From Sphingobacteriia bacterium (lineage in GTDB: Bacteria > Bacteroidota > Bacteroidia > Chitinophagales > Chitinophagaceae): 64,000 nucleotides of DNA. The notes beneath the pieces are model-generated. The model worked only from the letters and a program-made list of their open reading frames with translations, ran no database searches and was not told where the DNA came from. The position numbers and the translations under genes are program-made. The stretch lies in NCBI GenBank assembly GCA_015999745.1, contig JAECQP010000014.1, positions 1 through 64,000 on the forward strand. Reading direction: 5' to 3'. Shown here in pieces: positions 1 to 64,000 of the stretch (its first letter is position 1; each line of letters opens with the position of its first letter).

Positions 1-260
1 CCGAATGTCAGTTCTAGTTGTTGGTCAAAGGAAATATTACACCCTTTTATTGCTTTTTTCAGGAAGTCATAATAGTTGCGGTACCCTTCGCTTAGTATCG
101 TGGTTACAGGAAGAGCATGTCTAACTTTGTCATTCTCCCATTCCTCTTTTGGAATGCTGGTTACAAGCTTTACTATTAGACCCGGATAGTCAAATGAATC
201 ATTAAAAGGATTACATTCCTTATCGTCTTTGAGCAGTTTTCGGAGGCGGGATTGTTCCAT
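1..260 (-). CDS. hypothetical protein, partial (C-terminus beyond left window edge)
   Basis: Open minus-strand frame from ATG at 258-260 to the window edge, translating MEQSRLRKLLKDDKECNPFNDSFDYPGLIVKLVTSIPKEEWENDKVRHALPVTTILSEGYRNYYDFLKKAIKGCNISFDQQLELTF; absent from ORF track because incomplete; 37 bp downstream of the next minus-strand gene. Confidence 0.6.
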   Translation of the reverse strand, partial: MEQSRLRKLLKDDKECNPFNDSFDYPGLIVKLVTSIPKEEWENDKVRHALPVTTILSEGYRNYYDFLKKAIKGCNISFDQQLELTF

Positions 261-297
261 AATATAATTCCATAAACAACAACAAAATGAAATTTAC

Positions 298-1221
298 TCA
301 ACCAATCAATTTATGATGATCTCCAGTTAAGAACTGGTACGCAGCATTGATCGAATCAGGCTCAGCAGCTTTAGCCAAAACCAGATCTCCCAGCTTTCCC
401 ATAACTATCTGCCGCCAGTTCTTTTTATTCAAATGAAGGTAGAGTTCTTTGAGCTCTTCCATTTCGTTAAAAAGGATTTCATGCTCCACACCAGCTTTGA
501 CAAGCATCTCCACAACCTGGTCAATTTTCTGACAGACTTCTTCGTATCCTTCAGCAGAACCTTTGGGAATACGCTGCTCTTCCTTTGTCAATTGCTCCAG
601 GTATTTAATACCTTCGGTAGTAATAGATGCTGCAGCACCGGAAAGAACACCTAGCATGTTTACATAACCCATTTGTTCAAGCGATTTTGTTATTTCAAAT
701 GGCTCGTTATAGGTCCGCGGAGTAATGCCATTTGATTCTAAAATCCAGCGAATATCAAAGTAACCGCCAGTGCTTACTTTACTGAGTTTTTGAAGAATGA
801 ATATCTCTCTATCTTCCATGCCCATACTTGCCCGTTGGCCAAGATCAACCTCATCTGGATTTACCATGATGTCCGAAAACGATGCATTTCCAACCACTCC
901 CTTTAGTGAATGAATATAACCTTTGCAGGATTCTCTGAATTCCTTGATTTCTGCCTCAGTGGATTTTCGCGCTCCCACAATCTGGAACCCCGTTGCCTGT
1001 GTCTCCGTAAAATCCCGGACTAGCTCGTTATTCTCCTCCATGAAACAATGATTAAGATTCGTAATTGCTTCACGGTAACAATCCCACCTTTCCTGCCGGG
1101 CGGTCTGCAGTTCTTCAATATTATTTATCTGTCGTTGCTGAAGTACCTCAAATTTTTCAATTTGGGTTTGAACTGTGTCTTTGAATGCATCAAATGAACA
1201 GCTTAACTGGAATTCTTTCAT
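298..1221 (-). CDS. hypothetical protein: N-terminal coiled-coil-like region plus probable winged-helix segment
   Basis: 307-aa ORF; Gln/Glu-rich helical N-terminus; segment ILQKLSKVSTGGYFDIRWILESNGITPRTYNEPFEITKSLEQMGYVNML...SITTEGIKYLEQL looks like a winged helix; starts 9 bp after the upstream ATPase stop. Confidence 0.7.
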   Translation of the reverse strand: MKEFQLSCSFDAFKDTVQTQIEKFEVLQQRQINNIEELQTARQERWDCYREAITNLNHCFMEENNELVRDFTETQATGFQIVGARKSTEAEIKEFRESCKGYIHSLKGVVGNASFSDIMVNPDEVDLGQRASMGMEDREIFILQKLSKVSTGGYFDIRWILESNGITPRTYNEPFEITKSLEQMGYVNMLGVLSGAAASITTEGIKYLEQLTKEEQRIPKGSAEGYEEVCQKIDQVVEMLVKAGVEHEILFNEMEELKELYLHLNKKNWRQIVMGKLGDLVLAKAAEPDSINAAYQFLTGDHHKLIG

Positions 1222-1230
1222 ACTTGTTTG

Positions 1231-2664
1231 TTATATAAATAAGTTATCCATGGTTAGTTCACTTTGAATTAGCTTATTATAATAAGTATTTTTTGTAGTG
1301 CCATAAGTAGTGACCATCGTCAGGAATACTGTTTTTTTTGTTTTTGTGGAATTGATAAACACTTCCCGTTTTTGCTCAAGATCATCTGCATATTTATTAT
1401 TGATCGTATATGTTCCTGTTGAGAATTTCATCTCACAGATATTGATCGAACGATCATCACGGTCAAGCAGGAGATCAATCTGCGCGCCCGGCAGCCCTTT
1501 GCCGGGCACATGCCGCCAAATGGATTCTTCGACAACTGCACCTGTGATGCCAAGGGCTTGCTTTATTTGCCCAATATGTTTCAAGCAAATAGCTTCAAAT
1601 GCGAAGCCGCTCCAACTGCCCCAAGAGGCACTTTTACTGATACTAAGCCAGGTTCCTTTACCGCTGGCCTTTTTCTTATCCATATATTTTAGATAAAATA
1701 AAGAGTATTCATCTGAAAGACGACAGACAGTATCTTTTGATGTCTTACCAAAAGGAACATAACTATGTATAAATCCTGACTCTTCCAGTTCTGTTAACAC
1801 ATCACTGACCCATCCACCTGAACTTAATCCAGTTCCTTCAATTATTTCAGATCGTGTCAATCCCTTTGCCGTGTTAGCCAATAACCGGACAACAGTGATA
1901 TGGTTAGGCGAATGGTCGAATAAAGAAGAATACAGATTAGAAAATTCATCGATCAGGTAACCGTGCTGAGTGAAACACAACCGGTCAATTGCCACGGTAG
2001 CACTTTCACCTTTTTTAATCCCCGACAAATACTCAGGAATACCGCCCATTACCATATACAATTGCAACACCTGATACCGGTCAATGTTAATCAATTTACT
2101 TCGCAGATAGTCTTCTGTTTCTTTAAGTGTAAATGGAGATAGCCTCATACGAACTGTTACACGATTATGCAAACCACCCCTATCCTTTATGATTTTTTGA
2201 ATCATCCATGATGCCGCAGAACCACAAATCACAACAGTCAGATTCGGGTACTTGCTGGCCCATGTGTTCCAGAAATGATCGAAGGATTTGAGAAAATTTG
2301 ATTTTTGAGAATGTATCCAGGGGAACTCATCAAAAAAAATGACCACCCGCTTTTTGGTTACGATAGGAGTTAAGAAAGTCTCAAGCAGGTGGAATGCTGC
2401 AGACCAGTTCTTCGGTACAACAAGATCACCCGGACTGTTCGATGCCTTTTTTAACGCATGGCTGAAATTCTCCAATTGATCGGCCATCTTAGCATTGTGG
2501 ACTCCTGTAAATTCAAATATCAACTGTTTCTCATAGACCGACCTGACCAGGAAAGTCTTGCCTATCCTTCGTCTTCCATAGATTGCGATAAGTTCCGCCC
2601 TTGTGGAATCCAATGCATCTTCAAGGATCTTTTTTTCGGCTGTTCTGCCTACCATTTTTTCCAT
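1231..2664 (-). CDS. AAA+ ATPase (archaeal-type ATPase family with C-terminal DUF234-like domain)
   Basis: MVGRTAEKKILEDALDSTRAELIAIYGRRRIGKTFLVRSVYEK (Walker A GRRRIGKT), VVIFFDEFPW (Walker B). ORF track start at 2739 reads through the upstream palindromic repeat; the start at M26 (2664) is more plausible. Confidence 0.85.
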   Translation of the reverse strand: MEKMVGRTAEKKILEDALDSTRAELIAIYGRRRIGKTFLVRSVYEKQLIFEFTGVHNAKMADQLENFSHALKKASNSPGDLVVPKNWSAAFHLLETFLTPIVTKKRVVIFFDEFPWIHSQKSNFLKSFDHFWNTWASKYPNLTVVICGSAASWMIQKIIKDRGGLHNRVTVRMRLSPFTLKETEDYLRSKLINIDRYQVLQLYMVMGGIPEYLSGIKKGESATVAIDRLCFTQHGYLIDEFSNLYSSLFDHSPNHITVVRLLANTAKGLTRSEIIEGTGLSSGGWVSDVLTELEESGFIHSYVPFGKTSKDTVCRLSDEYSLFYLKYMDKKKASGKGTWLSISKSASWGSWSGFAFEAICLKHIGQIKQALGITGAVVEESIWRHVPGKGLPGAQIDLLLDRDDRSINICEMKFSTGTYTINNKYADDLEQKREVFINSTKTKKTVFLTMVTTYGTTKNTYYNKLIQSELTMDNLFI

Positions 2665-2695
2665 ACTCTTTTGTTGAAACTGATAGCCCTTATAT

Positions 2696-2732
2696 ATTTG
2701 GCGTACTTTGATAATACTAAACTCCGCCAAAT
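2696..2732. repeat. 37-bp palindromic repeat copy A upstream of ATPase
   Basis: ATTTGGCGTACTTTGATAATACTAAACTCCGCCAAAT; 8-bp terminal inverted repeats ATTTGGCG/CGCCAAAT. Confidence 0.85.
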
Positions 2733-2743
2733 GTACCACGTTT

Positions 2744-2794
2744 TATAGAGATTTGGCGAACTTTGACAACACTAAACTACGCCAAATCTCTATA
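2744..2794. repeat. Palindromic repeat copy B with 15-bp inverted arms
   Basis: TATAGAGATTTGGCGAACTTTGACAACACTAAACTACGCCAAATCTCTATA; arms TATAGAGATTTGGCG/CGCCAAATCTCTATA are exact reverse complements; the 37-bp core matches copy A with few differences, 55 bp apart. Confidence 0.85.
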
Positions 2795-2943
2795 TTTTAC
2801 CCTGAATTTGACGAATACATTTCATTACAAACGGGTCAAAACTGCCCATTGTGATAGTAAAAAGAAACAATTTAGCTATCTTTAGCAAGCTAGGCTTGCA
2901 AAAAGCAATAAACGTATTTCTATGATCAATAGAATAAAATAAA

Positions 2944-3168
2944 TCAAATAGAGATTCGAACAGCACTTTCAGAGATGCGCCTACCTACCTCTGAACGAAG
3001 AGATTCGCGGGTGAGCAGGCCTACCTCGCGGCCAAGTAAGGTTTCCAAATAGTCAGCCAGGTCAGCAAAATTGTTGTAACTCTTGTAACCGAGAGTAAAT
3101 TCTACCAAGAAGTCTACATCACTGTCGACCCGAATTTGCATGTTTTGTCGAAAAGATCCAAATAGCTC
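2944..3168 (-). pseudogene. Truncated MNT-type nucleotidyltransferase domain (N-terminus missing)
   Basis: Frame reads ELFGSFRQNMQIRVDSDVDFLVEFTLGYKSYNNFADLADYLETLLGREVGLLTRESL..., typical MNT GS...DxD region, preceded in frame by TGA (3169-3171); the N-terminal helix normally present in this family is missing. Confidence 0.6.
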
Positions 3169-3190
3169 TCAGTTGTGGATTTATGGGCAA

Positions 3191-3239
3191 GTAGGATCTA
3201 GCGCCGCGAGGCGTGTGGGTTCGACCCCCTCCATCCGCA
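3191..3239 (+). other. Partial tRNA-Leu(UAG)-like gene (3' half only), probable att-site scar
   Basis: gTAGGATCTAGCGCCGCGAGGCGTGTGGGTTCGACCCCCTCCATCCGCA: anticodon TAG, anticodon-stem 3' strand, class II variable arm (CGCC-GCGA-GGCG), T-loop TTCGACC, acceptor CATCCGC + A73. No matching D-arm or 5' acceptor (GCGGATG) upstream. Confidence 0.7.
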
Positions 3240-3264
3240 CACTGATAGATTTTCAATCGACTAT

Positions 3265-3294
3265 AAGAGACTCACTTTGTGGGTCTCTTTGTTT
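3265..3294 (+). terminator. Rho-independent terminator, probably of the original tRNA-Leu gene
   Basis: AAGAGACTCAC-TTT-GTGGGTCTCTT followed by TGTTTT. Confidence 0.65.
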
Positions 3295-3333
3295 TCTGAA
3301 GAAGAGATTATTAAAGCAAATCCGCCTGCTTCA

Positions 3334-5037
3334 TCATACACCCTTCGCCACCGGCAACCTGAATCCAAATGTGCTTCCTTCGCCCGGCTTGCTGCTCACC
3401 CAAACGCTGCCTCCCATGGCTTCTACAATTTCTTTACAGATCGCAAGCCCTATTCCGGACCCTTTCTTATCTGTTCTGCCCGGCACCTGGAAATATCGCT
3501 CGAAAATCCTGTCCTGGTACGCTAACTCAATTCCAGCCCCGTGGTCTGTAACAGAAAAACAGATCTCTCCTTCTTTTTCCGCTACATTCAATACAACGGT
3601 TCCACCTTCCGGTGAAAATTTAACCGCATTGGTAAAGAAATTATTTAAAACCCAGCCTATTTTATCCGGATCGGCCTCCGCATCCGGCAAAGCCTCCGCT
3701 ACATGTTTTTCAACAGTAATATTTTTTTCTTTCATAGCAGCCGACACCGCTTCCATGGAAGCATCAATGATTGAATAAGGACTTACCGGCTGATTGATCA
3801 ATTGCAGCCGCCCTGCTTCAACCTGGGACATGTTCAGTAATTCACTGAGGATACGGAGCATGCGCTGGTTGTCATTTTTCAGTTGTACGACCAACGCCTT
3901 CTGGTCGTCCGTAAGCTGCCCTACACGGGCGTCTTCCAGCAGCTTCAGGCTAAAGTCAGAAGAAGCCAGCGGCGTTTTGAGCTCATGGGATACGGCGGCA
4001 ATAAAGTTTGTTTTGGCAACATCCATTTCCTTAAACGAAGTAATATTTCTGAGCACAATTACTTTACTGGCAGAATCTCCCTGCTCTATCTGAACAGTCT
4101 CCCTGGTATAAAAATTCTCCTTTCCTTCCAATACGATTTTGAACGGCGCACTACTCTCGCTTTCGGTCAGAAATTTGAAAAGGTCATTCTGTGCACTTAA
4201 TGTACTTACCTGCTTCCCTACTGTATCCTCAGACCGCAGGCCCAGCAACCGCAATGCCTGTTGGTTTGCAAATAGAACAATATTGTTTTTATCAATCCCG
4301 ATGCTCGCATCTTTGAGGCTGTTAATGACAGCCTCCGCGCGTGATTTTTCAAAAATGAGCTTATTCAGGTTACTGTTTTCAAAGCCCTCCAGCCTTTCGC
4401 TCATCATATTAAAAGCTCCTGCCAGTTGACCAAATTCGTCCTGCTGTTCCAGGTGAATGCGATAGCGGTAATTCCGGGCCGATATTTCCCGGATCGCTTC
4501 CATCAGTTTTTCAATCGGGGTTACAACAACCGAAGGAAAATTAAATGCAAAGGTCAGCCCGATGATCAGACTCAACGATACGATTACCATGATAGTCGTA
4601 TATGCTTCCTCCGAGAAATGCAGGGCCTCTAAATTCTTCCGGTGGATGGCCGTCATATTCAGGGAAAGTATCCGGTGAATAGCCGACTTTGCCGCAACAT
4701 AATGCGCCTGCGGGTTATCCCCTTGTTTTATAGCCTCAAAAGCTATACGAACAGACCTGGTCGCATCTTTTTCACCTGGTTCCGTAATATTGTTTTCCTG
4801 CTCCCTGAGATTGTTTTCAAAACGTGCTAACACTTCTGCAGAATTACCGGGCATACTATCCAGCTCCAGGGTCATCGCTTCACAATAGCTCAATGATTCA
4901 TAATTATCTTTCAGTATATTCTCCGAAGCAGCGGTAAGTTTTAACTGGTAATAAATACTCAAACCACCGGAAAGCACCAGTAGCAGTAACAGGAACAAAG
5001 TCCCCAGCCTGATTTTACTTTTAATACTGACCGTCAT
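3334..5037 (-). CDS. Sensor histidine kinase (TM-HAMP-PAS-HisKA-HATPase), Kdp-operon associated
   Basis: HAMP-like VVTPIEKLMEAIREISARNYRYR; AAVSHELKTPLASS H-box; NNFFTNAVKFSPEGG N-box; overlaps the KdpD N-terminal gene stop by 1 nt. Confidence 0.9.
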   Translation of the reverse strand: MTVSIKSKIRLGTLFLLLLLVLSGGLSIYYQLKLTAASENILKDNYESLSYCEAMTLELDSMPGNSAEVLARFENNLREQENNITEPGEKDATRSVRIAFEAIKQGDNPQAHYVAAKSAIHRILSLNMTAIHRKNLEALHFSEEAYTTIMVIVSLSLIIGLTFAFNFPSVVVTPIEKLMEAIREISARNYRYRIHLEQQDEFGQLAGAFNMMSERLEGFENSNLNKLIFEKSRAEAVINSLKDASIGIDKNNIVLFANQQALRLLGLRSEDTVGKQVSTLSAQNDLFKFLTESESSAPFKIVLEGKENFYTRETVQIEQGDSASKVIVLRNITSFKEMDVAKTNFIAAVSHELKTPLASSDFSLKLLEDARVGQLTDDQKALVVQLKNDNQRMLRILSELLNMSQVEAGRLQLINQPVSPYSIIDASMEAVSAAMKEKNITVEKHVAEALPDAEADPDKIGWVLNNFFTNAVKFSPEGGTVVLNVAEKEGEICFSVTDHGAGIELAYQDRIFERYFQVPGRTDKKGSGIGLAICKEIVEAMGGSVWVSSKPGEGSTFGFRLPVAKGV

Positions 5038-6158
5038 TATGATAAGATTACAATGTCCACTTCATTGCGAGACAACATTTTCAATAATTGATTAAATACG
5101 TTCGTTTTCAAAAAAACCTGGAACAAATTAAAATGCGGTTTTCCTATACAAACAGTGGTGATCCCCCTGGCAATAACGGTATCCATAATTACTTTTGCCA
5201 CATCCTGCCCTTTTACCTGCACTATCTCTGCACCCAGTTCGGTCGCATTTTTGAAATTATTGATCAGGTGCCGCTGCACGGCAAGGGGTATTTTATCATT
5301 CGCCTCTTTCCCCTTTTGAACATACAACACAATCCACTGGCTGTTATAGTAAGATGCCAGCCTTGCCGTTTTACGAATCACCCGTTGTGCCGTTTCATGA
5401 TTGGACGAAATACATGCCAGGAACCTTTCATGCCGGTAAGCATCCTTCCTGGGCTTCACCTCATAATCTACCTTCCTTTCTACCTGGCCCGCTACCTCTT
5501 TTAATGCAAGTTCGCGTAATTGTAAGATTTTCTCCGGCTGAAAAAAATTGGCCAGCGCCTGCTGAACCTTGGCCGCATCATAAATTTTACCTTCTTTAAG
5601 GCGGGTAATCAGTTCATTTGCCGTAAGATCAATATTCACCACCTCATCCGCCACCTGCAGCATTTTGTCGGGTACCCTTTCATTTACCGTAACGCCGGTT
5701 ATCTTTCGAACGTCATCGTTGATACTTTCCAAATGCTGTATGTTCACCGCGCTGATTACATCTATTCCGGAATCCAGGATATCCAGTACATCCTGCCAGC
5801 GTTTTTCATGCTTACTGCCAGGTATATTCGCATGCGCAAGTTCGTCAATAATAACCACATCCGGATGCAGCAGTAAAACGGCCTGTACATCCAGTTCTTC
5901 CAGTCTTTTCCCTTTGTAAAATACTTCCCGGCGGGGGATTACAGGCAAGCCCTCCAGCAATGCTTCCGTTTCGGCACGTTGATGCGTTTCAATATATCCT
6001 ATTTTAATATTAACTCCGCTATCAAGCAGCCGGCGGGCTTCCTGGAGCATCCGATAACTTTTCCCCACACCCGCACTCATGCCGATATAGATTTTCAGCT
6101 TGCCTTTTCGCTCAGCTGCAAGTTTTTCCATCCACCTATTTGCCGCTTCGTTTCCCAT
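5037..6158 (-). CDS. kdpD: KdpD N-terminal sensor module (KdpD + Usp domains) lacking a kinase domain
   Basis: KLKIYIGMSAGVGKSYRMLQEARRLLDSGVNIKIGYIETHQRAETEALLEGL..., DELAHANIPGSKHEKRWQDVLDIL; Usp-like C-terminus ending DIVILS. Confidence 0.9.
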   Translation of the reverse strand: MGNEAANRWMEKLAAERKGKLKIYIGMSAGVGKSYRMLQEARRLLDSGVNIKIGYIETHQRAETEALLEGLPVIPRREVFYKGKRLEELDVQAVLLLHPDVVIIDELAHANIPGSKHEKRWQDVLDILDSGIDVISAVNIQHLESINDDVRKITGVTVNERVPDKMLQVADEVVNIDLTANELITRLKEGKIYDAAKVQQALANFFQPEKILQLRELALKEVAGQVERKVDYEVKPRKDAYRHERFLACISSNHETAQRVIRKTARLASYYNSQWIVLYVQKGKEANDKIPLAVQRHLINNFKNATELGAEIVQVKGQDVAKVIMDTVIARGITTVCIGKPHFNLFQVFLKTNVFNQLLKMLSRNEVDIVILS

Positions 6159-6163
6159 ATCTT

Positions 6164-7243
6164 TTAAAAAGCAATCATGAATGCCGTAGATGCAAAGAAG
6201 TTATTGGCAACGGCCTGTGAATTATCTCTCAGGAAAATTTTATCCCTGCCGGAGAAATTGCGGGCCTCTATTCGCCATGTTGCGTTTGCATTGATATAAA
6301 CGTCGAAATTGGCGGACAAGCCCCATACCTGGAATCCATTGACCGTTCCGGAAGAAATGAGTACGCCCTGTTTATCTGAATAATATTCCACCCTTGCCGC
6401 CAGGCTCGTTTTTTCCGAAGTATTCAACTTCAGTATCAGAACAGGGCTATACCATGTATTCATCCTGGCAGAACCTTTGGATGCCTGTTCCATACCGGCA
6501 TCCAGCCCTACTGTTGCAGCCAGCGCCCTGTTTAACTGGAATATTCCATAGAAGTTATGAAAATAACGCATTCGTTTCAGGCTGTCCGGTTGATCGTTTC
6601 CGATGAATGTACTGCTGTTCAAAGTTACCCCCTGGTTTGGCTTCCAGGTTACCTGGGTGCCAAATGCAGGTGTAGTGTTGCCATCCGGGCGGTGAATGCG
6701 TTGCCATCCATTCAGGATCAACCCTGCAAAATACCATTTGCCGTCCGGGGTGGTATATGCCAACCTGAGCCCTGCTTCATAATAAGGAGAGTTTTCGGCC
6801 AGTAAACTCCGGGAAAGGTTCCAGCAGTCTTTGCCTGCAGCGCTTTCAAAGCCGATATGAGAGGCAAAAATGCCGGCATCTGCCCAGAGCTCGCTTTTCC
6901 GGGAAAGCTTTACGCCCGCATTGGCCTCATACAGGTTCCTGAATACGCCCTGCTCCGCTGAAAGATTTGCATTCATATAGGTTCCTGCCGCCAGCGCCAG
7001 GTTGGCCCGGACAGCTCCGTTTGCATAAGCCGCTTTCAGGTAACCCAGGTTCAGGGTAACTTCCCCCGACCTGTTGTGGCTGTATAAAAAGCCGGGCCTC
7101 AAATGATTCGCAGAACCATTAAAATCCTTTACATAATACAATTCGGCGTACCCGCTGAAACTAACCGGGTTTCCCTGAGTGGAATCCTGGGCTTTTGCCT
7201 CCATGAACACAGGCAAAAGCATTAAGAGTATATACTTTTTCAT
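6164..7243 (-). CDS. Putative outer-membrane beta-barrel (porin-like) protein in kdp operon
   Basis: Signal peptide MKKYILLMLLPVFMEAKAQ; aromatic/amphipathic strand pattern; ends with aromatic F; ATGA overlap with kdpC. Confidence 0.8.
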   Translation of the reverse strand: MKKYILLMLLPVFMEAKAQDSTQGNPVSFSGYAELYYVKDFNGSANHLRPGFLYSHNRSGEVTLNLGYLKAAYANGAVRANLALAAGTYMNANLSAEQGVFRNLYEANAGVKLSRKSELWADAGIFASHIGFESAAGKDCWNLSRSLLAENSPYYEAGLRLAYTTPDGKWYFAGLILNGWQRIHRPDGNTTPAFGTQVTWKPNQGVTLNSSTFIGNDQPDSLKRMRYFHNFYGIFQLNRALAATVGLDAGMEQASKGSARMNTWYSPVLILKLNTSEKTSLAARVEYYSDKQGVLISSGTVNGFQVWGLSANFDVYINANATWRIEARNFSGRDKIFLRDNSQAVANNFFASTAFMIAF

Positions 7244-7803
7244 TTTTCTTTACTTAATTGATCTAAAGCAATATTTATTGTAAGAACATTGATCTTTTCG
7301 ATACCGTTTATTGATTTTTCTACACTACGTTGAACAAGCAACATCACCTGTTCACGGGGTAGTTTCCGCACATCTGCTATTCTGCTAACCTGTACAATGG
7401 CCGATTTCAGAGAAATATCCGGATCCAGTCCGCTGCCGCTTGCAGTAACAAGATCTGAAGGTATCTCCCCTTTTTGAACAGTAGGGTTATGCACCACAAA
7501 ACTATCAATCCTGTCCCGTACCATCTTCAGATAGTCGGGATTGGAAGGCCCTTTATTGCTTCCGGAGCTTCCTGCTGCGTTATATCCGGCTGCCGAGGGT
7601 CGCCCCTGGAAATAACGGTCCCAGGTAAAACTTTGTCCTTCCAGCAGGTACCCTGCTGTTCGCCCGTTTGCCACAACAGTCTGCCCCTCGCCCCCGGCAG
7701 GCGCTGCCTTGGCAATGAGAAAAATCAGGGTGGGGTAAGCTACCATGAATAACAAAATGCAGGCAATGGTTAAGCGTATGGCGGGAATAATATGTTGTTT
7801 CAT
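7240..7803 (-). CDS. kdpC: K+-transporting ATPase subunit C
   Basis: Typical KdpC: GYLLEGQSFTWDRYFQGRPSA...SGSNKGPSNPDY...VTASGSGLDPDIS. Confidence 0.95.
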   Translation of the reverse strand: MKQHIIPAIRLTIACILLFMVAYPTLIFLIAKAAPAGGEGQTVVANGRTAGYLLEGQSFTWDRYFQGRPSAAGYNAAGSSGSNKGPSNPDYLKMVRDRIDSFVVHNPTVQKGEIPSDLVTASGSGLDPDISLKSAIVQVSRIADVRKLPREQVMLLVQRSVEKSINGIEKINVLTINIALDQLSKEK

Positions 7804-7821
7804 GTTGTATAAAATTTAAGT

Positions 7822-9870
7822 TTAAAACCAGTTGCTCACTATTAAATCAATCAATTTGATACCGGCAAATGGCACAATGATACCGCCAAGACCATAGATC
7901 AGCAGGTTCCTTCTCAGCAGTGCACTCGCTCCGATTGGTTTATAGGAAACCCCGCGCAAAGCCAGGGGAATAAGCAACGGAATAATAATTGCGTTAAAAA
8001 TTACGGCGGAAAGTATGGCGCTTTCCGGGCTGTGGAGTTGCATAATATTCATTCCCTGTAATGAGGGTAATGATGCAATAAACAATGCAGGAACAATCGC
8101 AAAATATTTAGCCACATCATTGGCAATTGAGAAAGTAGTGAGTGTGCCCCTTGTCATCAGTAACTGCTTCCCGATCTCCACTATCTCGATCAGTTTTGTC
8201 GGATCATTATCCAGGTCAACCATATTACCAGCTTCCCTGGCAGCCTGCGTTCCGCTATTCATGGCCACGCCCACATCCGCCTGGGCCAACGCCGGGGCGT
8301 CATTCGTACCATCCCCCATCATGGCCACCAGCTTTCCGGATTGTTGTTCTTTCCGGATATAATTCATTTTATCTTCCGGCTTTGCTTCTGCAATATAATC
8401 ATCAACCCCGGCCTTGTTGGCTATATACTTTGCCGTTAATGGATTATCACCGGTAACCATCACCGTTTTTACGCCCATTTTTCTCAATCGTTCAAAACGT
8501 TCCCGGATGCCCGGTTTAATGATGTCCTGCAATTCAATCACCCCCAATACCTGTTCGTTTTCACTCACAACAAGCGGAGTACCACCCTCCGCTGCAATCT
8601 GCTTTACCAGGGATTCTGCCTCTTTAGGAAATGGATTTCCAGCCTTGCAAACAATATCCCTGATAGCATCCGCTGCTCCTTTCCTGATACGGGTTTGTGC
8701 AAAATCAATTCCCGAGCTCCTTGTTTCCGCCGAAAAAGGAATGAATGTTGCGTGTTGAACCTGGTGATCCGCCGGGTTCTTACCGGAAAGCTCTATAATG
8801 GATTTCCCTTCAGGTGTTTCATCGGCAAGGGATGCCTGCACAGCGGCCTTTACAAACTGCGCCTTCGTAACACCCTGTACCTCGTAAAAATGGGTGGCTT
8901 TACGGTTTCCGATCGTAATGGTACCAGTCTTATCGAGCAGGAGTGTGTCCAGGTCACCGGCGGTCTCTACCGCTTTACCGCTCTTCGTGATTACATTCGC
9001 TCTCAGGGCCCGGTCCATTCCCGCTATACCAATTGCAGAAAGCAATCCACCGATTGTAGTCGGAATCAGGCAAACAAACAATGAAATAAACGCAGCTATT
9101 GTGATGGGGGTGTTGGCATAATCGGCAAATGGTTTTAGCGTAACACAAACAATAATGAACACAAGGGTAAACCCGGAAAGCAGAATTGTCAGTGCAATCT
9201 CATTCGGCGTTTTCTGCCTGCTTGCTCCTTCCACAAGTGCAATCATCTTATCCAGGAATGATTCGCCGGGCGCGGTGGTAACCCTTACCCTTATTCTGTC
9301 GGACAGTACTTTTGTTCCACCGGTTACAGATGATTTATCCCCACCGGCTTCCCGGATCACCGGTGCAGACTCCCCGGTAATTGCAGACTCGTCGATGGTG
9401 GCCAGCCCCTGCACGATCTCCCCGTCTATTGGAATGATATCCCCTGCTTCACATAGAAAGAGGTCATCTTTCCGGAGTTGGGAGGAAGGCACCAGTTTAA
9501 TTTCTTCCACAAAAATATCACCCGGGGTCTGTATGTATTTAGCAGGTGTTTCCGCTCTTGTTTTTCGCAAAGAGCTGGCCTGGGCCTTGCCTCGCGCTTC
9601 CGCAATTGCTTCCGCAAAATTGGCGAACAGTAAGGTCACCAGGAGGATTGCCGTAATAATTATATTGTAAGTCAGGCTTCCCTGCGAGGTTGTTCCGCCG
9701 GCTGCAATCCAGATACAAACGGCCGTCATTACGATCGTTCCTACCCAAACCGTGAACATCACAGGGTTCCGGAACATGGCCTGGGGTTTTAGTTTGATAA
9801 ATGACTGTTGAAGCGCCTCTCTGAAAAGGCTGCGGTCAAAAAATCCTTTTTTTATATTATGCTTAGACAT
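7822..9870 (-). CDS. kdpB: K+-transporting P-type ATPase subunit B
   Basis: [11 protein letters not shown] phosphorylation motif; [48 protein letters not shown]. Confidence 0.98.
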
Positions 9871-9880
9871 ATAATCTGTT

Positions 9881-11581
9881 TTATTTCATTCCAAAATATT
9901 CTGCAATAGGGCCCAGCGACAAGGCAGGGAAAAAACTCAATGCCGCTATGATAACAATGACAGCAAATACCATGATCCCAAAAGTGGCGGTATCGGTTTT
10001 GAGTGTTCCGGCGCTTTCAGGAACATATTTTTTTGCAGACAACATGCCGGCTATCGCTATCGGCCCTATAATAGGCAGGTACCTGGACAACAACATCACT
10101 ATGCCGCAACTGATATTCCAGAACGGGGTATTGTCTCCCAAGCCCTCAAATCCACTGCCATTATTGGCGGATGAAGAAGTATATTCATACAACATTTCAC
10201 TGAACCCGTGACTGCCGGGATTATTGAGCCAGCTTGCATATACTTCCGGGTTATGCGCATAGAGATAAGAAGACAAAGCCGTTCCCGCAAGTATCAGTAA
10301 AGGATGCAGCAAGGCGATCATCGCCGCTATCTTCATTTCCCCGGCTTCCACTTTTTTACCAAGAAACTCCGGCGTACGCCCTACCATGAGCCCGCTGATA
10401 AAAACAGCTATTATGATGAATATGTAGAAGTTGAGGAACCCCACTCCCACGCCTCCGTAAATTGCATTGATCATCATCCCCAGCATGGCAAACATCCCTG
10501 TGAGCGGGGTCAGGCTATCATGCATGGCATTAACGGAACCATTGGATGTTGCGGTTGTTGTTATGGCCCAGAAGGCAGAAGCTACCGAACCGAACCGCAC
10601 TTCCTTGCCCTCCATACTTCCCATCGGCTGGGATATTCCCATCCGGGCAATAGCCGGATTACCGGCTGATTCCTGGTAAATGGAAGGTATCAGCAATAAG
10701 AGAAACCCAACCGTCATTACACCAAATACCATCCATGCAAACCTTTTCCTTTTCAGGATATATCCAAGCGCAAAGATCATCGCAATCGGAATCAGGATAA
10801 TAGCTATGTTCTCTACAATATTGGTAACATAGTTCGGGTTTTCCAGCGGGTGCGCCGAATTCACGCCGAAAAAGCCCCCGCCATTGGTGCCCAGTTGTTT
10901 AATGGCTACCATTGCTGCAGCCGGCCCCCTGGATACATGCACCGTATCTCCCTGCAGCGACACAAACTGATCCTTTCCTTTGAATGTCATTGGTGTGCCG
11001 TTCACTAATAAAATGACAGCCACTGCAATAGACAAAGGAAGCAATACCCTCGTACAGCTTTTAACAAAAAAATGATAGAAATTGCCCAATTTGCCCGTAG
11101 TTCCTTCCCGCATAGCCAGGAACACTACGGCACAGGCCGCCATTCCTATTCCGGCGCTGATAAACTGAAAAAGCATCAATACCAACTGCCCCAGGTACGA
11201 AACACCGGTCTCTCCGCTGTAGTGCTGGAGGTTGGTATTGCTCACAAAACTCACGGTGGTGTTAAATGCCAGGTCTGCACTCATAGAAGGGTTGGCATCC
11301 GGGTTCAACGGCAACCAGCTCATATTCATCAGCACGAACATGGAAAAGAAAAACCACAACAGATTGATGGTCAGCAATGCCGCCAGATGCTGTTTCCAGC
11401 TCATTTCCCTGGACGGGTCTATTCCGGAGAATTTGAATATTGCTTTATCCAACGGGTTGAACAGTCTATCTGCCCATGTCCGGTCTCCCGAGTAAATCTT
11501 ACCGATGTATCGCCCAAGGGGAAGGGCCAGTAGTACGGCACCAATGAACATCATAATGATGCCTGAAATTTCCATGGTCAT
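9881..11581 (-). CDS. kdpA: K+-transporting ATPase subunit A
   Basis: KdpA selectivity-filter regions e.g. [57 protein letters not shown]. Confidence 0.97.
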
Positions 11582-11584
11582 TGT

Positions 11585-11662
11585 TTAAAATTTTTCAGGT
11601 TTAACTAATACATAGCAGAGGTATACAAATACCAGTACCGCTATCACAAATAAGTAGATCAT
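11585..11662 (-). CDS. kdpF: KdpF small membrane subunit (25 aa)
   Basis: Not in ORF track (short). Translates MIYLFVIAVLVFVYLCYVLVKPEKF*; immediately upstream of kdpA. Confidence 0.85.
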   Translation of the reverse strand: MIYLFVIAVLVFVYLCYVLVKPEKF

Positions 11663-11684
11663 ATCATTTGGTTTGTTACAGGCA

Positions 11685-11701
11685 GGCCAAAAAGATGCCA
11701 G
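11685..11701 (-). promoter_or_regulatory. Candidate sigma-54 (-24/-12) promoter of kdp operon
   Basis: Minus strand CTGGCATCTTTTTGGCC retains GG-N10-GC and the TGGCA element, 22 nt upstream of kdpF ATG; adjacent gene encodes a sigma-54 activator. -12 element imperfect (TGGC vs TTGC). Confidence 0.45.
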
Positions 11702-11790
11702 CAACAAACCAAACGGGCATAAAACCTGAAAAACCTTACCGGATATGCATTATAACAGGAACAATCCCCGAACGGGTACAGGGCTGAATG

Positions 11791-11823
11791 AAAAAGACCC
11801 TTCCATTTTGGAAAGGTCTTTTT
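11791..11823. terminator. Inverted repeat/terminator between the sigma-54 regulator and kdp operon
   Basis: AAAAAGACCCTTCCATTTTGGAAAGGTCTTTTT; stem with one mismatch and A/T flanks on both strands. Confidence 0.65.
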
Positions 11824-11839
11824 CATTTTGGCAGACAAA

Positions 11840-13255
11840 TCAGATATGATACTCTTCCATTTTCCGGTACAGGGTGGTAAGGCCAATACCTAACAACTCC
11901 GCTGTTTTTGTTTTATTCCCTTTTGTATGCTCCAATACTTTCCGGATATGCATTTTTTCTACCTCCGCCAGTGATAAACCCCGGGATAAGGAATTGTCCT
12001 GTTGCTGAATATCATAAGGGAGTTGAGCCGGCAATATAGCTGTATCATCGGCCAGTATAGCCGCTCTTTCCAGCACGTTTTTCAACTCCCGTATATTCCC
12101 TTTCCATTGGTTTTGTTTCAGGAGTTGCAGAGAGTCGGGGTGGAGCCTAAACAAAGCCCCCCCTTCCTTTAAGGCATATTTGGCTAAAAAATGACTGGCT
12201 AATGCAGCTATATCTTCACTTCGTTCACGTAAAGCCGGAAGGCAGATCGTAAAGCCGTTAATACGGTAATATAAATCCGCCCTAAAGCGCCCGTTTTCGA
12301 TTTCCGCTTCCAGATCTCTGTTCGTAGCCGCAATAATCCGGATATCCACTTTGGTTGCTTTTTCATCACCCAGCCTGATGAATTCTCCGTTCTCCAGTAC
12401 CCGAAGCAGTTTTGCCTGCAGCTCAATATTCATTTCCCCGATCTCATCGAGAAAAAGAGTTCCTTTATCTGCTAATTGAATGAGCCCTTTTTTCTCTCTG
12501 GAAGCGCCGGTATAGGCCCCTGCCTTATAACCAAACAACTCTCCTTCCAGGAGATCCCTGGTAAATGCGCTGCAATTGATCGCTATAAATGCCTGTTCCG
12601 CTCTCTTTCCGGCGGCATGTATTGCACCGGCAAACACTTCCTTACCTGTACCGGTCTCTCCCAGAAGCAATACGCTATTATCAGTTGCCGCAATCCGCCT
12701 GGCCAGGTTAATCGCATTTTTAATCAGGGGGCTATTTCCGATAATATCTTCAAATTGATATCCACCATTTTTTTTAATACGGATGGCTGCTTTTTTTTCT
12801 GCGTTAATTTTATTGGCGGCCTGGTGAAGAAGGGGGATAATACGATCATTGTCATTCCCCTTTGTAATATAATCAAAGGCTCCGTTCTTGATCGACTGCA
12901 CCCCGTCTGCAATATTTCCGTATGCAGTCAATAAAATACATTCGAGCGCCGGAAATTCATGCCTGACCTGTTTTACAAAATCAACACCGCTTCCATCGGG
13001 CAGCTTAACATCGCATAACACTATATCAATGGCTTTATGCTGCAAAACAGATAAGCCTGATTTCAGTGTCCCCGCCTCCTCTACTATAAACCCCTCCAGG
13101 CCGATTAATCTTGCCAGCAGCTTACGCAAAGGCGCTTCATCATCTATAAGCAGTATATTCAAGTTTTTTTCTAAAATTAAACATTCTATCCTACTAATAT
13201 CCGGATTAAAAGATATTAGACAATTAAGTACATTCATGTTCAGAACCGGAAGCAT
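11840..13255 (-). CDS. Sigma-54-dependent response regulator (receiver-AAA+-Fis HTH; NtrC family)
   Basis: NILLIDDEAPLRKLLARL receiver; GETGTGKEVFAGAIH, GELFGYKAGAYTGA (GAFTGA-type loop), C-terminal HTH GNKTKTAELLGIGLTTLYRKMEEY. True start may lie downstream of 13255. Confidence 0.93.
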   Translation of the reverse strand: MLPVLNMNVLNCLISFNPDISRIECLILEKNLNILLIDDEAPLRKLLARLIGLEGFIVEEAGTLKSGLSVLQHKAIDIVLCDVKLPDGSGVDFVKQVRHEFPALECILLTAYGNIADGVQSIKNGAFDYITKGNDNDRIIPLLHQAANKINAEKKAAIRIKKNGGYQFEDIIGNSPLIKNAINLARRIAATDNSVLLLGETGTGKEVFAGAIHAAGKRAEQAFIAINCSAFTRDLLEGELFGYKAGAYTGASREKKGLIQLADKGTLFLDEIGEMNIELQAKLLRVLENGEFIRLGDEKATKVDIRIIAATNRDLEAEIENGRFRADLYYRINGFTICLPALRERSEDIAALASHFLAKYALKEGGALFRLHPDSLQLLKQNQWKGNIRELKNVLERAAILADDTAILPAQLPYDIQQQDNSLSRGLSLAEVEKMHIRKVLEHTKGNKTKTAELLGIGLTTLYRKMEEYHI

Positions 13256-13258
13256 CGT

Positions 13259-14497
13259 ATGAGTAACCTGGCAGCAAAGTCAACAAAAGCAGACCGCCCT
13301 CTTCCCAAAAGCGTCCTGGCCGGGTATTCCGCCCAAAACAAGGTTACACTGGTGCGTGGGGGCAAGGATTATTTCGACCTGCTGCTAAGCATGATCAACC
13401 GGGCTGTCCATACCATTCACCTGCAAACCTATATTTACGACGACGATGAAACCGGTAAAATGGTGGCTGAAGCCTTAAAGGCTGCCGCCAAAAGAAACGT
13501 AGCTGTTTTTCTGATGGTAGACGGTTATGCTTCACAAATCCTTTCCACTGCTTTTATCCATGAGTTGAAAGCGGCAGGGATCCGCTTTCGTTTTTTTGAG
13601 CCCTTATTCAAAAGCCGGAATTTTTATTTCGGGAGAAGAATGCATCACAAAATACTGGTAACGGATGCCCGATACGCCATTACCGGCGGCAGCAATATCG
13701 CCGATCGGTACAACGACATGCCCAATAGTCCGGCCTGGCTGGATTATACAGTATATGTGGAAGGAGAAGTGGCCAGGGAACTCTGCATATTGTGCCAGCG
13801 AACCTGGAGAGGTTTTCCGACCGAAATGAATACCAGCGCCTGTGCGTTAAGCCCGGAAGTTTTTCACTTTCCGGATCAGGAAACCAGCAAAGTAAGGATG
13901 CGGCGCAACGACTGGGTAAGAAGAAAAAATGAGATCTCCAATACCTATATTGAAATGTTAGCCTATGCCCAAACGCATATCACCATCCTTTGCAGTTATT
14001 TCTTACCAGGGAGGGCCATTACCCGTTTATTAAAAAGTGCAGCAAAAAGAGGTATCGAGATCAAGGTGATCACTGCCGGCAGGTCCGATATCATGATCTC
14101 TAAACATGCAGAACGCTGGTTATACGACATGCTGCTCCGGTATAACATAAAAATATACGAATACCAGCCGGCCATCCTGCACGCTAAGCTTGCATCCTGC
14201 GACGGGGAATGGGTGACCATCGGCTCCTATAATGTAAACAATATCAGTGCCTACGCCAGCCTGGAACTGAACCTGGATATCAGGAACAACGTCTTTGCCG
14301 CCAGCGTGGAAGAAGAACTGAAGGTTCTGATTGAAAATAACTGTATTCCTATTACCGCAGAACTCCATTCCCACAAAACCAACCTGTTCATCCAGTTTTT
14401 TCGCTGGGTCTGCTACCATACCATCAGCCTCATTTTTACAATGGTTACTTTTTATTATAAAAGAATCGACCCTTCCGGTATCCGGAAAACTGATTAA
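13259..14497 (+). CDS. Phospholipase D / cardiolipin synthase family protein
   Basis: Two HKD motifs: HHKILVTDARYAITGGSNIADRY and HAKLASCDGEWVTIGSYNVN. Confidence 0.92.
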   Translation: MSNLAAKSTKADRPLPKSVLAGYSAQNKVTLVRGGKDYFDLLLSMINRAVHTIHLQTYIYDDDETGKMVAEALKAAAKRNVAVFLMVDGYASQILSTAFIHELKAAGIRFRFFEPLFKSRNFYFGRRMHHKILVTDARYAITGGSNIADRYNDMPNSPAWLDYTVYVEGEVARELCILCQRTWRGFPTEMNTSACALSPEVFHFPDQETSKVRMRRNDWVRRKNEISNTYIEMLAYAQTHITILCSYFLPGRAITRLLKSAAKRGIEIKVITAGRSDIMISKHAERWLYDMLLRYNIKIYEYQPAILHAKLASCDGEWVTIGSYNVNNISAYASLELNLDIRNNVFAASVEEELKVLIENNCIPITAELHSHKTNLFIQFFRWVCYHTISLIFTMVTFYYKRIDPSGIRKTD

Positions 14498-15300
14498 ATA
14501 CATTTAAGCTGCCCCACGAGGTTTCGCTTCAGTTGATTTTTTTGTACCACACAAATATCTCTCAACCGTTCCAGTCCTTTTTTTTCGGTTGCCGGCAAAC
14601 CCTTCAGGTGGAAAGCATTCAACAGGCGGATTTCAGTGGCCAGATCCTGGAATTTCCCCAGTTCATCCAGCAGGGAATTGAATGAATTCTGTGAAATTTC
14701 CGCCGGCAGTTTTTCTTTTTTCGCTGCAATGCCTGCTGCATCTGTTGCATTGATGTTGTAATACAGGTCTTTCAGCAGTTTCCTGATCTGGTGAATATTG
14801 GTATCGGTAAACTTCCCCAAATTTACCAGTTGTCGCACTGCATCCTGTTGTTGCTTTACATATCGGTGGAACTGCTTCTTTGAGAAAGAATCCGGAAGAG
14901 ACCGCATTGTTTTTTTTACATCCGCAGCAATGATGGTTTCAGCAAATCCCGCACGCAGTTCCTTTTTAAGAAGCGCTGTTTGTTGTTTTAAATGAAGCAA
15001 GTAGGTTCCGGGGGGTCGTTGCTGACCACGGTATGCGTTTTGGAGTTGTCGCCGGTGCAATTGCAAATCCCTGATAGAACCGCAAAGGCGGTAAGTTGCT
15101 TTGAGTTGCTTCGTTACCGGCATCTGCGCAGGTGCGGCTTCCCGGCTCATTGTCATTCGCAGGAAAGCACGCAGTTTTTTATAGTTTACCCTGAACTGAT
15201 GAATGGATGTTACTCCATAGCCCGGCAACAGCTGTTGGTAATAAAGCTTCAGTTCATGGTAATAACCCTTCACCACCCGCCTTATCTGCTTTTTGTTCAT
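14494..15300 (-). CDS. CHAD domain-containing protein
   Basis: IHQFRVNYKKLRAFLRM and second IHQIRKLLKDLYY: conserved HxxR...K(R) CHAD repeats. Confidence 0.85.
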   Translation of the reverse strand: MNKKQIRRVVKGYYHELKLYYQQLLPGYGVTSIHQFRVNYKKLRAFLRMTMSREAAPAQMPVTKQLKATYRLCGSIRDLQLHRRQLQNAYRGQQRPPGTYLLHLKQQTALLKKELRAGFAETIIAADVKKTMRSLPDSFSKKQFHRYVKQQQDAVRQLVNLGKFTDTNIHQIRKLLKDLYYNINATDAAGIAAKKEKLPAEISQNSFNSLLDELGKFQDLATEIRLLNAFHLKGLPATEKKGLERLRDICVVQKNQLKRNLVGQLKCI

Positions 15301-15334
15301 AGGGTAATTTGTCTTAAATTTAATACATATTATT

Positions 15335-16357
15335 ATGATACCCTATTCTGCTGCAATTCCTGCCAGAAACCGCGTTCTGTCGGTCATCTTCAGTCAAATG
15401 GCAGATTGCTATCGCTATCTGGGGAACGAAGAACGCTTTCGGGCCATTGCCTACGATAACGTTGCCAAAACGTTGTTGAATATGAAGGAGGATATTATTG
15501 CCTACAACAATAACCTTCCCGCACTGGACAACATCAGGGGCATCGGAGAAAGCATTGCTGAAAAAATCATAGAGTTTCTGCATACCGGGCAAGTGCACAC
15601 ATTTGAGGAGCTCAAAAAAAAGGTTCCTTTTGAATTACTAGAGCTGATGCATGTGAACGGGATCGGTGCGGCTACACTAAGGGTACTGCACGAATCTCTC
15701 GGTATTCGCAATAAAGAGGAATTGATTACCGCATTGCAAACGCACCAGCTGGAAAAAGTAAAGGGATTTGGGCAGCAGAAAATAGAAAACCTTCAACGGG
15801 CGCTCAAGCTGTACAGGGAAAGTAAACGCATGTTGCTGAAAGATGCGCTCAAAATCGGGAATGATATTATCAACTGCATCAGAAAAATTCCGGGCGTTGA
15901 ACAGGCGTCCCTTGCAGGAAGCCTGCGCAGAAAAAAAGACACCATCGGCGATATTGATATTGTCATTGAAGCTGAACCCCGAAAGCGTAAGCGGATTATT
16001 GAACAGTTCGTTAAACTACCCACTATAAAACGGATACTGGTGAAAGGCCCCACCAAAGTAAGTGTATTGCTTCTCAAAGGAGATGTTCAGGTAGACTGCA
16101 GGCTGGTAAGCAAAGATGAATTTGGAGCGGCCCTGCTCTATTTCACCGGCAATAAAGAACATAATATCAAACTCAGGACCCTTGCAAAAGAGCGGGGATA
16201 TAAGATCAATGAGTACGGAATCTTCCATCTTAAAACCCACCGGAAAATGGCGGGGGCCACAGAAGAAGACATGTATGCATTTTTACAGATGAAATTTATT
16301 CCCCCGGAGCAACGGCTCAACAAAGGGGAAATAGAACAGGCCGTGATCCGCAAATAA
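15335..16357 (+). CDS. DNA polymerase X family (HhH + PolX palm/thumb), lacking PHP domain
   Basis: N-terminal 8-kDa/HhH IRGIGESIAEKIIEFL, VNGIGAATLRVL, GFGQQKIENL; palm GDIDIVIEA and VQVDCRLV catalytic Asp residues; thumb EYGIF...PPEQRLNKGEIE; ends where PHP would start. Confidence 0.85.
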   Translation: MIPYSAAIPARNRVLSVIFSQMADCYRYLGNEERFRAIAYDNVAKTLLNMKEDIIAYNNNLPALDNIRGIGESIAEKIIEFLHTGQVHTFEELKKKVPFELLELMHVNGIGAATLRVLHESLGIRNKEELITALQTHQLEKVKGFGQQKIENLQRALKLYRESKRMLLKDALKIGNDIINCIRKIPGVEQASLAGSLRRKKDTIGDIDIVIEAEPRKRKRIIEQFVKLPTIKRILVKGPTKVSVLLLKGDVQVDCRLVSKDEFGAALLYFTGNKEHNIKLRTLAKERGYKINEYGIFHLKTHRKMAGATEEDMYAFLQMKFIPPEQRLNKGEIEQAVIRK

Positions 16358-16383
16358 AATGTACTTCGCACCGGCAGCACCCA

Positions 16384-17394
16384 TCAATTTCCCCTGACCC
16401 GTCGCATCAACGATTCTACAGTTTCCAGGTTCCATCCCCTGAATCTTCCCCGCTGTACCACCAGTTTATTGTCGTTGCGGTGATTCAGGAAAAAATGGAA
16501 CACAAATCTTCCCCGCTTCGATTGCCACCCAAGCATCTGCCCAAAACGGAGGTCATTGAACACCAGCGTATCGCCCCATTTTTCCACTGTATAGAACTGT
16601 TGCGAAAAACGGATCAATTGATCTACATCCCGGTGATCATGCACTTCTTTCAGCAGGGAATCATTGCGCGAAAAAAATTCAAACTCCATTTGCTTCCCGG
16701 TATCAAATACCGAATGAAACCCTACATAATAGCCGGTATCGGTTCCTGCTACCACATACCATAACCAGTTTTGTAACGGCGCCGGCGTGCTCAGGTAACG
16801 GGTGTACGCTATCTTTTGCGCTTTAAACACCTGTTTGATCTCCTGGTCGGTCTGGTATTTATTGAACAAACAATACAGGAGATATACGGCACTCATGCCT
16901 AATCCAAACCGCCACCAGTTTTTTCGTAGCGCCGACCTTCTCCCCAGGTATATGAGTACAAGGCAGGCGACCAGCGACCAGATGGAGAACAGGGGATCTG
17001 CTACATAAATGGCATTGAAGGAAACCCGGTAATGACTGAAGGGTTCGAACCAGCCAACCCCGTAATTATTAAAGGCATCAATAAAGATATGCAGGAAGAT
17101 GGCCGTACCAAAGAACCCCATCCAGGGCCAGAACCGGATATTATGCGGCCGGTGTAATTTTTCCGCCAGCATGGCTAACAAGGGCGTAAGGATAGCACAA
17201 AAAAGAAATGAGTGCGTAAAGCCCCGATGCGCCAGCAGATTAGCGGAGGTTTCCATCCAGAATGCCGAAACAAAATCTATATCCGGGATACTTTGCGCCA
17301 TCGCGCCCCAGAGCATCGCTTTTTTGCCCAGTTTTTTTCCGGCAAAGGCCTCGCCCATACAGGCTCCCAGGGCTAGATGGGTGAAAGAATCCAT
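16384..17394 (-). CDS. Membrane-bound metal-dependent hydrolase (YbcI/DUF457-like)
   Basis: MDSFTHLALGACMGEAF... HRGFTHSFLF... HIFIDAFNNYG. Confidence 0.85.
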   Translation of the reverse strand: MDSFTHLALGACMGEAFAGKKLGKKAMLWGAMAQSIPDIDFVSAFWMETSANLLAHRGFTHSFLFCAILTPLLAMLAEKLHRPHNIRFWPWMGFFGTAIFLHIFIDAFNNYGVGWFEPFSHYRVSFNAIYVADPLFSIWSLVACLVLIYLGRRSALRKNWWRFGLGMSAVYLLYCLFNKYQTDQEIKQVFKAQKIAYTRYLSTPAPLQNWLWYVVAGTDTGYYVGFHSVFDTGKQMEFEFFSRNDSLLKEVHDHRDVDQLIRFSQQFYTVEKWGDTLVFNDLRFGQMLGWQSKRGRFVFHFFLNHRNDNKLVVQRGRFRGWNLETVESLMRRVRGN

Positions 17395-17641
17395 ATTTCA
17401 GCGCATTTGTTTATCCATTTCAAGGTACTTTAAAAGGTACAAAATGTTCTCCGGCGCAGTAAAAAACCCGGCATTTTAATCCCTCAACAGGGATTTCGAA
17501 ATAAAAACCGGGATACTCTTTTCCATCAAAAAACATAAAAAGATGATTATCAGCATGTTAAATTCAAATTGCGAGCCTTCCGGCATAGGCCGGCAAACCA
17601 GTAAAACCCGCTTTAGGGGCGGTTCTTATATACGAATCCCT

Positions 17642-17649
17642 TACCTTTG
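17642..17649 (+). promoter_or_regulatory. Bacteroidota -7 element (TACCTTTG) upstream of trigger factor
   Basis: TACCTTTG matches TAnnTTTG, 32 nt before ATG. Confidence 0.45.
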
Positions 17650-17680
17650 CAGCCCGAAAATCAAGTTTTAAAAAATCGTT

Positions 17681-19048
17681 ATGGCTACTATTACCAGAGA
17701 AAACATTGGCTTATTGAACGATAAGCTTTCCGTTACCCTTACCAAAGAAGATTATTATGCAGGTTTTGAAAAGAGCCTGAAGCAATATGCAAAAACTGCC
17801 AATATCCCCGGATTCAGAAAGGGAATGGTTCCTACCGGGCTGGTAAAGAAAATGTATGGCCAGAGCGTATTTACCGATGAGGTACTGCGCACCATGGAAA
17901 CCGAACTGAACCAATACATGACCAAGGAAGCCATCGACATTTTTGCGCAGCCCCTGCCCCTCCAAAACGATGCAACCGGTCTGGATATGAACAATCCGGC
18001 TGAATATACTTTCTCTTTTGAAATTGGACTGAAGCCTGTTTTTGATCTGGATATCAGCGGCGTTAAAGTGACCCGTTATGTAATTGATGTTACCGATACC
18101 ATGGTGGAGGAGGAAATTGCCCGCCTGCAAACCAGGTTTGGTAAAATGACAGAGCCTGAATCTGTAAACGCAGAAGAGAATGTGCTGAATGTTACTTTCA
18201 CTGAAACAGATGAGAATGGGAATGCAATTGAGAACGGCGTTACCAAAGACAACTCCTTACTGGTAAAATACTTTACGGAGAAATTCAGAGAAAACCTGAT
18301 GGGTAAGAAAGTGAACGATGTGGTAAACCTGCAGATCAGCAAAGCCTTCGACGATAAAGAAGCGGAAACCATCCTGGCGGACCTGGGATTAACCAAAGAA
18401 GACGGCAACCGTTACTTCAATATCCTGATCACAAAAGTAGGACTGGTTGAAAAGGCTGAATTGAACGAAGAATTCTTCCTGGCGGCCTTTCCTGATAACG
18501 ATGCTATTAAAACTGAAGCTGATCTCAGAAACGAAATCAAAACGGAAATTGAAAAATACTACGAGCAATCTGCACGTAACCAGATCCACGATCAGATCTA
18601 CCACCAATTGGTAGACCATGTGAAGATGGATTTACCGGAGAGCTTCCTGAAGCGCTGGCTGCAAACCGGTGGCGAAAAAACTAAAACAGAAGAAGAGGCT
18701 GCCGGCGAATATCCAGGCTTTGCCAATCAGCTGAAGTGGACCCTGGTCAGCAGTAAACTAAGCGCTGATAACAAGATTGAAGTACTCCCTGAAGATATCC
18801 GCAACTTTGCAAAAATGCAATTGTTCAGCTATATGGGTGGCCAACTAGGCGCCATGGGCGATAACCAGCAATGGATTGAAGACTATGCCAACAGAATGAT
18901 GCAGGATAAGAAATTTGTAGAGGACAGCTACCACCGCATCAATGCCGAGAAATTATTCGGAGCGCTGGAAACACAGGTAACTGCCAAAGACCAGCCCATC
19001 AGTGTGGAAGATTTTACTAAAATTGTTGAAAGTCATCACCATCATTAA
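17681..19048 (+). CDS. tig: Trigger factor
   Basis: FKBP/trigger factor organisation; N-terminal ribosome-binding region YAKTANIPGFRKGMVPTGLVKKMYG; natural HHHH C-terminus. Confidence 0.95.
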   Translation: MATITRENIGLLNDKLSVTLTKEDYYAGFEKSLKQYAKTANIPGFRKGMVPTGLVKKMYGQSVFTDEVLRTMETELNQYMTKEAIDIFAQPLPLQNDATGLDMNNPAEYTFSFEIGLKPVFDLDISGVKVTRYVIDVTDTMVEEEIARLQTRFGKMTEPESVNAEENVLNVTFTETDENGNAIENGVTKDNSLLVKYFTEKFRENLMGKKVNDVVNLQISKAFDDKEAETILADLGLTKEDGNRYFNILITKVGLVEKAELNEEFFLAAFPDNDAIKTEADLRNEIKTEIEKYYEQSARNQIHDQIYHQLVDHVKMDLPESFLKRWLQTGGEKTKTEEEAAGEYPGFANQLKWTLVSSKLSADNKIEVLPEDIRNFAKMQLFSYMGGQLGAMGDNQQWIEDYANRMMQDKKFVEDSYHRINAEKLFGALETQVTAKDQPISVEDFTKIVESHHHH

Positions 19049-19070
19049 TAGAAAGGTACAACCATACAGG

Positions 19071-19097
19071 AACCAGCTCTTCCGGGCTGGTTTTTTT
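19071..19097 (+). terminator. Rho-independent terminator after tig
   Basis: AACCAGC-TCTTCCGG-GCTGGTT then T-tract. Confidence 0.85.
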
Positions 19098-20784
19098 ATG
19101 TCTGCTGCCCTGGTTTCGCCGCTGTGATCAGCCCGTGTTTTTGCAAAGAAACCAACATCAGTTTGCCGATTTTTTGTGTAAGGGCTTTATTAAACAATAC
19201 CTGGCAACCAATGTAAAGCAGTATTCTTCTGAAACGCTTCATTGGCACTGCATTCATGATGATCGCCTCCACCCTTTTGCGGATAGCAGCCGTATACCGT
19301 TGAAGCATGTCTTCACTAACCATTGGCCATTGCATACCCGACTGAAATACCGGCATGGGATAATAACCGGGCACACAGGGTTTGAAAATGGGTATGATCT
19401 GATAGGCTTCTTTTCGGAAGGATTTAAAACGGGCGCGATCTGCCCGGGCATACCCTTCGCCAAAAACCGGATGCGCTTCCAGGTGCTCGGCAGGAATGGT
19501 AAAATAATTCCGTAGAAACATTTCGCAGTTGTACCTGCCCAGGTAATAGTCGTGTATCCGGAACTCTTTATGCATGAACCCGCTGAATCCGTCCATTGCG
19601 CCACAAGCGATGGCTTTACTGCCGTCGATCTTGGTGCCTGCCCCCGACCCGGACTTAACAGGCCGGGTCGGGGCTATCAGGTATTGCCCGGCTTTCTCGC
19701 CAGACATGGCGTCAATCAGGGTGGATGGCTTGGCCCTCAATTGTTGTGTAATGGCTTTGAACAGGTATTGGAGTGTTGGCAGCAATTGCTGGTTGATGGT
19801 AAATGCCTGAGGCGACTCACTCGGAAAAGGATCAATCATCAGTACGGCAGTTCTGAACCGGCGGTAATCTTCCCGCTCATGCTCGGAATATTGTTCCGCT
19901 TCCTCACTCAGCAATTGTTTCACTTTTTCGAATGGCTCGTTGTTCATCAGCCCTCCGTCTACATTCTGGGTACTGTAGGTAGTCTGATCATCCTCATCCG
20001 GGCGGGTATCGGTGTAGTTGATCCAGGGGTTCTGCATTACCACGGCCTTTGTCCGGTTCATTATCCGCGATTTTAACCCGATCGGAAATGCACCCGTAGC
20101 TACAGCCGCATCCCGCGCAAGGGCAACATTAGCGCCTGTTCTAAAATGCAGGGGCATCCACCCATCCTGGTTGTATTGACTGGCATTCAGATGAAAGCAG
20201 GCAAAATCACTGTGCATGGTCATGTTGTAACGGCTTTCCAGCAGTTCGCTTCGGAATGCAATATTGTAGCGGATTCCTTCCAGGTTGGTTAAAGTAGTAA
20301 ACAGTTTCAGTGGTTCGGTAAAATAGGCGGGTGTTGGGATCCACGCGTCAGGATTCGCCTGGATGGCCCTTACTGCAATGGTATCAATAAACCCGGAGTT
20401 CAGTACGGAAGCTACCTTACCCGCCCGCCTGATATCGGACATATCCAGCATCTGATGGAACATGTCGTTGCCCAGCAGGTCCACCCAGCTGTGGTAAAAG
20501 GGATTTTCGGGATGCTCCTTCAGTAACGCTTCGGGTTCCGGAACAGGTACCGGCGCAAAACGTTGGTTGATGGCTCCAGCAGTAATGATCCCTGTCATAC
20601 CACCGGCAGAAGCCCCGCCAATCACCGAAATCCGCACCCTATGGGTAGGCACCCCTGGTTCACCCCGCCTCTTTTCCCACTCTTCCAGCGCTTCCATCAG
20701 GTAATCCATTACTCCGGCCGTATAAGCCCCCGCCGATACTGCTCCGGCCATACAAAGGCCTATATGAAAGCTTTTTTGGCTCAT
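19096..20784 (-). CDS. Patatin-like phospholipase family protein
   Basis: LCMAGAVSAGAYTAGVMDYL, GGASAGGMTGI (GxSxG), VDGGLMNNEPF (DGG). Confidence 0.88.
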   Translation of the reverse strand: MSQKSFHIGLCMAGAVSAGAYTAGVMDYLMEALEEWEKRRGEPGVPTHRVRISVIGGASAGGMTGIITAGAINQRFAPVPVPEPEALLKEHPENPFYHSWVDLLGNDMFHQMLDMSDIRRAGKVASVLNSGFIDTIAVRAIQANPDAWIPTPAYFTEPLKLFTTLTNLEGIRYNIAFRSELLESRYNMTMHSDFACFHLNASQYNQDGWMPLHFRTGANVALARDAAVATGAFPIGLKSRIMNRTKAVVMQNPWINYTDTRPDEDDQTTYSTQNVDGGLMNNEPFEKVKQLLSEEAEQYSEHEREDYRRFRTAVLMIDPFPSESPQAFTINQQLLPTLQYLFKAITQQLRAKPSTLIDAMSGEKAGQYLIAPTRPVKSGSGAGTKIDGSKAIACGAMDGFSGFMHKEFRIHDYYLGRYNCEMFLRNYFTIPAEHLEAHPVFGEGYARADRARFKSFRKEAYQIIPIFKPCVPGYYPMPVFQSGMQWPMVSEDMLQRYTAAIRKRVEAIIMNAVPMKRFRRILLYIGCQVLFNKALTQKIGKLMLVSLQKHGLITAAKPGQQT

Positions 20785-20972
20785 AAAAAAGAAGTTTTAG
20801 CCTGTGGATCAGTTGAATTTTTATGTAATATACGGCTTCCGGCCAGCCCCTGTGGCGGATTGGGACCATTGGTATGCCCTTTTGTCGCAATTAGCGAACT
20901 TTGCACAGAATTTGACTGTGTTTAGGTTACCGGTATGGCAAAACACTTACCTTCAAAGCGAAAAATTACACT

Positions 20973-21668
20973 ATGAATATTGGAAAAGAATTTGAAAAAT
21001 ATGCTGTGAAACACCAGGGCATCAGCAGTGCGGTTTTACACAATTACAAAACATACGGACAGGTAACGAATCTTACCCCCTATATTATTGAGGAACGCCC
21101 TTTAAACGTGGCAAGCATGGATGTATTCAGCCGTTTGATGATGGACCGCATTATCTTTCTCGGAGAAGGCATCAACGACTATGTAGCCAATATTGTAACG
21201 GCTCAGTTGCTGTTCCTGGAAAGCACCGACCGCAGCAGGGATATTCAGATGTATATAAACAGTCCGGGGGGAAGCGTTTACGCAGGTCTCGGCATCTATG
21301 ATACCATGCAGTTCATTGGGCCGGATGTAGCTACCATCTGTACCGGTATTGCGGCCAGCATGGGGCAGATTTTACTTTGTGCCGGTGTGGAAGGAAAAAG
21401 AACAGCCCTGAAACACAGCCGGATCATGATGCACCAACCCAGCGGTGGAATTGGCGGACAGGCCACCGATATTGAAATCACTGCCAGGGAAATTAAGAAA
21501 TTAAAGCATGAACTCTATGCCATAACAGCCAATCATACCGGCAAAGACGTGGAAACCATTGCCAAAGACAGTGACCGGGATTTCTGGATGACCGCTATTG
21601 AGGCAAAGGAATACGGGCTGGTGGATGAGGTATTACTGACTAACCCAAGAAAGGAAAAGAAAGCTTAA
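20973..21668 (+). CDS. clpP: ATP-dependent Clp protease proteolytic subunit (copy 1)
   Basis: INSPGGSVYAG, CTGIAASMGQILL (Ser), MMHQPSGG (His), DRDFWMTAIEAKEYGLVDEV (Asp). Confidence 0.97.
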   Translation: MNIGKEFEKYAVKHQGISSAVLHNYKTYGQVTNLTPYIIEERPLNVASMDVFSRLMMDRIIFLGEGINDYVANIVTAQLLFLESTDRSRDIQMYINSPGGSVYAGLGIYDTMQFIGPDVATICTGIAASMGQILLCAGVEGKRTALKHSRIMMHQPSGGIGGQATDIEITAREIKKLKHELYAITANHTGKDVETIAKDSDRDFWMTAIEAKEYGLVDEVLLTNPRKEKKA

Positions 21669-21693
21669 ATAATAACCCGTATAAAAGAAATAT

Positions 21694-22332
21694 ATGACAG
21701 CATCTAAATACATCCTGAACCCTTATCGCTTCAATGAAGATGATGAACCGGAAGAGAAAGAAGTTAAGCCCGAACCAATGGGTAGTTTTATGACCAAGAA
21801 GATGGAGAAAATGTTCTTTGAAAAAAGAACCGTTTATTTATGGGGGGTGGTAGATGATAAATCTGCACGCGATGTAGTCAGCAAATTACTGATACTGGAT
21901 GCAGACAAGCCCGGAGAGGAGATCAAGCTGTTCATCAACAGCCCCGGTGGTGTGGTGACCAGCGGCATGGTGATCTACGACACTATGAGAATGATTCAAA
22001 GCCCGGTAAGCACCATTTGTATGGGTCTTGCGGCCAGCATGGGTTCCATCCTGCTGAGTGCCGGAACCAAGGGCAAACGTTTTGTATATCCGCATGGAGA
22101 AATCATGATTCACCAGCCTAGTTTGGGTGGTTATTTTCAGGCTACCAGTGCAGATATTGAAATTCAGGCAAACCAGATCAGAAAGACAAAGGAACTGGGC
22201 GCTAAGATTCTGGCAGACAATTGCGGAAAATCCATCGATCAGATCATGGCAGATTTTGACCGTGACTACTGGATGGATGCCCATGAAGCCGTGGCTTATG
22301 GAATTGTAGATGATATTTTAAAAGAGCTTTAA
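21694..22332 (+). CDS. clpP: ATP-dependent Clp protease proteolytic subunit (copy 2)
   Basis: [60 protein letters not shown]; triad intact. Confidence 0.96.
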
Positions 22333-22336
22333 TTGT

Positions 22337-23581
22337 ATGGCAAAAACATCAAATTTACACTGTTCGTTCTGTGGACGCAGCCGTGATGAAGTAAAGATCC
22401 TCATTGCAGGACAGGAGGGGCATATCTGCGAAAACTGTGTAGAGCATGCAGAAGAAATTATTGAACAGGAACTGAATATCAAAAAGGAGAACGGCGGCAA
22501 TGGGTCTTCCAATTACAAACTGACCGTTCGTAAACCGGCTGAAATCAAAAAATTTCTCGATGAATATGTGATTGGCCAGGACGATGCCAAAAAGGTGTTG
22601 AGTGTTGCCGTTTACAACCACTTTAAGCGGATCAACTTTAAGCAGGTATCCGAGGATGTGGAAATTGAAAAGAGCAATATCATTATGGTCGGTGAAACCG
22701 GTACGGGAAAAACCTTACTGGCTAAGACCATTGCAAGATTACTGAACGTGCCTTTTGCCATTGTAGACGCAACTGTATTTACAGAAGCCGGCTATGTGGG
22801 TGAAGATGTGGAAAGCATGCTTACCCGTTTGCTGCAGAATTGCAATTACGATGTGGCTGCTGCCGAAAGAGGTATTGTTTATGTAGACGAACTCGATAAG
22901 ATTGCACGCAAAGGAGACAATCCATCCATTACCAGAGATGTTAGCGGCGAAGGGGTGCAGCAGGGATTGCTCAAAATGCTGGAAGGTACAGAAGTACTGG
23001 TACCTCCGCAGGGTGGAAGAAAACATCCTGAGCAAAAAATGATCAAGGTAGATACCAAAAATATCCTGTTCATTTGCGGCGGCGCATTCGACGGCATTGA
23101 CAAAGTGATTGCCAGAAGGGTCAATACCAATGCCATTGGTTTCAGCGTGAACAAGGAAGAGCAGGAACACCAGCGCAAGAACCTGCTGCAGTTTATCAAT
23201 GCACAGGATTTGAAAAGTTTTGGATTGATTCCGGAACTGTTGGGAAGGTTGCCTGTTGTTACCCACCTGGATCCGTTGGATGCAGATACCCTCCGAAGTA
23301 TCCTTACCGAACCGAAGAACTCCCTGATGAAACAATATATCAGGCTCTTTGAGATGGAAGGCATTGACCTGATCATGGACAACGAAGTGCTGGACTTCAT
23401 GGTTAAAAAGGCGTTGGAATATAAGTTGGGTGCGCGTGGATTAAGAAGTATCTGCGAAAGCATCCTCACCGATGCCATGTTTGAGTTACCGGGCACCAAT
23501 TCAACCAAATTACACGTAACACTGGAATATGCCGAGAAGATGTTCAACAAGAGCAAGCTGAGCGCATTAAAAGTTGCCTGA
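22337..23581 (+). CDS. clpX: ATP-dependent Clp protease ATP-binding subunit ClpX
   Basis: [26 protein letters not shown] zinc finger; [36 protein letters not shown]. Confidence 0.98.
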
Positions 23582-23612
23582 TTATTTTAACCTCCTTAAT
23601 AACAAGAATTAT

Positions 23613-23780
23613 ATGAACGAACTAGTAGAAAGACTGATGAGCGATGCCAAACTCGATGCAACTCAGGCACAGAAAGCCATTGAAACCATTGCGGCTTTTG
23701 TAAAAGAAAAATTCCCGATGCTGGGCGGCGCAGTAGACCAGATCTTTGCGGCCGGATCCACCAACAAGAACGAAGAATAA
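23613..23780 (+). CDS. Small conserved-type protein (55 aa) downstream of clpX
   Basis: MNELVERLMSDAKLDATQAQKAIETIAAFVKEKFPMLGGAVDQIFAAGSTNKNEE; start M14 of ORF 23574..23780, just after clpX stop. Confidence 0.65.
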   Translation: MNELVERLMSDAKLDATQAQKAIETIAAFVKEKFPMLGGAVDQIFAAGSTNKNEE

Positions 23781-23788
23781 TTTAGTTG

Positions 23789-25702
23789 TTACGCGGGCAG
23801 TGTGATGGTAAACACGCTGCCTTTGCGTGGCTCACTCTCAATGATCAGCTTACCACCGTGGCGGTTCACCAGGTCGCTGCAAAGCATTAACCCGAATCCG
23901 CTTCCCTTCTCCATAGCAGTTCCCGCAGTTGTATAATATTGTTTGGCGCTGATGCGCTGGATGGTTTCCGCACTCATTCCGATTCCTGAATCCTGTATAC
24001 TGATTCTTGTTTCCTGCTCATCAGAAGAAGCATATACCCTGATCAATCCGTTTTCAGGTGTAAACTTTATCGCATTACTGATGAGGTTTCTCAAAACGAT
24101 ACGGATCATTTCCTTATCGGCCAGTACAGTTAACGAAGGGTCTACCTGGTTGAAGAAGGAAATATTTTTCCTTTCCAGCAACATCCTGTGTTCATCTTCC
24201 AATCCCTTCACAATCGGGAAAACAGGCATTTGCACCTTGTCGAGGTTTTTACCGGACATCTGCCCCTTTAACCAGAACAACAGGTTATCAAGCAGGGAAG
24301 TGGTGCCCATGTACTGGGTTTCCAGTTGAATCAGCAGCTGCTTTGCCTGTTCTTCCGGAACCATCCCCTGGTTCACGAGATTGAGGATCCCCTTGGTGTT
24401 TACCAGCGGGTTACGAAGGTCGTGAGAGATGATGGAAAGGAGTTTATCCTTGGTTTTATTATCGGCCTCCAGTAAGATATTCTGCTGCGAAATTTCCTTG
24501 TTCAGGGTACCCAGTTCGGACACCTGCGCTTCAATGACCACATTCTTGGCCCGCAGCTCACGGCTGAATTGCTTCTGTTTCTGAAAATTGATGAACACCA
24601 TAATTACCAATACGGCCAAAATGATCAGGATAAAGGTACCCACCGTAATGATCAGAAATTGTTCATTGGAAACCCGTTCTGCGCGCATAATGGCGTTCTC
24701 GGTTTCCATTCGGGAATCGTGCTGGCTCTTGATGATATCGATAAAACTGGAAGCGTATTCATTTTCTTTAACCCGCTGTTTATTGAGTACTTCCAGGGCT
24801 GAATCCTGCCACTGAATCACTTTTTCCTTGTTGTTGCTGAGCTTGTTGAGTTCAATCATCTCGCTCACAATGGAATCCAGCAGGTCAAAAGCATCAATGG
24901 ATTGGGCGATGGAAAAAGCACTAAGGCCAAGTGTTTCCGCTTCCGCCAGTCTTTTCTGCGGCAGGTAAATAGCAATGAGGCTGACCTTTTTAAGCGCTAT
25001 CCCATACTTGTCGTTCATTGCTTCGTCGATAGCCAGGGACTTCTTGAAATATTGTTCGGCCTTGCCTATGTGCGAACGTTGTATTTCTGCCAGGCCCAGG
25101 TTGTGCAGGGCTTTTTTCTCCCCATACCGGTAGCCGATCTTCCTACTCAGTTCCAGCGCTTCATTAAACAGGCGTAAAGCAGCGCTCATCTGATACAACT
25201 CCAGCCTGATCTGGCCCAGGTTGTTTTTTATATTAATGATATCCTCATTCTTGTTGTATTTTTCATACACCTGCAACGACTTGTTGAATACCGCAATGGC
25301 TGAATCATATTTTTTGTCGGAAACCAGGGATGCCGCCAGTTGCTGGTTCACTTTTGCAATGTTGAATGTGTCCTTAATAGACCGGAAAATTTCCAGCGCT
25401 TCATAAGAATCTACGATGGCGCGCTTCAAAAAACCCTGTTGCTGGTAGATGCCTGCTTCGTACATATACGAGATCGCTTCCCCTTTTTTATAGCCCAGCT
25501 GTATAGCGAGATTCTGCGCCTTATACAAATCAACTAATGCTTCGGAGATATTGGTACGTTTTTTTTCAAAAGCCGATTTGTTCAGCGAATCAACCGTTTC
25601 AGGCACGCCCTTAATCTGCTGTGCAGTAACAGCAACGGTCACACCCGGTATCAGGCAGCATTGCAGCAAAAAACGAAACAGATATTTAGATTTTATTTTC
25701 AA
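23789..25702 (-). CDS. TPR-containing sensor histidine kinase
   Basis: N-terminal signal/TPR repeats (GEKKALHNLGLAEIQRSHIGKAEQYFKKSLAI), TM, KLLSIISHDLRNPLVN H-box, GSGFGLMLCSDLVNRHGG. Confidence 0.92.
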   Translation of the reverse strand: MKIKSKYLFRFLLQCCLIPGVTVAVTAQQIKGVPETVDSLNKSAFEKKRTNISEALVDLYKAQNLAIQLGYKKGEAISYMYEAGIYQQQGFLKRAIVDSYEALEIFRSIKDTFNIAKVNQQLAASLVSDKKYDSAIAVFNKSLQVYEKYNKNEDIINIKNNLGQIRLELYQMSAALRLFNEALELSRKIGYRYGEKKALHNLGLAEIQRSHIGKAEQYFKKSLAIDEAMNDKYGIALKKVSLIAIYLPQKRLAEAETLGLSAFSIAQSIDAFDLLDSIVSEMIELNKLSNNKEKVIQWQDSALEVLNKQRVKENEYASSFIDIIKSQHDSRMETENAIMRAERVSNEQFLIITVGTFILIILAVLVIMVFINFQKQKQFSRELRAKNVVIEAQVSELGTLNKEISQQNILLEADNKTKDKLLSIISHDLRNPLVNTKGILNLVNQGMVPEEQAKQLLIQLETQYMGTTSLLDNLLFWLKGQMSGKNLDKVQMPVFPIVKGLEDEHRMLLERKNISFFNQVDPSLTVLADKEMIRIVLRNLISNAIKFTPENGLIRVYASSDEQETRISIQDSGIGMSAETIQRISAKQYYTTAGTAMEKGSGFGLMLCSDLVNRHGGKLIIESEPRKGSVFTITLPA

Positions 25703-25751
25703 TTTCTACAAACAGATCGGGGTTTCAAGGTACAAAGAATTAGTAATAAAA

Positions 25752-25774
25752 AAAGGCCCTTATTCAGGGCCTTT
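25752..25774 (-). terminator. Terminator of the acyl-CoA dehydrogenase gene
   Basis: AAAGGCCC-TTATTCA-GGGCCTTT with T-tract on minus strand. Confidence 0.8.
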
Positions 25775-25800
25775 AGATTATGAGCAAGCAATCGAAAAAA

Positions 25801-26943
25801 CTATTTTTGAAGAACTTCTCTGGAGATAACCAACTTCTGTATTTCAGAAGTTCCTTCTCCAATAGTACATAATTTTGCGTCACGATAGTACTTTTCTACC
25901 GGAAAATCTTTTGTATATCCATAACCACCGAAGATTTGTACCGCATCAGTGGCTGTTTTCACCGCAATTTCACTGGCATAATACTTGGCCATGGCCCCTT
26001 CTTTGGTCACTTTTTCGCCCCTGTTTTTTAGATCGCAGGCCTGCCAGATCAGTAATTCCGCCGCCATGATTTCGGTAGCCATATCTGCCAGCTTAAAGCT
26101 GATCCCCTGAAAAGAAGATATGGGTTGATCAAACTGGTAGCGTTCCTGGGAATATTTTAAAGCCGCTTCATAGGCTCCTTTCGCAATTCCAAGAGACAGG
26201 GCGGCAATGGAAATTCTGCCGCCATCGAGTATTTTCATGGCCTGACGGAATCCGTCGCCTACTTCGCCTAACCGGTTAGCATCGGGTATACGGCAATTGT
26301 CAAAAATCATCTCGGCCGTTTCACTGGCACGCATGCCCAGCTTGTTCTCTTTTTTTCCGGCCATGAAGCCCGGTGTACCGCGTTCCACCACAAAAGCAGT
26401 GGAATTGCCGCTGGTTCTGGGAGCGCCTGTTCTGCAGATGACCACTGCAATATCTCCGGACTTACCATGGGTGATCCAGCTTTTAGTGCCATTCAGTACC
26501 CAATGATCTCCGTCTTTTACAGCGGTGGTTTGCATATTTCCGGCATCGCTTCCGGTATTGGGCTCTGTAAGGCCCCAGGCACCAATCCACTCGCCCCTGG
26601 CCAGTTGCGGCAACCAGGTTTTTTTCTGCTGCTCGGTACCGAAACTGAGAAGATGGTTGGTGCAGAGAGAATTATGGGCTGCGAGGCTTAAACCAATAGA
26701 TCCGCATACTTTGGCAATCTCCTGAATGATGGCATTGTATTCAAAATATCCCATTTCAGAGCCGCCATACGCATGAGGTACCAGTACCCCCATCAGGCCC
26801 AGTTTCCCCATTTCTCTGAATATATGAACCGGAAACTCCTGGGATTCATCCCATTTCATCAGTTCGGGACGGATATATTGCTCCGCAAAATGCCTGGCTG
26901 TGGCTGCTACCTGGCTGGTTAATTCAGACTGTTCAAAATGCAT
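25801..26943 (-). CDS. Acyl-CoA dehydrogenase
   Basis: GAWGLTEPNTGSDAGNMQTTA, catalytic-end QIFGGYGYTKDFPVEKYYRDAKLCTIGEGTSEIQKLVIS. Confidence 0.96.
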   Translation of the reverse strand: MHFEQSELTSQVAATARHFAEQYIRPELMKWDESQEFPVHIFREMGKLGLMGVLVPHAYGGSEMGYFEYNAIIQEIAKVCGSIGLSLAAHNSLCTNHLLSFGTEQQKKTWLPQLARGEWIGAWGLTEPNTGSDAGNMQTTAVKDGDHWVLNGTKSWITHGKSGDIAVVICRTGAPRTSGNSTAFVVERGTPGFMAGKKENKLGMRASETAEMIFDNCRIPDANRLGEVGDGFRQAMKILDGGRISIAALSLGIAKGAYEAALKYSQERYQFDQPISSFQGISFKLADMATEIMAAELLIWQACDLKNRGEKVTKEGAMAKYYASEIAVKTATDAVQIFGGYGYTKDFPVEKYYRDAKLCTIGEGTSEIQKLVISREVLQK

Positions 26944-27001
26944 AAGTTCTGTTTAAATAGACGGGGGCCGGTCTAATCAAGCAATCGTTAGAGGCCCCCT
27001 T

Positions 27002-27027
27002 AAAACAAACTAACATTAGTTTGTTTT
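27002..27027. promoter_or_regulatory. Perfect palindromic operator candidate
   Basis: AAAACAAACTAA-CA-TTAGTTTGTTTT: 12-bp exact arms with 2-nt spacer, directly downstream of the predicted promoter. Confidence 0.7.
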
Positions 27028-27032
27028 CGAAG

Positions 27033-27063
27033 CAAATGTAGCCCAAATAATTTCATAACCAAA
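27033..27063 (-). promoter_or_regulatory. Consensus Bacteroidota promoter for acyl-CoA dehydrogenase
   Basis: Minus strand TTTG-N19-TACATTTG (27060-27063 and 27033-27040), exact match to TTTG-N19-TAnnTTTG. Confidence 0.75.
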
Positions 27064-27092
27064 TCTTTTCGGTCAATGAATAGCTCGGGGAA

Positions 27093-27857
27093 TTATTCCA
27101 CCCTGAGCTTACCGGAAAGCAACCCGTAAAGGGAATCATTGATGAATACAATCCGTTTCAGGTCTTCCATCCGGCTAAACAGGCCGTACCGGCCCCGGAA
27201 TACCACAATAGACCTTGCGATATGCTCCGGTATACCCGCCGCTTCCAGCTCGGCCCTGGTAGCGGTATTGGCATTGGGCAGCTGGGTCGTCCGCCGGCCT
27301 TGCTCCGTTGGCTGTCCGGGCGGGGAATCTCGCTTTGGAGAAACAGTACCCGGTTGCAGAAAGGGCTGGAGCGCCCGGTACAGGCTATCTGAAATTCCAT
27401 AGGTCTGCTGCACCTGTTCCACCCGGGTAAAGCCACCCAGTTTATCGCGGTATTTGATAATGCGGGCAGCCAGTACAGGCCCGATGCCGGGCAGCGCTTC
27501 CCAGTCTGCAACGGTGGCCGTATTGATGTTGATGACCGGTATGGGCCTGCGGATAAAGGGTTTCCGGAAATGGTACATCGAATTGTACTGCTGCCGGTAT
27601 TGTTGGTAGTATGGCCGCCTGTATTGGCCCTGCCTGTTGAACCCGTTCCGGTTTCCGGGCCATCGACCGGGCGATACGCTTGTTTCCATCAGCCGGATCA
27701 TGGCAGTATCCGGTTGAACAGGAACCGGTTCGGCTTTGTACCATTCCGGCACCCATAAAAAAATGGTCATAATGACCAGTAAAACGGTCAGTCCGATCCT
27801 TTCCTTCCTGGAAAAGCGGAGGTAATTTTGGAGGAATTGTTTCATCCCTTTAAACAA
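27093..27857 (-). CDS. Helix-hairpin-helix domain protein (ComEA-like)
   Basis: ININTATVADWEALPGIGPVLAARIIKYRDKLGGF and LPNANTATRAELEAAGIPEHIARSIVVFRGRYGLF. Confidence 0.85.
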   Translation of the reverse strand: MFKGMKQFLQNYLRFSRKERIGLTVLLVIMTIFLWVPEWYKAEPVPVQPDTAMIRLMETSVSPGRWPGNRNGFNRQGQYRRPYYQQYRQQYNSMYHFRKPFIRRPIPVININTATVADWEALPGIGPVLAARIIKYRDKLGGFTRVEQVQQTYGISDSLYRALQPFLQPGTVSPKRDSPPGQPTEQGRRTTQLPNANTATRAELEAAGIPEHIARSIVVFRGRYGLFSRMEDLKRIVFINDSLYGLLSGKLRVE

Positions 27858-27867
27858 ATTAAAGGGG

Positions 27868-28644
27868 CTACAAACGGATGGTCAACCCATCATAGGCCAG
27901 TTGAATATGGCCCGGGAGTTCCTTGTTTACGGCTGCATGTTTACCCAATTGGTGACTGATATGGGTAAAATAAACTTCGGGAATCTCCAGTTCAAGCGCC
28001 AGCGCTACCGCTTCGCTCAGGGTAAAATGAGAAATATGTTTTTCCTTCCGGAGTGCATTCAGCACCAGCACGGAAGAACCTTTTATTTTTTCCTTCTCCT
28101 GCGCTTCTATTTTATTGGCATCCGTGATGTAAGTGAAATTGCCAAAGCGAAACCCCAGCACCGGCATTTTGTGGTGCATAACTTGTATGGGTATTACCGG
28201 AATATCCCCTACGGTAAAGGGTTCCTCATCAATAGTAACCAGATTAATTTCCGGTACGCCGGGATATTTGGTATCGGAAAACGCATAATAAAAATCCCTG
28301 CGGATCGCTTCCTCTGTTAAAGAATTGGCATACACTTTCATGGGTGTTTCCGTAAAAAAATTAAAAGCCCTGATATCATCGAGCCCTGCAAGGTGATCTT
28401 TATGGGGGTGTGTAAACACCACCGCATCCAGCTTCCTGGTATTGCTGCGCAACATCTGGTACCGGAAATCAGGTGTGGTATCTACCACAAGCGTGGTCGC
28501 TTCCGATTGAACCAGCACGCTGGTTCTTAAACGATTGTCTCTGGGATCATCCGAAGTACATACGGCACAGCTGCATCCGATCATCGGAACCCCTGTACTG
28601 GTTCCCGTGCCTAAAAACTGAATGGTTAAGGGTGGATGAGTCAC
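27868..28644 (-). CDS. MBL-fold metallo-hydrolase (PhnP-like)
   Basis: LGTGTSTGVPMIGCSCAVC, VVFTHPHKDHLAGLDDIR, YFTHISHQLGKH. Confidence 0.9.
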   Translation of the reverse strand: MTHPPLTIQFLGTGTSTGVPMIGCSCAVCTSDDPRDNRLRTSVLVQSEATTLVVDTTPDFRYQMLRSNTRKLDAVVFTHPHKDHLAGLDDIRAFNFFTETPMKVYANSLTEEAIRRDFYYAFSDTKYPGVPEINLVTIDEEPFTVGDIPVIPIQVMHHKMPVLGFRFGNFTYITDANKIEAQEKEKIKGSSVLVLNALRKEKHISHFTLSEAVALALELEIPEVYFTHISHQLGKHAAVNKELPGHIQLAYDGLTIRL

Positions 28645-28653
28645 AATATAATA

Positions 28654-28926
28654 CTAGGCTTCGGTAACGGATTTTTTGATCACTTCTTCATACAATTTCT
28701 GCGATTCGTGGGTCAGCTTGTCGAACGCTACCGGAACCTGCGGAATCAATTCCATTAAAGTGTTAATCCTTCCTTCGATGTTGAGGAATTTATTCAATAC
28801 CACCACTTTCCTGGCTTCCAGCAAACACCAGCCACTCTGAAACGTACCTCTTTCATAGCGCACTACGTAACCAGACTCCCCCAAAATATCTTCCAGTTTA
28901 TCTAATGATGATTGCGTGTATTTCAT
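28654..28926 (-). CDS. Hypothetical protein (90 aa)
   Basis: MKYTQSSLDKLEDILGESGYVVRYERGTFQSGWCLLEARKVVVLNKFLNIEGRINTLMELI...; compact gene between MBL and porX genes on same strand. Confidence 0.75.
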   Translation of the reverse strand: MKYTQSSLDKLEDILGESGYVVRYERGTFQSGWCLLEARKVVVLNKFLNIEGRINTLMELIPQVPVAFDKLTHESQKLYEEVIKKSVTEA

Positions 28927-28976
28927 AGTACAAATTTAACCTTACTACCGCTGATACTGGCCCTGTTTTATCCACA

Positions 28977-30536
28977 TCAGGACCGGCTTTCCATCTTAAT
29001 CAGGGGTACAATCATCTCTTCCAGACTGATCCCCCCGTGCTGAAAACTGTTTTTATAGTAGTTCACATAATGATTATAGTTATTGGGATAGCACAGGAAA
29101 TCGTCTTCCCGGGCAAAGATGAACGAAGAATTAATGGTGGGCACCGGTAATCCCGCTTTCAGGGGGTCTTTGAATGCCAGCACCTCCTTTTCTTCAAAGT
29201 TCAGGTTCCTGCCATGCTTGTACCGCAGGTTGGTGGTGGTCTGCTTGTCTCCGATCACTTTCAACGGATTTCTCACCCGCACGCTTCCGTGATCGGTGGC
29301 CAGGATAATCCTGATTTTTTTATCGGCCACTTTCTTCAATGCCTGGTGAAGGGGACTGTGTTCAAACCAGCTTCGGGTAAGGCTCCGGTAGCTGGCTTCG
29401 TCGCTGGCCAGCTCCTTCAGCACTTCCATTTCGGTACGCGCATGACTGAGCATGTCTACAAAATTGTATACGATCACATTCAGATCGTTGTGCATCAGGT
29501 TATGCATATTCCCCACCAGTTGCTGCCCGTCGTGGTGATTCAGAATTTTGTGATAACTGAACCGGGTATTTTCTTTCTTCAGTCGCTTCAGTTGTGCACG
29601 CAGAAATTCCTCTTCAAATAAATTTTTGCCACCCTCCTCTTCGTCGTTCTTCCATTGCTGCGGAAACTGTTTCTCAATATCTGCCGGCATCATTCCCGCA
29701 AAGATCGCGTTGCGGCAATACTGTGTAGCGGTTGGCAGGATAGAGTAAAAAGCATCTTCTTCCATAATCCTGAAACTCTCGGCAAAGATGGGCTGTATGG
29801 CCCGCCACTGATCGTAACGAAGATTGTCGATCAGCACAAAAAACAGGGGTACATTTTCTTCGAGGTGCGGAAATACTTTGAACTGCATCAGCTGATGGCT
29901 CATGATGGGCGACTCCGCAGACCTGGGGTTGACCCAATCCTGGTAATTCCTGCTCACAAACCGGGCAAATGCCGCGTTGGCCTCGCGCTTCTGGTTGTAA
30001 AAAATTTCCCGCATTTCCGGGCTGTCGCTTTTTTCCATTTCCAGTTCCCAATAAACCAGTTTTTTGTACAACTCCATCCATTCCTGGTAGTCGGGGTTCC
30101 CCTGCAATGCCATGAACAGTTCCGTAAATTGCTGTTGGTAAGAGCTGGTGGTTTTTTCTGCCACCAGTCGTTTATTATCAATAATTTTTTTAAGGCTCAG
30201 TAACACCTGGTTGGGATTTACCGGCTTGATCAGGTAATCGCTGATCTGGCTGCCGATGGCTTCATCCATCAGGTTTTCCGTTTCGTTTTTGGTGATGAGC
30301 ACAATCGGCAACTGGTGCCGGATGGCTTTCATCCGGGTAAGCGTTTCCAGTCCGGTGATGCCAGGCATGCTTTCATCCATCAGTACCACATCCACTTCTG
30401 CGGATTTGATATATTCGATTGCATCGTAGCCGTTGGTGAGGGTATGCACATGATACCCCTTGCTTTCCAGAAATATTTTCTGCGACTGAAGGCTTTCCAT
30501 CTCATCATCCACCCAAAGAATATTTGCTATTGCCAT
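28977..30536 (-). CDS. porX: PorX-type response regulator with PglZ/alkaline-phosphatase-like effector domain
   Basis: MAIANILWVDDEMESLQSQKIFLESKGYHVHTLTNGYDAIEYI receiver; C-terminal ATDHGSVRV, LRYKHGRNLNF, HGGISLEEMIVPLI. Start at M18 of the ORF-track frame preferred. Confidence 0.92.
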   Translation of the reverse strand: MAIANILWVDDEMESLQSQKIFLESKGYHVHTLTNGYDAIEYIKSAEVDVVLMDESMPGITGLETLTRMKAIRHQLPIVLITKNETENLMDEAIGSQISDYLIKPVNPNQVLLSLKKIIDNKRLVAEKTTSSYQQQFTELFMALQGNPDYQEWMELYKKLVYWELEMEKSDSPEMREIFYNQKREANAAFARFVSRNYQDWVNPRSAESPIMSHQLMQFKVFPHLEENVPLFFVLIDNLRYDQWRAIQPIFAESFRIMEEDAFYSILPTATQYCRNAIFAGMMPADIEKQFPQQWKNDEEEGGKNLFEEEFLRAQLKRLKKENTRFSYHKILNHHDGQQLVGNMHNLMHNDLNVIVYNFVDMLSHARTEMEVLKELASDEASYRSLTRSWFEHSPLHQALKKVADKKIRIILATDHGSVRVRNPLKVIGDKQTTTNLRYKHGRNLNFEEKEVLAFKDPLKAGLPVPTINSSFIFAREDDFLCYPNNYNHYVNYYKNSFQHGGISLEEMIVPLIKMESRS

Positions 30537-30626
30537 TGCGATAAAGCTATTAATAATTTCCATTGGTTCACTAAATTGTACCTTCACCGGCTGGCGTTAC
30601 AGCCGATTTAACAATTCATCAACAGC

Positions 30627-31841
30627 ATGGCAAACAGCAAACAAAAAATCATCAATGATCCCGTATACGGTTTTATTACCATTAATCACCCATTGATCTT
30701 TTCTATCATAGAACATCCTTTTTACCAGCGGCTGCGCAGGATCCAGCAAATGGCCATGGCGCAGCTGGTTTATCCCGGAGCCGTTCATACCCGCCTGCAC
30801 CATTCGCTGGGCGCCTATCACCTGATGTGCAATGCAGTCACCGAACTGCGCAACAAGGCTATAGAAATTACAGAAGAGGAGGAGATTGCCGTTAAATCGG
30901 CCATATTGCTGCACGATATCGGGCACGGCCCTTTTTCGCATGCACTGGAACATGTACTGATTCCGGGTATCAACCACGAACACCTCTCCCTGCAGATCAT
31001 GCAGGCGCTCAATACCGAACTGAACGGACAGCTCGATCTGACCATCCGGATCTTTACCAACAATTACAATAAACCCTTCCTGCATCAGCTGATCAGCGGG
31101 CAACTGGATGTGGACCGCATGGATTACCTCAGCCGGGACAGTTTCTTTTCGGGCGTGAGCGAAGGGGTCATCGGATACGACCGGATCCTGAAAATGCTGA
31201 CTGTAAAAGATGGCCAGTTAATGGTAGAGGAAAAAGCCATTTACAGCGTAGAAAAATTTTTAGTGGCCAGGCGACAAATGTACTGGCAGGTGTATCTGCA
31301 TAAAACAGTTTTATCTGCAGAAAAAATGCTGGTGAAAATTCTCGAAAGGGTAAGGGCCATCTACGATAAAAACGATGATGCGCTGGCTACAAGATCTTCC
31401 CTGGATTATTTCCTGGGAGAGTTCAGGGGAGAGATGGACGATAATGCGCTGGCCAGATTCTGTATGCTCGACGACTTTGATGTTATCAGCGGGGTGAAGC
31501 GGTGGAGTTTACATCCCGACAAAGTATTGTCTTTGTTATGCAACAGTTTCCTGAACCGGAGATTGTATAAATCGAGAATCCAGTCGGAACCGTTTTCTGC
31601 TGAATTCGTACAGGAAAAACAGGCGTTGGCCATCAGCCGTTTTGGAATTGATCCGGAAGATGCGCATTACCTCTGTTTTACAGGTATTGCCACCAATACC
31701 GCTTACCAGAGTAAGGAAGAAAAAATCAATATCCTGTATAAGGATGGAACGGTAAAAGACATCACAGAGGTAGACAATACGCTGATTCAGCAAAATCTTT
31801 CTTCGCAGGTAAAAAAATTCTACATTTGTCTGTTAACTTAA
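30627..31841 (+). CDS. HD domain-containing phosphohydrolase
   Basis: AVHTRLHHSLGAYHLM, LLHDIGHGPFSHALEH, DVDRMDYLSRDS. Confidence 0.9.
   Translation: MANSKQKIINDPVYGFITINHPLIFSIIEHPFYQRLRRIQQMAMAQLVYPGAVHTRLHHSLGAYHLMCNAVTELRNKAIEITEEEEIAVKSAILLHDIGHGPFSHALEHVLIPGINHEHLSLQIMQALNTELNGQLDLTIRIFTNNYNKPFLHQLISGQLDVDRMDYLSRDSFFSGVSEGVIGYDRILKMLTVKDGQLMVEEKAIYSVEKFLVARRQMYWQVYLHKTVLSAEKMLVKILERVRAIYDKNDDALATRSSLDYFLGEFRGEMDDNALARFCMLDDFDVISGVKRWSLHPDKVLSLLCNSFLNRRLYKSRIQSEPFSAEFVQEKQALAISRFGIDPEDAHYLCFTGIATNTAYQSKEEKINILYKDGTVKDITEVDNTLIQQNLSSQVKKFYICLLT
31821..31828 (+). promoter_or_regulatory. -7 element (TACATTTG) for lpxD embedded in the 3' end of the HD gene
   Basis: TACATTTG 22 nt upstream of lpxD ATG. 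Confidence 0.45.
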
Positions 31842-31850
31842 CACCTGTAT

Positions 31851-32903
31851 ATGCAATTTATCGCCTCCCAGATTGCCCTGATGGTTCAGGGAAAAATAGA
31901 AGGAGATGCCGCTGCTGCTGTAACTTCTTTCGGTAAAATAGAGGAGGCGGTTCCCGGACAGCTTTCATTTCTGGCCAATCCGAAGTATGAAGAATACCTG
32001 TATACCACCATGGCTTCCATCGTAATTATCAATGAAACACTGGAGCTGAAACACCCGGTAACAGCCACATTGGTCCGCGTTCCGGATGCTTATTCGGCTT
32101 TCGCAACACTGATGACCAAATACCAGGAGCTTGCCGCAAGTCAGTTAACCGGTATTCAGCAGCCCAGCCACATTGCCGACACCGTTCAATTGGGGGAACA
32201 GGTATTTGTGGGCGCATTTGCCTGCCTGGGGAACGAGGTGCAGGTGGGTAATCATACAAAAATTTATGCAGGCGCCGTGTTGGGCGACCGCGTTAAAGTG
32301 GGCAACCACTCAGTCATTCATGCAGGTGTAAAGATTTACAACGACTGCGTTATCGGCAATCATGCGATCATTCATGCAGGTACTGTTATTGGCAGCGATG
32401 GTTTTGGTTTTGCCCCGCAGGGAGACGGCACCTATCAAAAAGTACCTCAGTTGGGCAATGTAGTGGTAGAAGATTTTGTTGAAATCGGGGCCAATTCCAC
32501 CATCGACCGGGCAACCATGGGCTCCACCATCATCAAAAAAGGCGTAAAGCTGGATAACCTGGTCCAGATTGCACATAATGTAGAAGTAGGCGCCAATACC
32601 GTAATCGCCGCCCTCACCGGCGTTAGCGGTAGCACCAAGATCGGTAAAAATGTGATGATGGGCGGCCAGGTAGGCGTTGCAGGCCATATCACCATTGCCG
32701 ACGGCTCCAGGATCAATGGCCAGAGCGGTGTTACCAAGAGCATCAAAGAACCCAACAAAGCATTTAACGGAACCCCCGCCTTCGATTTTTCCGCATCCAT
32801 GCGGGTTCAGGCGGTAACCAGAACACTTCCCGAACTGGAAAAAAGAGTGAAAGAATTGGAAAAAATAGTGCAACAATTGCTTTCTGAACGTGTTAACGCC
32901 TAA
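31851..32903 (+). CDS. lpxD: UDP-3-O-acylglucosamine N-acyltransferase
   Basis: N-terminal LpxD domain and hexapeptide repeats; [28 protein letters not shown]. Confidence 0.96.
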
Positions 32904-33001
32904 TTAAGGAAAAAAACCACCCTTTAAGCTTATTTTTGCGCGATTCTTTATTTAAGGTCAGGCGGCTCGCTGTCTGAACCAGGCTAAAACTGATTTAAAG
33001 C

Positions 33002-34414
33002 ATGGACATACATTTTAATCCGGATAAGCAACATACATTAGGCAAGCCTATCAGCATCAGCGGTACCGGGTTACATACCGGCATCCTGGTTGATATGATC
33101 CTGAAACCGGCCAATCCGGGCTTCGGGATCCAGTTTCAAAGAACAGACCTCCCCAACCAGCCGGTGATCAAGGCCGACTGCGACCTGGTAACCGACACCA
33201 GCCGTGGTACCACTTTACAGGTGGGCGATGCCAAAGTAAGCACGGTGGAACATGTACTGGCTGCCCTGGTAGGCATGGGAGTGGATAATGTGCTGATTGA
33301 GCTGAACGGGCCTGAAATCCCCATCATGGATGGAAGCTCCACCCCATTTATCAACCTGATCGAGGAAGGTGGTGTGGTGGAACAGGAAGCCACCAAAGCA
33401 TGGTATAGCCTCGACGAAAATATTTATCATTACGATGATGCCAAACGGGTGGAAATGGTAGCGCTGCCTTCTATGGACTACCAGATCACCACGCTGATCG
33501 ATTTTAACAGCCCGGTACTGGGAACCCAGCACGCCGGATTAAAAACCATCCGGGATTTTAAATCGGAGATCGCACCCTGCCGCACCTTCTGCTTTTTACA
33601 TGAGCTGGAAATGCTGCTCGACAACGACCTGATTAAAGGCGGTGATATCAACAATGCCATTGTGGTGGTAGACAAGCCGGTTACTGATGCCGAAATGAGC
33701 AGGCTGGCTAAGGTGTTCAAGCGAGACAAAGTGGAGGTAAAGAGCGAAGGATACCTGAACAACCTGGAACTCCGTTTCCCTAATGAACCTGCAAGACACA
33801 AACTGTTGGATGTGGTAGGTGATCTTGCGCTGATCGGCTACCCGATTAAGGCCCGCATCATTGCCAACAGACCCGGCCATAGTTCCAATGTGGAGTTTGC
33901 CAAAAAGATCAAACAATACATCAAGAAGAACAAACATGTAAAAGATGTACCGGTATATGACCCAACGGTACCGCCGGTTTTCTCCCTCGAAAAGATCGAG
34001 AAAACATTACCGCACAGGCATCCTTTCCTACTGGTAGATAAAGTGATTGAACTAACCGATACTACCATTGTAGGCATCAAAAATGTCACCTACAATGAAT
34101 GGTTTTTCCCGGGCCATTTTCCCGGAAACCCTGTAATGCCGGGTGTTTTACAGATTGAAGCCATGGCGCAGACCGGAGGCATTCTCTGCATCAACTCCAT
34201 GCCCGAAGGACAATATGATACTTATTTCCTGAAAATAGACAACTGCAAATTCAAACAAATGGTAAGACCCGGCGACACCATGGTGTTGAAAATGGAATTT
34301 ACCGGACCAATCCGCCGGGGAATCTGTGAAATGCACGGAACCGTTTATGTTGGAGGCAAAGTGGCTACCGAAGGAGACTTTGTTGCACAGGTGGTAAAAC
34401 GTGCAGGCAGCTAA
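33002..34414 (+). CDS. lpxC/fabZ: Bifunctional UDP-3-O-acyl-GlcNAc deacetylase / 3-hydroxyacyl-ACP dehydratase
   Basis: LpxC region [34 protein letters not shown]; FabZ region [13 protein letters not shown]...[23 protein letters not shown]. Confidence 0.97.
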
Positions 34415-34455
34415 CCCCCACCCTAACCAACTATTTACAGACGCTAAAACAACCT

Positions 34456-35253
34456 ATGACACATCCTTATACCTATATTGATCCCAATGCACGCATCGCA
34501 CCAAACGTGAAGATCGATCCATTTACTGTAATACACGGCGATGTACAGATTGGGGAGGGAACCTGGATTGGAAGTAATGTTACCATCATGGATGGTACCA
34601 GGATCGGTAAGAACTGCAGGGTATTTCCGGGCGCTGTACTGGGTGCTGTTCCGCAGGATTTGAAATTTGCCGGTGAAAAAACCACGGTGGAAATCGGGGA
34701 CAATGTGACCATTCGTGAATTTGTTACCATCAACAGGGGAACAGAAGACCGCGGCAAAACCATTATCGGCAACCATTGCCTGATCATGGCATATAGCCAT
34801 GTTGCGCACGACTGTATTATTGGTAATCATGTAATCATGAGCAACAGTGTGCAGGTAGCCGGGCACGTAACCATTGGCGAATGGGCAGTGATCGGGGGCG
34901 TAAGCGCCGTACACCAGTTTGTAAACATCGGACAACATACATTTATTGCAGGAGGAAGCCTGGTAAGTAAGGATGTACCGCCTTATATCAAGGCTGTTCG
35001 CAATCCTTTGAGCTATGGCGGTGTAAACAGTGTGGGACTGAAGCGAAGAGGCTTTCCGCTGGAACAGATTAATCATATCCTGGATGTATACAGAACCATC
35101 TACAATAAAGGATTCAATATTACACAGGCGCTGGAATACATTGAGGAAGAACTGCCTGCAACCGACGAACGCGACGAAATCGTAACATTTATACGCGAAA
35201 GCGGAAGAGGCATCATCAAGCGTTTCACCAAGGGTGCCAATGACGATGAATAA
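34456..35253 (+). CDS. lpxA: UDP-N-acetylglucosamine acyltransferase
   Basis: Hexapeptide repeats; [44 protein letters not shown]. Confidence 0.96.
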
Positions 35254-35875
35254 AACAACTGTCACACTCAGCAATGCCGGTAAGCGGTTCAACCGCGAAT
35301 GGATTTTCCGTAAACTCAGCTATACATTCAGTTCGGGTAATTCTTATGCCATCACCGGGCATAATGGAAGTGGTAAAAGCACCTTGCTCCAATGCATTGC
35401 CGGCAGTATGGGACTGAACGAGGGAATCCTACAGGTTCAGCTAAGCGACAATGCCACAGTGGCTCCCGACAATGTCTATCAGCAGATCTCCATCTGCGCT
35501 CCTTACCTGGAACTGGTAGAAGAAATGACCGCAACAGAATTCCTGCAGTTTCACCTGCAGTTTAAACCGCTTTTAAAAAACATTTCCATCCCCGAAATTC
35601 TGGACATCATCAGCCTGCAGAAAGCCGCCGGCAAACAAATCCGTCATTACAGCAGCGGGATGAAACAACGACTCAAACTGGCACAGGCTGTTTTTTCCGA
35701 CACACCGGTGCTGCTACTGGACGAACCCTGTACCAACCTGGACCAGGAAGGGTACCGGCTCTATCACCAGCTCGTTCGCAACTACTGCAACAACAAATTA
35801 TTAATTATCTGCAGCAACGAGGAAATGGAGATTGATTTTTGCAATGAGCGGCTTAATATTGTTGATTATAAATAA
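35243..35875 (+). CDS. ABC transporter ATP-binding protein
   Basis: [45 protein letters not shown]; start overlaps lpxA end; no permease adjacent. Confidence 0.9.
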
Positions 35876-35880
35876 CGCTT

Positions 35881-36960
35881 ATGCGCCTCTTACTGATCCT
35901 GCTGCTCTGCAGTTGCCAGCTCCACGGCTTTTCTCAAAAAGCCGAATACCTGATTGTAGTAACCACCGATGGCCTTCGCTGGCAGGAAGTGTTCAACGGA
36001 ATGGATACCTCGCTGGCCAATAGCAGAAAGTACAATGAGGGCGACAGCAGCAGGCTCTACTCCGGTTATTATGCAGCCGGTGTACAGGAGCGCAGAAAAA
36101 AACTGATGCCCTTTCTCTGGAAAGTGATCGGAGAAAAAGGACAGTTGTACGGCAACCGGAAGGCCGGCAACCTTGTAAATAATAAGAACCCTTACTGGTT
36201 CAGCTATCCCGGCTACAGTGAAATTTTTACCGGTTATGCCGATATCTCCGTCAACTCCAATGAATTTCCTCCCAACCCCAATACCACTATCCTGGATTTT
36301 TTTCAGCAACAGCCCCGTTTTAAAAACAAGGTGGCTGCATTTGGCGCATGGGATGCTTTTGACAGAATCCTGAACGAGGAAAGAGCCGGCTTCCCGGTGA
36401 TTTCAGCTTTTGATACCACCGCAGGATTCAACCCCACTTCGCAACAGCGGTTGATCGACCGGATGCTGACCGATAGTTACCGGCCATGGGGCGCTGCAGA
36501 ATGCCTGGATGTATTTACCCATGCGGCTGCGATGAATTACCTGAAAGAAAAACAACCCTCCGTATTGTATATCTCCTATGGAGAAACCGATGAGTGGGCG
36601 CATGCCGGCAAATACAGGTCGTACCTGGATGCCGCTCACCAGGTGGATCGCTGGATAGAACAACTCTGGAACTATGTTCAGCAAGACCCAAAATACAAAA
36701 ACAAAACCGCCTTACTCATCACCACAGATCATGGTCGCGGAGACGTAATAAAATCGGAGTGGACCAGCCATGGCAGTAAGATCAGCGATGCCAGCGAAAT
36801 CTGGATGGCCTTACTGGGCCCGGGCGTAGCGCCAGGAGGAGAAGTAACCCGGCCCCAGCAGCTGTATCAGCAACAGGCAGCACAAACCATGGCCCATCTG
36901 CTGGGACTGCAATTCAGTGCACCGCACCCGGTGGCGGATGCTATTCCGTTCAAAGATTAA
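35881..36960 (+). CDS. Alkaline phosphatase / phosphodiesterase superfamily exported protein
   Basis: Signal peptide; VVTTDGLRWQEVFNG, TTDHGRGDVIKSEWTSHGSKI metal-binding motifs. Confidence 0.85.
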   Translation: MRLLLILLLCSCQLHGFSQKAEYLIVVTTDGLRWQEVFNGMDTSLANSRKYNEGDSSRLYSGYYAAGVQERRKKLMPFLWKVIGEKGQLYGNRKAGNLVNNKNPYWFSYPGYSEIFTGYADISVNSNEFPPNPNTTILDFFQQQPRFKNKVAAFGAWDAFDRILNEERAGFPVISAFDTTAGFNPTSQQRLIDRMLTDSYRPWGAAECLDVFTHAAAMNYLKEKQPSVLYISYGETDEWAHAGKYRSYLDAAHQVDRWIEQLWNYVQQDPKYKNKTALLITTDHGRGDVIKSEWTSHGSKISDASEIWMALLGPGVAPGGEVTRPQQLYQQQAAQTMAHLLGLQFSAPHPVADAIPFKD

Positions 36961-36965
36961 TAGAG

Positions 36966-38180
36966 TTATCTTCTGCTGGCAATCAATAAGTTCAGGTCGG
37001 TAAATTTCAGGTCAAATTTCTGGCTGATATAGAAATCGGTCAACGCGCCTTTAAACAGGTACACCCCTTCCCTGAGGTTGAACTTGTGCCAGATCATTTC
37101 TTCCAGGCCACCCTCGTCGCTGATTTCCAGCATTAATGGCATCAATACATTGCTGATGGCCTGGCTGGCTGTTCTTGCAAAACCGCTGGGTATATTGGGA
37201 ACACAGTAATGAATTACATCATGTTTTAAAAAAGTAGGTTCTTCGTAGCTGGTCAGCTCACTGGTTTCAAAACAACCGCCCCTGTCGATCGCCACATCTA
37301 TAATGATACTTCCGGGTCGCATGGCAGCTACCATATCTTCGGTCACTACTACCGGAGCCCTTCCGGATTCATTGCTCAATGCCCCCACCGCCACTTCACA
37401 GGTTTTCAATTGTTTGGCCAGGATTCTGGGTTCCAGCACACTGGTCCATACCCGCTGTCCTAAATTATTCTGCAATTGTTTGAGGCGATAAACATCATTG
37501 TCGAACACTTTAACGGAAGCGCCTAAAGCCAGCGCATTACGGGTAGCGAACTCTCCTACAATACCTGCGCCGATGATCACTACTTTAGTGGGCGGAATAC
37601 CGCTGATTCCTCCCAGCAATACCCCCTTGCCCTTATTAAAGCTGCTAAGGTACTGACCTGCTATCAGCATAACGGCGCTACCTGCAATCTCACTCATGCT
37701 GCGAACAATGGGATAAGTGCCGCTGTCGTCTTTAAAATTCTCGAAACTCAGCGCAGTGATCCGCTTCTCCATCATTTTTTCTATGTACTCTTTCTTCAGT
37801 GCAGAAAGATGTATCGGAGAAATGATGGTCTGATTCATTTGCAGGAGCGGCATATCTTCTTCCACCGGCGGCGCACTCTTTACCAGGATCGGGCATTTGA
37901 AAACGGATGCCCGGTCGTACACAATCTGGGCGCCTGCTTCTGCATAGTCCTGGTCTTTGTAATGACTGCCTTCGCCGGCATTCTGTTCAACAGTTACCTG
38001 GTTGCCATTGGCCACCAATACCCCTACCGCATCAGGCGTAAGAGCAATACGGTTTTCCTGAAAAGCAATTTCCCTGGGAATACCTATCTGTAATTGGGCA
38101 CCCGGTGTTTTGATGTCCAACACTTCCTCCAGTGTTTCATATAATAAAGAGGGACTAATGCTCGGTCTGCTGGTTGCCAT
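36966..38180 (-). CDS. ald: Alanine dehydrogenase
   Basis: IGIPREIAFQENRIALTPDAV; GGISGIPPTKVVIIGAGIVGEFATRNALALGASVKVFDND. Confidence 0.92.
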   Translation of the reverse strand: MATSRPSISPSLLYETLEEVLDIKTPGAQLQIGIPREIAFQENRIALTPDAVGVLVANGNQVTVEQNAGEGSHYKDQDYAEAGAQIVYDRASVFKCPILVKSAPPVEEDMPLLQMNQTIISPIHLSALKKEYIEKMMEKRITALSFENFKDDSGTYPIVRSMSEIAGSAVMLIAGQYLSSFNKGKGVLLGGISGIPPTKVVIIGAGIVGEFATRNALALGASVKVFDNDVYRLKQLQNNLGQRVWTSVLEPRILAKQLKTCEVAVGALSNESGRAPVVVTEDMVAAMRPGSIIIDVAIDRGGCFETSELTSYEEPTFLKHDVIHYCVPNIPSGFARTASQAISNVLMPLMLEISDEGGLEEMIWHKFNLREGVYLFKGALTDFYISQKFDLKFTDLNLLIASRR

Positions 38181-38222
38181 GTATTTGGTTGAGGCTTCAA
38201 GTTAACAAATTTGACGGAGAGT

Positions 38223-38705
38223 TTATGCATCCAGGTTGATGGGATGCGCTGAATCATCCTCTGCTGTCATCGCATCCTCCGCCTGATCCCGCGGATTGAA
38301 TGTGCTGATTCTGCGGGTTTGTTCATCCAGTATTTCAATGCGGATATGCAGGGTGTTATCGGGCAACAGCCCTTCCGCCTGCCCAGGCCATTCTACCAGG
38401 CAGGTTTCTCCGCTGTTCAGTACGTCTTCCACCCCTGCCTGAATGGCTTCTTCCTCGTTCTTCAGGCGATACCAGTCCATATGGTGGATCAATCCCGCAT
38501 CCCTGCTCAGGTAATCGTTGATGATAGCAAATGTAGGGCTACTTACCGCCGTTTCCACTCCTATTACCCGGCAGAGTGCATGAATAAAAGTGGTTTTACC
38601 CGACCCCATGGGTGCATGAAAAGCCCATACAGGGTGTTTCTTCCCTTCCTTCCAAAGTGCTGCCGCAACTGCGTTGATCTGAGCCAGGCCAAAAATTGCA
38701 TCCAT
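38223..38705 (-). CDS. tsaE: tRNA threonylcarbamoyladenosine biosynthesis ATPase TsaE
   Basis: WAFHAPMGSGKTTFIHALCRVIG, SSPTFAIINDY, HHMDWYRL, VEWPGQAE. Confidence 0.92.
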   Translation of the reverse strand: MDAIFGLAQINAVAAALWKEGKKHPVWAFHAPMGSGKTTFIHALCRVIGVETAVSSPTFAIINDYLSRDAGLIHHMDWYRLKNEEEAIQAGVEDVLNSGETCLVEWPGQAEGLLPDNTLHIRIEILDEQTRRISTFNPRDQAEDAMTAEDDSAHPINLDA

Positions 38706-38774
38706 GAGGCAAAGATAATCCCGCTGCACCGAATATTATTCCAATCTCGAAAATTGAGGGCGCTGGGGCTTTCG

Positions 38775-38782
38775 TAAATTTG
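38775..38782 (+). promoter_or_regulatory. -7 element (TAAATTTG) upstream of P-type ATPase
   Basis: TAnnTTTG match 30 nt upstream of ATG. Confidence 0.4.
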
Positions 38783-38812
38783 TAAGGCGTTGCCAATACA
38801 ACGCATTTTATT

Positions 38813-40939
38813 ATGGAAAAAGTGAACTGGAAAGTGGAAGGCATGAGTTGTACCAACTGTGCCCTCACCATCGATAAATACCTGCAGGGAAAAGGACTGG
38901 AAGATGTAAGGGTGAATTTTATAGGAGGCGACGTAAGTTTTACGCTGCCTGAAGGCATTACCAAAACAGAAATACAAAAGGGAATAGACGGGTTGGGCTA
39001 TCATGTAAAAAACGGGGACCTTGCTGCAACCGGAAAAAAGAAATTGTTTAAATCGCATTTGGAGCGATTCCTGTTCTGCGCAGTATTTACCATTCCGCTG
39101 ATGCTGCATATGATCCCGGGAGTGCATATCCACTGGCTGATGAATCCCTATGTGCAGATTGCATTAACGCTGCCTGTATTCATTACAGGGATGGATTTTT
39201 TTGGAAGAAGCGCCATCCACAGTGTAATGAAAGGCATTCCCAATATGAATGTGCTGATTACCATCGGCGCCGTTGCTTCTTTTGTTTACAGCCTCTACGG
39301 AACATTCACGGGCCAGGCCGCAGAGTATATGTTTTATGAAACAACCGCCACCATCCTTACCCTGGTATTCCTGGGAAACTGGCTGGAAGACAAATCCGTT
39401 GAAACCACGCAGGCCTCCCTGCGGAAACTGGTGAGTTCGCAAAAGACCATGGCCAACATGATTGCCTACGATGATCAGCACCAGGAACATATTTTCCCGG
39501 TGGAAAGCAGTACGTTGAAAACAGGCGACCTGATCCTCATTAAATCGGGAGAAGCGATTCCCATGGATTGTAAGATCTTATCGGGCGAAATTTCTGTGAA
39601 CGAATCGATTGTAACCGGAGAATTCATTCCGGTAGATAAAACCATAAAAGACCAGCTCATTGGCGGAAGTATTGCCGTAAGCGGATCTGTGAAAGCCTAT
39701 GTTACCGCGGTTGGCCCCGACAGTGTGCTGGGTAATATCCTGCAACTTGTTAAAAATGCACAAACCGAAAAACCACCTGTTCAACAACTGGCAGATAAGA
39801 TCAGTGCCGTATTTGTTCCGGTAGTAGTAGGCATTTCCTTACTAACACTGCTCCTGAACTATACGCTTGCCGGTCAGGATTTCACCCATAGCCTCATGAG
39901 GGCCATTGCGGTGCTGGTGATTGCCTGCCCCTGCGCCATGGGACTGGCCACTCCGGCAGCCATTGCGGTTGGATTGGGAAGGGCTGCAAGAAACGGGGTG
40001 CTGTTTAAGAATACCAGGAGCCTTGAATTATTCAAAGACATCAAACAAGTGGTATTTGATAAAACCGGAACACTCACCACCGGACAGTTCGCCATTGCAT
40101 CCGCAGGGCTTACAGCCGAAGGTGAAAGCGTTGGCATGGATGAAGTAAAACGCATTGCCTATTCGCTGGAAAAATATTCCAACCATCCCCTGGCCAAAAC
40201 CATTGCCAAAGAATGGAAAACCGGTCAGGATATCCGTTTTACGGCAGTGGAGGAAGTGAAAGGATTTGGCATGAAAGGAACCGACCGCGATGGCAATGAA
40301 TACATTATTGGTTCCTATAAGGCAGCTGAGCAACTGATTAAAGACAGAACGCACAATATTTATATTCTCCGGAACAATGAATTGCTGGGCTGGGTAGACC
40401 TGGCCGACCAGGTAAGGCCGGAGGCTGCCACCCTGGTCCAGTACCTGAACAGCAGAGGCATCAGCACCATACTGCTGAGTGGGGACAGAAGGGAAAGTTG
40501 TGAATTGCTGGCGAAGCAACTTCATATCAGCGAAGTATATGCCGAACAGTCGCCTGCAGAAAAACTGGAACGCATAGCAGCCTTAACCGCCGCGAACCCT
40601 ACAGTGATGGTGGGCGATGGCATTAATGATGCGCCTGCACTGGCCAAGGCCACGGTAGGTATTTCACTGAGCGAAGCCTCACAGGTAGCTATGCAAAGTG
40701 CAGAAGTGGTATTGATGAACAACGGGCTCAAACACCTGCCACTGGCATTGGGACTGGGCAAACATACCTACCTGACCATTCAGCAGAATTTATTCTGGGC
40801 ATTGTTCTATAATGTACTGGCCATTCCTGTTGCAGCAATGGGCATGCTGAGCCCGGCCTTTAGCGCACTGGCCATGGGATTAAGCGATGTAGTATTGGCC
40901 ATCAACTCTGTAAGGCTTAATTTCAAGAAAGTTGCATAA
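38813..40939 (+). CDS. Heavy-metal (copper-type) translocating P1B ATPase
   Basis: HMA GMSCTNCALTID; CPCAMGLATPAAIAVG; DKTGTLTTG; GDGINDAPALAKATVGIS. Confidence 0.93.
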   Translation: MEKVNWKVEGMSCTNCALTIDKYLQGKGLEDVRVNFIGGDVSFTLPEGITKTEIQKGIDGLGYHVKNGDLAATGKKKLFKSHLERFLFCAVFTIPLMLHMIPGVHIHWLMNPYVQIALTLPVFITGMDFFGRSAIHSVMKGIPNMNVLITIGAVASFVYSLYGTFTGQAAEYMFYETTATILTLVFLGNWLEDKSVETTQASLRKLVSSQKTMANMIAYDDQHQEHIFPVESSTLKTGDLILIKSGEAIPMDCKILSGEISVNESIVTGEFIPVDKTIKDQLIGGSIAVSGSVKAYVTAVGPDSVLGNILQLVKNAQTEKPPVQQLADKISAVFVPVVVGISLLTLLLNYTLAGQDFTHSLMRAIAVLVIACPCAMGLATPAAIAVGLGRAARNGVLFKNTRSLELFKDIKQVVFDKTGTLTTGQFAIASAGLTAEGESVGMDEVKRIAYSLEKYSNHPLAKTIAKEWKTGQDIRFTAVEEVKGFGMKGTDRDGNEYIIGSYKAAEQLIKDRTHNIYILRNNELLGWVDLADQVRPEAATLVQYLNSRGISTILLSGDRRESCELLAKQLHISEVYAEQSPAEKLERIAALTAANPTVMVGDGINDAPALAKATVGISLSEASQVAMQSAEVVLMNNGLKHLPLALGLGKHTYLTIQQNLFWALFYNVLAIPVAAMGMLSPAFSALAMGLSDVVLAINSVRLNFKKVA

Positions 40940-42848
40940 GTCTTTGCCCACACCAAAAGAAATATTAAAAAAATACTGGAAACACGATTCATTCCGGCCC
41001 CTGCAGGAAGAAATCATCCGGTCTGTATTGTCGGGCAACGACACACTGGCGCTGTTGCCGACAGGCGGCGGGAAATCGATTTGTTTTCAGGTACCCGGCA
41101 TCATGCTGGATGGCCTTTGCCTGGTCATTAGTCCGCTGATTGCTCTGATGCGCGATCAGGTAGACGCCTTGAACAACAAGGGAATTCCTGCAGCAGCCTT
41201 ACACAGCGGCCTGAGTTATTATGAAGTAAAAAAATTATTGCTGGATGCGGCCGACGGGGCATTCAAATTTTTATACTGTTCGCCAGAACGGCTGGAAAGC
41301 AGGCTTTTTATGGATTATATGCCGGTGTTGCCGGTGAGCCTGCTGGTCATCGATGAGGCACACTGCATTTCTCAGTGGGGATACGATTTCAGGCCACCCT
41401 ATTTACGAATCGCCGCTACCCGAAAACAGCTTCCGGATATTCCACTGATTGCACTGACTGCTTCGGCAACACCGCTGGTGCAGGAAGACATTGTGCAGAA
41501 ACTGGAACTGAAAAAAACAGCCGTATTCCGGCAATCCTTTGAAAGGCCTAATTTATCCTACAGCAATTTTCAGGTAGCAAGCAAACTCAATAAAATTCTC
41601 GACATACTGAACAAAGTACCGGGCAGCAGTATTGTGTACTGCAATAACAGAAAACAAACTAAAAAAATTGCAGAGGCATTGTTGTTACAGGGCATTGCGG
41701 CGGATTATTACCATGCAGGGCTGGCGCAGCCGGTCCGGGAAATGAAGCAGCAGGCCTGGATCCAGAATAAGATCCGTACTATGGTATGTACCAATGCATT
41801 TGGTATGGGCATCGACAAACCGGATGTACGGGTGGTGATCCATCATGATGTAACGGAATGCCTGGAGAACTATTACCAGGAAGCAGGAAGGGCCGGAAGA
41901 GACGGCAAAAAAGCCTATGCTGTTTTATTGTATCAGCAAAAAGACCTGAATGACCTGGTAGCGAATACCGCTAAAAAATTCCCTTCCATCAAACTGATCA
42001 AACAGGTGTACCAGGCTATTGCAGATTATCTCCAGATTCCGGTTGGAAATGGGGAAGGCATCTACTACGATTTTGACCTTGCTGCATTCACCAGGCATTT
42101 TAAACTGGAAAGCCTGCTGGTCATCAATGTCCTGAAAGTGCTGGAACAGGAAGACCATATCAGTTTTGCTGAAAATATTTTTCTGCCAACACAGCTTAGT
42201 TTCACTGTAGACAGGGAGGGATTGAATTTGTTTGAAAAAGAATATCCCGATCTGGAACCGGTGATCAAATCGTTGCTGAGAACCTATGAAGGCATCATCG
42301 ACAACCGGGTTTCCGTATACGAACAACAAGTAGGAAAAATCTGCAGGCGCAAGGCGGATGAGATTACCACAGCATTTAAGGAATTGGCTAAACATGGCAT
42401 CGTTGAGTATCTTCCTAAAAAAGAAACGCCCCAGATTCAGTTTCTGTTGAACCGGGCGCCGGCGGAATACCTCGTCATACACCAGGATGCCTACCTGCAA
42501 CGAAAAAAATTATACGAGGAAAGGATCAACACCATTCTTCAGTACACAAAGGAACTTACCGGCTGCAGAAGCCGTTTCATCTCCAATTATTTTGGAGACC
42601 AGTCTACCAAAACCTGTGGTATCTGCGACAATTGCCTGAATGCAAAAAAGAAACCGCTAACTCCGGAAGAATTAACAAGGCTGGAAGAAGAACTGAAAAA
42701 AATCGCGACCAAACCACTGGCGCTGGAAGAACTATTGCTTTCCTTCAAACAGTTGAGCGAAGAAAAAATCTGGGCCGCATTGGACTTCCTGCAATCGGAA
42801 GAGAAAATCAGGATCAGCGAAACCCGCCAAATTTGGTGGATCGGGTAA
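40932..42848 (+). CDS. recQ: ATP-dependent DNA helicase RecQ
   Basis: FRPLQEEIIRSVLSGNDTLALLPTGGGKSICFQVPG, DEAHCISQWGYDFRPPY, AGRAGRDGKKA, zinc-binding CRSRFI...CGICDNC; TTG start. Confidence 0.95.
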   Translation: MHKSLPTPKEILKKYWKHDSFRPLQEEIIRSVLSGNDTLALLPTGGGKSICFQVPGIMLDGLCLVISPLIALMRDQVDALNNKGIPAAALHSGLSYYEVKKLLLDAADGAFKFLYCSPERLESRLFMDYMPVLPVSLLVIDEAHCISQWGYDFRPPYLRIAATRKQLPDIPLIALTASATPLVQEDIVQKLELKKTAVFRQSFERPNLSYSNFQVASKLNKILDILNKVPGSSIVYCNNRKQTKKIAEALLLQGIAADYYHAGLAQPVREMKQQAWIQNKIRTMVCTNAFGMGIDKPDVRVVIHHDVTECLENYYQEAGRAGRDGKKAYAVLLYQQKDLNDLVANTAKKFPSIKLIKQVYQAIADYLQIPVGNGEGIYYDFDLAAFTRHFKLESLLVINVLKVLEQEDHISFAENIFLPTQLSFTVDREGLNLFEKEYPDLEPVIKSLLRTYEGIIDNRVSVYEQQVGKICRRKADEITTAFKELAKHGIVEYLPKKETPQIQFLLNRAPAEYLVIHQDAYLQRKKLYEERINTILQYTKELTGCRSRFISNYFGDQSTKTCGICDNCLNAKKKPLTPEELTRLEEELKKIATKPLALEELLLSFKQLSEEKIWAALDFLQSEEKIRISETRQIWWIG

Positions 42849-42862
42849 TCCTGCAGGCCGGA

Positions 42863-44401
42863 TCAATACGATCTTCTGCTTCGCCCCGAACTCCTGCCGC
42901 CCAGTCCCAGCGCACCTAAGAGGCTGCGCGTAATAATTGCAGCGGCCGTTCTGCCTGCCTGCTTTACTACGGGATTGTCGAAAAAACTTTCCGCTTTTTC
43001 GGCGGGTTTGGAGGAAGTTTTTTCTGTTTCTGCTATATGTTCACTGGCCACTTCCAGTTTGGCCGTGAGTATTTCATAGGCGCTTTCACTGTCAATCACC
43101 TGGTTGTATTTGGAAGCCAGTTTGCTTTTGGCAACACTGGCATCAATCTCAGCATCCGTTAATACGTCCATTCTGCTTCTGGGAGAACAGAGCATGGTAT
43201 GAACCAATGGTGTTGGAATACCTTTTTCGTTGAGCATTGTTACCAGGGCTTCCCCAATACCCAGTTGGGTGAGCAGGGCGTCAATATCATAAAACGGTGT
43301 TTCAGGAAAATTCTCCGCAGCCTGTTTAATCGTTTTACGATCCGCAGCAGTAAAGGCGCGCAGTGCATGCTGAATCTTCATCCCCAACTGTCCAAGAATA
43401 GAAGCCGGTATATCCTGCGGGTTCTGCGTACAAAAAAAGATACCGATCCCTTTGGAACGGATCAGTTTGATCACTGTTTCCAGTTGTTGCAACAGGGCAT
43501 CGGAGGCTTCCTGGAAAATCAGGTGTGCTTCATCAATGAACAACACCAGTTTGGGTTTATCCAGGTCACCTTCTTCCGGGCTGCCGGCATACAATTCTGC
43601 CAGCAACTGTAACATAAAAGTGGAGAACAACTTGGGCTTGTCCTGCATATCGGTTACCCGCAGAATATTGATCATACCCCTGCCATCATCGCTAATACGC
43701 ATCAGGTCGTCCATCTCAAAACTTTTTTCACCAAAAAAAATATCGGCGCCCTGTTGCTGCAACTCAATCACTTTACGCAGGATGGTGCCGGTAGAAGTGG
43801 TGGAAATTTTACCATAGGTTTTTTCAATCTCCGCCTTTCCTTCTGCGCCTATGTACTGTAATACTTTAATGAAATCTTTCAGATCCAGTAAAGGAAGCAG
43901 GTTATCATCGCAATATTTAAAGATGAGGGAAACCAGGCCACCCTGGGTATCATTCAGGCCAAGGATCTTGCTCAGCAATACCGGGCCAAATTCACTGACG
44001 GTAGCCCTTAACTGAACGCCCTTGCCGCCGTTCAGGGTCATCAGTTCTGCCGGGTAAGCTTCCGGGACCCATTGCACGCCTGTTTTAGCCGCCCGTTCAT
44101 TGATCTTATCATTGGCAACACCTGCCGCTGCTATGCCGCTCAAATCGCCCTTAATGTCCATCAGCAACACCGGTACGCTGTTATCGCTGAGGCATTCACT
44201 GAGTACCTGCAGGGTTTTGGTTTTACCGGTTCCGGTAGCGCCTGCAATGAGCCCGTGGCGGTTCATGGTTTTCAACGGAAGGTATACTGCTGCATCCGGT
44301 ACCACTTCCCCATCCAGTATACCCACACCTATTTTCACCTTCTCTCCCTTAAAACTGTATCCTGTATTTACTGCTTCTGCAAATGCGGACTGATTGGCCA
44401 T
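42863..44401 (-). CDS. HerA-like/DUF853 ATPase
   Basis: GLIAGATGTGKTKTLQVLSECLSDNSVPVLLMDIKGDLSG; LVLFIDEAHLIF; C-terminal GLGGRSSGRSRRSY. Start at MANQSAF preferred. Confidence 0.9.
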   Translation of the reverse strand: MANQSAFAEAVNTGYSFKGEKVKIGVGILDGEVVPDAAVYLPLKTMNRHGLIAGATGTGKTKTLQVLSECLSDNSVPVLLMDIKGDLSGIAAAGVANDKINERAAKTGVQWVPEAYPAELMTLNGGKGVQLRATVSEFGPVLLSKILGLNDTQGGLVSLIFKYCDDNLLPLLDLKDFIKVLQYIGAEGKAEIEKTYGKISTTSTGTILRKVIELQQQGADIFFGEKSFEMDDLMRISDDGRGMINILRVTDMQDKPKLFSTFMLQLLAELYAGSPEEGDLDKPKLVLFIDEAHLIFQEASDALLQQLETVIKLIRSKGIGIFFCTQNPQDIPASILGQLGMKIQHALRAFTAADRKTIKQAAENFPETPFYDIDALLTQLGIGEALVTMLNEKGIPTPLVHTMLCSPRSRMDVLTDAEIDASVAKSKLASKYNQVIDSESAYEILTAKLEVASEHIAETEKTSSKPAEKAESFFDNPVVKQAGRTAAAIITRSLLGALGLGGRSSGRSRRSY

Positions 44402-44507
44402 GTGTTGTTTATTTACTGCAAAATAACAAATGATCCACGAATTACATCCGCTAAAATGAGGCAGGTGCATGCTGCTGTAATTGCCTCAATCAGGTTAACT
44501 TTACGGC

Positions 44508-45455
44508 ATGAAAAAATGGTTCATCCTTGCTGCACTTACGGCTGGTGTAGCGGGAGCAATTTCTTTTACCACGATTGCTCCGATCAAAACAAAAGCCGCC
44601 CTGGGCGAGCAACTGTTCAACGAAAAAATATTGTCGAAGGATTCATCGGTCAGCTGTGCAAGCTGTCATATTCCTTCCCGCGGATTTGCAGACAGTGCGG
44701 CCTTCAGTATCGGCATTGGCGGAACACCCACCACCCGCAACACGCCTTCTGTACTCAACATGAAACACCGGCCTTATTTTTTCTGGGACGGGAGAGCGGG
44801 CTCGCTGGAACAACAGGCTTTGATGCCGATTGCCAACAAAGACGAAATGGGTTTACCGGTTGCAGAAGCGGTGCAGCGCCTGCGGGCAAGCAAAACCTAC
44901 CGGAACCTGTTCACGAAAATATTCGGCAGCCTCCCCACTGCAAAAAATTTATCAGCAGCGCTGGCCGCCTACGAAAAAACACTGGAGACCGACGACAGCA
45001 AATTTGACCTGTCTTTTGATGAAGAGTTTCCGCTAACCGAATCTGAAGAAAGAGGACGAGTCCTGTTTGTGGGAGAAAAGGCCAAATGTTTCGATTGCCA
45101 TATGGGGCCCGACTTTACGAACGACGATTTCAAAAACATTGGCCTGTACAATGGAACAACACTCAAAGATGCCGGCCGATACAATATCTCCCGCAGGAAG
45201 GAAGACCTGGGTAAGTTCAAAACACCGGGATTAAGGAATGTGGCCATCACTGCACCTTATATGCACAACGGCCGGTTTAAAACACTGGAAGAAGTGGTGG
45301 ATTATTATAATAACCCCAAGGCCTTTGTTCAGCATCCGGTGAACATAGACGAAAGCCTCCAAAAGCCGCTGGGACTAACGCCCGGTGAAAAAACCGACCT
45401 GGTGAACTTTCTGAAAACTTTGACTGATAAGCGTTTTGCCGGAAAAACGGACTGA
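44508..45455 (+). CDS. Di-heme cytochrome c peroxidase
   Basis: Two CxxCH (CASCH, CFDCH); RNTPSVLNMKHRPYFFWDGRAGSLEQQ; FKTPGLRNVAITAPYMHNGRF. Confidence 0.92.
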   Translation: MKKWFILAALTAGVAGAISFTTIAPIKTKAALGEQLFNEKILSKDSSVSCASCHIPSRGFADSAAFSIGIGGTPTTRNTPSVLNMKHRPYFFWDGRAGSLEQQALMPIANKDEMGLPVAEAVQRLRASKTYRNLFTKIFGSLPTAKNLSAALAAYEKTLETDDSKFDLSFDEEFPLTESEERGRVLFVGEKAKCFDCHMGPDFTNDDFKNIGLYNGTTLKDAGRYNISRRKEDLGKFKTPGLRNVAITAPYMHNGRFKTLEEVVDYYNNPKAFVQHPVNIDESLQKPLGLTPGEKTDLVNFLKTLTDKRFAGKTD

Positions 45456-45526
45456 TTATTTTAACAAAAGATTGGAAAGGGTTGTTTGTAAATTGCAGTT
45501 AGTTTATCTTTAATACAAACACTTAA

Positions 45527-46228
45527 ATGATGGAAGACAAGAAACAGTACAAAATTCTGCTTTGTGAGGACGATGCCAACCTGGGCATGGTTTTAAAAAA
45601 TTACCTGGAGCTGAATGATTATGATATCACCCTCGAAAGAGACGGTAAATTAGGGCTGGCTGCTTTTCAACGAGAGAAATTCGACATCTGCCTGTTAGAC
45701 GTAATGATGCCCAATATGGACGGATTTACCCTGGCAGAAGAAATCAGGGATATTGACCCCGATGTGCCTTTGTTCTTCCTGAGTGCCAAAACCATGAAAG
45801 AAGATATCATCCAGGGTTATAAACTGGGAGCGGATGATTATATCACCAAACCTTTCGACAGCGAAGTGTTGCTGCTCAAAATAAAAGCCATTCTGAAAAG
45901 AAACGAAGAAGAAAACAGGATCAACGACAATGTTGAGTTTGACCTGGCTTCCTATCATTTTAACCCCAAACTGCGCGAGCTGAAAAAAGGAGATGCGGTG
46001 CAAACCCTTTCTCCCAAAGAGAATGAATTACTGAAGATGCTGGCCGAACACAAGAACGATTTGTTACCGCGCGAAAGAGCCCTGAAGAAAATCTGGGGCA
46101 GCGATACGTATTTCAACGGAAGAAGCATGGACGTATATATTGCCAAGCTCCGCAAATACCTGAAAGAAGATCCGGCTATTGAAATTGTGAACATTCACGG
46201 AAACGGCTTCAGGCTGGTAGCGCCTTAG
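45527..46228 (+). CDS. OmpR-family response regulator (RprY-like)
   Basis: Receiver KILLCEDDANLGMVLKNYLELNDY, LLDVMMPNMDGF, K in TKPFDSEVL; winged helix MDVYIAKLRKYLKEDPAIEIVNIHGNGFRL. Confidence 0.9.
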   Translation: MMEDKKQYKILLCEDDANLGMVLKNYLELNDYDITLERDGKLGLAAFQREKFDICLLDVMMPNMDGFTLAEEIRDIDPDVPLFFLSAKTMKEDIIQGYKLGADDYITKPFDSEVLLLKIKAILKRNEEENRINDNVEFDLASYHFNPKLRELKKGDAVQTLSPKENELLKMLAEHKNDLLPRERALKKIWGSDTYFNGRSMDVYIAKLRKYLKEDPAIEIVNIHGNGFRLVAP

Positions 46229-46231
46229 CCC

Positions 46232-47263
46232 TTAACTGAATAATTCTCCTCCGGCACCCTTCTGCATTGCAACCCCAAGATGATTGTAGGCTTTCAAAGT
46301 AGCTTCCCTTCCTCTTGGGGTTCTTTGCAAAAATCCTTCCTGTATCAGGAATGGTTCATATACTTCTTCAATCGTGCCTGATTCTTCCCCTACTGCTGTG
46401 GCAATAGTGGTAATACCCACAGGGCCTCCCTTAAATTTATTGATAATGGTTGCCAGAATACGGTTGTCCATTTCGTCCAGGCCATGCGCATCCACATTCA
46501 ACGCTTTCAACGCATGTTGCGTAATGCCCAGATCAATCTGTCCGTCGTTCAGCACCTGTGCAAAATCGCGTACCCGGCGCAGCAGGCCATTGGCAATACG
46601 CGGCGTTCCCCTGCTCCTGCGTGCAATTTCTGCGGCTGCATCGGCTGTGATGGTGGTTTGCAGAATGGCTGCGCTTCTTTCAATGATTTTCTGCAGTACG
46701 GAAGCATTGTAATACTCCAGCCTCGACTTAATGCCAAATCTCGATAGCAAAGGAGCTGTCAGCAACCCGCTCCTGGTGGTTGCGCCCACCAGGGTAAAAG
46801 GGTTCAGGTTAATCTGAACACTTCTTGCATTGGGCCCGGAATCGATCATGATATCGATCTTAAAATCCTCCATGGCAGCATAGAGGTATTCTTCCACTAC
46901 GGTACTTAACCGGTGAATTTCATCTATGAACAACACATCGTTGGGCTGCAGGTTGGTCAGCAAACCGGCAAGGTCACCGGGTTTTTCGATCACCGGACCG
47001 GAGGTTTCCCTGATATTCACCCCCAGTTCATTGGCAACAATACGGCTCAGGGTGGTTTTACCCAGTCCCGGAGGTCCGTGAAACAGGATATGGTCCAGGG
47101 CTTCTCCCCTTAATTTGGCTGCCTTAATAAATATGATCAGGTTCTCGATCAGTTGGGGCTGACCGGAAAAATCATCTATTTCTTGAGGACGTATGCTGTT
47201 CTCAAACTCCTTATCGGCCGGGTTGAGGTTGCTGCTATCACTATTCAGGTTGTTGTTCGGCAT
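46232..47263 (-). CDS. ruvB: Holliday junction branch migration helicase RuvB
   Basis: [81 protein letters not shown]. Confidence 0.97.
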
Positions 47264-47315
47264 AACTTATCGAAATTACAAAAAATGCAGTGCTATCTTT
47301 ATATAAATTTCAGTT

Positions 47316-47966
47316 ATGCAGCAGAGAAAAGCCTTGTTACTGGGAGCTACCGGGCTAACCGGCAGCCTATTACTCCCCCGCCTGCTGGAATCTGATCTCT
47401 ACAGCAGCGTTACCATTTACGTAAGAAAGCCTACCGGCCTCAGCCATCCCAAACTGATAGAGGAGGTCATTGACTACGATACCATCGATACCGCAGCGGA
47501 AGTGGACGACGTGTATTGTTGTTTGGGCACCACTATCCGGATTGCCAAAACCCGGGAAGCATTTACCAAAGTAGACCTGCACTATCCTGTTAAAATAGCA
47601 AGGCTTCAGCTGGATGCAGGCAGCAAGCGTTTCATGGTCATCAGCGCCATGGGTGCAAACCCACGGTCAATGATTTTTTACAACAGAACCAAAGGGCTGA
47701 TGGAAGAAGCTTTGCAGCGGATGGATTATCCTTCCCTGTATATTTTCAGGCCCTCCTTTATAACAGGCAACAGAACGGAAAAAAGAGCCGGTGAAAAAGC
47801 GGCCATCCGGATTGCACAGTGGATCAACCCATTACTGGTGGGTCCGCTCAGGAACTATGCATCCGTGAAAGCCACCGCCATAGCGGATTGTATGCTGCAC
47901 CATGCATCCGAAGGAAAGTCCGGCAATCATTGTATCCTTTCGGGGTCCATCAGGAATTTTGAATAA
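47316..47966 (+). CDS. NAD(P)H-binding oxidoreductase (HTATIP2/YbjT-like)
   Basis: ALLLGATGLTGSLLLPRLLES; CCLGTTIRIAKTREAFTKVDLHYPVKIARLQLDAGSKRFMVISAMGANP. Confidence 0.88.
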   Translation: MQQRKALLLGATGLTGSLLLPRLLESDLYSSVTIYVRKPTGLSHPKLIEEVIDYDTIDTAAEVDDVYCCLGTTIRIAKTREAFTKVDLHYPVKIARLQLDAGSKRFMVISAMGANPRSMIFYNRTKGLMEEALQRMDYPSLYIFRPSFITGNRTEKRAGEKAAIRIAQWINPLLVGPLRNYASVKATAIADCMLHHASEGKSGNHCILSGSIRNFE

Positions 47967-48307
47967 TCATACTGCATATTGTATGAGTTGCAGCACCAGG
48001 TCGGGATCCGGGCAGTTGCGCAGGTAATGATCTGTGTCTGGCAATGAAAAAACCGGCTTCTGCTGTACACCGTCCGGTGCCCGGCATAACCGCCTATCCC
48101 AAATTTCGCTTCCTGCCGGGCGAGTAGTCCTGATACAAATTCTGAAAAACGCCCGGTATCCTCTATGACTTCGCCAGTCAACCCTGTATTGGCTTCCGTA
48201 AAATCCATTTTCAGCATCCGCCGGGTTTTCGGATTGAAAGACACCACGGGATGTATGGCAGTTGCCGGCAGTGATTTTAACCATTCTTTGAATTCTGTTG
48301 TGTTCAT
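47967..48307 (-). pseudogene. M23-family peptidase remnant with internal deletion and frameshift (catalytic core absent)
   Basis: N-terminal frame ends ...EAKFGIGGYAGHRTVYSRSRFF; next frame continues FSLPDTDHYLRNCPDPDLVLQLIQYAV*; expected metallopeptidase core between them missing; junction near 48046-48055. Confidence 0.55.
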
Positions 48308-48349
48308 CAAAGCTGCGTTCTATCTTTAAGGTTACGCAAAATTAACTAT

Positions 48350-51300
48350 ATGAACAGAATTCTATTAGCAATTGTATTGATCAGTTGCAGTTTACTGTCC
48401 GCAGCGCAAACCACCCCTTTGTGGATGCGTTACCCGGCTATTTCCCCGGACGGGCAGACCATTGTATTCAGTTACAAAGGAGACCTGTATACGGTACCGG
48501 CTTCGGGAGGCACAGCCATTCCGCTGACCATGCACGAAGCGCAGGATTATTATCCGGTATGGAGCCACGATGGAAAAACCATCGCATTCGCTTCCGACCG
48601 TTATGGCAACTTTGATGTATTTACCATTCCGGCCACCGGAGGAACGGCCACCAGGCTTACCTTTCATAGTGCAGCGGATTATCCATATGATTTTTCACCC
48701 GACAACAAGCAGGTGATTTTTGGCAGCGGCAGACAGATCAGCAACAACAATATTCGCTTTTACAGTCCCCGGTTGTTCCTGAACCTCTACAGTGTTTCCG
48801 TAAAAGGCGGCAAACCATACCTGATGACGGAAACAGGGACGGAATATGCGCGCTACAACAGCAAAGGCACCCAGATTGTTTACCAGGACAGAAAAGGATT
48901 TGAAGATGCATTGAGAAAGCACCACACTTCTGCGGTTACCAGGGATATCTGGATCATGGATGTGAAGGAAGGCACCTATAAAAAAATCTCCGGCTTTGAA
49001 GGAGAAGACCGGGAGCCTGTTTTTGGCAACGATGATAAAACCGTTTATTACCTCAGCGAAAAGAATGGCGACCAGAACCTGTACAAACAAACAGCAGACG
49101 GGAATATGACCCGGCTAACCAATTTTAAACACCATCCGGTCAGGCATCTCTCCATCACCCAAAACAACGAGCTCTGCTTTAGCTGGAACGGTGAAATCTA
49201 TACATTGAAAGAAGGCGGGCAGGCCAGAAAAGTAACCATCAGCATCAATGCTGATGCCCGTAATAATGCGGAGAAGATTATTCCGATCAACGGTGGTGCA
49301 ACAGAATTTGCACTGGCGCCCAACGGAAAAGAAATTGCCTTTGTGTTTCGCGGAGAAGTATTTGTAACGAGTGTGGAAGGCGGTATTACCAAGCGAATCA
49401 CCAATACGCCCCAGCAGGAACGAATGATCAGTTGGAGCCCGGACAGCAAGAAGATACTTTACGCGGCAGAACGCAATAACAACTGGGATATTTATCAAAC
49501 AAGTGTTGTAAGAAAAGAGGAGCCTTATTTTTATACAGCCACCGTATTGAAAGAAGAAGCGCTGATTGCCACACCCGAAGAAGAGTTTAACGCCAAATAT
49601 TCTCCGGATGGCAAACAGGTTGCCTATATAGCCGAACGGAATATTTTAAAAGTGTATACCCTGGCCGATCAGAAAACAAAAAACCTGTTGCCCGAAGGAA
49701 GGAACTACAGCTATGCAGATGGCGACTGGGATTATCAGTGGAGCCCCGACAGCAAATGGCTGATTTCCATAGACCAGGAAGGAACCTGGCAATACGGCAA
49801 CCTGGCCATGATAAAGGCCGACGGAACCGGCGGCATTCAAAAACCCATCGAATCCGGCTTTGGTCAGTTCAACATCAAGTGGGCAGCAGACGGAAAAGCC
49901 ATCACCTGGGTTAACCCACGTGAAGGGAGAAAATCCATTGCATTACAGGGAGACGTGGAGCTGGATATTTATGCCGGCTTCCTGGATAAAGACCTGTATG
50001 ATCGCATGCGCCTGAACAAGGAAGATTTTGCATTGCTGAAAGAAAAAGAAGAAAAGGAAAAGAAAGCAGATACCACCAAGGGCAAGAAGGACTCACTGGC
50101 CAAAGCCAGTTTCGTACCCGATCTGAAAGGATTTGAAGACAGGGTGATCCGCCTCACCATCAACAGTTCTTCCATAGCCGACTATTACGTAAACAGTGAT
50201 GCCAGCAAAGTATTCTATCTGACTGCTTTCGAAAAAGGATATGATTTATGGGTAACAGAACCCCGTACCAGGGAAACCAGGATTCTGGCCAAACTGAGCG
50301 GTTCACCGAGCGGAATCGAACCAAGTAAGGATGGCAAGTCGCTGTTTCTCGTTAACAACGGCAGCCTCATTAAGGTGGATGCAGAGAGTGGCAAAATTAC
50401 ACCGGTTGGCATCAGCGGCGAAATGGTATTGAATGCCGCCGCCGAAAGAGCCTACATTTTTGAACATGCCTGGAGACAGGTAAAGAAAAAATTCTACGAC
50501 CCTGCCATTCATGGAATTGACTGGGAGATGTACAAAAACAATTATGTCCGGTTCCTGCCGCATATCAACAACAACTACGATTTCCAGGAATTACTGAGCG
50601 AATTACTTGGAGAGTTGAATGCATCCCATACAGGTGGAAGATACAATGCTTCCGCACAGGGTGGGGATGTTACGGCTGCATTGGGCCTCCTGTACGATGA
50701 AACCTTTACCGGAAATGGATTGAAGATTACAGAAGTCATTGCCGGCGGACCTTTCGACAAGGCCGGCAGCAAAATAAAAGCCGGTCAGATCATCGAAAAA
50801 ATTGATGGAGAAACCATCAGCAACGATGTAGACTGGGCCAGTTTGCTCAATAGAAAAGCTGGCAAGAATGTATTATTGAATCTCTATGATCCTGCTGCAG
50901 GTACACGCCCGGAAGAAACCGTGAAACCGATTACTGCAGGCGCTGAGTCTAACCTGATGTACAAACGCTGGGTAAACAAAATGAGAAAACTCACCGATGA
51001 ACTCAGTGGCGGAAAAGTGGGTTATGTGCATGTTCGTTCCATGGACGACGGAAGTTTCAGAACCGTGCTGGATGACGTAATGGGCAAAAACCTGAAGAAG
51101 GAAGCCCTGATTGTAGATACCCGTTTCAACGGCGGCGGATGGTTGCACGACGACCTCAATACGTTCCTGAGCGGCAAAAGATATCTGGACTTTGCACCAC
51201 AGGGCCACCGTGTATCCGCAGGAGAGCCGGCGAACAGATGGCAGAAACCAAGCATTGTACTGATGAGCGAGAGCAATTACAGTGATGCCTTTATCTTCCC

Positions 51301-51571
51301 TTACATCTATAAGCAGAATGGCGTTGGCAAACTGGTGGGTATGCCTGTTGCCGGAACCGGAACTGCCGTATGGTGGGAAGGTCAGATAGACCCGAGCATC
51401 GTATTCGGTATCCCCATGATTGCCACCATCGGTAAGGAAAACAGGCCTACAGAAAACCTGCAGGTAGAGCCTGATATCAAAGTAACGCTTCCATACGAAG
51501 CATTGATCAATGGTAAAGACACACAACTGGAAGCAGCAGTGAAAGAAATGCTGAAAACCATTAAAAAATAA
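48350..51571 (+). CDS. Tricorn-like S41 family peptidase (beta-propeller + PDZ + S41)
   Basis: Repeated propeller motifs (ISPDGQTIVFSYKGDLYTVPASGG, WSHDGKTIAFASDRYGNFDVF), PDZ GGPFDKAGSKIKAGQIIEKIDGE, catalytic VLMSESNYSDAFIFP. Confidence 0.93.
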   Translation: MNRILLAIVLISCSLLSAAQTTPLWMRYPAISPDGQTIVFSYKGDLYTVPASGGTAIPLTMHEAQDYYPVWSHDGKTIAFASDRYGNFDVFTIPATGGTATRLTFHSAADYPYDFSPDNKQVIFGSGRQISNNNIRFYSPRLFLNLYSVSVKGGKPYLMTETGTEYARYNSKGTQIVYQDRKGFEDALRKHHTSAVTRDIWIMDVKEGTYKKISGFEGEDREPVFGNDDKTVYYLSEKNGDQNLYKQTADGNMTRLTNFKHHPVRHLSITQNNELCFSWNGEIYTLKEGGQARKVTISINADARNNAEKIIPINGGATEFALAPNGKEIAFVFRGEVFVTSVEGGITKRITNTPQQERMISWSPDSKKILYAAERNNNWDIYQTSVVRKEEPYFYTATVLKEEALIATPEEEFNAKYSPDGKQVAYIAERNILKVYTLADQKTKNLLPEGRNYSYADGDWDYQWSPDSKWLISIDQEGTWQYGNLAMIKADGTGGIQKPIESGFGQFNIKWAADGKAITWVNPREGRKSIALQGDVELDIYAGFLDKDLYDRMRLNKEDFALLKEKEEKEKKADTTKGKKDSLAKASFVPDLKGFEDRVIRLTINSSSIADYYVNSDASKVFYLTAFEKGYDLWVTEPRTRETRILAKLSGSPSGIEPSKDGKSLFLVNNGSLIKVDAESGKITPVGISGEMVLNAAAERAYIFEHAWRQVKKKFYDPAIHGIDWEMYKNNYVRFLPHINNNYDFQELLSELLGELNASHTGGRYNASAQGGDVTAALGLLYDETFTGNGLKITEVIAGGPFDKAGSKIKAGQIIEKIDGETISNDVDWASLLNRKAGKNVLLNLYDPAAGTRPEETVKPITAGAESNLMYKRWVNKMRKLTDELSGGKVGYVHVRSMDDGSFRTVLDDVMGKNLKKEALIVDTRFNGGGWLHDDLNTFLSGKRYLDFAPQGHRVSAGEPANRWQKPSIVLMSESNYSDAFIFPYIYKQNGVGKLVGMPVAGTGTAVWWEGQIDPSIVFGIPMIATIGKENRPTENLQVEPDIKVTLPYEALINGKDTQLEAAVKEMLKTIKK

Positions 51572-51615
51572 GTACAAATGATCTTGTAACAGGATCATTA
51601 TTGAACCGATCCTAT

Positions 51616-51653
51616 AAAAAATCCCGGTCACTTATCATGACCGGGATTTTTTT
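51616..51653. terminator. Bidirectional terminator between convergent S41 and S9 genes
   Basis: AAAAAATCCCGGTCA-CTTATCA-TGACCGGGATTTTTTT. Confidence 0.85.
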
Positions 51654-51671
51654 GCATATCTCTATCTCTGC

Positions 51672-53840
51672 TTACCTCAATATTCCTTTAGGAACCGCTT
51701 TCCCCAACAGATACTTATAAATGAATTTGGTTTTCAGGTTCTCGAAGTGATTGCTGCGCTCCCGCAGGTTTCTCCAGCCATGTCTTCCACCGGGATAAAG
51801 CATGAATTCAAAATCCTTTCCTTTGTCCTGTAAAGCGCCAATCAGCTGTATGCTGTTCTGCATATGCACATTGTCGTCCATGGTCCCATGCACGATCTGC
51901 AACATACCCTTGTATTTATCAACATAACTCAATACGCTGCTGGTCTTGTAGCCTTCCGGGTTTTCTGCAGGGGTATCCATGAATTTTTCCGTGTAATGAC
52001 TGTCGTACAAACGCCAGTCTACCACAGAACCTCCTGCCATTCCGTGTGTAAACACGGAAGACCCATAGGTCAACGCATAGGCGCTCATGTATCCGCCATA
52101 GCTGAATCCGGTGATGGCAATCTTAGCAGGATCCGCATATCCTTTCTCAATAAACCATTTAGCCATTGCCATATAATCCTTCATTTCCCAGTAGCCCAGG
52201 TTGCGGTGCATATAGTTCACACCCACTTTCCCAAAATGTCCGCTGGCCCTGTGATCAAACGCCACCTGGATCACTCCTTCTTCTGCATAAAACTGCCTGT
52301 TGGCATTCCAGTTCCATCCATCCCATACCGTTCCGGCATTGGGGCCTCCGTAAATGCTCACCAGCATCGGGTATTTTTTGTTGGGGTCCATATTGGCCGG
52401 CCAGGTCACTACAGCAGGCAGCTCAAATAAACCATCTTCGCTTTTGATGCGGATCAATTCTGTTTTTGCCAGTGCATACTGATCCATTGCACTACCCTTT
52501 GCATCCCCCAGTTGCCTGATCAGTTTTCCCTTTGTATCCAGTAAACTCATTTTAGCAGGGGTGCCGGTATTGCTATACGTGGTGATAAAATATTTTCCAT
52601 TGGGAGAAAGACTAACGGAACTGTGGTTAAACTCGCCAAAGCTCAGGCGCTTCAGGTCGCTACCGTTGAGCTTTACGCTGTAGAGATCAATTCTTGCAGT
52701 GTTCTCTTTGCCTCTTGCCGTAAAATAAACCATGCTGTTCTTTTCATCGATCAGCAGTGTACTCAACACCGTAAAATTGCCGGAAGTAATGGCGTTGATC
52801 AGTGTGCCGTCGTTGTTGTGCAGGTAGAGGTGGTTCCAGCCGGTTTTATCGCTTTCCAGGATGAACGCCGGCCTGGATTGCAAGAATGTAAATCTGCCGC
52901 CAGCCTTGTCTTCCAGGTCTACCCAGGTTTTCTGTTGTTCTTCATACATGATTTTTTTGGCGCCGGTAGCAGGGTTTACATCAAAAATCTTTAAGTGATC
53001 CTGCCCCCTGTTAATCCATTGCACCAGCAGGGTACTGCCATCATTGCGCCAAACAGGCCAGCCGAAATACTGATCATCCTTTTCGTTGAAATCGGACCAG
53101 GTAGTGTTGCCTCCGTCTGCAGCAACAAATCCCAGTTTCACCTCCGGATTCTTATCTCCGGATTTTGGATAGCGGGTTTCTTCCACAAATCCATGCTGAC
53201 CATCGCTGTTGTAGATCGGGAACATCGGAACCATGCTTTCGTCAAAATGCATATAGGCCAGTTGCCTGCTGTTGGGATTCCACCAGAATGCACGAAAACG
53301 GGTAGCACGTCCAAAGATCTCTTCCCAGTATACCCAACTGGCATAACCATTCAGTGTGGTACTGCTGCCATCATGGGTTAACCGGGTTTCCTTATCAGTA
53401 ACCAGGTTATAGGTATAAAGATCATTGTTACGGGTAAAGGCAATGTACACACTGTCGGGAGAGAAAGTAGGATTGAGTTCCCCGGCCTTATCAAAAGTGA
53501 TCTGTTTTTCAACAGAGCCGTTTTTATAAAACAGGTCATTGTTTTTAACAGAAACCGATTTAACTGGAGGAACGGCGCCTTTCATCTGTTCGGCAGTTGC
53601 TTCTGTAAGCTTTCCCGATTTCACCTCCATCACATAATCCTTTGCAGCGGAGTCCGGATGAATCTTTTGTTTCAGGATTACTTTTTCGTCGTCCAGCCAC
53701 TTGAGCACAACCGGTAAATCATTTTTAAAATTGGCCGGAAGCCTGTTGGCTAACAGGTCGGCAGTCTCTATTTTTTTGGTCTGCGCCTGTACACCCGATA
53801 CCGTTGCCAGCATCGCAACACCTAAGAGGAATTTATTCAT
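51672..53840 (-). CDS. S9 family peptidase (DPP IV-like prolyl oligopeptidase)
   Basis: TGFSYGGYMSAYALTYG nucleophile, HGTMDDNVHMQNSIQLI, GGRHGW His; signal peptide from MNKFLLGVAMLATVSGVQAQ. Confidence 0.93.
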   Translation of the reverse strand: MNKFLLGVAMLATVSGVQAQTKKIETADLLANRLPANFKNDLPVVLKWLDDEKVILKQKIHPDSAAKDYVMEVKSGKLTEATAEQMKGAVPPVKSVSVKNNDLFYKNGSVEKQITFDKAGELNPTFSPDSVYIAFTRNNDLYTYNLVTDKETRLTHDGSSTTLNGYASWVYWEEIFGRATRFRAFWWNPNSRQLAYMHFDESMVPMFPIYNSDGQHGFVEETRYPKSGDKNPEVKLGFVAADGGNTTWSDFNEKDDQYFGWPVWRNDGSTLLVQWINRGQDHLKIFDVNPATGAKKIMYEEQQKTWVDLEDKAGGRFTFLQSRPAFILESDKTGWNHLYLHNNDGTLINAITSGNFTVLSTLLIDEKNSMVYFTARGKENTARIDLYSVKLNGSDLKRLSFGEFNHSSVSLSPNGKYFITTYSNTGTPAKMSLLDTKGKLIRQLGDAKGSAMDQYALAKTELIRIKSEDGLFELPAVVTWPANMDPNKKYPMLVSIYGGPNAGTVWDGWNWNANRQFYAEEGVIQVAFDHRASGHFGKVGVNYMHRNLGYWEMKDYMAMAKWFIEKGYADPAKIAITGFSYGGYMSAYALTYGSSVFTHGMAGGSVVDWRLYDSHYTEKFMDTPAENPEGYKTSSVLSYVDKYKGMLQIVHGTMDDNVHMQNSIQLIGALQDKGKDFEFMLYPGGRHGWRNLRERSNHFENLKTKFIYKYLLGKAVPKGILR

Positions 53841-53887
53841 ACACAAAATTTTGGAGCATGAATATACCAATTAACCGATGATAAAAC

Positions 53888-55030
53888 TTAGAATGCCTCG
53901 TGCAGCCGCAGGTAATAGGCGCCGCCGGAAGTGCTGTTGCGGGCATAATCCACCCTTACAAACATCCGGTTCTTCTTATTCACCAAAAAACGAAGCCCAA
54001 GCCCGCCGGCATATCGCGTTTGATCTAATTGATATCGGCTGATCGACTGATCCACTACCCCTGCAGACGCAAACGCAGCGCCATAAACCCATCTCCAGAT
54101 ATGATAGCGGAACTCTGCCTGCGCAGCAGTATAAGACTGATCGCGGTATCTTCCGGTAAAATAGCCCCGCATCAGCAAAGCGCCGCCCATCCTGGGCATT
54201 TCGCGAAGCGGGATATTTCCGGTACTGTTTTGTGTGGCAAACTGGAAAGCAAGCGTGTTCTCTTTACCCAGCGGATAATATTTACGCAGGTCAACAAACC
54301 ATGTATCAAATTCATACTGGTCTCCGCTGATGGGAAAACTGTGTGTAAAATATACTTCCGCAAAACTCCCCTTGCGGGCGCTGAACGGATAATCCCGGCC
54401 TTCGTACAATACTGCAGGCCCCAAACCCAGTGATTTGCTGCCCAGGATGCCCGGTACTGCCGCACTCACCGGGTCGAGGGGCTTGTCTACATTTACATTG
54501 TATGTATTGCTGTAATCCAGCTTCAGGCCTACGTACCACTGATTCCTCAGCAGGCGGTATGTTCTGCTTTCCAGGAAGATTCTGCTGTAATCCTGCGAAT
54601 AATAATTGTTTTCCGGAAGGGTTTGATTCCCCAATCCCCAGAAGCGGTCGGAGAAAGTGGTATACCCGGCAGAACCTCTGAATACAAAACGTTCTCCCTT
54701 CGAAAAAACCTGCCAGGAGCCTTTCATTTCAAACTGTCCTTTGGTGCTGTAGGTTAACTGGCCATGCATATACGATCCGCGCGCCTCAGACTGGTCGCGT
54801 TTTTCTTTGGCATTGAAAAAATATTCCAGCGCTCCGCCAAACCGCACCCCTGTTTCCGGAGAGGAAGTAAGGATTGGGATCGGCACGATCTTCAGGTTCA
54901 TCAACGGGAGAGAATCGGGGTTGATGAAATTACGGATCACCATTCTGGGAGACCTGGGTATACTGTCCCCGGCAGATGCCGTTAACGACAAACCAAGCGC
55001 GATGACGAGGGCGGATTTATATAACGACAT
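53888..55030 (-). CDS. BamA/TamA (D15)-family outer-membrane protein
   Basis: Surface-antigen barrel: GLGPAVLYEGRDYPFSARKGSFAEVYFTHSF..., GGALLMRGYFTGRYRDQSYTAAQAEFRY, GGLGLRFLVNKKNRMFVRVDYARN; terminal F. Confidence 0.88.
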   Translation of the reverse strand: MSLYKSALVIALGLSLTASAGDSIPRSPRMVIRNFINPDSLPLMNLKIVPIPILTSSPETGVRFGGALEYFFNAKEKRDQSEARGSYMHGQLTYSTKGQFEMKGSWQVFSKGERFVFRGSAGYTTFSDRFWGLGNQTLPENNYYSQDYSRIFLESRTYRLLRNQWYVGLKLDYSNTYNVNVDKPLDPVSAAVPGILGSKSLGLGPAVLYEGRDYPFSARKGSFAEVYFTHSFPISGDQYEFDTWFVDLRKYYPLGKENTLAFQFATQNSTGNIPLREMPRMGGALLMRGYFTGRYRDQSYTAAQAEFRYHIWRWVYGAAFASAGVVDQSISRYQLDQTRYAGGLGLRFLVNKKNRMFVRVDYARNSTSGGAYYLRLHEAF

Positions 55031-57776
55031 TGATCATTTTTCCTTTTACGAATATGAATTTTTTCAGCGGTTTGCCATCCATCCATTTCTGAACAAGCAT
55101 ATTGGCCAGTACAGTCTCCTGCACCGATTCCTGACTTGCATCCAGCGGAAGATGGATATTGGTTCTTACTTTACCGTTAATACTTACCGGATATTCCTTG
55201 GAAGACTCTGCAACATAATCTGCATTGAACGCCGGGAAAGTGGCATCCAGTATGGAGCCCGAATGACCCAGCGCCTGCCAGAGTTCTTCGCTGATATGCG
55301 GCGCGTAAGGGGCAAGCAGGATCAGTAATTGCTCCAGGATTTCTTTCTTATTACACTTCAGGTCGCTCAACTCGTTCACACAAATCATAAAGGTACTCAC
55401 CGCGGTATTGAAGCTGTATCGTTCCGTATCATCTTCAATTTTCTTAATAGTGCGGTGCAATACTTTCAGTTCTGCTGCTGTGGCTTTCTCTTCATTCCAC
55501 TGTTTTCCTTTTACTTCATCGTAGAACAAACGCCAGAGTTTTTTCAGGAAACGGTGAACCCCTTCAATCCCTTTGGTATCCCAGGGTTTGCTTTGTTCAA
55601 CGGGGCCCAGGAACATTTCGTACATCCGGAATGTATCTGCGCCGAATTTCTCCACCAATATGTCCGGGTTAACCGTATTGAACTTAGACTTCGACATTTT
55701 CTCCACTTCTGCACCGCAGATGTATTTGCCGTTTTCCAGTACAAACTCCGCATGGGCATGTTCGCCATTGCGCCATTGTTTAAAGGCTTCCAGATCCAGT
55801 TCGTACCCGTCTACAAAATTGACGTCTACATGTATCGGGTGTGTATCGTATTGATCTGTCAGGCCTGCAGAAATGAACAGGTTACTGTTGTTTTTATCGC
55901 GATATACAAAACGGCTGCTTCCCTGGATCATTCCCTGGTTGAGCAGTTTGCGGAAAGGCTCATCAAAACCGATATGCCCCAGATCATAGAGGGCTTTTGT
56001 CCACATCCGGCTATAAAGCAAGTGCCCTACGGCATGCTCTGTACCTCCAATATAAAGGTCTACCTGGTTCCAGTAGTCGCTTACTTTTCTGTCACAGAAA
56101 GTGGAGCTGTTGTGCGGATCCATATAGCGCAGGAAATACCAGCTGCTGCCGGCATAACCGGGCATGGTATTGGTTTCCAGGCTACAATCTGTCCAGGCTT
56201 TGATATTGGCAAGCGGTCCCTCTCCTTCCGGACCGGGGCTGTAACTGTCTACCTCGGGCAACAACAACGGCAGTTCCTGCTCAGAAAGCGGATAGGCAAT
56301 TCCGTCTTTCCATGTGATCGGGAAAGGCTCTCCCCAATAGCGCTGCCTGCTGAATGCAGCATCACGCATTTTATAATTCACTTTCTTTTTACCAATGCCC
56401 ATTGCCGCCAGTTTATCAATCACGATTTCTATGGCATCACGCATGATCACCCCATTCAGGAAATCACTGTTGGTAAGCGGTACATCTTTGGTGGCATTGG
56501 CTTCCGTTCCGTTGTAATGTGCGCCAATGATATTGGTGATCGGAATATTAAAATGATTCGCAAATTTAAAGTCGCGGTCATCACCGCATGGAACAGCCAT
56601 GATGGCGCCGGTTCCGTACCCGGCCAGTACATATTCCGAAATCCAGATCGGAATTTGTTTTCCGTTAAAAGGATTGATGGCATAAGCGCCTGTAAAGCAA
56701 CCGGTGATTTTTTTCTCCGCCTGGCGTTCACGGTCGCTCCTGCTGTTTACATAAGCAATGTACGCTTCCACAGCGGCTTTCTGTTCTGCGGAACTGATTG
56801 GGGCAATCAGCTCATGCTCCGGTGCAACCACCATAAAATCCACTCCAAAAATGGTGTCGGGCCTGGTGGTATATACAGTAAGTTTGCGGTCAGCCTTTCC
56901 TTCAATGGCAAAATCAATTTCCGCACCATAGCTCTTACCAATCCAGTTGGTCTGCATTTCGCGCATAGCTTCGCTGAATTCAATCTGATCGAGCCCGCTG
57001 ATCAGCCGGTCTGCATATTCTGTAATCCGGAGATACCATTGACGGAGCTTCTTCTTTACCACCGGATGCCCCCCGCGTTCACTTACCCCGTTGACCACTT
57101 CATCGTTGGCTAAAACAGTTCCCAGCGCCTCGCACCAGTTCACTTCGCCATGGCCGCAAAACGCCAGCCGGTAATGCATTAAAATATCCTGCTGCTCCTT
57201 TTCGGAGAATTGCTTCCATTCAGCGGCGGTAAATACCAGCTTATCGTTAGCAGGGCATACATACACGGCATTCCCTTCTTTTTCAAAACTGCTGATCAGC
57301 ACATCAATGCTTTCCGCTTTCCGGGTATGCCGGTTAAAGAAAGCGCCGAATAATTGCAGGAAAATCCATTGGGTCCACTTATAGTATCCCGGCTCACAGG
57401 TTCTTACTTCCCGGCTCCAGTCGAAGCAGAACCCGATATTGTCGAGCTGCTTTCTGAAATTTTCTATATTTTGTACCGTACTTACGGCCGGATGAACCCC
57501 ATGCTCTATTGCATATTGCTCGGCAGGCAACCCAAATGCATCATACCCCATCGGGTGTAACACATTGAATCCCCTGAGTCTTTTGAAACGGCTGAAAATA
57601 TCAGAAGCAATATAGCCCAGCGGATGTCCTACGTGTAACCCCGCACCACTTGGATAAGGGAACATGTCCAGCACATAGAATTTAGGTTTATTGCTGTCAT
57701 TGCTTACCTGGTAGGCATTGGTAGATTTCCAGTGCTCCTGCCATTTTTGTTCAATTGATCTGAATTGATAGTCCAT
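55017..57776 (-). CDS. leuS: Leucyl-tRNA synthetase
   Basis: MDYQFRSIEQKWQEHWKSTNAYQ; YPSGAGLHVGHPLGYIASDIFSRFKRLRGFNVLHPMGYDAFGLPAEQYA; KMSKSKFNTVNPD. Confidence 0.98.
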   Translation of the reverse strand: MDYQFRSIEQKWQEHWKSTNAYQVSNDSNKPKFYVLDMFPYPSGAGLHVGHPLGYIASDIFSRFKRLRGFNVLHPMGYDAFGLPAEQYAIEHGVHPAVSTVQNIENFRKQLDNIGFCFDWSREVRTCEPGYYKWTQWIFLQLFGAFFNRHTRKAESIDVLISSFEKEGNAVYVCPANDKLVFTAAEWKQFSEKEQQDILMHYRLAFCGHGEVNWCEALGTVLANDEVVNGVSERGGHPVVKKKLRQWYLRITEYADRLISGLDQIEFSEAMREMQTNWIGKSYGAEIDFAIEGKADRKLTVYTTRPDTIFGVDFMVVAPEHELIAPISSAEQKAAVEAYIAYVNSRSDRERQAEKKITGCFTGAYAINPFNGKQIPIWISEYVLAGYGTGAIMAVPCGDDRDFKFANHFNIPITNIIGAHYNGTEANATKDVPLTNSDFLNGVIMRDAIEIVIDKLAAMGIGKKKVNYKMRDAAFSRQRYWGEPFPITWKDGIAYPLSEQELPLLLPEVDSYSPGPEGEGPLANIKAWTDCSLETNTMPGYAGSSWYFLRYMDPHNSSTFCDRKVSDYWNQVDLYIGGTEHAVGHLLYSRMWTKALYDLGHIGFDEPFRKLLNQGMIQGSSRFVYRDKNNSNLFISAGLTDQYDTHPIHVDVNFVDGYELDLEAFKQWRNGEHAHAEFVLENGKYICGAEVEKMSKSKFNTVNPDILVEKFGADTFRMYEMFLGPVEQSKPWDTKGIEGVHRFLKKLWRLFYDEVKGKQWNEEKATAAELKVLHRTIKKIEDDTERYSFNTAVSTFMICVNELSDLKCNKKEILEQLLILLAPYAPHISEELWQALGHSGSILDATFPAFNADYVAESSKEYPVSINGKVRTNIHLPLDASQESVQETVLANMLVQKWMDGKPLKKFIFVKGKMINVVI

Positions 57777-57922
57777 GTTAGCGGCCTCCGAAAGAAATTT
57801 ATGTTTGACGGGATGGGTATATTTACATTTCCTTAACGCCATGCTCCGTTGAATCTCCTAATTTCATTGGATAAATAAGCGTTTTAGTGGCTGCAAATGT
57901 AAGTCATTAGCCATCAAAACCC

Positions 57923-57930
57923 TACATTTG
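57923..57930 (+). promoter_or_regulatory. -7 element (TACATTTG) upstream of ftsX
   Basis: TAnnTTTG match ~64 nt before the preferred ATG at 57994. Confidence 0.45.
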
Positions 57931-57993
57931 TGAACAGGCCGGCGTCAATTGACCATTGCTCCCCCGGTCAGACCTATAAACAGTAATCAACTC

Positions 57994-58869
57994 ATGGCGG
58001 GAACAGGAAAATCTACATTGAAAAGAAGTAAGCCCAATTATATTTATACCATCGTGGGAGTTTCCCTGGTATTGCTGATCATGGGCATTATGGGCTGGTT
58101 CTTCCTGAATCTTAATTCGGTGGGGAACGCCTTTAAGGAAGACATTCGGCTTAGCGCCTACCTCCGTACCCTCAACAAGGACACCATTGGCCAGATTCAA
58201 CAATTTATTGCCTCCAAGCCATATGCAAAAGACGTTGTATATGTAGATAAAAACAATGCACAGCAAATCTGGAACAAGGAAAACAACGAAGACTGGGCGA
58301 AAATTCTGGATGTAAACCCGCTTCCGGAGAGTATTGATTTTTACGCCAGGGCCGAATATGTAAATAAAGACAGCCTGGTAAAGATTTCCGGCGACCTTAT
58401 GGCCGCCTATGGAAACCAGATCACGGATCTGCAATATCCCCAGACCCTGGTGAACAACCTTAATGAAAGGGCGTCCAAAATAGGGCTGATCTTTCTGGTG
58501 GTAGCCATTATTCTCAGCCTCATTGTAATATTCAGCATTGATAACACCATCCGCCTGGCCATGTTCAGCAACCGTTTCCTGATTAAAACCATGCAAATGG
58601 TGGGGGCTACCAGGGGGTTTATTGCCAAACCGCTGAATATCCGGGCGCTCATCAACGGGTTAATCAGTTCGGCCATTGCAATTGTGCTGCTCTTTACACT
58701 GATCGGCTGGGCCGAAAGCCAGTTCCCGCAGTTAAAAGCCATCCGGAACCTGGAGCACACCCTCCTCCTCTTCGGCGGACTGATTGTGCTGGGTGTCGGC
58801 ATTTCCGTACTGAGTACCTACCGGAGCGTATTGAAATACCTCAAAATGAAACTGGACGAGCTATATTAA
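57994..58869 (+). CDS. ftsX: Cell division protein FtsX (permease-like)
   Basis: Single N-terminal TM, periplasmic loop, three C-terminal TMs; FLIKTMQMVGATRGFIAKPLNIRALINGLISS. The track start at 57949 is a TTG; ATG at 57994 preferred. Confidence 0.9.
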   Translation: MAGTGKSTLKRSKPNYIYTIVGVSLVLLIMGIMGWFFLNLNSVGNAFKEDIRLSAYLRTLNKDTIGQIQQFIASKPYAKDVVYVDKNNAQQIWNKENNEDWAKILDVNPLPESIDFYARAEYVNKDSLVKISGDLMAAYGNQITDLQYPQTLVNNLNERASKIGLIFLVVAIILSLIVIFSIDNTIRLAMFSNRFLIKTMQMVGATRGFIAKPLNIRALINGLISSAIAIVLLFTLIGWAESQFPQLKAIRNLEHTLLLFGGLIVLGVGISVLSTYRSVLKYLKMKLDELY

Positions 58870-58911
58870 TCTTTATCATATCCAATCATTCAATCTGTAA
58901 ACGAAACTATA

Positions 58912-59160
58912 ATGAGCAACGAAACCAATAAAGACACTTCTCTTTTTGCAAAAGAAAATTATACCTGGATGATCATTGGCGCCGTAATTATTGCGTTAGG
59001 CATGGTACTGATGAGCGGTGGTAAAAGTGCGGACCCCAATGTTTTTGACACCAATGAAGTATATGGCACTGTTCGCATCACTGTTGCACCTGCCCTGATT
59101 GTCTTGGGCTTACTGGTAGAAGTGTATGCCATTTTCAAAAAAAGCAGGAAAACAGCCTGA
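58912..59160 (+). CDS. DUF3098 domain-containing membrane protein
   Basis: FAKENYTWMIIGAVIIALGMVLMSGGKSADPNVFDTNEVYGTVRITVAPALIVLGLLVEVYAIF. Confidence 0.88.
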   Translation: MSNETNKDTSLFAKENYTWMIIGAVIIALGMVLMSGGKSADPNVFDTNEVYGTVRITVAPALIVLGLLVEVYAIFKKSRKTA

Positions 59161-59195
59161 TTCCGGGCAGCAACACCTTAATACGATATCTGGAG

Positions 59196-59223
59196 AAGCG
59201 GCACTAAAAGACCGCTTTTTTTT
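59196..59223 (+). terminator. Rho-independent terminator after DUF3098 gene
   Basis: AAGCGG-CACTAAAAGA-CCGCTT followed by T-tract. Confidence 0.8.
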
Positions 59224-59287
59224 GTTCCGGGCATTCCGCTATAACCTTTATATTTAATTCCGAATTGTTCTTAATCCAATCACAGAC

Positions 59288-60085
59288 ATGACTATTTTTG
59301 AAGCCATTGTTATTGCTATTATTGAAGGAATCACCGAGTTTCTCCCTATCTCTTCCACAGGACATATGATCATTGCCAGTTCATTCATGGGAATTGCCAA
59401 AGATGATTTCACCAAACTGTTTGAAATTGCCATTCAGTTGGGAGCGATCCTTTCTGTAATAGTGCTGTACTTTAAAAAGTTCTTTCCGTTGAATCACTGG
59501 AAGTTTTATGTAAAGCTGTTGATTGCGGTTGTACCTGCGCTGGTGCTTGGATATATTTTCGATGACAAGATTGATGCACTACTGGAAAGCCCCTTAACTG
59601 TTTCCATCACCATGTTAGTGGGTGGCTTTATCCTGATCTTTATCGATTCCCTGTTTAAAACGCATACCATCGAAAAAGAAGAAGACATTAGTTATACCAG
59701 GGCCTTTGTAATTGGTATCTGGCAGTGTATTGCCATGATTCCGGGTATCAGCAGAAGCGCCTCCAGCATTATCGGAGGTATGCAGCAGAAACTAACCAGG
59801 AGCCTTGCCGCTGAATTCTCTTTTTTTCTTGCAGTACCTACCATGGCTGCTGCAACCGGTTATAAATTACTCAAAGCATTCAAAGAAACCCCTGAACTCT
59901 TAACTACCAAAAGCAACCTGGTACTGCTGGGCGTTGGCAATGTAGTGGCATTCATTGTTGCCATGCTGGCTATCCGCTTCTTTATCGGCTTTTTACAAAA
60001 GCACGGATTCCGCTTTTTTGGCTGGTACAGAGTGGTGGTGGGGCTGATCCTGCTCACACTGATTTATACCGGACATTTAAAGTAA
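59288..60085 (+). CDS. uppP: Undecaprenyl-diphosphatase
   Basis: EGITEFLPISSTGHMIIASSFMG; IPGISRSASSIIGGM. Confidence 0.97.
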   Translation: MTIFEAIVIAIIEGITEFLPISSTGHMIIASSFMGIAKDDFTKLFEIAIQLGAILSVIVLYFKKFFPLNHWKFYVKLLIAVVPALVLGYIFDDKIDALLESPLTVSITMLVGGFILIFIDSLFKTHTIEKEEDISYTRAFVIGIWQCIAMIPGISRSASSIIGGMQQKLTRSLAAEFSFFLAVPTMAAATGYKLLKAFKETPELLTTKSNLVLLGVGNVVAFIVAMLAIRFFIGFLQKHGFRFFGWYRVVVGLILLTLIYTGHLK

Positions 60086-60094
60086 ATTCCTCCA

Positions 60095-61414
60095 ATGAAA
60101 ACCGCCAGCAAAAAAGTCATTAACGGATGGGCCATGTACGACTGGGCTAACAGCGCTTACAACCTGGTCATTACATCCACTATCTTCCCGGCCTATTACG
60201 AAGCCGTTACCGGAGACGGGGACGAAAATACCCCCGTAGATACTGTTATACTTTTTGGAAGGTCGTTTGTAAATACATCCCTGTACAATTATGCACTGTC
60301 GGTTGCCTTTATCCTGGTGGCCCTCAGCTCTCCTATTCTTTCTTCCATTGCAGACTACAAGGGCAACAAGAAAAAGTTCCTGTTTTTCTTCTGCACCATA
60401 GGAAGCCTCGCCTGCTCTTCCATGTACTTTTTCGATAAGCATAATCTGCTGTTTGGGTTGCTCTGCCTGGTATTCGCCTGCATCGGATTCTGGAACAGCC
60501 TTGTGTTTTACAATTCATTTCTCCCCGAAATTGCCGCACCCGAAGACCGGGACCGGGTCAGCGCCAAAGGATATGCCATGGGCTATACCGGCAGTATGAT
60601 TTTACAGATCATCTGTTTTGTGTTTGTGCTGTCCCCGGACAGTTTTGGCATTACGGTAGGTAAAGCCTCCCAGATTTCTTTCCTGCTGGTAGGAATCTGG
60701 TGGTGGGGATTTGGACAGTTTGCCCTGAGAAGACTGCCCAATAGTATCCCAATCGGAAACGACAACAACACCAATATTTTCACCAAGGGATACAAGGAAC
60801 TCAATAAGGTCTGGCAACAGGTAAAACATATGCCGGTACTGAAAAGGTTTCTGTTTGCTTTTTTCTTTTACAATATGGGCGTGCAAACCGTTATGCTGGT
60901 GGCAACGCTCTATGGAAAAAGCGAACTGAACATTCCTACCACCAACCTGATCATCGCCATCCTGATCATTCAACTGATTGCCATTCCGGGGGCATATGCC
61001 ATTGCATTGCTTTCCAGGAAACAGGGCAATTTCAGGGCGCTGATGCTAACCGTATCGGTATGGATTATACTTTGTGTGATCGGCTATTACCTGCCCAGGA
61101 ACGGAATTTTTCCTTTTTACGGACTGGCGGCGCTGGTTGGTTTTGTAATGGGCGGAATACAAGCGCTGAGCCGAAGCACCTATGCCAAACTGATGCCTGA
61201 AACAAGGGATACTACTTCTTTCTTCAGCTTCTACGATGTAACAGAAAAAATTTCTATTGTAATAGGTATGTTCTGCTTTGGCTATATCAACGAATTCACT
61301 GGCTCTCAGCGAAACGCAGTACTGGCGCTGGTGGTATTTTTTATACTGGGCCTGATCATATTGTATACCGCTGCTGTTCTTCAAAAAAAGATCTACAAAC
61401 ATGAAACTTTATAG
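60095..61414 (+). CDS. MFS transporter (UMF1/Atg22-like)
   Basis: WAMYDWANSAYNLVITSTIFPAYYEAVTG; 12-TM pattern; GGIQALSRSTYAKLMPE. Confidence 0.92.
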   Translation: MKTASKKVINGWAMYDWANSAYNLVITSTIFPAYYEAVTGDGDENTPVDTVILFGRSFVNTSLYNYALSVAFILVALSSPILSSIADYKGNKKKFLFFFCTIGSLACSSMYFFDKHNLLFGLLCLVFACIGFWNSLVFYNSFLPEIAAPEDRDRVSAKGYAMGYTGSMILQIICFVFVLSPDSFGITVGKASQISFLLVGIWWWGFGQFALRRLPNSIPIGNDNNTNIFTKGYKELNKVWQQVKHMPVLKRFLFAFFFYNMGVQTVMLVATLYGKSELNIPTTNLIIAILIIQLIAIPGAYAIALLSRKQGNFRALMLTVSVWIILCVIGYYLPRNGIFPFYGLAALVGFVMGGIQALSRSTYAKLMPETRDTTSFFSFYDVTEKISIVIGMFCFGYINEFTGSQRNAVLALVVFFILGLIILYTAAVLQKKIYKHETL

Positions 61415-62270
61415 CATCAATACCGGCTATTTTAAACTGGATGGCGGCGCCATGTTCGGCGTGGTTCCCAAAAGCCTCTGGAATAAACTCAACCCCGCAG
61501 ATGAAAACAATCTCTGCAACTGGGCATTAAGAAGCCTGCTGATCCAAACCAACGACCGGCTGATCCTGGTAGATACGGGTATGGGTAATAAACAGGATGC
61601 CAAATTTTTCGGGCACTATTACCTGAATGGAAACGACACCCTCGATGGTTCGCTGGCCGCGCATGGCTTCAGCAGGAATGATATCACCGATGTATTTCAT
61701 ACCCACCTCCATTTTGATCATTGCGGAGGAACCATTGAAAGAGTGGGCGATCAGCTTGTTCCGGCCTTCCCCAATGCAAATTTCTGGAGCAACGCCAAAC
61801 ATTGGGAATGGGCCACCCGCCCCAACGACAGGGAAAAAGCTTCCTTTTTAAAAGAAAATATTATACCCATACAGGAGAGCGGCCGTTTAAAAATGGCAGG
61901 CACACCTCCTGCTGATTTTGACAGCAACAACTTACTGGGTTCCACCGATTTTGCCGACGGAATCCGCATCCGGTTTGTAAATGGTCATACCGGCGAAATG
62001 ATGTTGCCACAGATTTCCTACAAAGGAAGAACCATTGTATATATGGCCGATCTCCTTCCCTCTGTTGCGCATATTCCCCTGCCCTATATTATGGGGTATG
62101 ACATGTTTCCGCTGACCACACTGAAAGAAAAAAAATCTTTCCTGCAGGAAGCTGCCGAAAACGATTATGTTTTGTTTTTTGAACACGACCCGGTAAATGA
62201 ATGCTGTACGGTTCAGCAAACAGAAAAGGGTATCCGGGTGAAAGATACCTTTCAACTGAACGCCCTTTAA
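61401..62270 (+). CDS. MBL-fold metallo-hydrolase
   Basis: HTHLHFDHCGG; ILVDTGMGNKQDAKF; GHTGEMMLPQISYKGRTIVYMADLLPS. Confidence 0.92.
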   Translation: MKLYSINTGYFKLDGGAMFGVVPKSLWNKLNPADENNLCNWALRSLLIQTNDRLILVDTGMGNKQDAKFFGHYYLNGNDTLDGSLAAHGFSRNDITDVFHTHLHFDHCGGTIERVGDQLVPAFPNANFWSNAKHWEWATRPNDREKASFLKENIIPIQESGRLKMAGTPPADFDSNNLLGSTDFADGIRIRFVNGHTGEMMLPQISYKGRTIVYMADLLPSVAHIPLPYIMGYDMFPLTTLKEKKSFLQEAAENDYVLFFEHDPVNECCTVQQTEKGIRVKDTFQLNAL

Positions 62271-62280
62271 AGCAATCCGG

Positions 62281-63072
62281 CTAACGGAAAGAAATCAGCG
62301 AGCTCATGGGATAACGGAGATTCTTGTATCCCATCATATCCACTTTAATACTGCCAATCACGATCGGGCTTTCTATACGAAGCGGAACATGGTTGGCATC
62401 ATCGGTAACCCACACGGTCATTTTTTCGCCACCGGAAAAAATGGTTCCCTTTACCAGCAGTGGTTTGAACTTAATGGCCCTGAATTTTCCATACTTGGTT
62501 TTGATTTCCTCCTTACCCAGGTACTTGATATAGAGATTGTATATTTCATTATCGAGAAACATGGTAAAAGGGATCTTATCATCCATTTTGTATTTGGAAA
62601 AATCGATATTCCTAGCATAGTAAATAGAGCTTAACACATCCTGCACACAGGCAGGAACTTTTACAACACCCTTGGTTGTGATGGCGATATGCTGATCCTT
62701 ATTGAAGGTTACATTCTCATTGATCTTGTATCCTCCTTCCTCCACGTTCCTTAAAAATTTAAGGGGTTGCAACGTGTTGGTATCTATAAAGGTTTCATAC
62801 TTATCCCGCACTTTAAAAATCCAGTCGTAGCTGCTGTTGGATGTCCCTACCCCCGTTACATGATAAACCGGCTTATGCCCCAGCTTTTCCACTCCAACCG
62901 AAAAATTGGCCGTACCTGCATTTACATACAGGCCTATCACAGAATAGAAAACATTATAGCTTACGCTTTCGCCTTCCTGGAAAGCGGAGTTCCGGAGACC
63001 ACAAAAATCATCCCCTGCAGAAAGAGAAATGGTTCCCGGCAAAATCAGTAACAGCAGTAATAATTTTTTCAC
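62281..63072 (-). CDS. DUF3108 domain-containing exported protein
   Basis: Signal peptide; FQEGESVSYNVFYSVIGLYVNAGTANFSVG; VWVTDDANHVPLRIESPIVIGSIKVDM. Confidence 0.85.
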   Translation of the reverse strand: MKKLLLLLLILPGTISLSAGDDFCGLRNSAFQEGESVSYNVFYSVIGLYVNAGTANFSVGVEKLGHKPVYHVTGVGTSNSSYDWIFKVRDKYETFIDTNTLQPLKFLRNVEEGGYKINENVTFNKDQHIAITTKGVVKVPACVQDVLSSIYYARNIDFSKYKMDDKIPFTMFLDNEIYNLYIKYLGKEEIKTKYGKFRAIKFKPLLVKGTIFSGGEKMTVWVTDDANHVPLRIESPIVIGSIKVDMMGYKNLRYPMSSLISFR

Positions 63073-63079
63073 TGTTTGA

Positions 63080-64000
63080 TCATTTATTGTTTCTGAATAT
63101 TCTCACACCCAATATAAACAAACTACCTGCAATAGCAGGCAGGATTAAGTTAATTAACCAGATTCCCGCAGCGGTTGCAATGATGCCTACCGAATTACTG
63201 CTCACCACCCCAAACAATAAGAGGCTTACCTTTCCCCTGAATCCCAGTTCTGCCAGTGCAATGGTAGGAACAATGGCCAGCACCAGAAACATAACGCCAA
63301 CCAGGGCGGCTGCATCCAGCCAGTTCACCTGCACATGAAACATATCCAGCAATAAAACATACTGCACAATAAATACCAGATAGCGCTCAAAAGAGAGCAG
63401 GAGAATCCGGGTCAGTTCCTTCCAGTGGAAGTCTTCCAGTTTCTCCACAAAAAAACGGTTTTTGGCTACAAGGGGAATTTTTTCCAGCAGTTCTATCAAT
63501 CCTGCCAGTCTGAAATAAGCAAGGGTAAACAGGATGATACCGATTGCAATGACATAGATCAATCCGTCGAGCCAGAATGCAGACAGGCCCTGCAATTGCT
63601 GTGGCCCTTCCAGGATATGCATTCGCATATACCAGAGCGAAACTGCTCCCATCATAAAGGTGACAATGATCTGGGCCATACTTCCCACAAAGGAGAGCAC
63701 TACTCCCCGGATCCGGTTTCCGTCTTCCAGAAAAGCGGCCCTTCCGGCAGATTCTCCGATCCGGTTGACTGTATTAAATCCCAGTGCCTGACCGGCCAGG
63801 ATTGCCCGAAACGCACTCATAAAGGAAATGGATTCAATGCCCTTTACCTGCAACTGCCATTTTCTGGCCTCAATGCCCCAGTTCACCAGCATCAGCCCGA
63901 TCACTGTGTATAATTTCCAGCTACCCTGTTCATAAAACGCAGCAAGGATCATATTCCAGGATTGCTGCACATCGGCCTGGTGTTCTATCTGATGATAGAT
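63080..64000 (-). CDS. Lysylphosphatidylglycerol synthase TM-domain-like (UPF0104) membrane protein, partial
   Basis: Multi-TM; frame remains open past the track start (a GTG at 63970) to the window edge (...IYHQIEHQADVQQSWNMIL), so the N-terminus lies outside. Confidence 0.75.
   Translation of the reverse strand: MYHQIEHQADVQQSWNMILAAFYEQGSWKLYTVIGLMLVNWGIEARKWQLQVKGIESISFMSAFRAILAGQALGFNTVNRIGESAGRAAFLEDGNRIRGVVLSFVGSMAQIIVTFMMGAVSLWYMRMHILEGPQQLQGLSAFWLDGLIYVIAIGIILFTLAYFRLAGLIELLEKIPLVAKNRFFVEKLEDFHWKELTRILLLSFERYLVFIVQYVLLLDMFHVQVNWLDAAALVGVMFLVLAIVPTIALAELGFRGKVSLLLFGVVSSNSVGIIATAAGIWLINLILPAIAGSLFILGVRIFRNNK

Follow-up and report, generated by a model that had tools for sequence, protein, structure and literature searches.

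A tRNA-Leu(UAG) 3′ half as the probable attachment scar of a degraded genomic island lacking an integrase gene

A short stretch of DNA at positions 3192-3242 of the window (the whole 64,000-nucleotide stretch of DNA analyzed here) is, with a probability that we put at roughly 0.93, the distal attachment scar of a 7.8-kb genomic island, island A, inserted into the tRNA-Leu(UAG) gene. The scar itself lies on the + strand. Over 51 bp it is 100% identical, in direct repeat, to C25:35685-35735, where the same genome has the 3′ part of an intact tRNA-Leu(UAG) gene, and we read it as the distal att copy (attR).

The scar and its intact counterpart

Window positions 3192-3239 correspond to positions 35-82 of tRNA-Leu(UAG), and the match extends to 3242; the fragment therefore starts at the first anticodon base (T) and ends 3 nt beyond the discriminator A. 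This bears out the first-pass annotation, which had read a tRNA-Leu(UAG) 3′ half from the anticodon onward. The 5′ half of the tRNA is absent at the fragment, and neither ARAGORN nor Rfam called a tRNA there when the window was searched, as expected because only the 3′ half is present. The match has an E value of 1.8e-20 in the 3.03-Mb genome, and a search with two pieces of the fragment, allowing up to three mismatches, gave 0 chance matches in 100 shuffles. A chance origin of the match is excluded. To the right of the scar, a terminator-like hairpin followed by a T-rich run lies at about 3265-3289 (+ strand, z = -2.6), where a terminator had also been noted from the sequence.

A T:T mismatch in the T-stem had been taken to mean that the fragment is decaying. 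That idea did not survive comparison: no base of the fragment differs from the intact gene, and the same mismatch sits in this functional gene and in that of 23 genus relatives, 19 of which are identical over all 82 bases. In three other relatives (G011, G017, and G036), the T-stem is paired.

Base 1 of contig C69 is the first base of the window, and contig C25 ends 4.6 kb beyond the intact tRNA-Leu(UAG) gene (C25:35651-35732). The last 63 bases of C25 and the first 63 of C69 agree at 62 of 63 positions, with one mismatch; there is no comparable match to this overlap elsewhere in the genome, and the reading frame of a 670-aa protein stays open across the join. On the strength of the overlap and the open frame, we joined the two contigs computationally and regard them as probably adjacent. 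Homologues of the 670-aa protein, sought for an independent test of the join, were absent from 199 genomes of the order. In the joined contigs, the two att copies are 7.8 kb apart and enclose 7.76 kb of DNA with a GC content of 39%, compared to 47% in the left flank and 46% in the right flank. At the left end of the joined island the intact gene is encoded on the + strand, and the displaced fragment is in direct orientation relative to it, an arrangement that rests on the C25/C69 join. Two predictions made from the window alone, that the element lies to the left of the fragment and that an intact + strand tRNA-Leu(UAG) gene with the same 3′ sequence would be found at its other end, thus hold across the join.

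Gene content of island A

The left-hand part of island A occupies C25:35736-40369 and, through the 63-bp overlap, the right-hand 3.2 kb would occupy window positions 1-3191. Adjoining the tRNA is a gene for an excisionase-like HTH_17 protein (L033:10940-11260), followed by a truncated ORF related to an ORF of the relative G032 and by the remnant of a LytTR response regulator. The island continues with ORFs lacking a family assignment and the gene of the 670-aa protein, also of no assigned family, whose N-terminal part is encoded at 1-260 (- strand) and which continues onto C25 (L033:13555-15369). Next come a 307-aa protein with no Pfam or PADLOC family (298-1221, - strand) and an AAA ATPase (ATPase_2, PF01637; 1231-2739, - strand) with a full-length match to the PADLOC phage-defence candidate PDC-S27 (E = 5e-200). 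Upstream of the ATPase gene, a long inverted repeat with TTTGGCG-like arms spans 2694-2787; a weak Rfam miRNA match to the same interval is surely due to chance. At the scar lies a 5′-truncated nucleotidyltransferase gene (NTP_transf_2; PDC-S09; 2944-3168, - strand) of 74 codons, where most homologues have open frames of 106-119 aa; its product lacks the N-terminal part, and the homology ends about 24 bp short of the att copy. A related nucleotidyltransferase is encoded on C1, between a tRNA-Met gene and an integrase gene.

The first-pass annotation had expected an integrase gene beside the intact tRNA-Leu(UAG). It is absent: PF00589 had no match on C25 or C69, the best tblastn matches of the G032 integrase in the joined region (E = 0.11 and 0.49) are not meaningful, and neither an integrase nor a recognizable remnant of one was found in island A. 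We therefore file island A as a degraded island and not as an active one. As no relaxase, type IV secretion, or Tra families were found among its ORFs, it was also rejected as an integrative and conjugative element.

Integrases and a related element in G032

In the relative G032, the arm on the tRNA-Leu(UAG) side (contig C120) is 92% identical over 140 bp, tRNA included, to the corresponding arm of island A. The HTH_17 ORF and the next ORF follow the tRNA in the same order in both and are homologous. Beyond these two ORFs, C120 carries a DUF4138 gene, which we take to be of the TraN type of Bacteroidetes conjugative elements. On a second G032 contig (C293), a tRNA-Leu 3′ half that begins 2 nt earlier, in the same anticodon loop, lies 187 bp from a PF00589 integrase gene, with tig about 250 bp off on the other side; C120 and C293 presumably bound one element. 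Nine integrases more distantly related to that of G032 were inspected by eye: a tRNA 3′ part adjoins the gene clearly in six and probably in a seventh, and these 3′ parts appear to begin at the anticodon loop. Members of this integrase family therefore seem to target the anticodon loop. A relative of the G032 integrase (58% identity) adjoins an intact tRNA-Leu(TAA) gene and not a 3′ fragment (L103:1767-1853); its contig, titled Lactobacillales, may have been binned wrongly.

The five integrases of the genome under study were considered as close kin of the G032 integrase and rejected, since they gave no match or weak partial matches with 19-42% identity. Three of them, on C54, C49, and C1 (L118, L119, and L120), each have tRNA genes about 2 kb away or closer (Ser-GGA on C54, Pro-TGG and Ser-GCT on C49, and Met on C1), so further tRNA islands in this genome are likely.

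We propose that a tyrosine integrase would have catalyzed a crossover at the anticodon loop between the tRNA gene and an element carrying its own copy of the tRNA 3′ part and a terminator. The incoming 3′ part would have restored the tRNA, giving the intact gene on C25, and the previous chromosomal 3′ part would have been carried away to 3192, at the opposite end of the island. The source element was probably a relative of the conjugative element that occupies this site in G032. It has since lost its integrase and any transfer genes, leaving the excisionase-like HTH gene, the truncated ORF that belongs to the same left-end module, and cargo among which are defence-candidate genes. As island A has no integrase gene, we infer the catalyst. 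The order of events relative to the kdp genes to the right of the scar is likewise an inference. The inner flank of the scar is unlike the integrase-side flank in G032 and cuts the nucleotidyltransferase gene, and the right end has therefore undergone rearrangement, either in the course of integration or later.

The tRNA-Leu(UAG)-tig interval and alternative origins of the scar

The distance from tRNA-Leu(UAG) to the start of tig is 80-150 bp in 21 genus genomes, which provide empty sites for comparison, and in those examined over longer stretches the downstream gene order is collinear with the window from 17.7 kb onward. The tig gene (trigger factor; 17681-19048, + strand) is thus the native right-hand neighbor of the tRNA in the genus, and not the kdp histidine kinase region, as had been supposed at first. 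Between the scar and tig lies a 14-kb block, block B (3296-17575; the right limit is approximate, and no tRNA scar is found there), with genes for a kdp histidine kinase, KdpD, further kdp genes, a sigma-54-type regulator, and PLD-like, CHAD, DNA polymerase beta-like, and YdjM proteins. Since tig directly follows tRNA-Leu in the 21 genus genomes, all of which lack block B between the two genes, the kdp block is extra DNA at this place too. Other genes follow tRNA-Leu in G003, G013, and G008; a 68% homologue of the block B PLD gene occurs in G003, within a different block that is also located after tRNA-Leu. In G034, a single contig holds tRNA-Leu and tig 5.4 kb apart without any tRNA fragment, which shows that genes are also gained at this site without leaving an att scar; between the two lies one open frame of 1763 codons, which probably encodes a surface protein (L090:376-5664). 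No relative lacking island A alone was found. Island A and the extra kdp block share one site, and the genus has an insertion hot spot between tRNA-Leu(UAG) and tig.

The presence of block B also allows a refinement of the island A reading, which we advance tentatively. The fragment and terminator could be the left arm of an older element, comprising block B with its kdp genes, that was pushed away when island A was later inserted at the same tRNA; the fragment would then mark two boundaries, with island A ending and the older insertion beginning there, and the older insertion would have lost its distal scar near tig. Such a tandem array fits the absence of block B from the 21 empty sites, and the sequence to the right of the scar is closer to the tRNA-side arm of G032 (z = 8.9) than to the terminator at the empty site of G026 (z = 4.3). 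Fragment and terminator region together are 84% identical over 104 bp, tRNA 3′ part included, to the tRNA-side arm of the G032 element, in which a similar hairpin follows the tRNA. Against it stand the host-like GC content of block B (46%), the absence of a second tRNA 3′ copy near tig or the right end of block B when up to three mismatches are allowed, and the scarless gain in G034. A wider proposal, in which the interval is used repeatedly and keeps stacked, integrase-less islands that integrases of related conjugative elements mobilize in trans, strikes us as rather doubtful.

Two other explanations were weighed. If the tRNA 3′ end had been copied by segmental duplication, without site-specific recombination, the lack of an integrase in the island would fit, yet we consider this highly improbable: the repeat spans the anticodon loop through the 3′ end, is identical and direct, and flanks low-GC DNA, and in G032 the same boundary recurs within 2 nt beside an integrase gene. 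That the fragment serves as a functional split tRNA half or is expressed as a small RNA is scarcely credible. The terminator-like hairpin after it would suit such a role, but the intact tRNA-Leu(UAG) gene is present, a genome-wide tRNA-Leu search revealed no separate 5′ half, and displaced fragments are a standard by-product of integration (PMC4383910, PMC9897764).

Read as the scar of island A, the fragment belongs to an ordinary, well-described kind of genomic-island scar, with a textbook mechanism. NBU1 of Bacteroides has been reported to use a tRNA-Leu site, and our literature search gave no direct match to a named Bacteroidetes element in tRNA-Leu. Compared to the G032 element, island A shares the tRNA-Leu(UAG) target, the crossover loop, the 92% arm, and the HTH_17 and following ORFs in place, whereas G032 still has an integrase next to its scar as well as the TraN-type DUF4138 gene, neither of which is found in island A with its different cargo. 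The 3919 islands described with Islander, of which 2083 have an anticodon-centred crossover (the commonest subsite) and 3760 a 3′ fragment, provide a close parallel as a class (PMC4383910). Like them, island A has an intact, regenerated cognate tRNA gene at one end, a displaced tDNA fragment in the same orientation at the other (given the C25/C69 join), a crossover at a known subsite, the anticodon loop, which is also that of G032, and an empty site in relatives; unlike them, it has no integrase gene inside and so would not pass the filter of the Islander algorithm. In Pyrococcus yayanosii, PYG1 is likewise flanked by a partial and a complete tRNA copy as 44-bp direct repeats, although that island belongs to another domain of life, uses tRNA-Gln, and is larger (about 21 kb) (PMC9897764). 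These results map the boundary of the island precisely, with an empty-site comparison, and show the tRNA-Leu(UAG)-tig interval to be an insertion hot spot in the genus and the kdp block of the window to be lineage-specific at this place.
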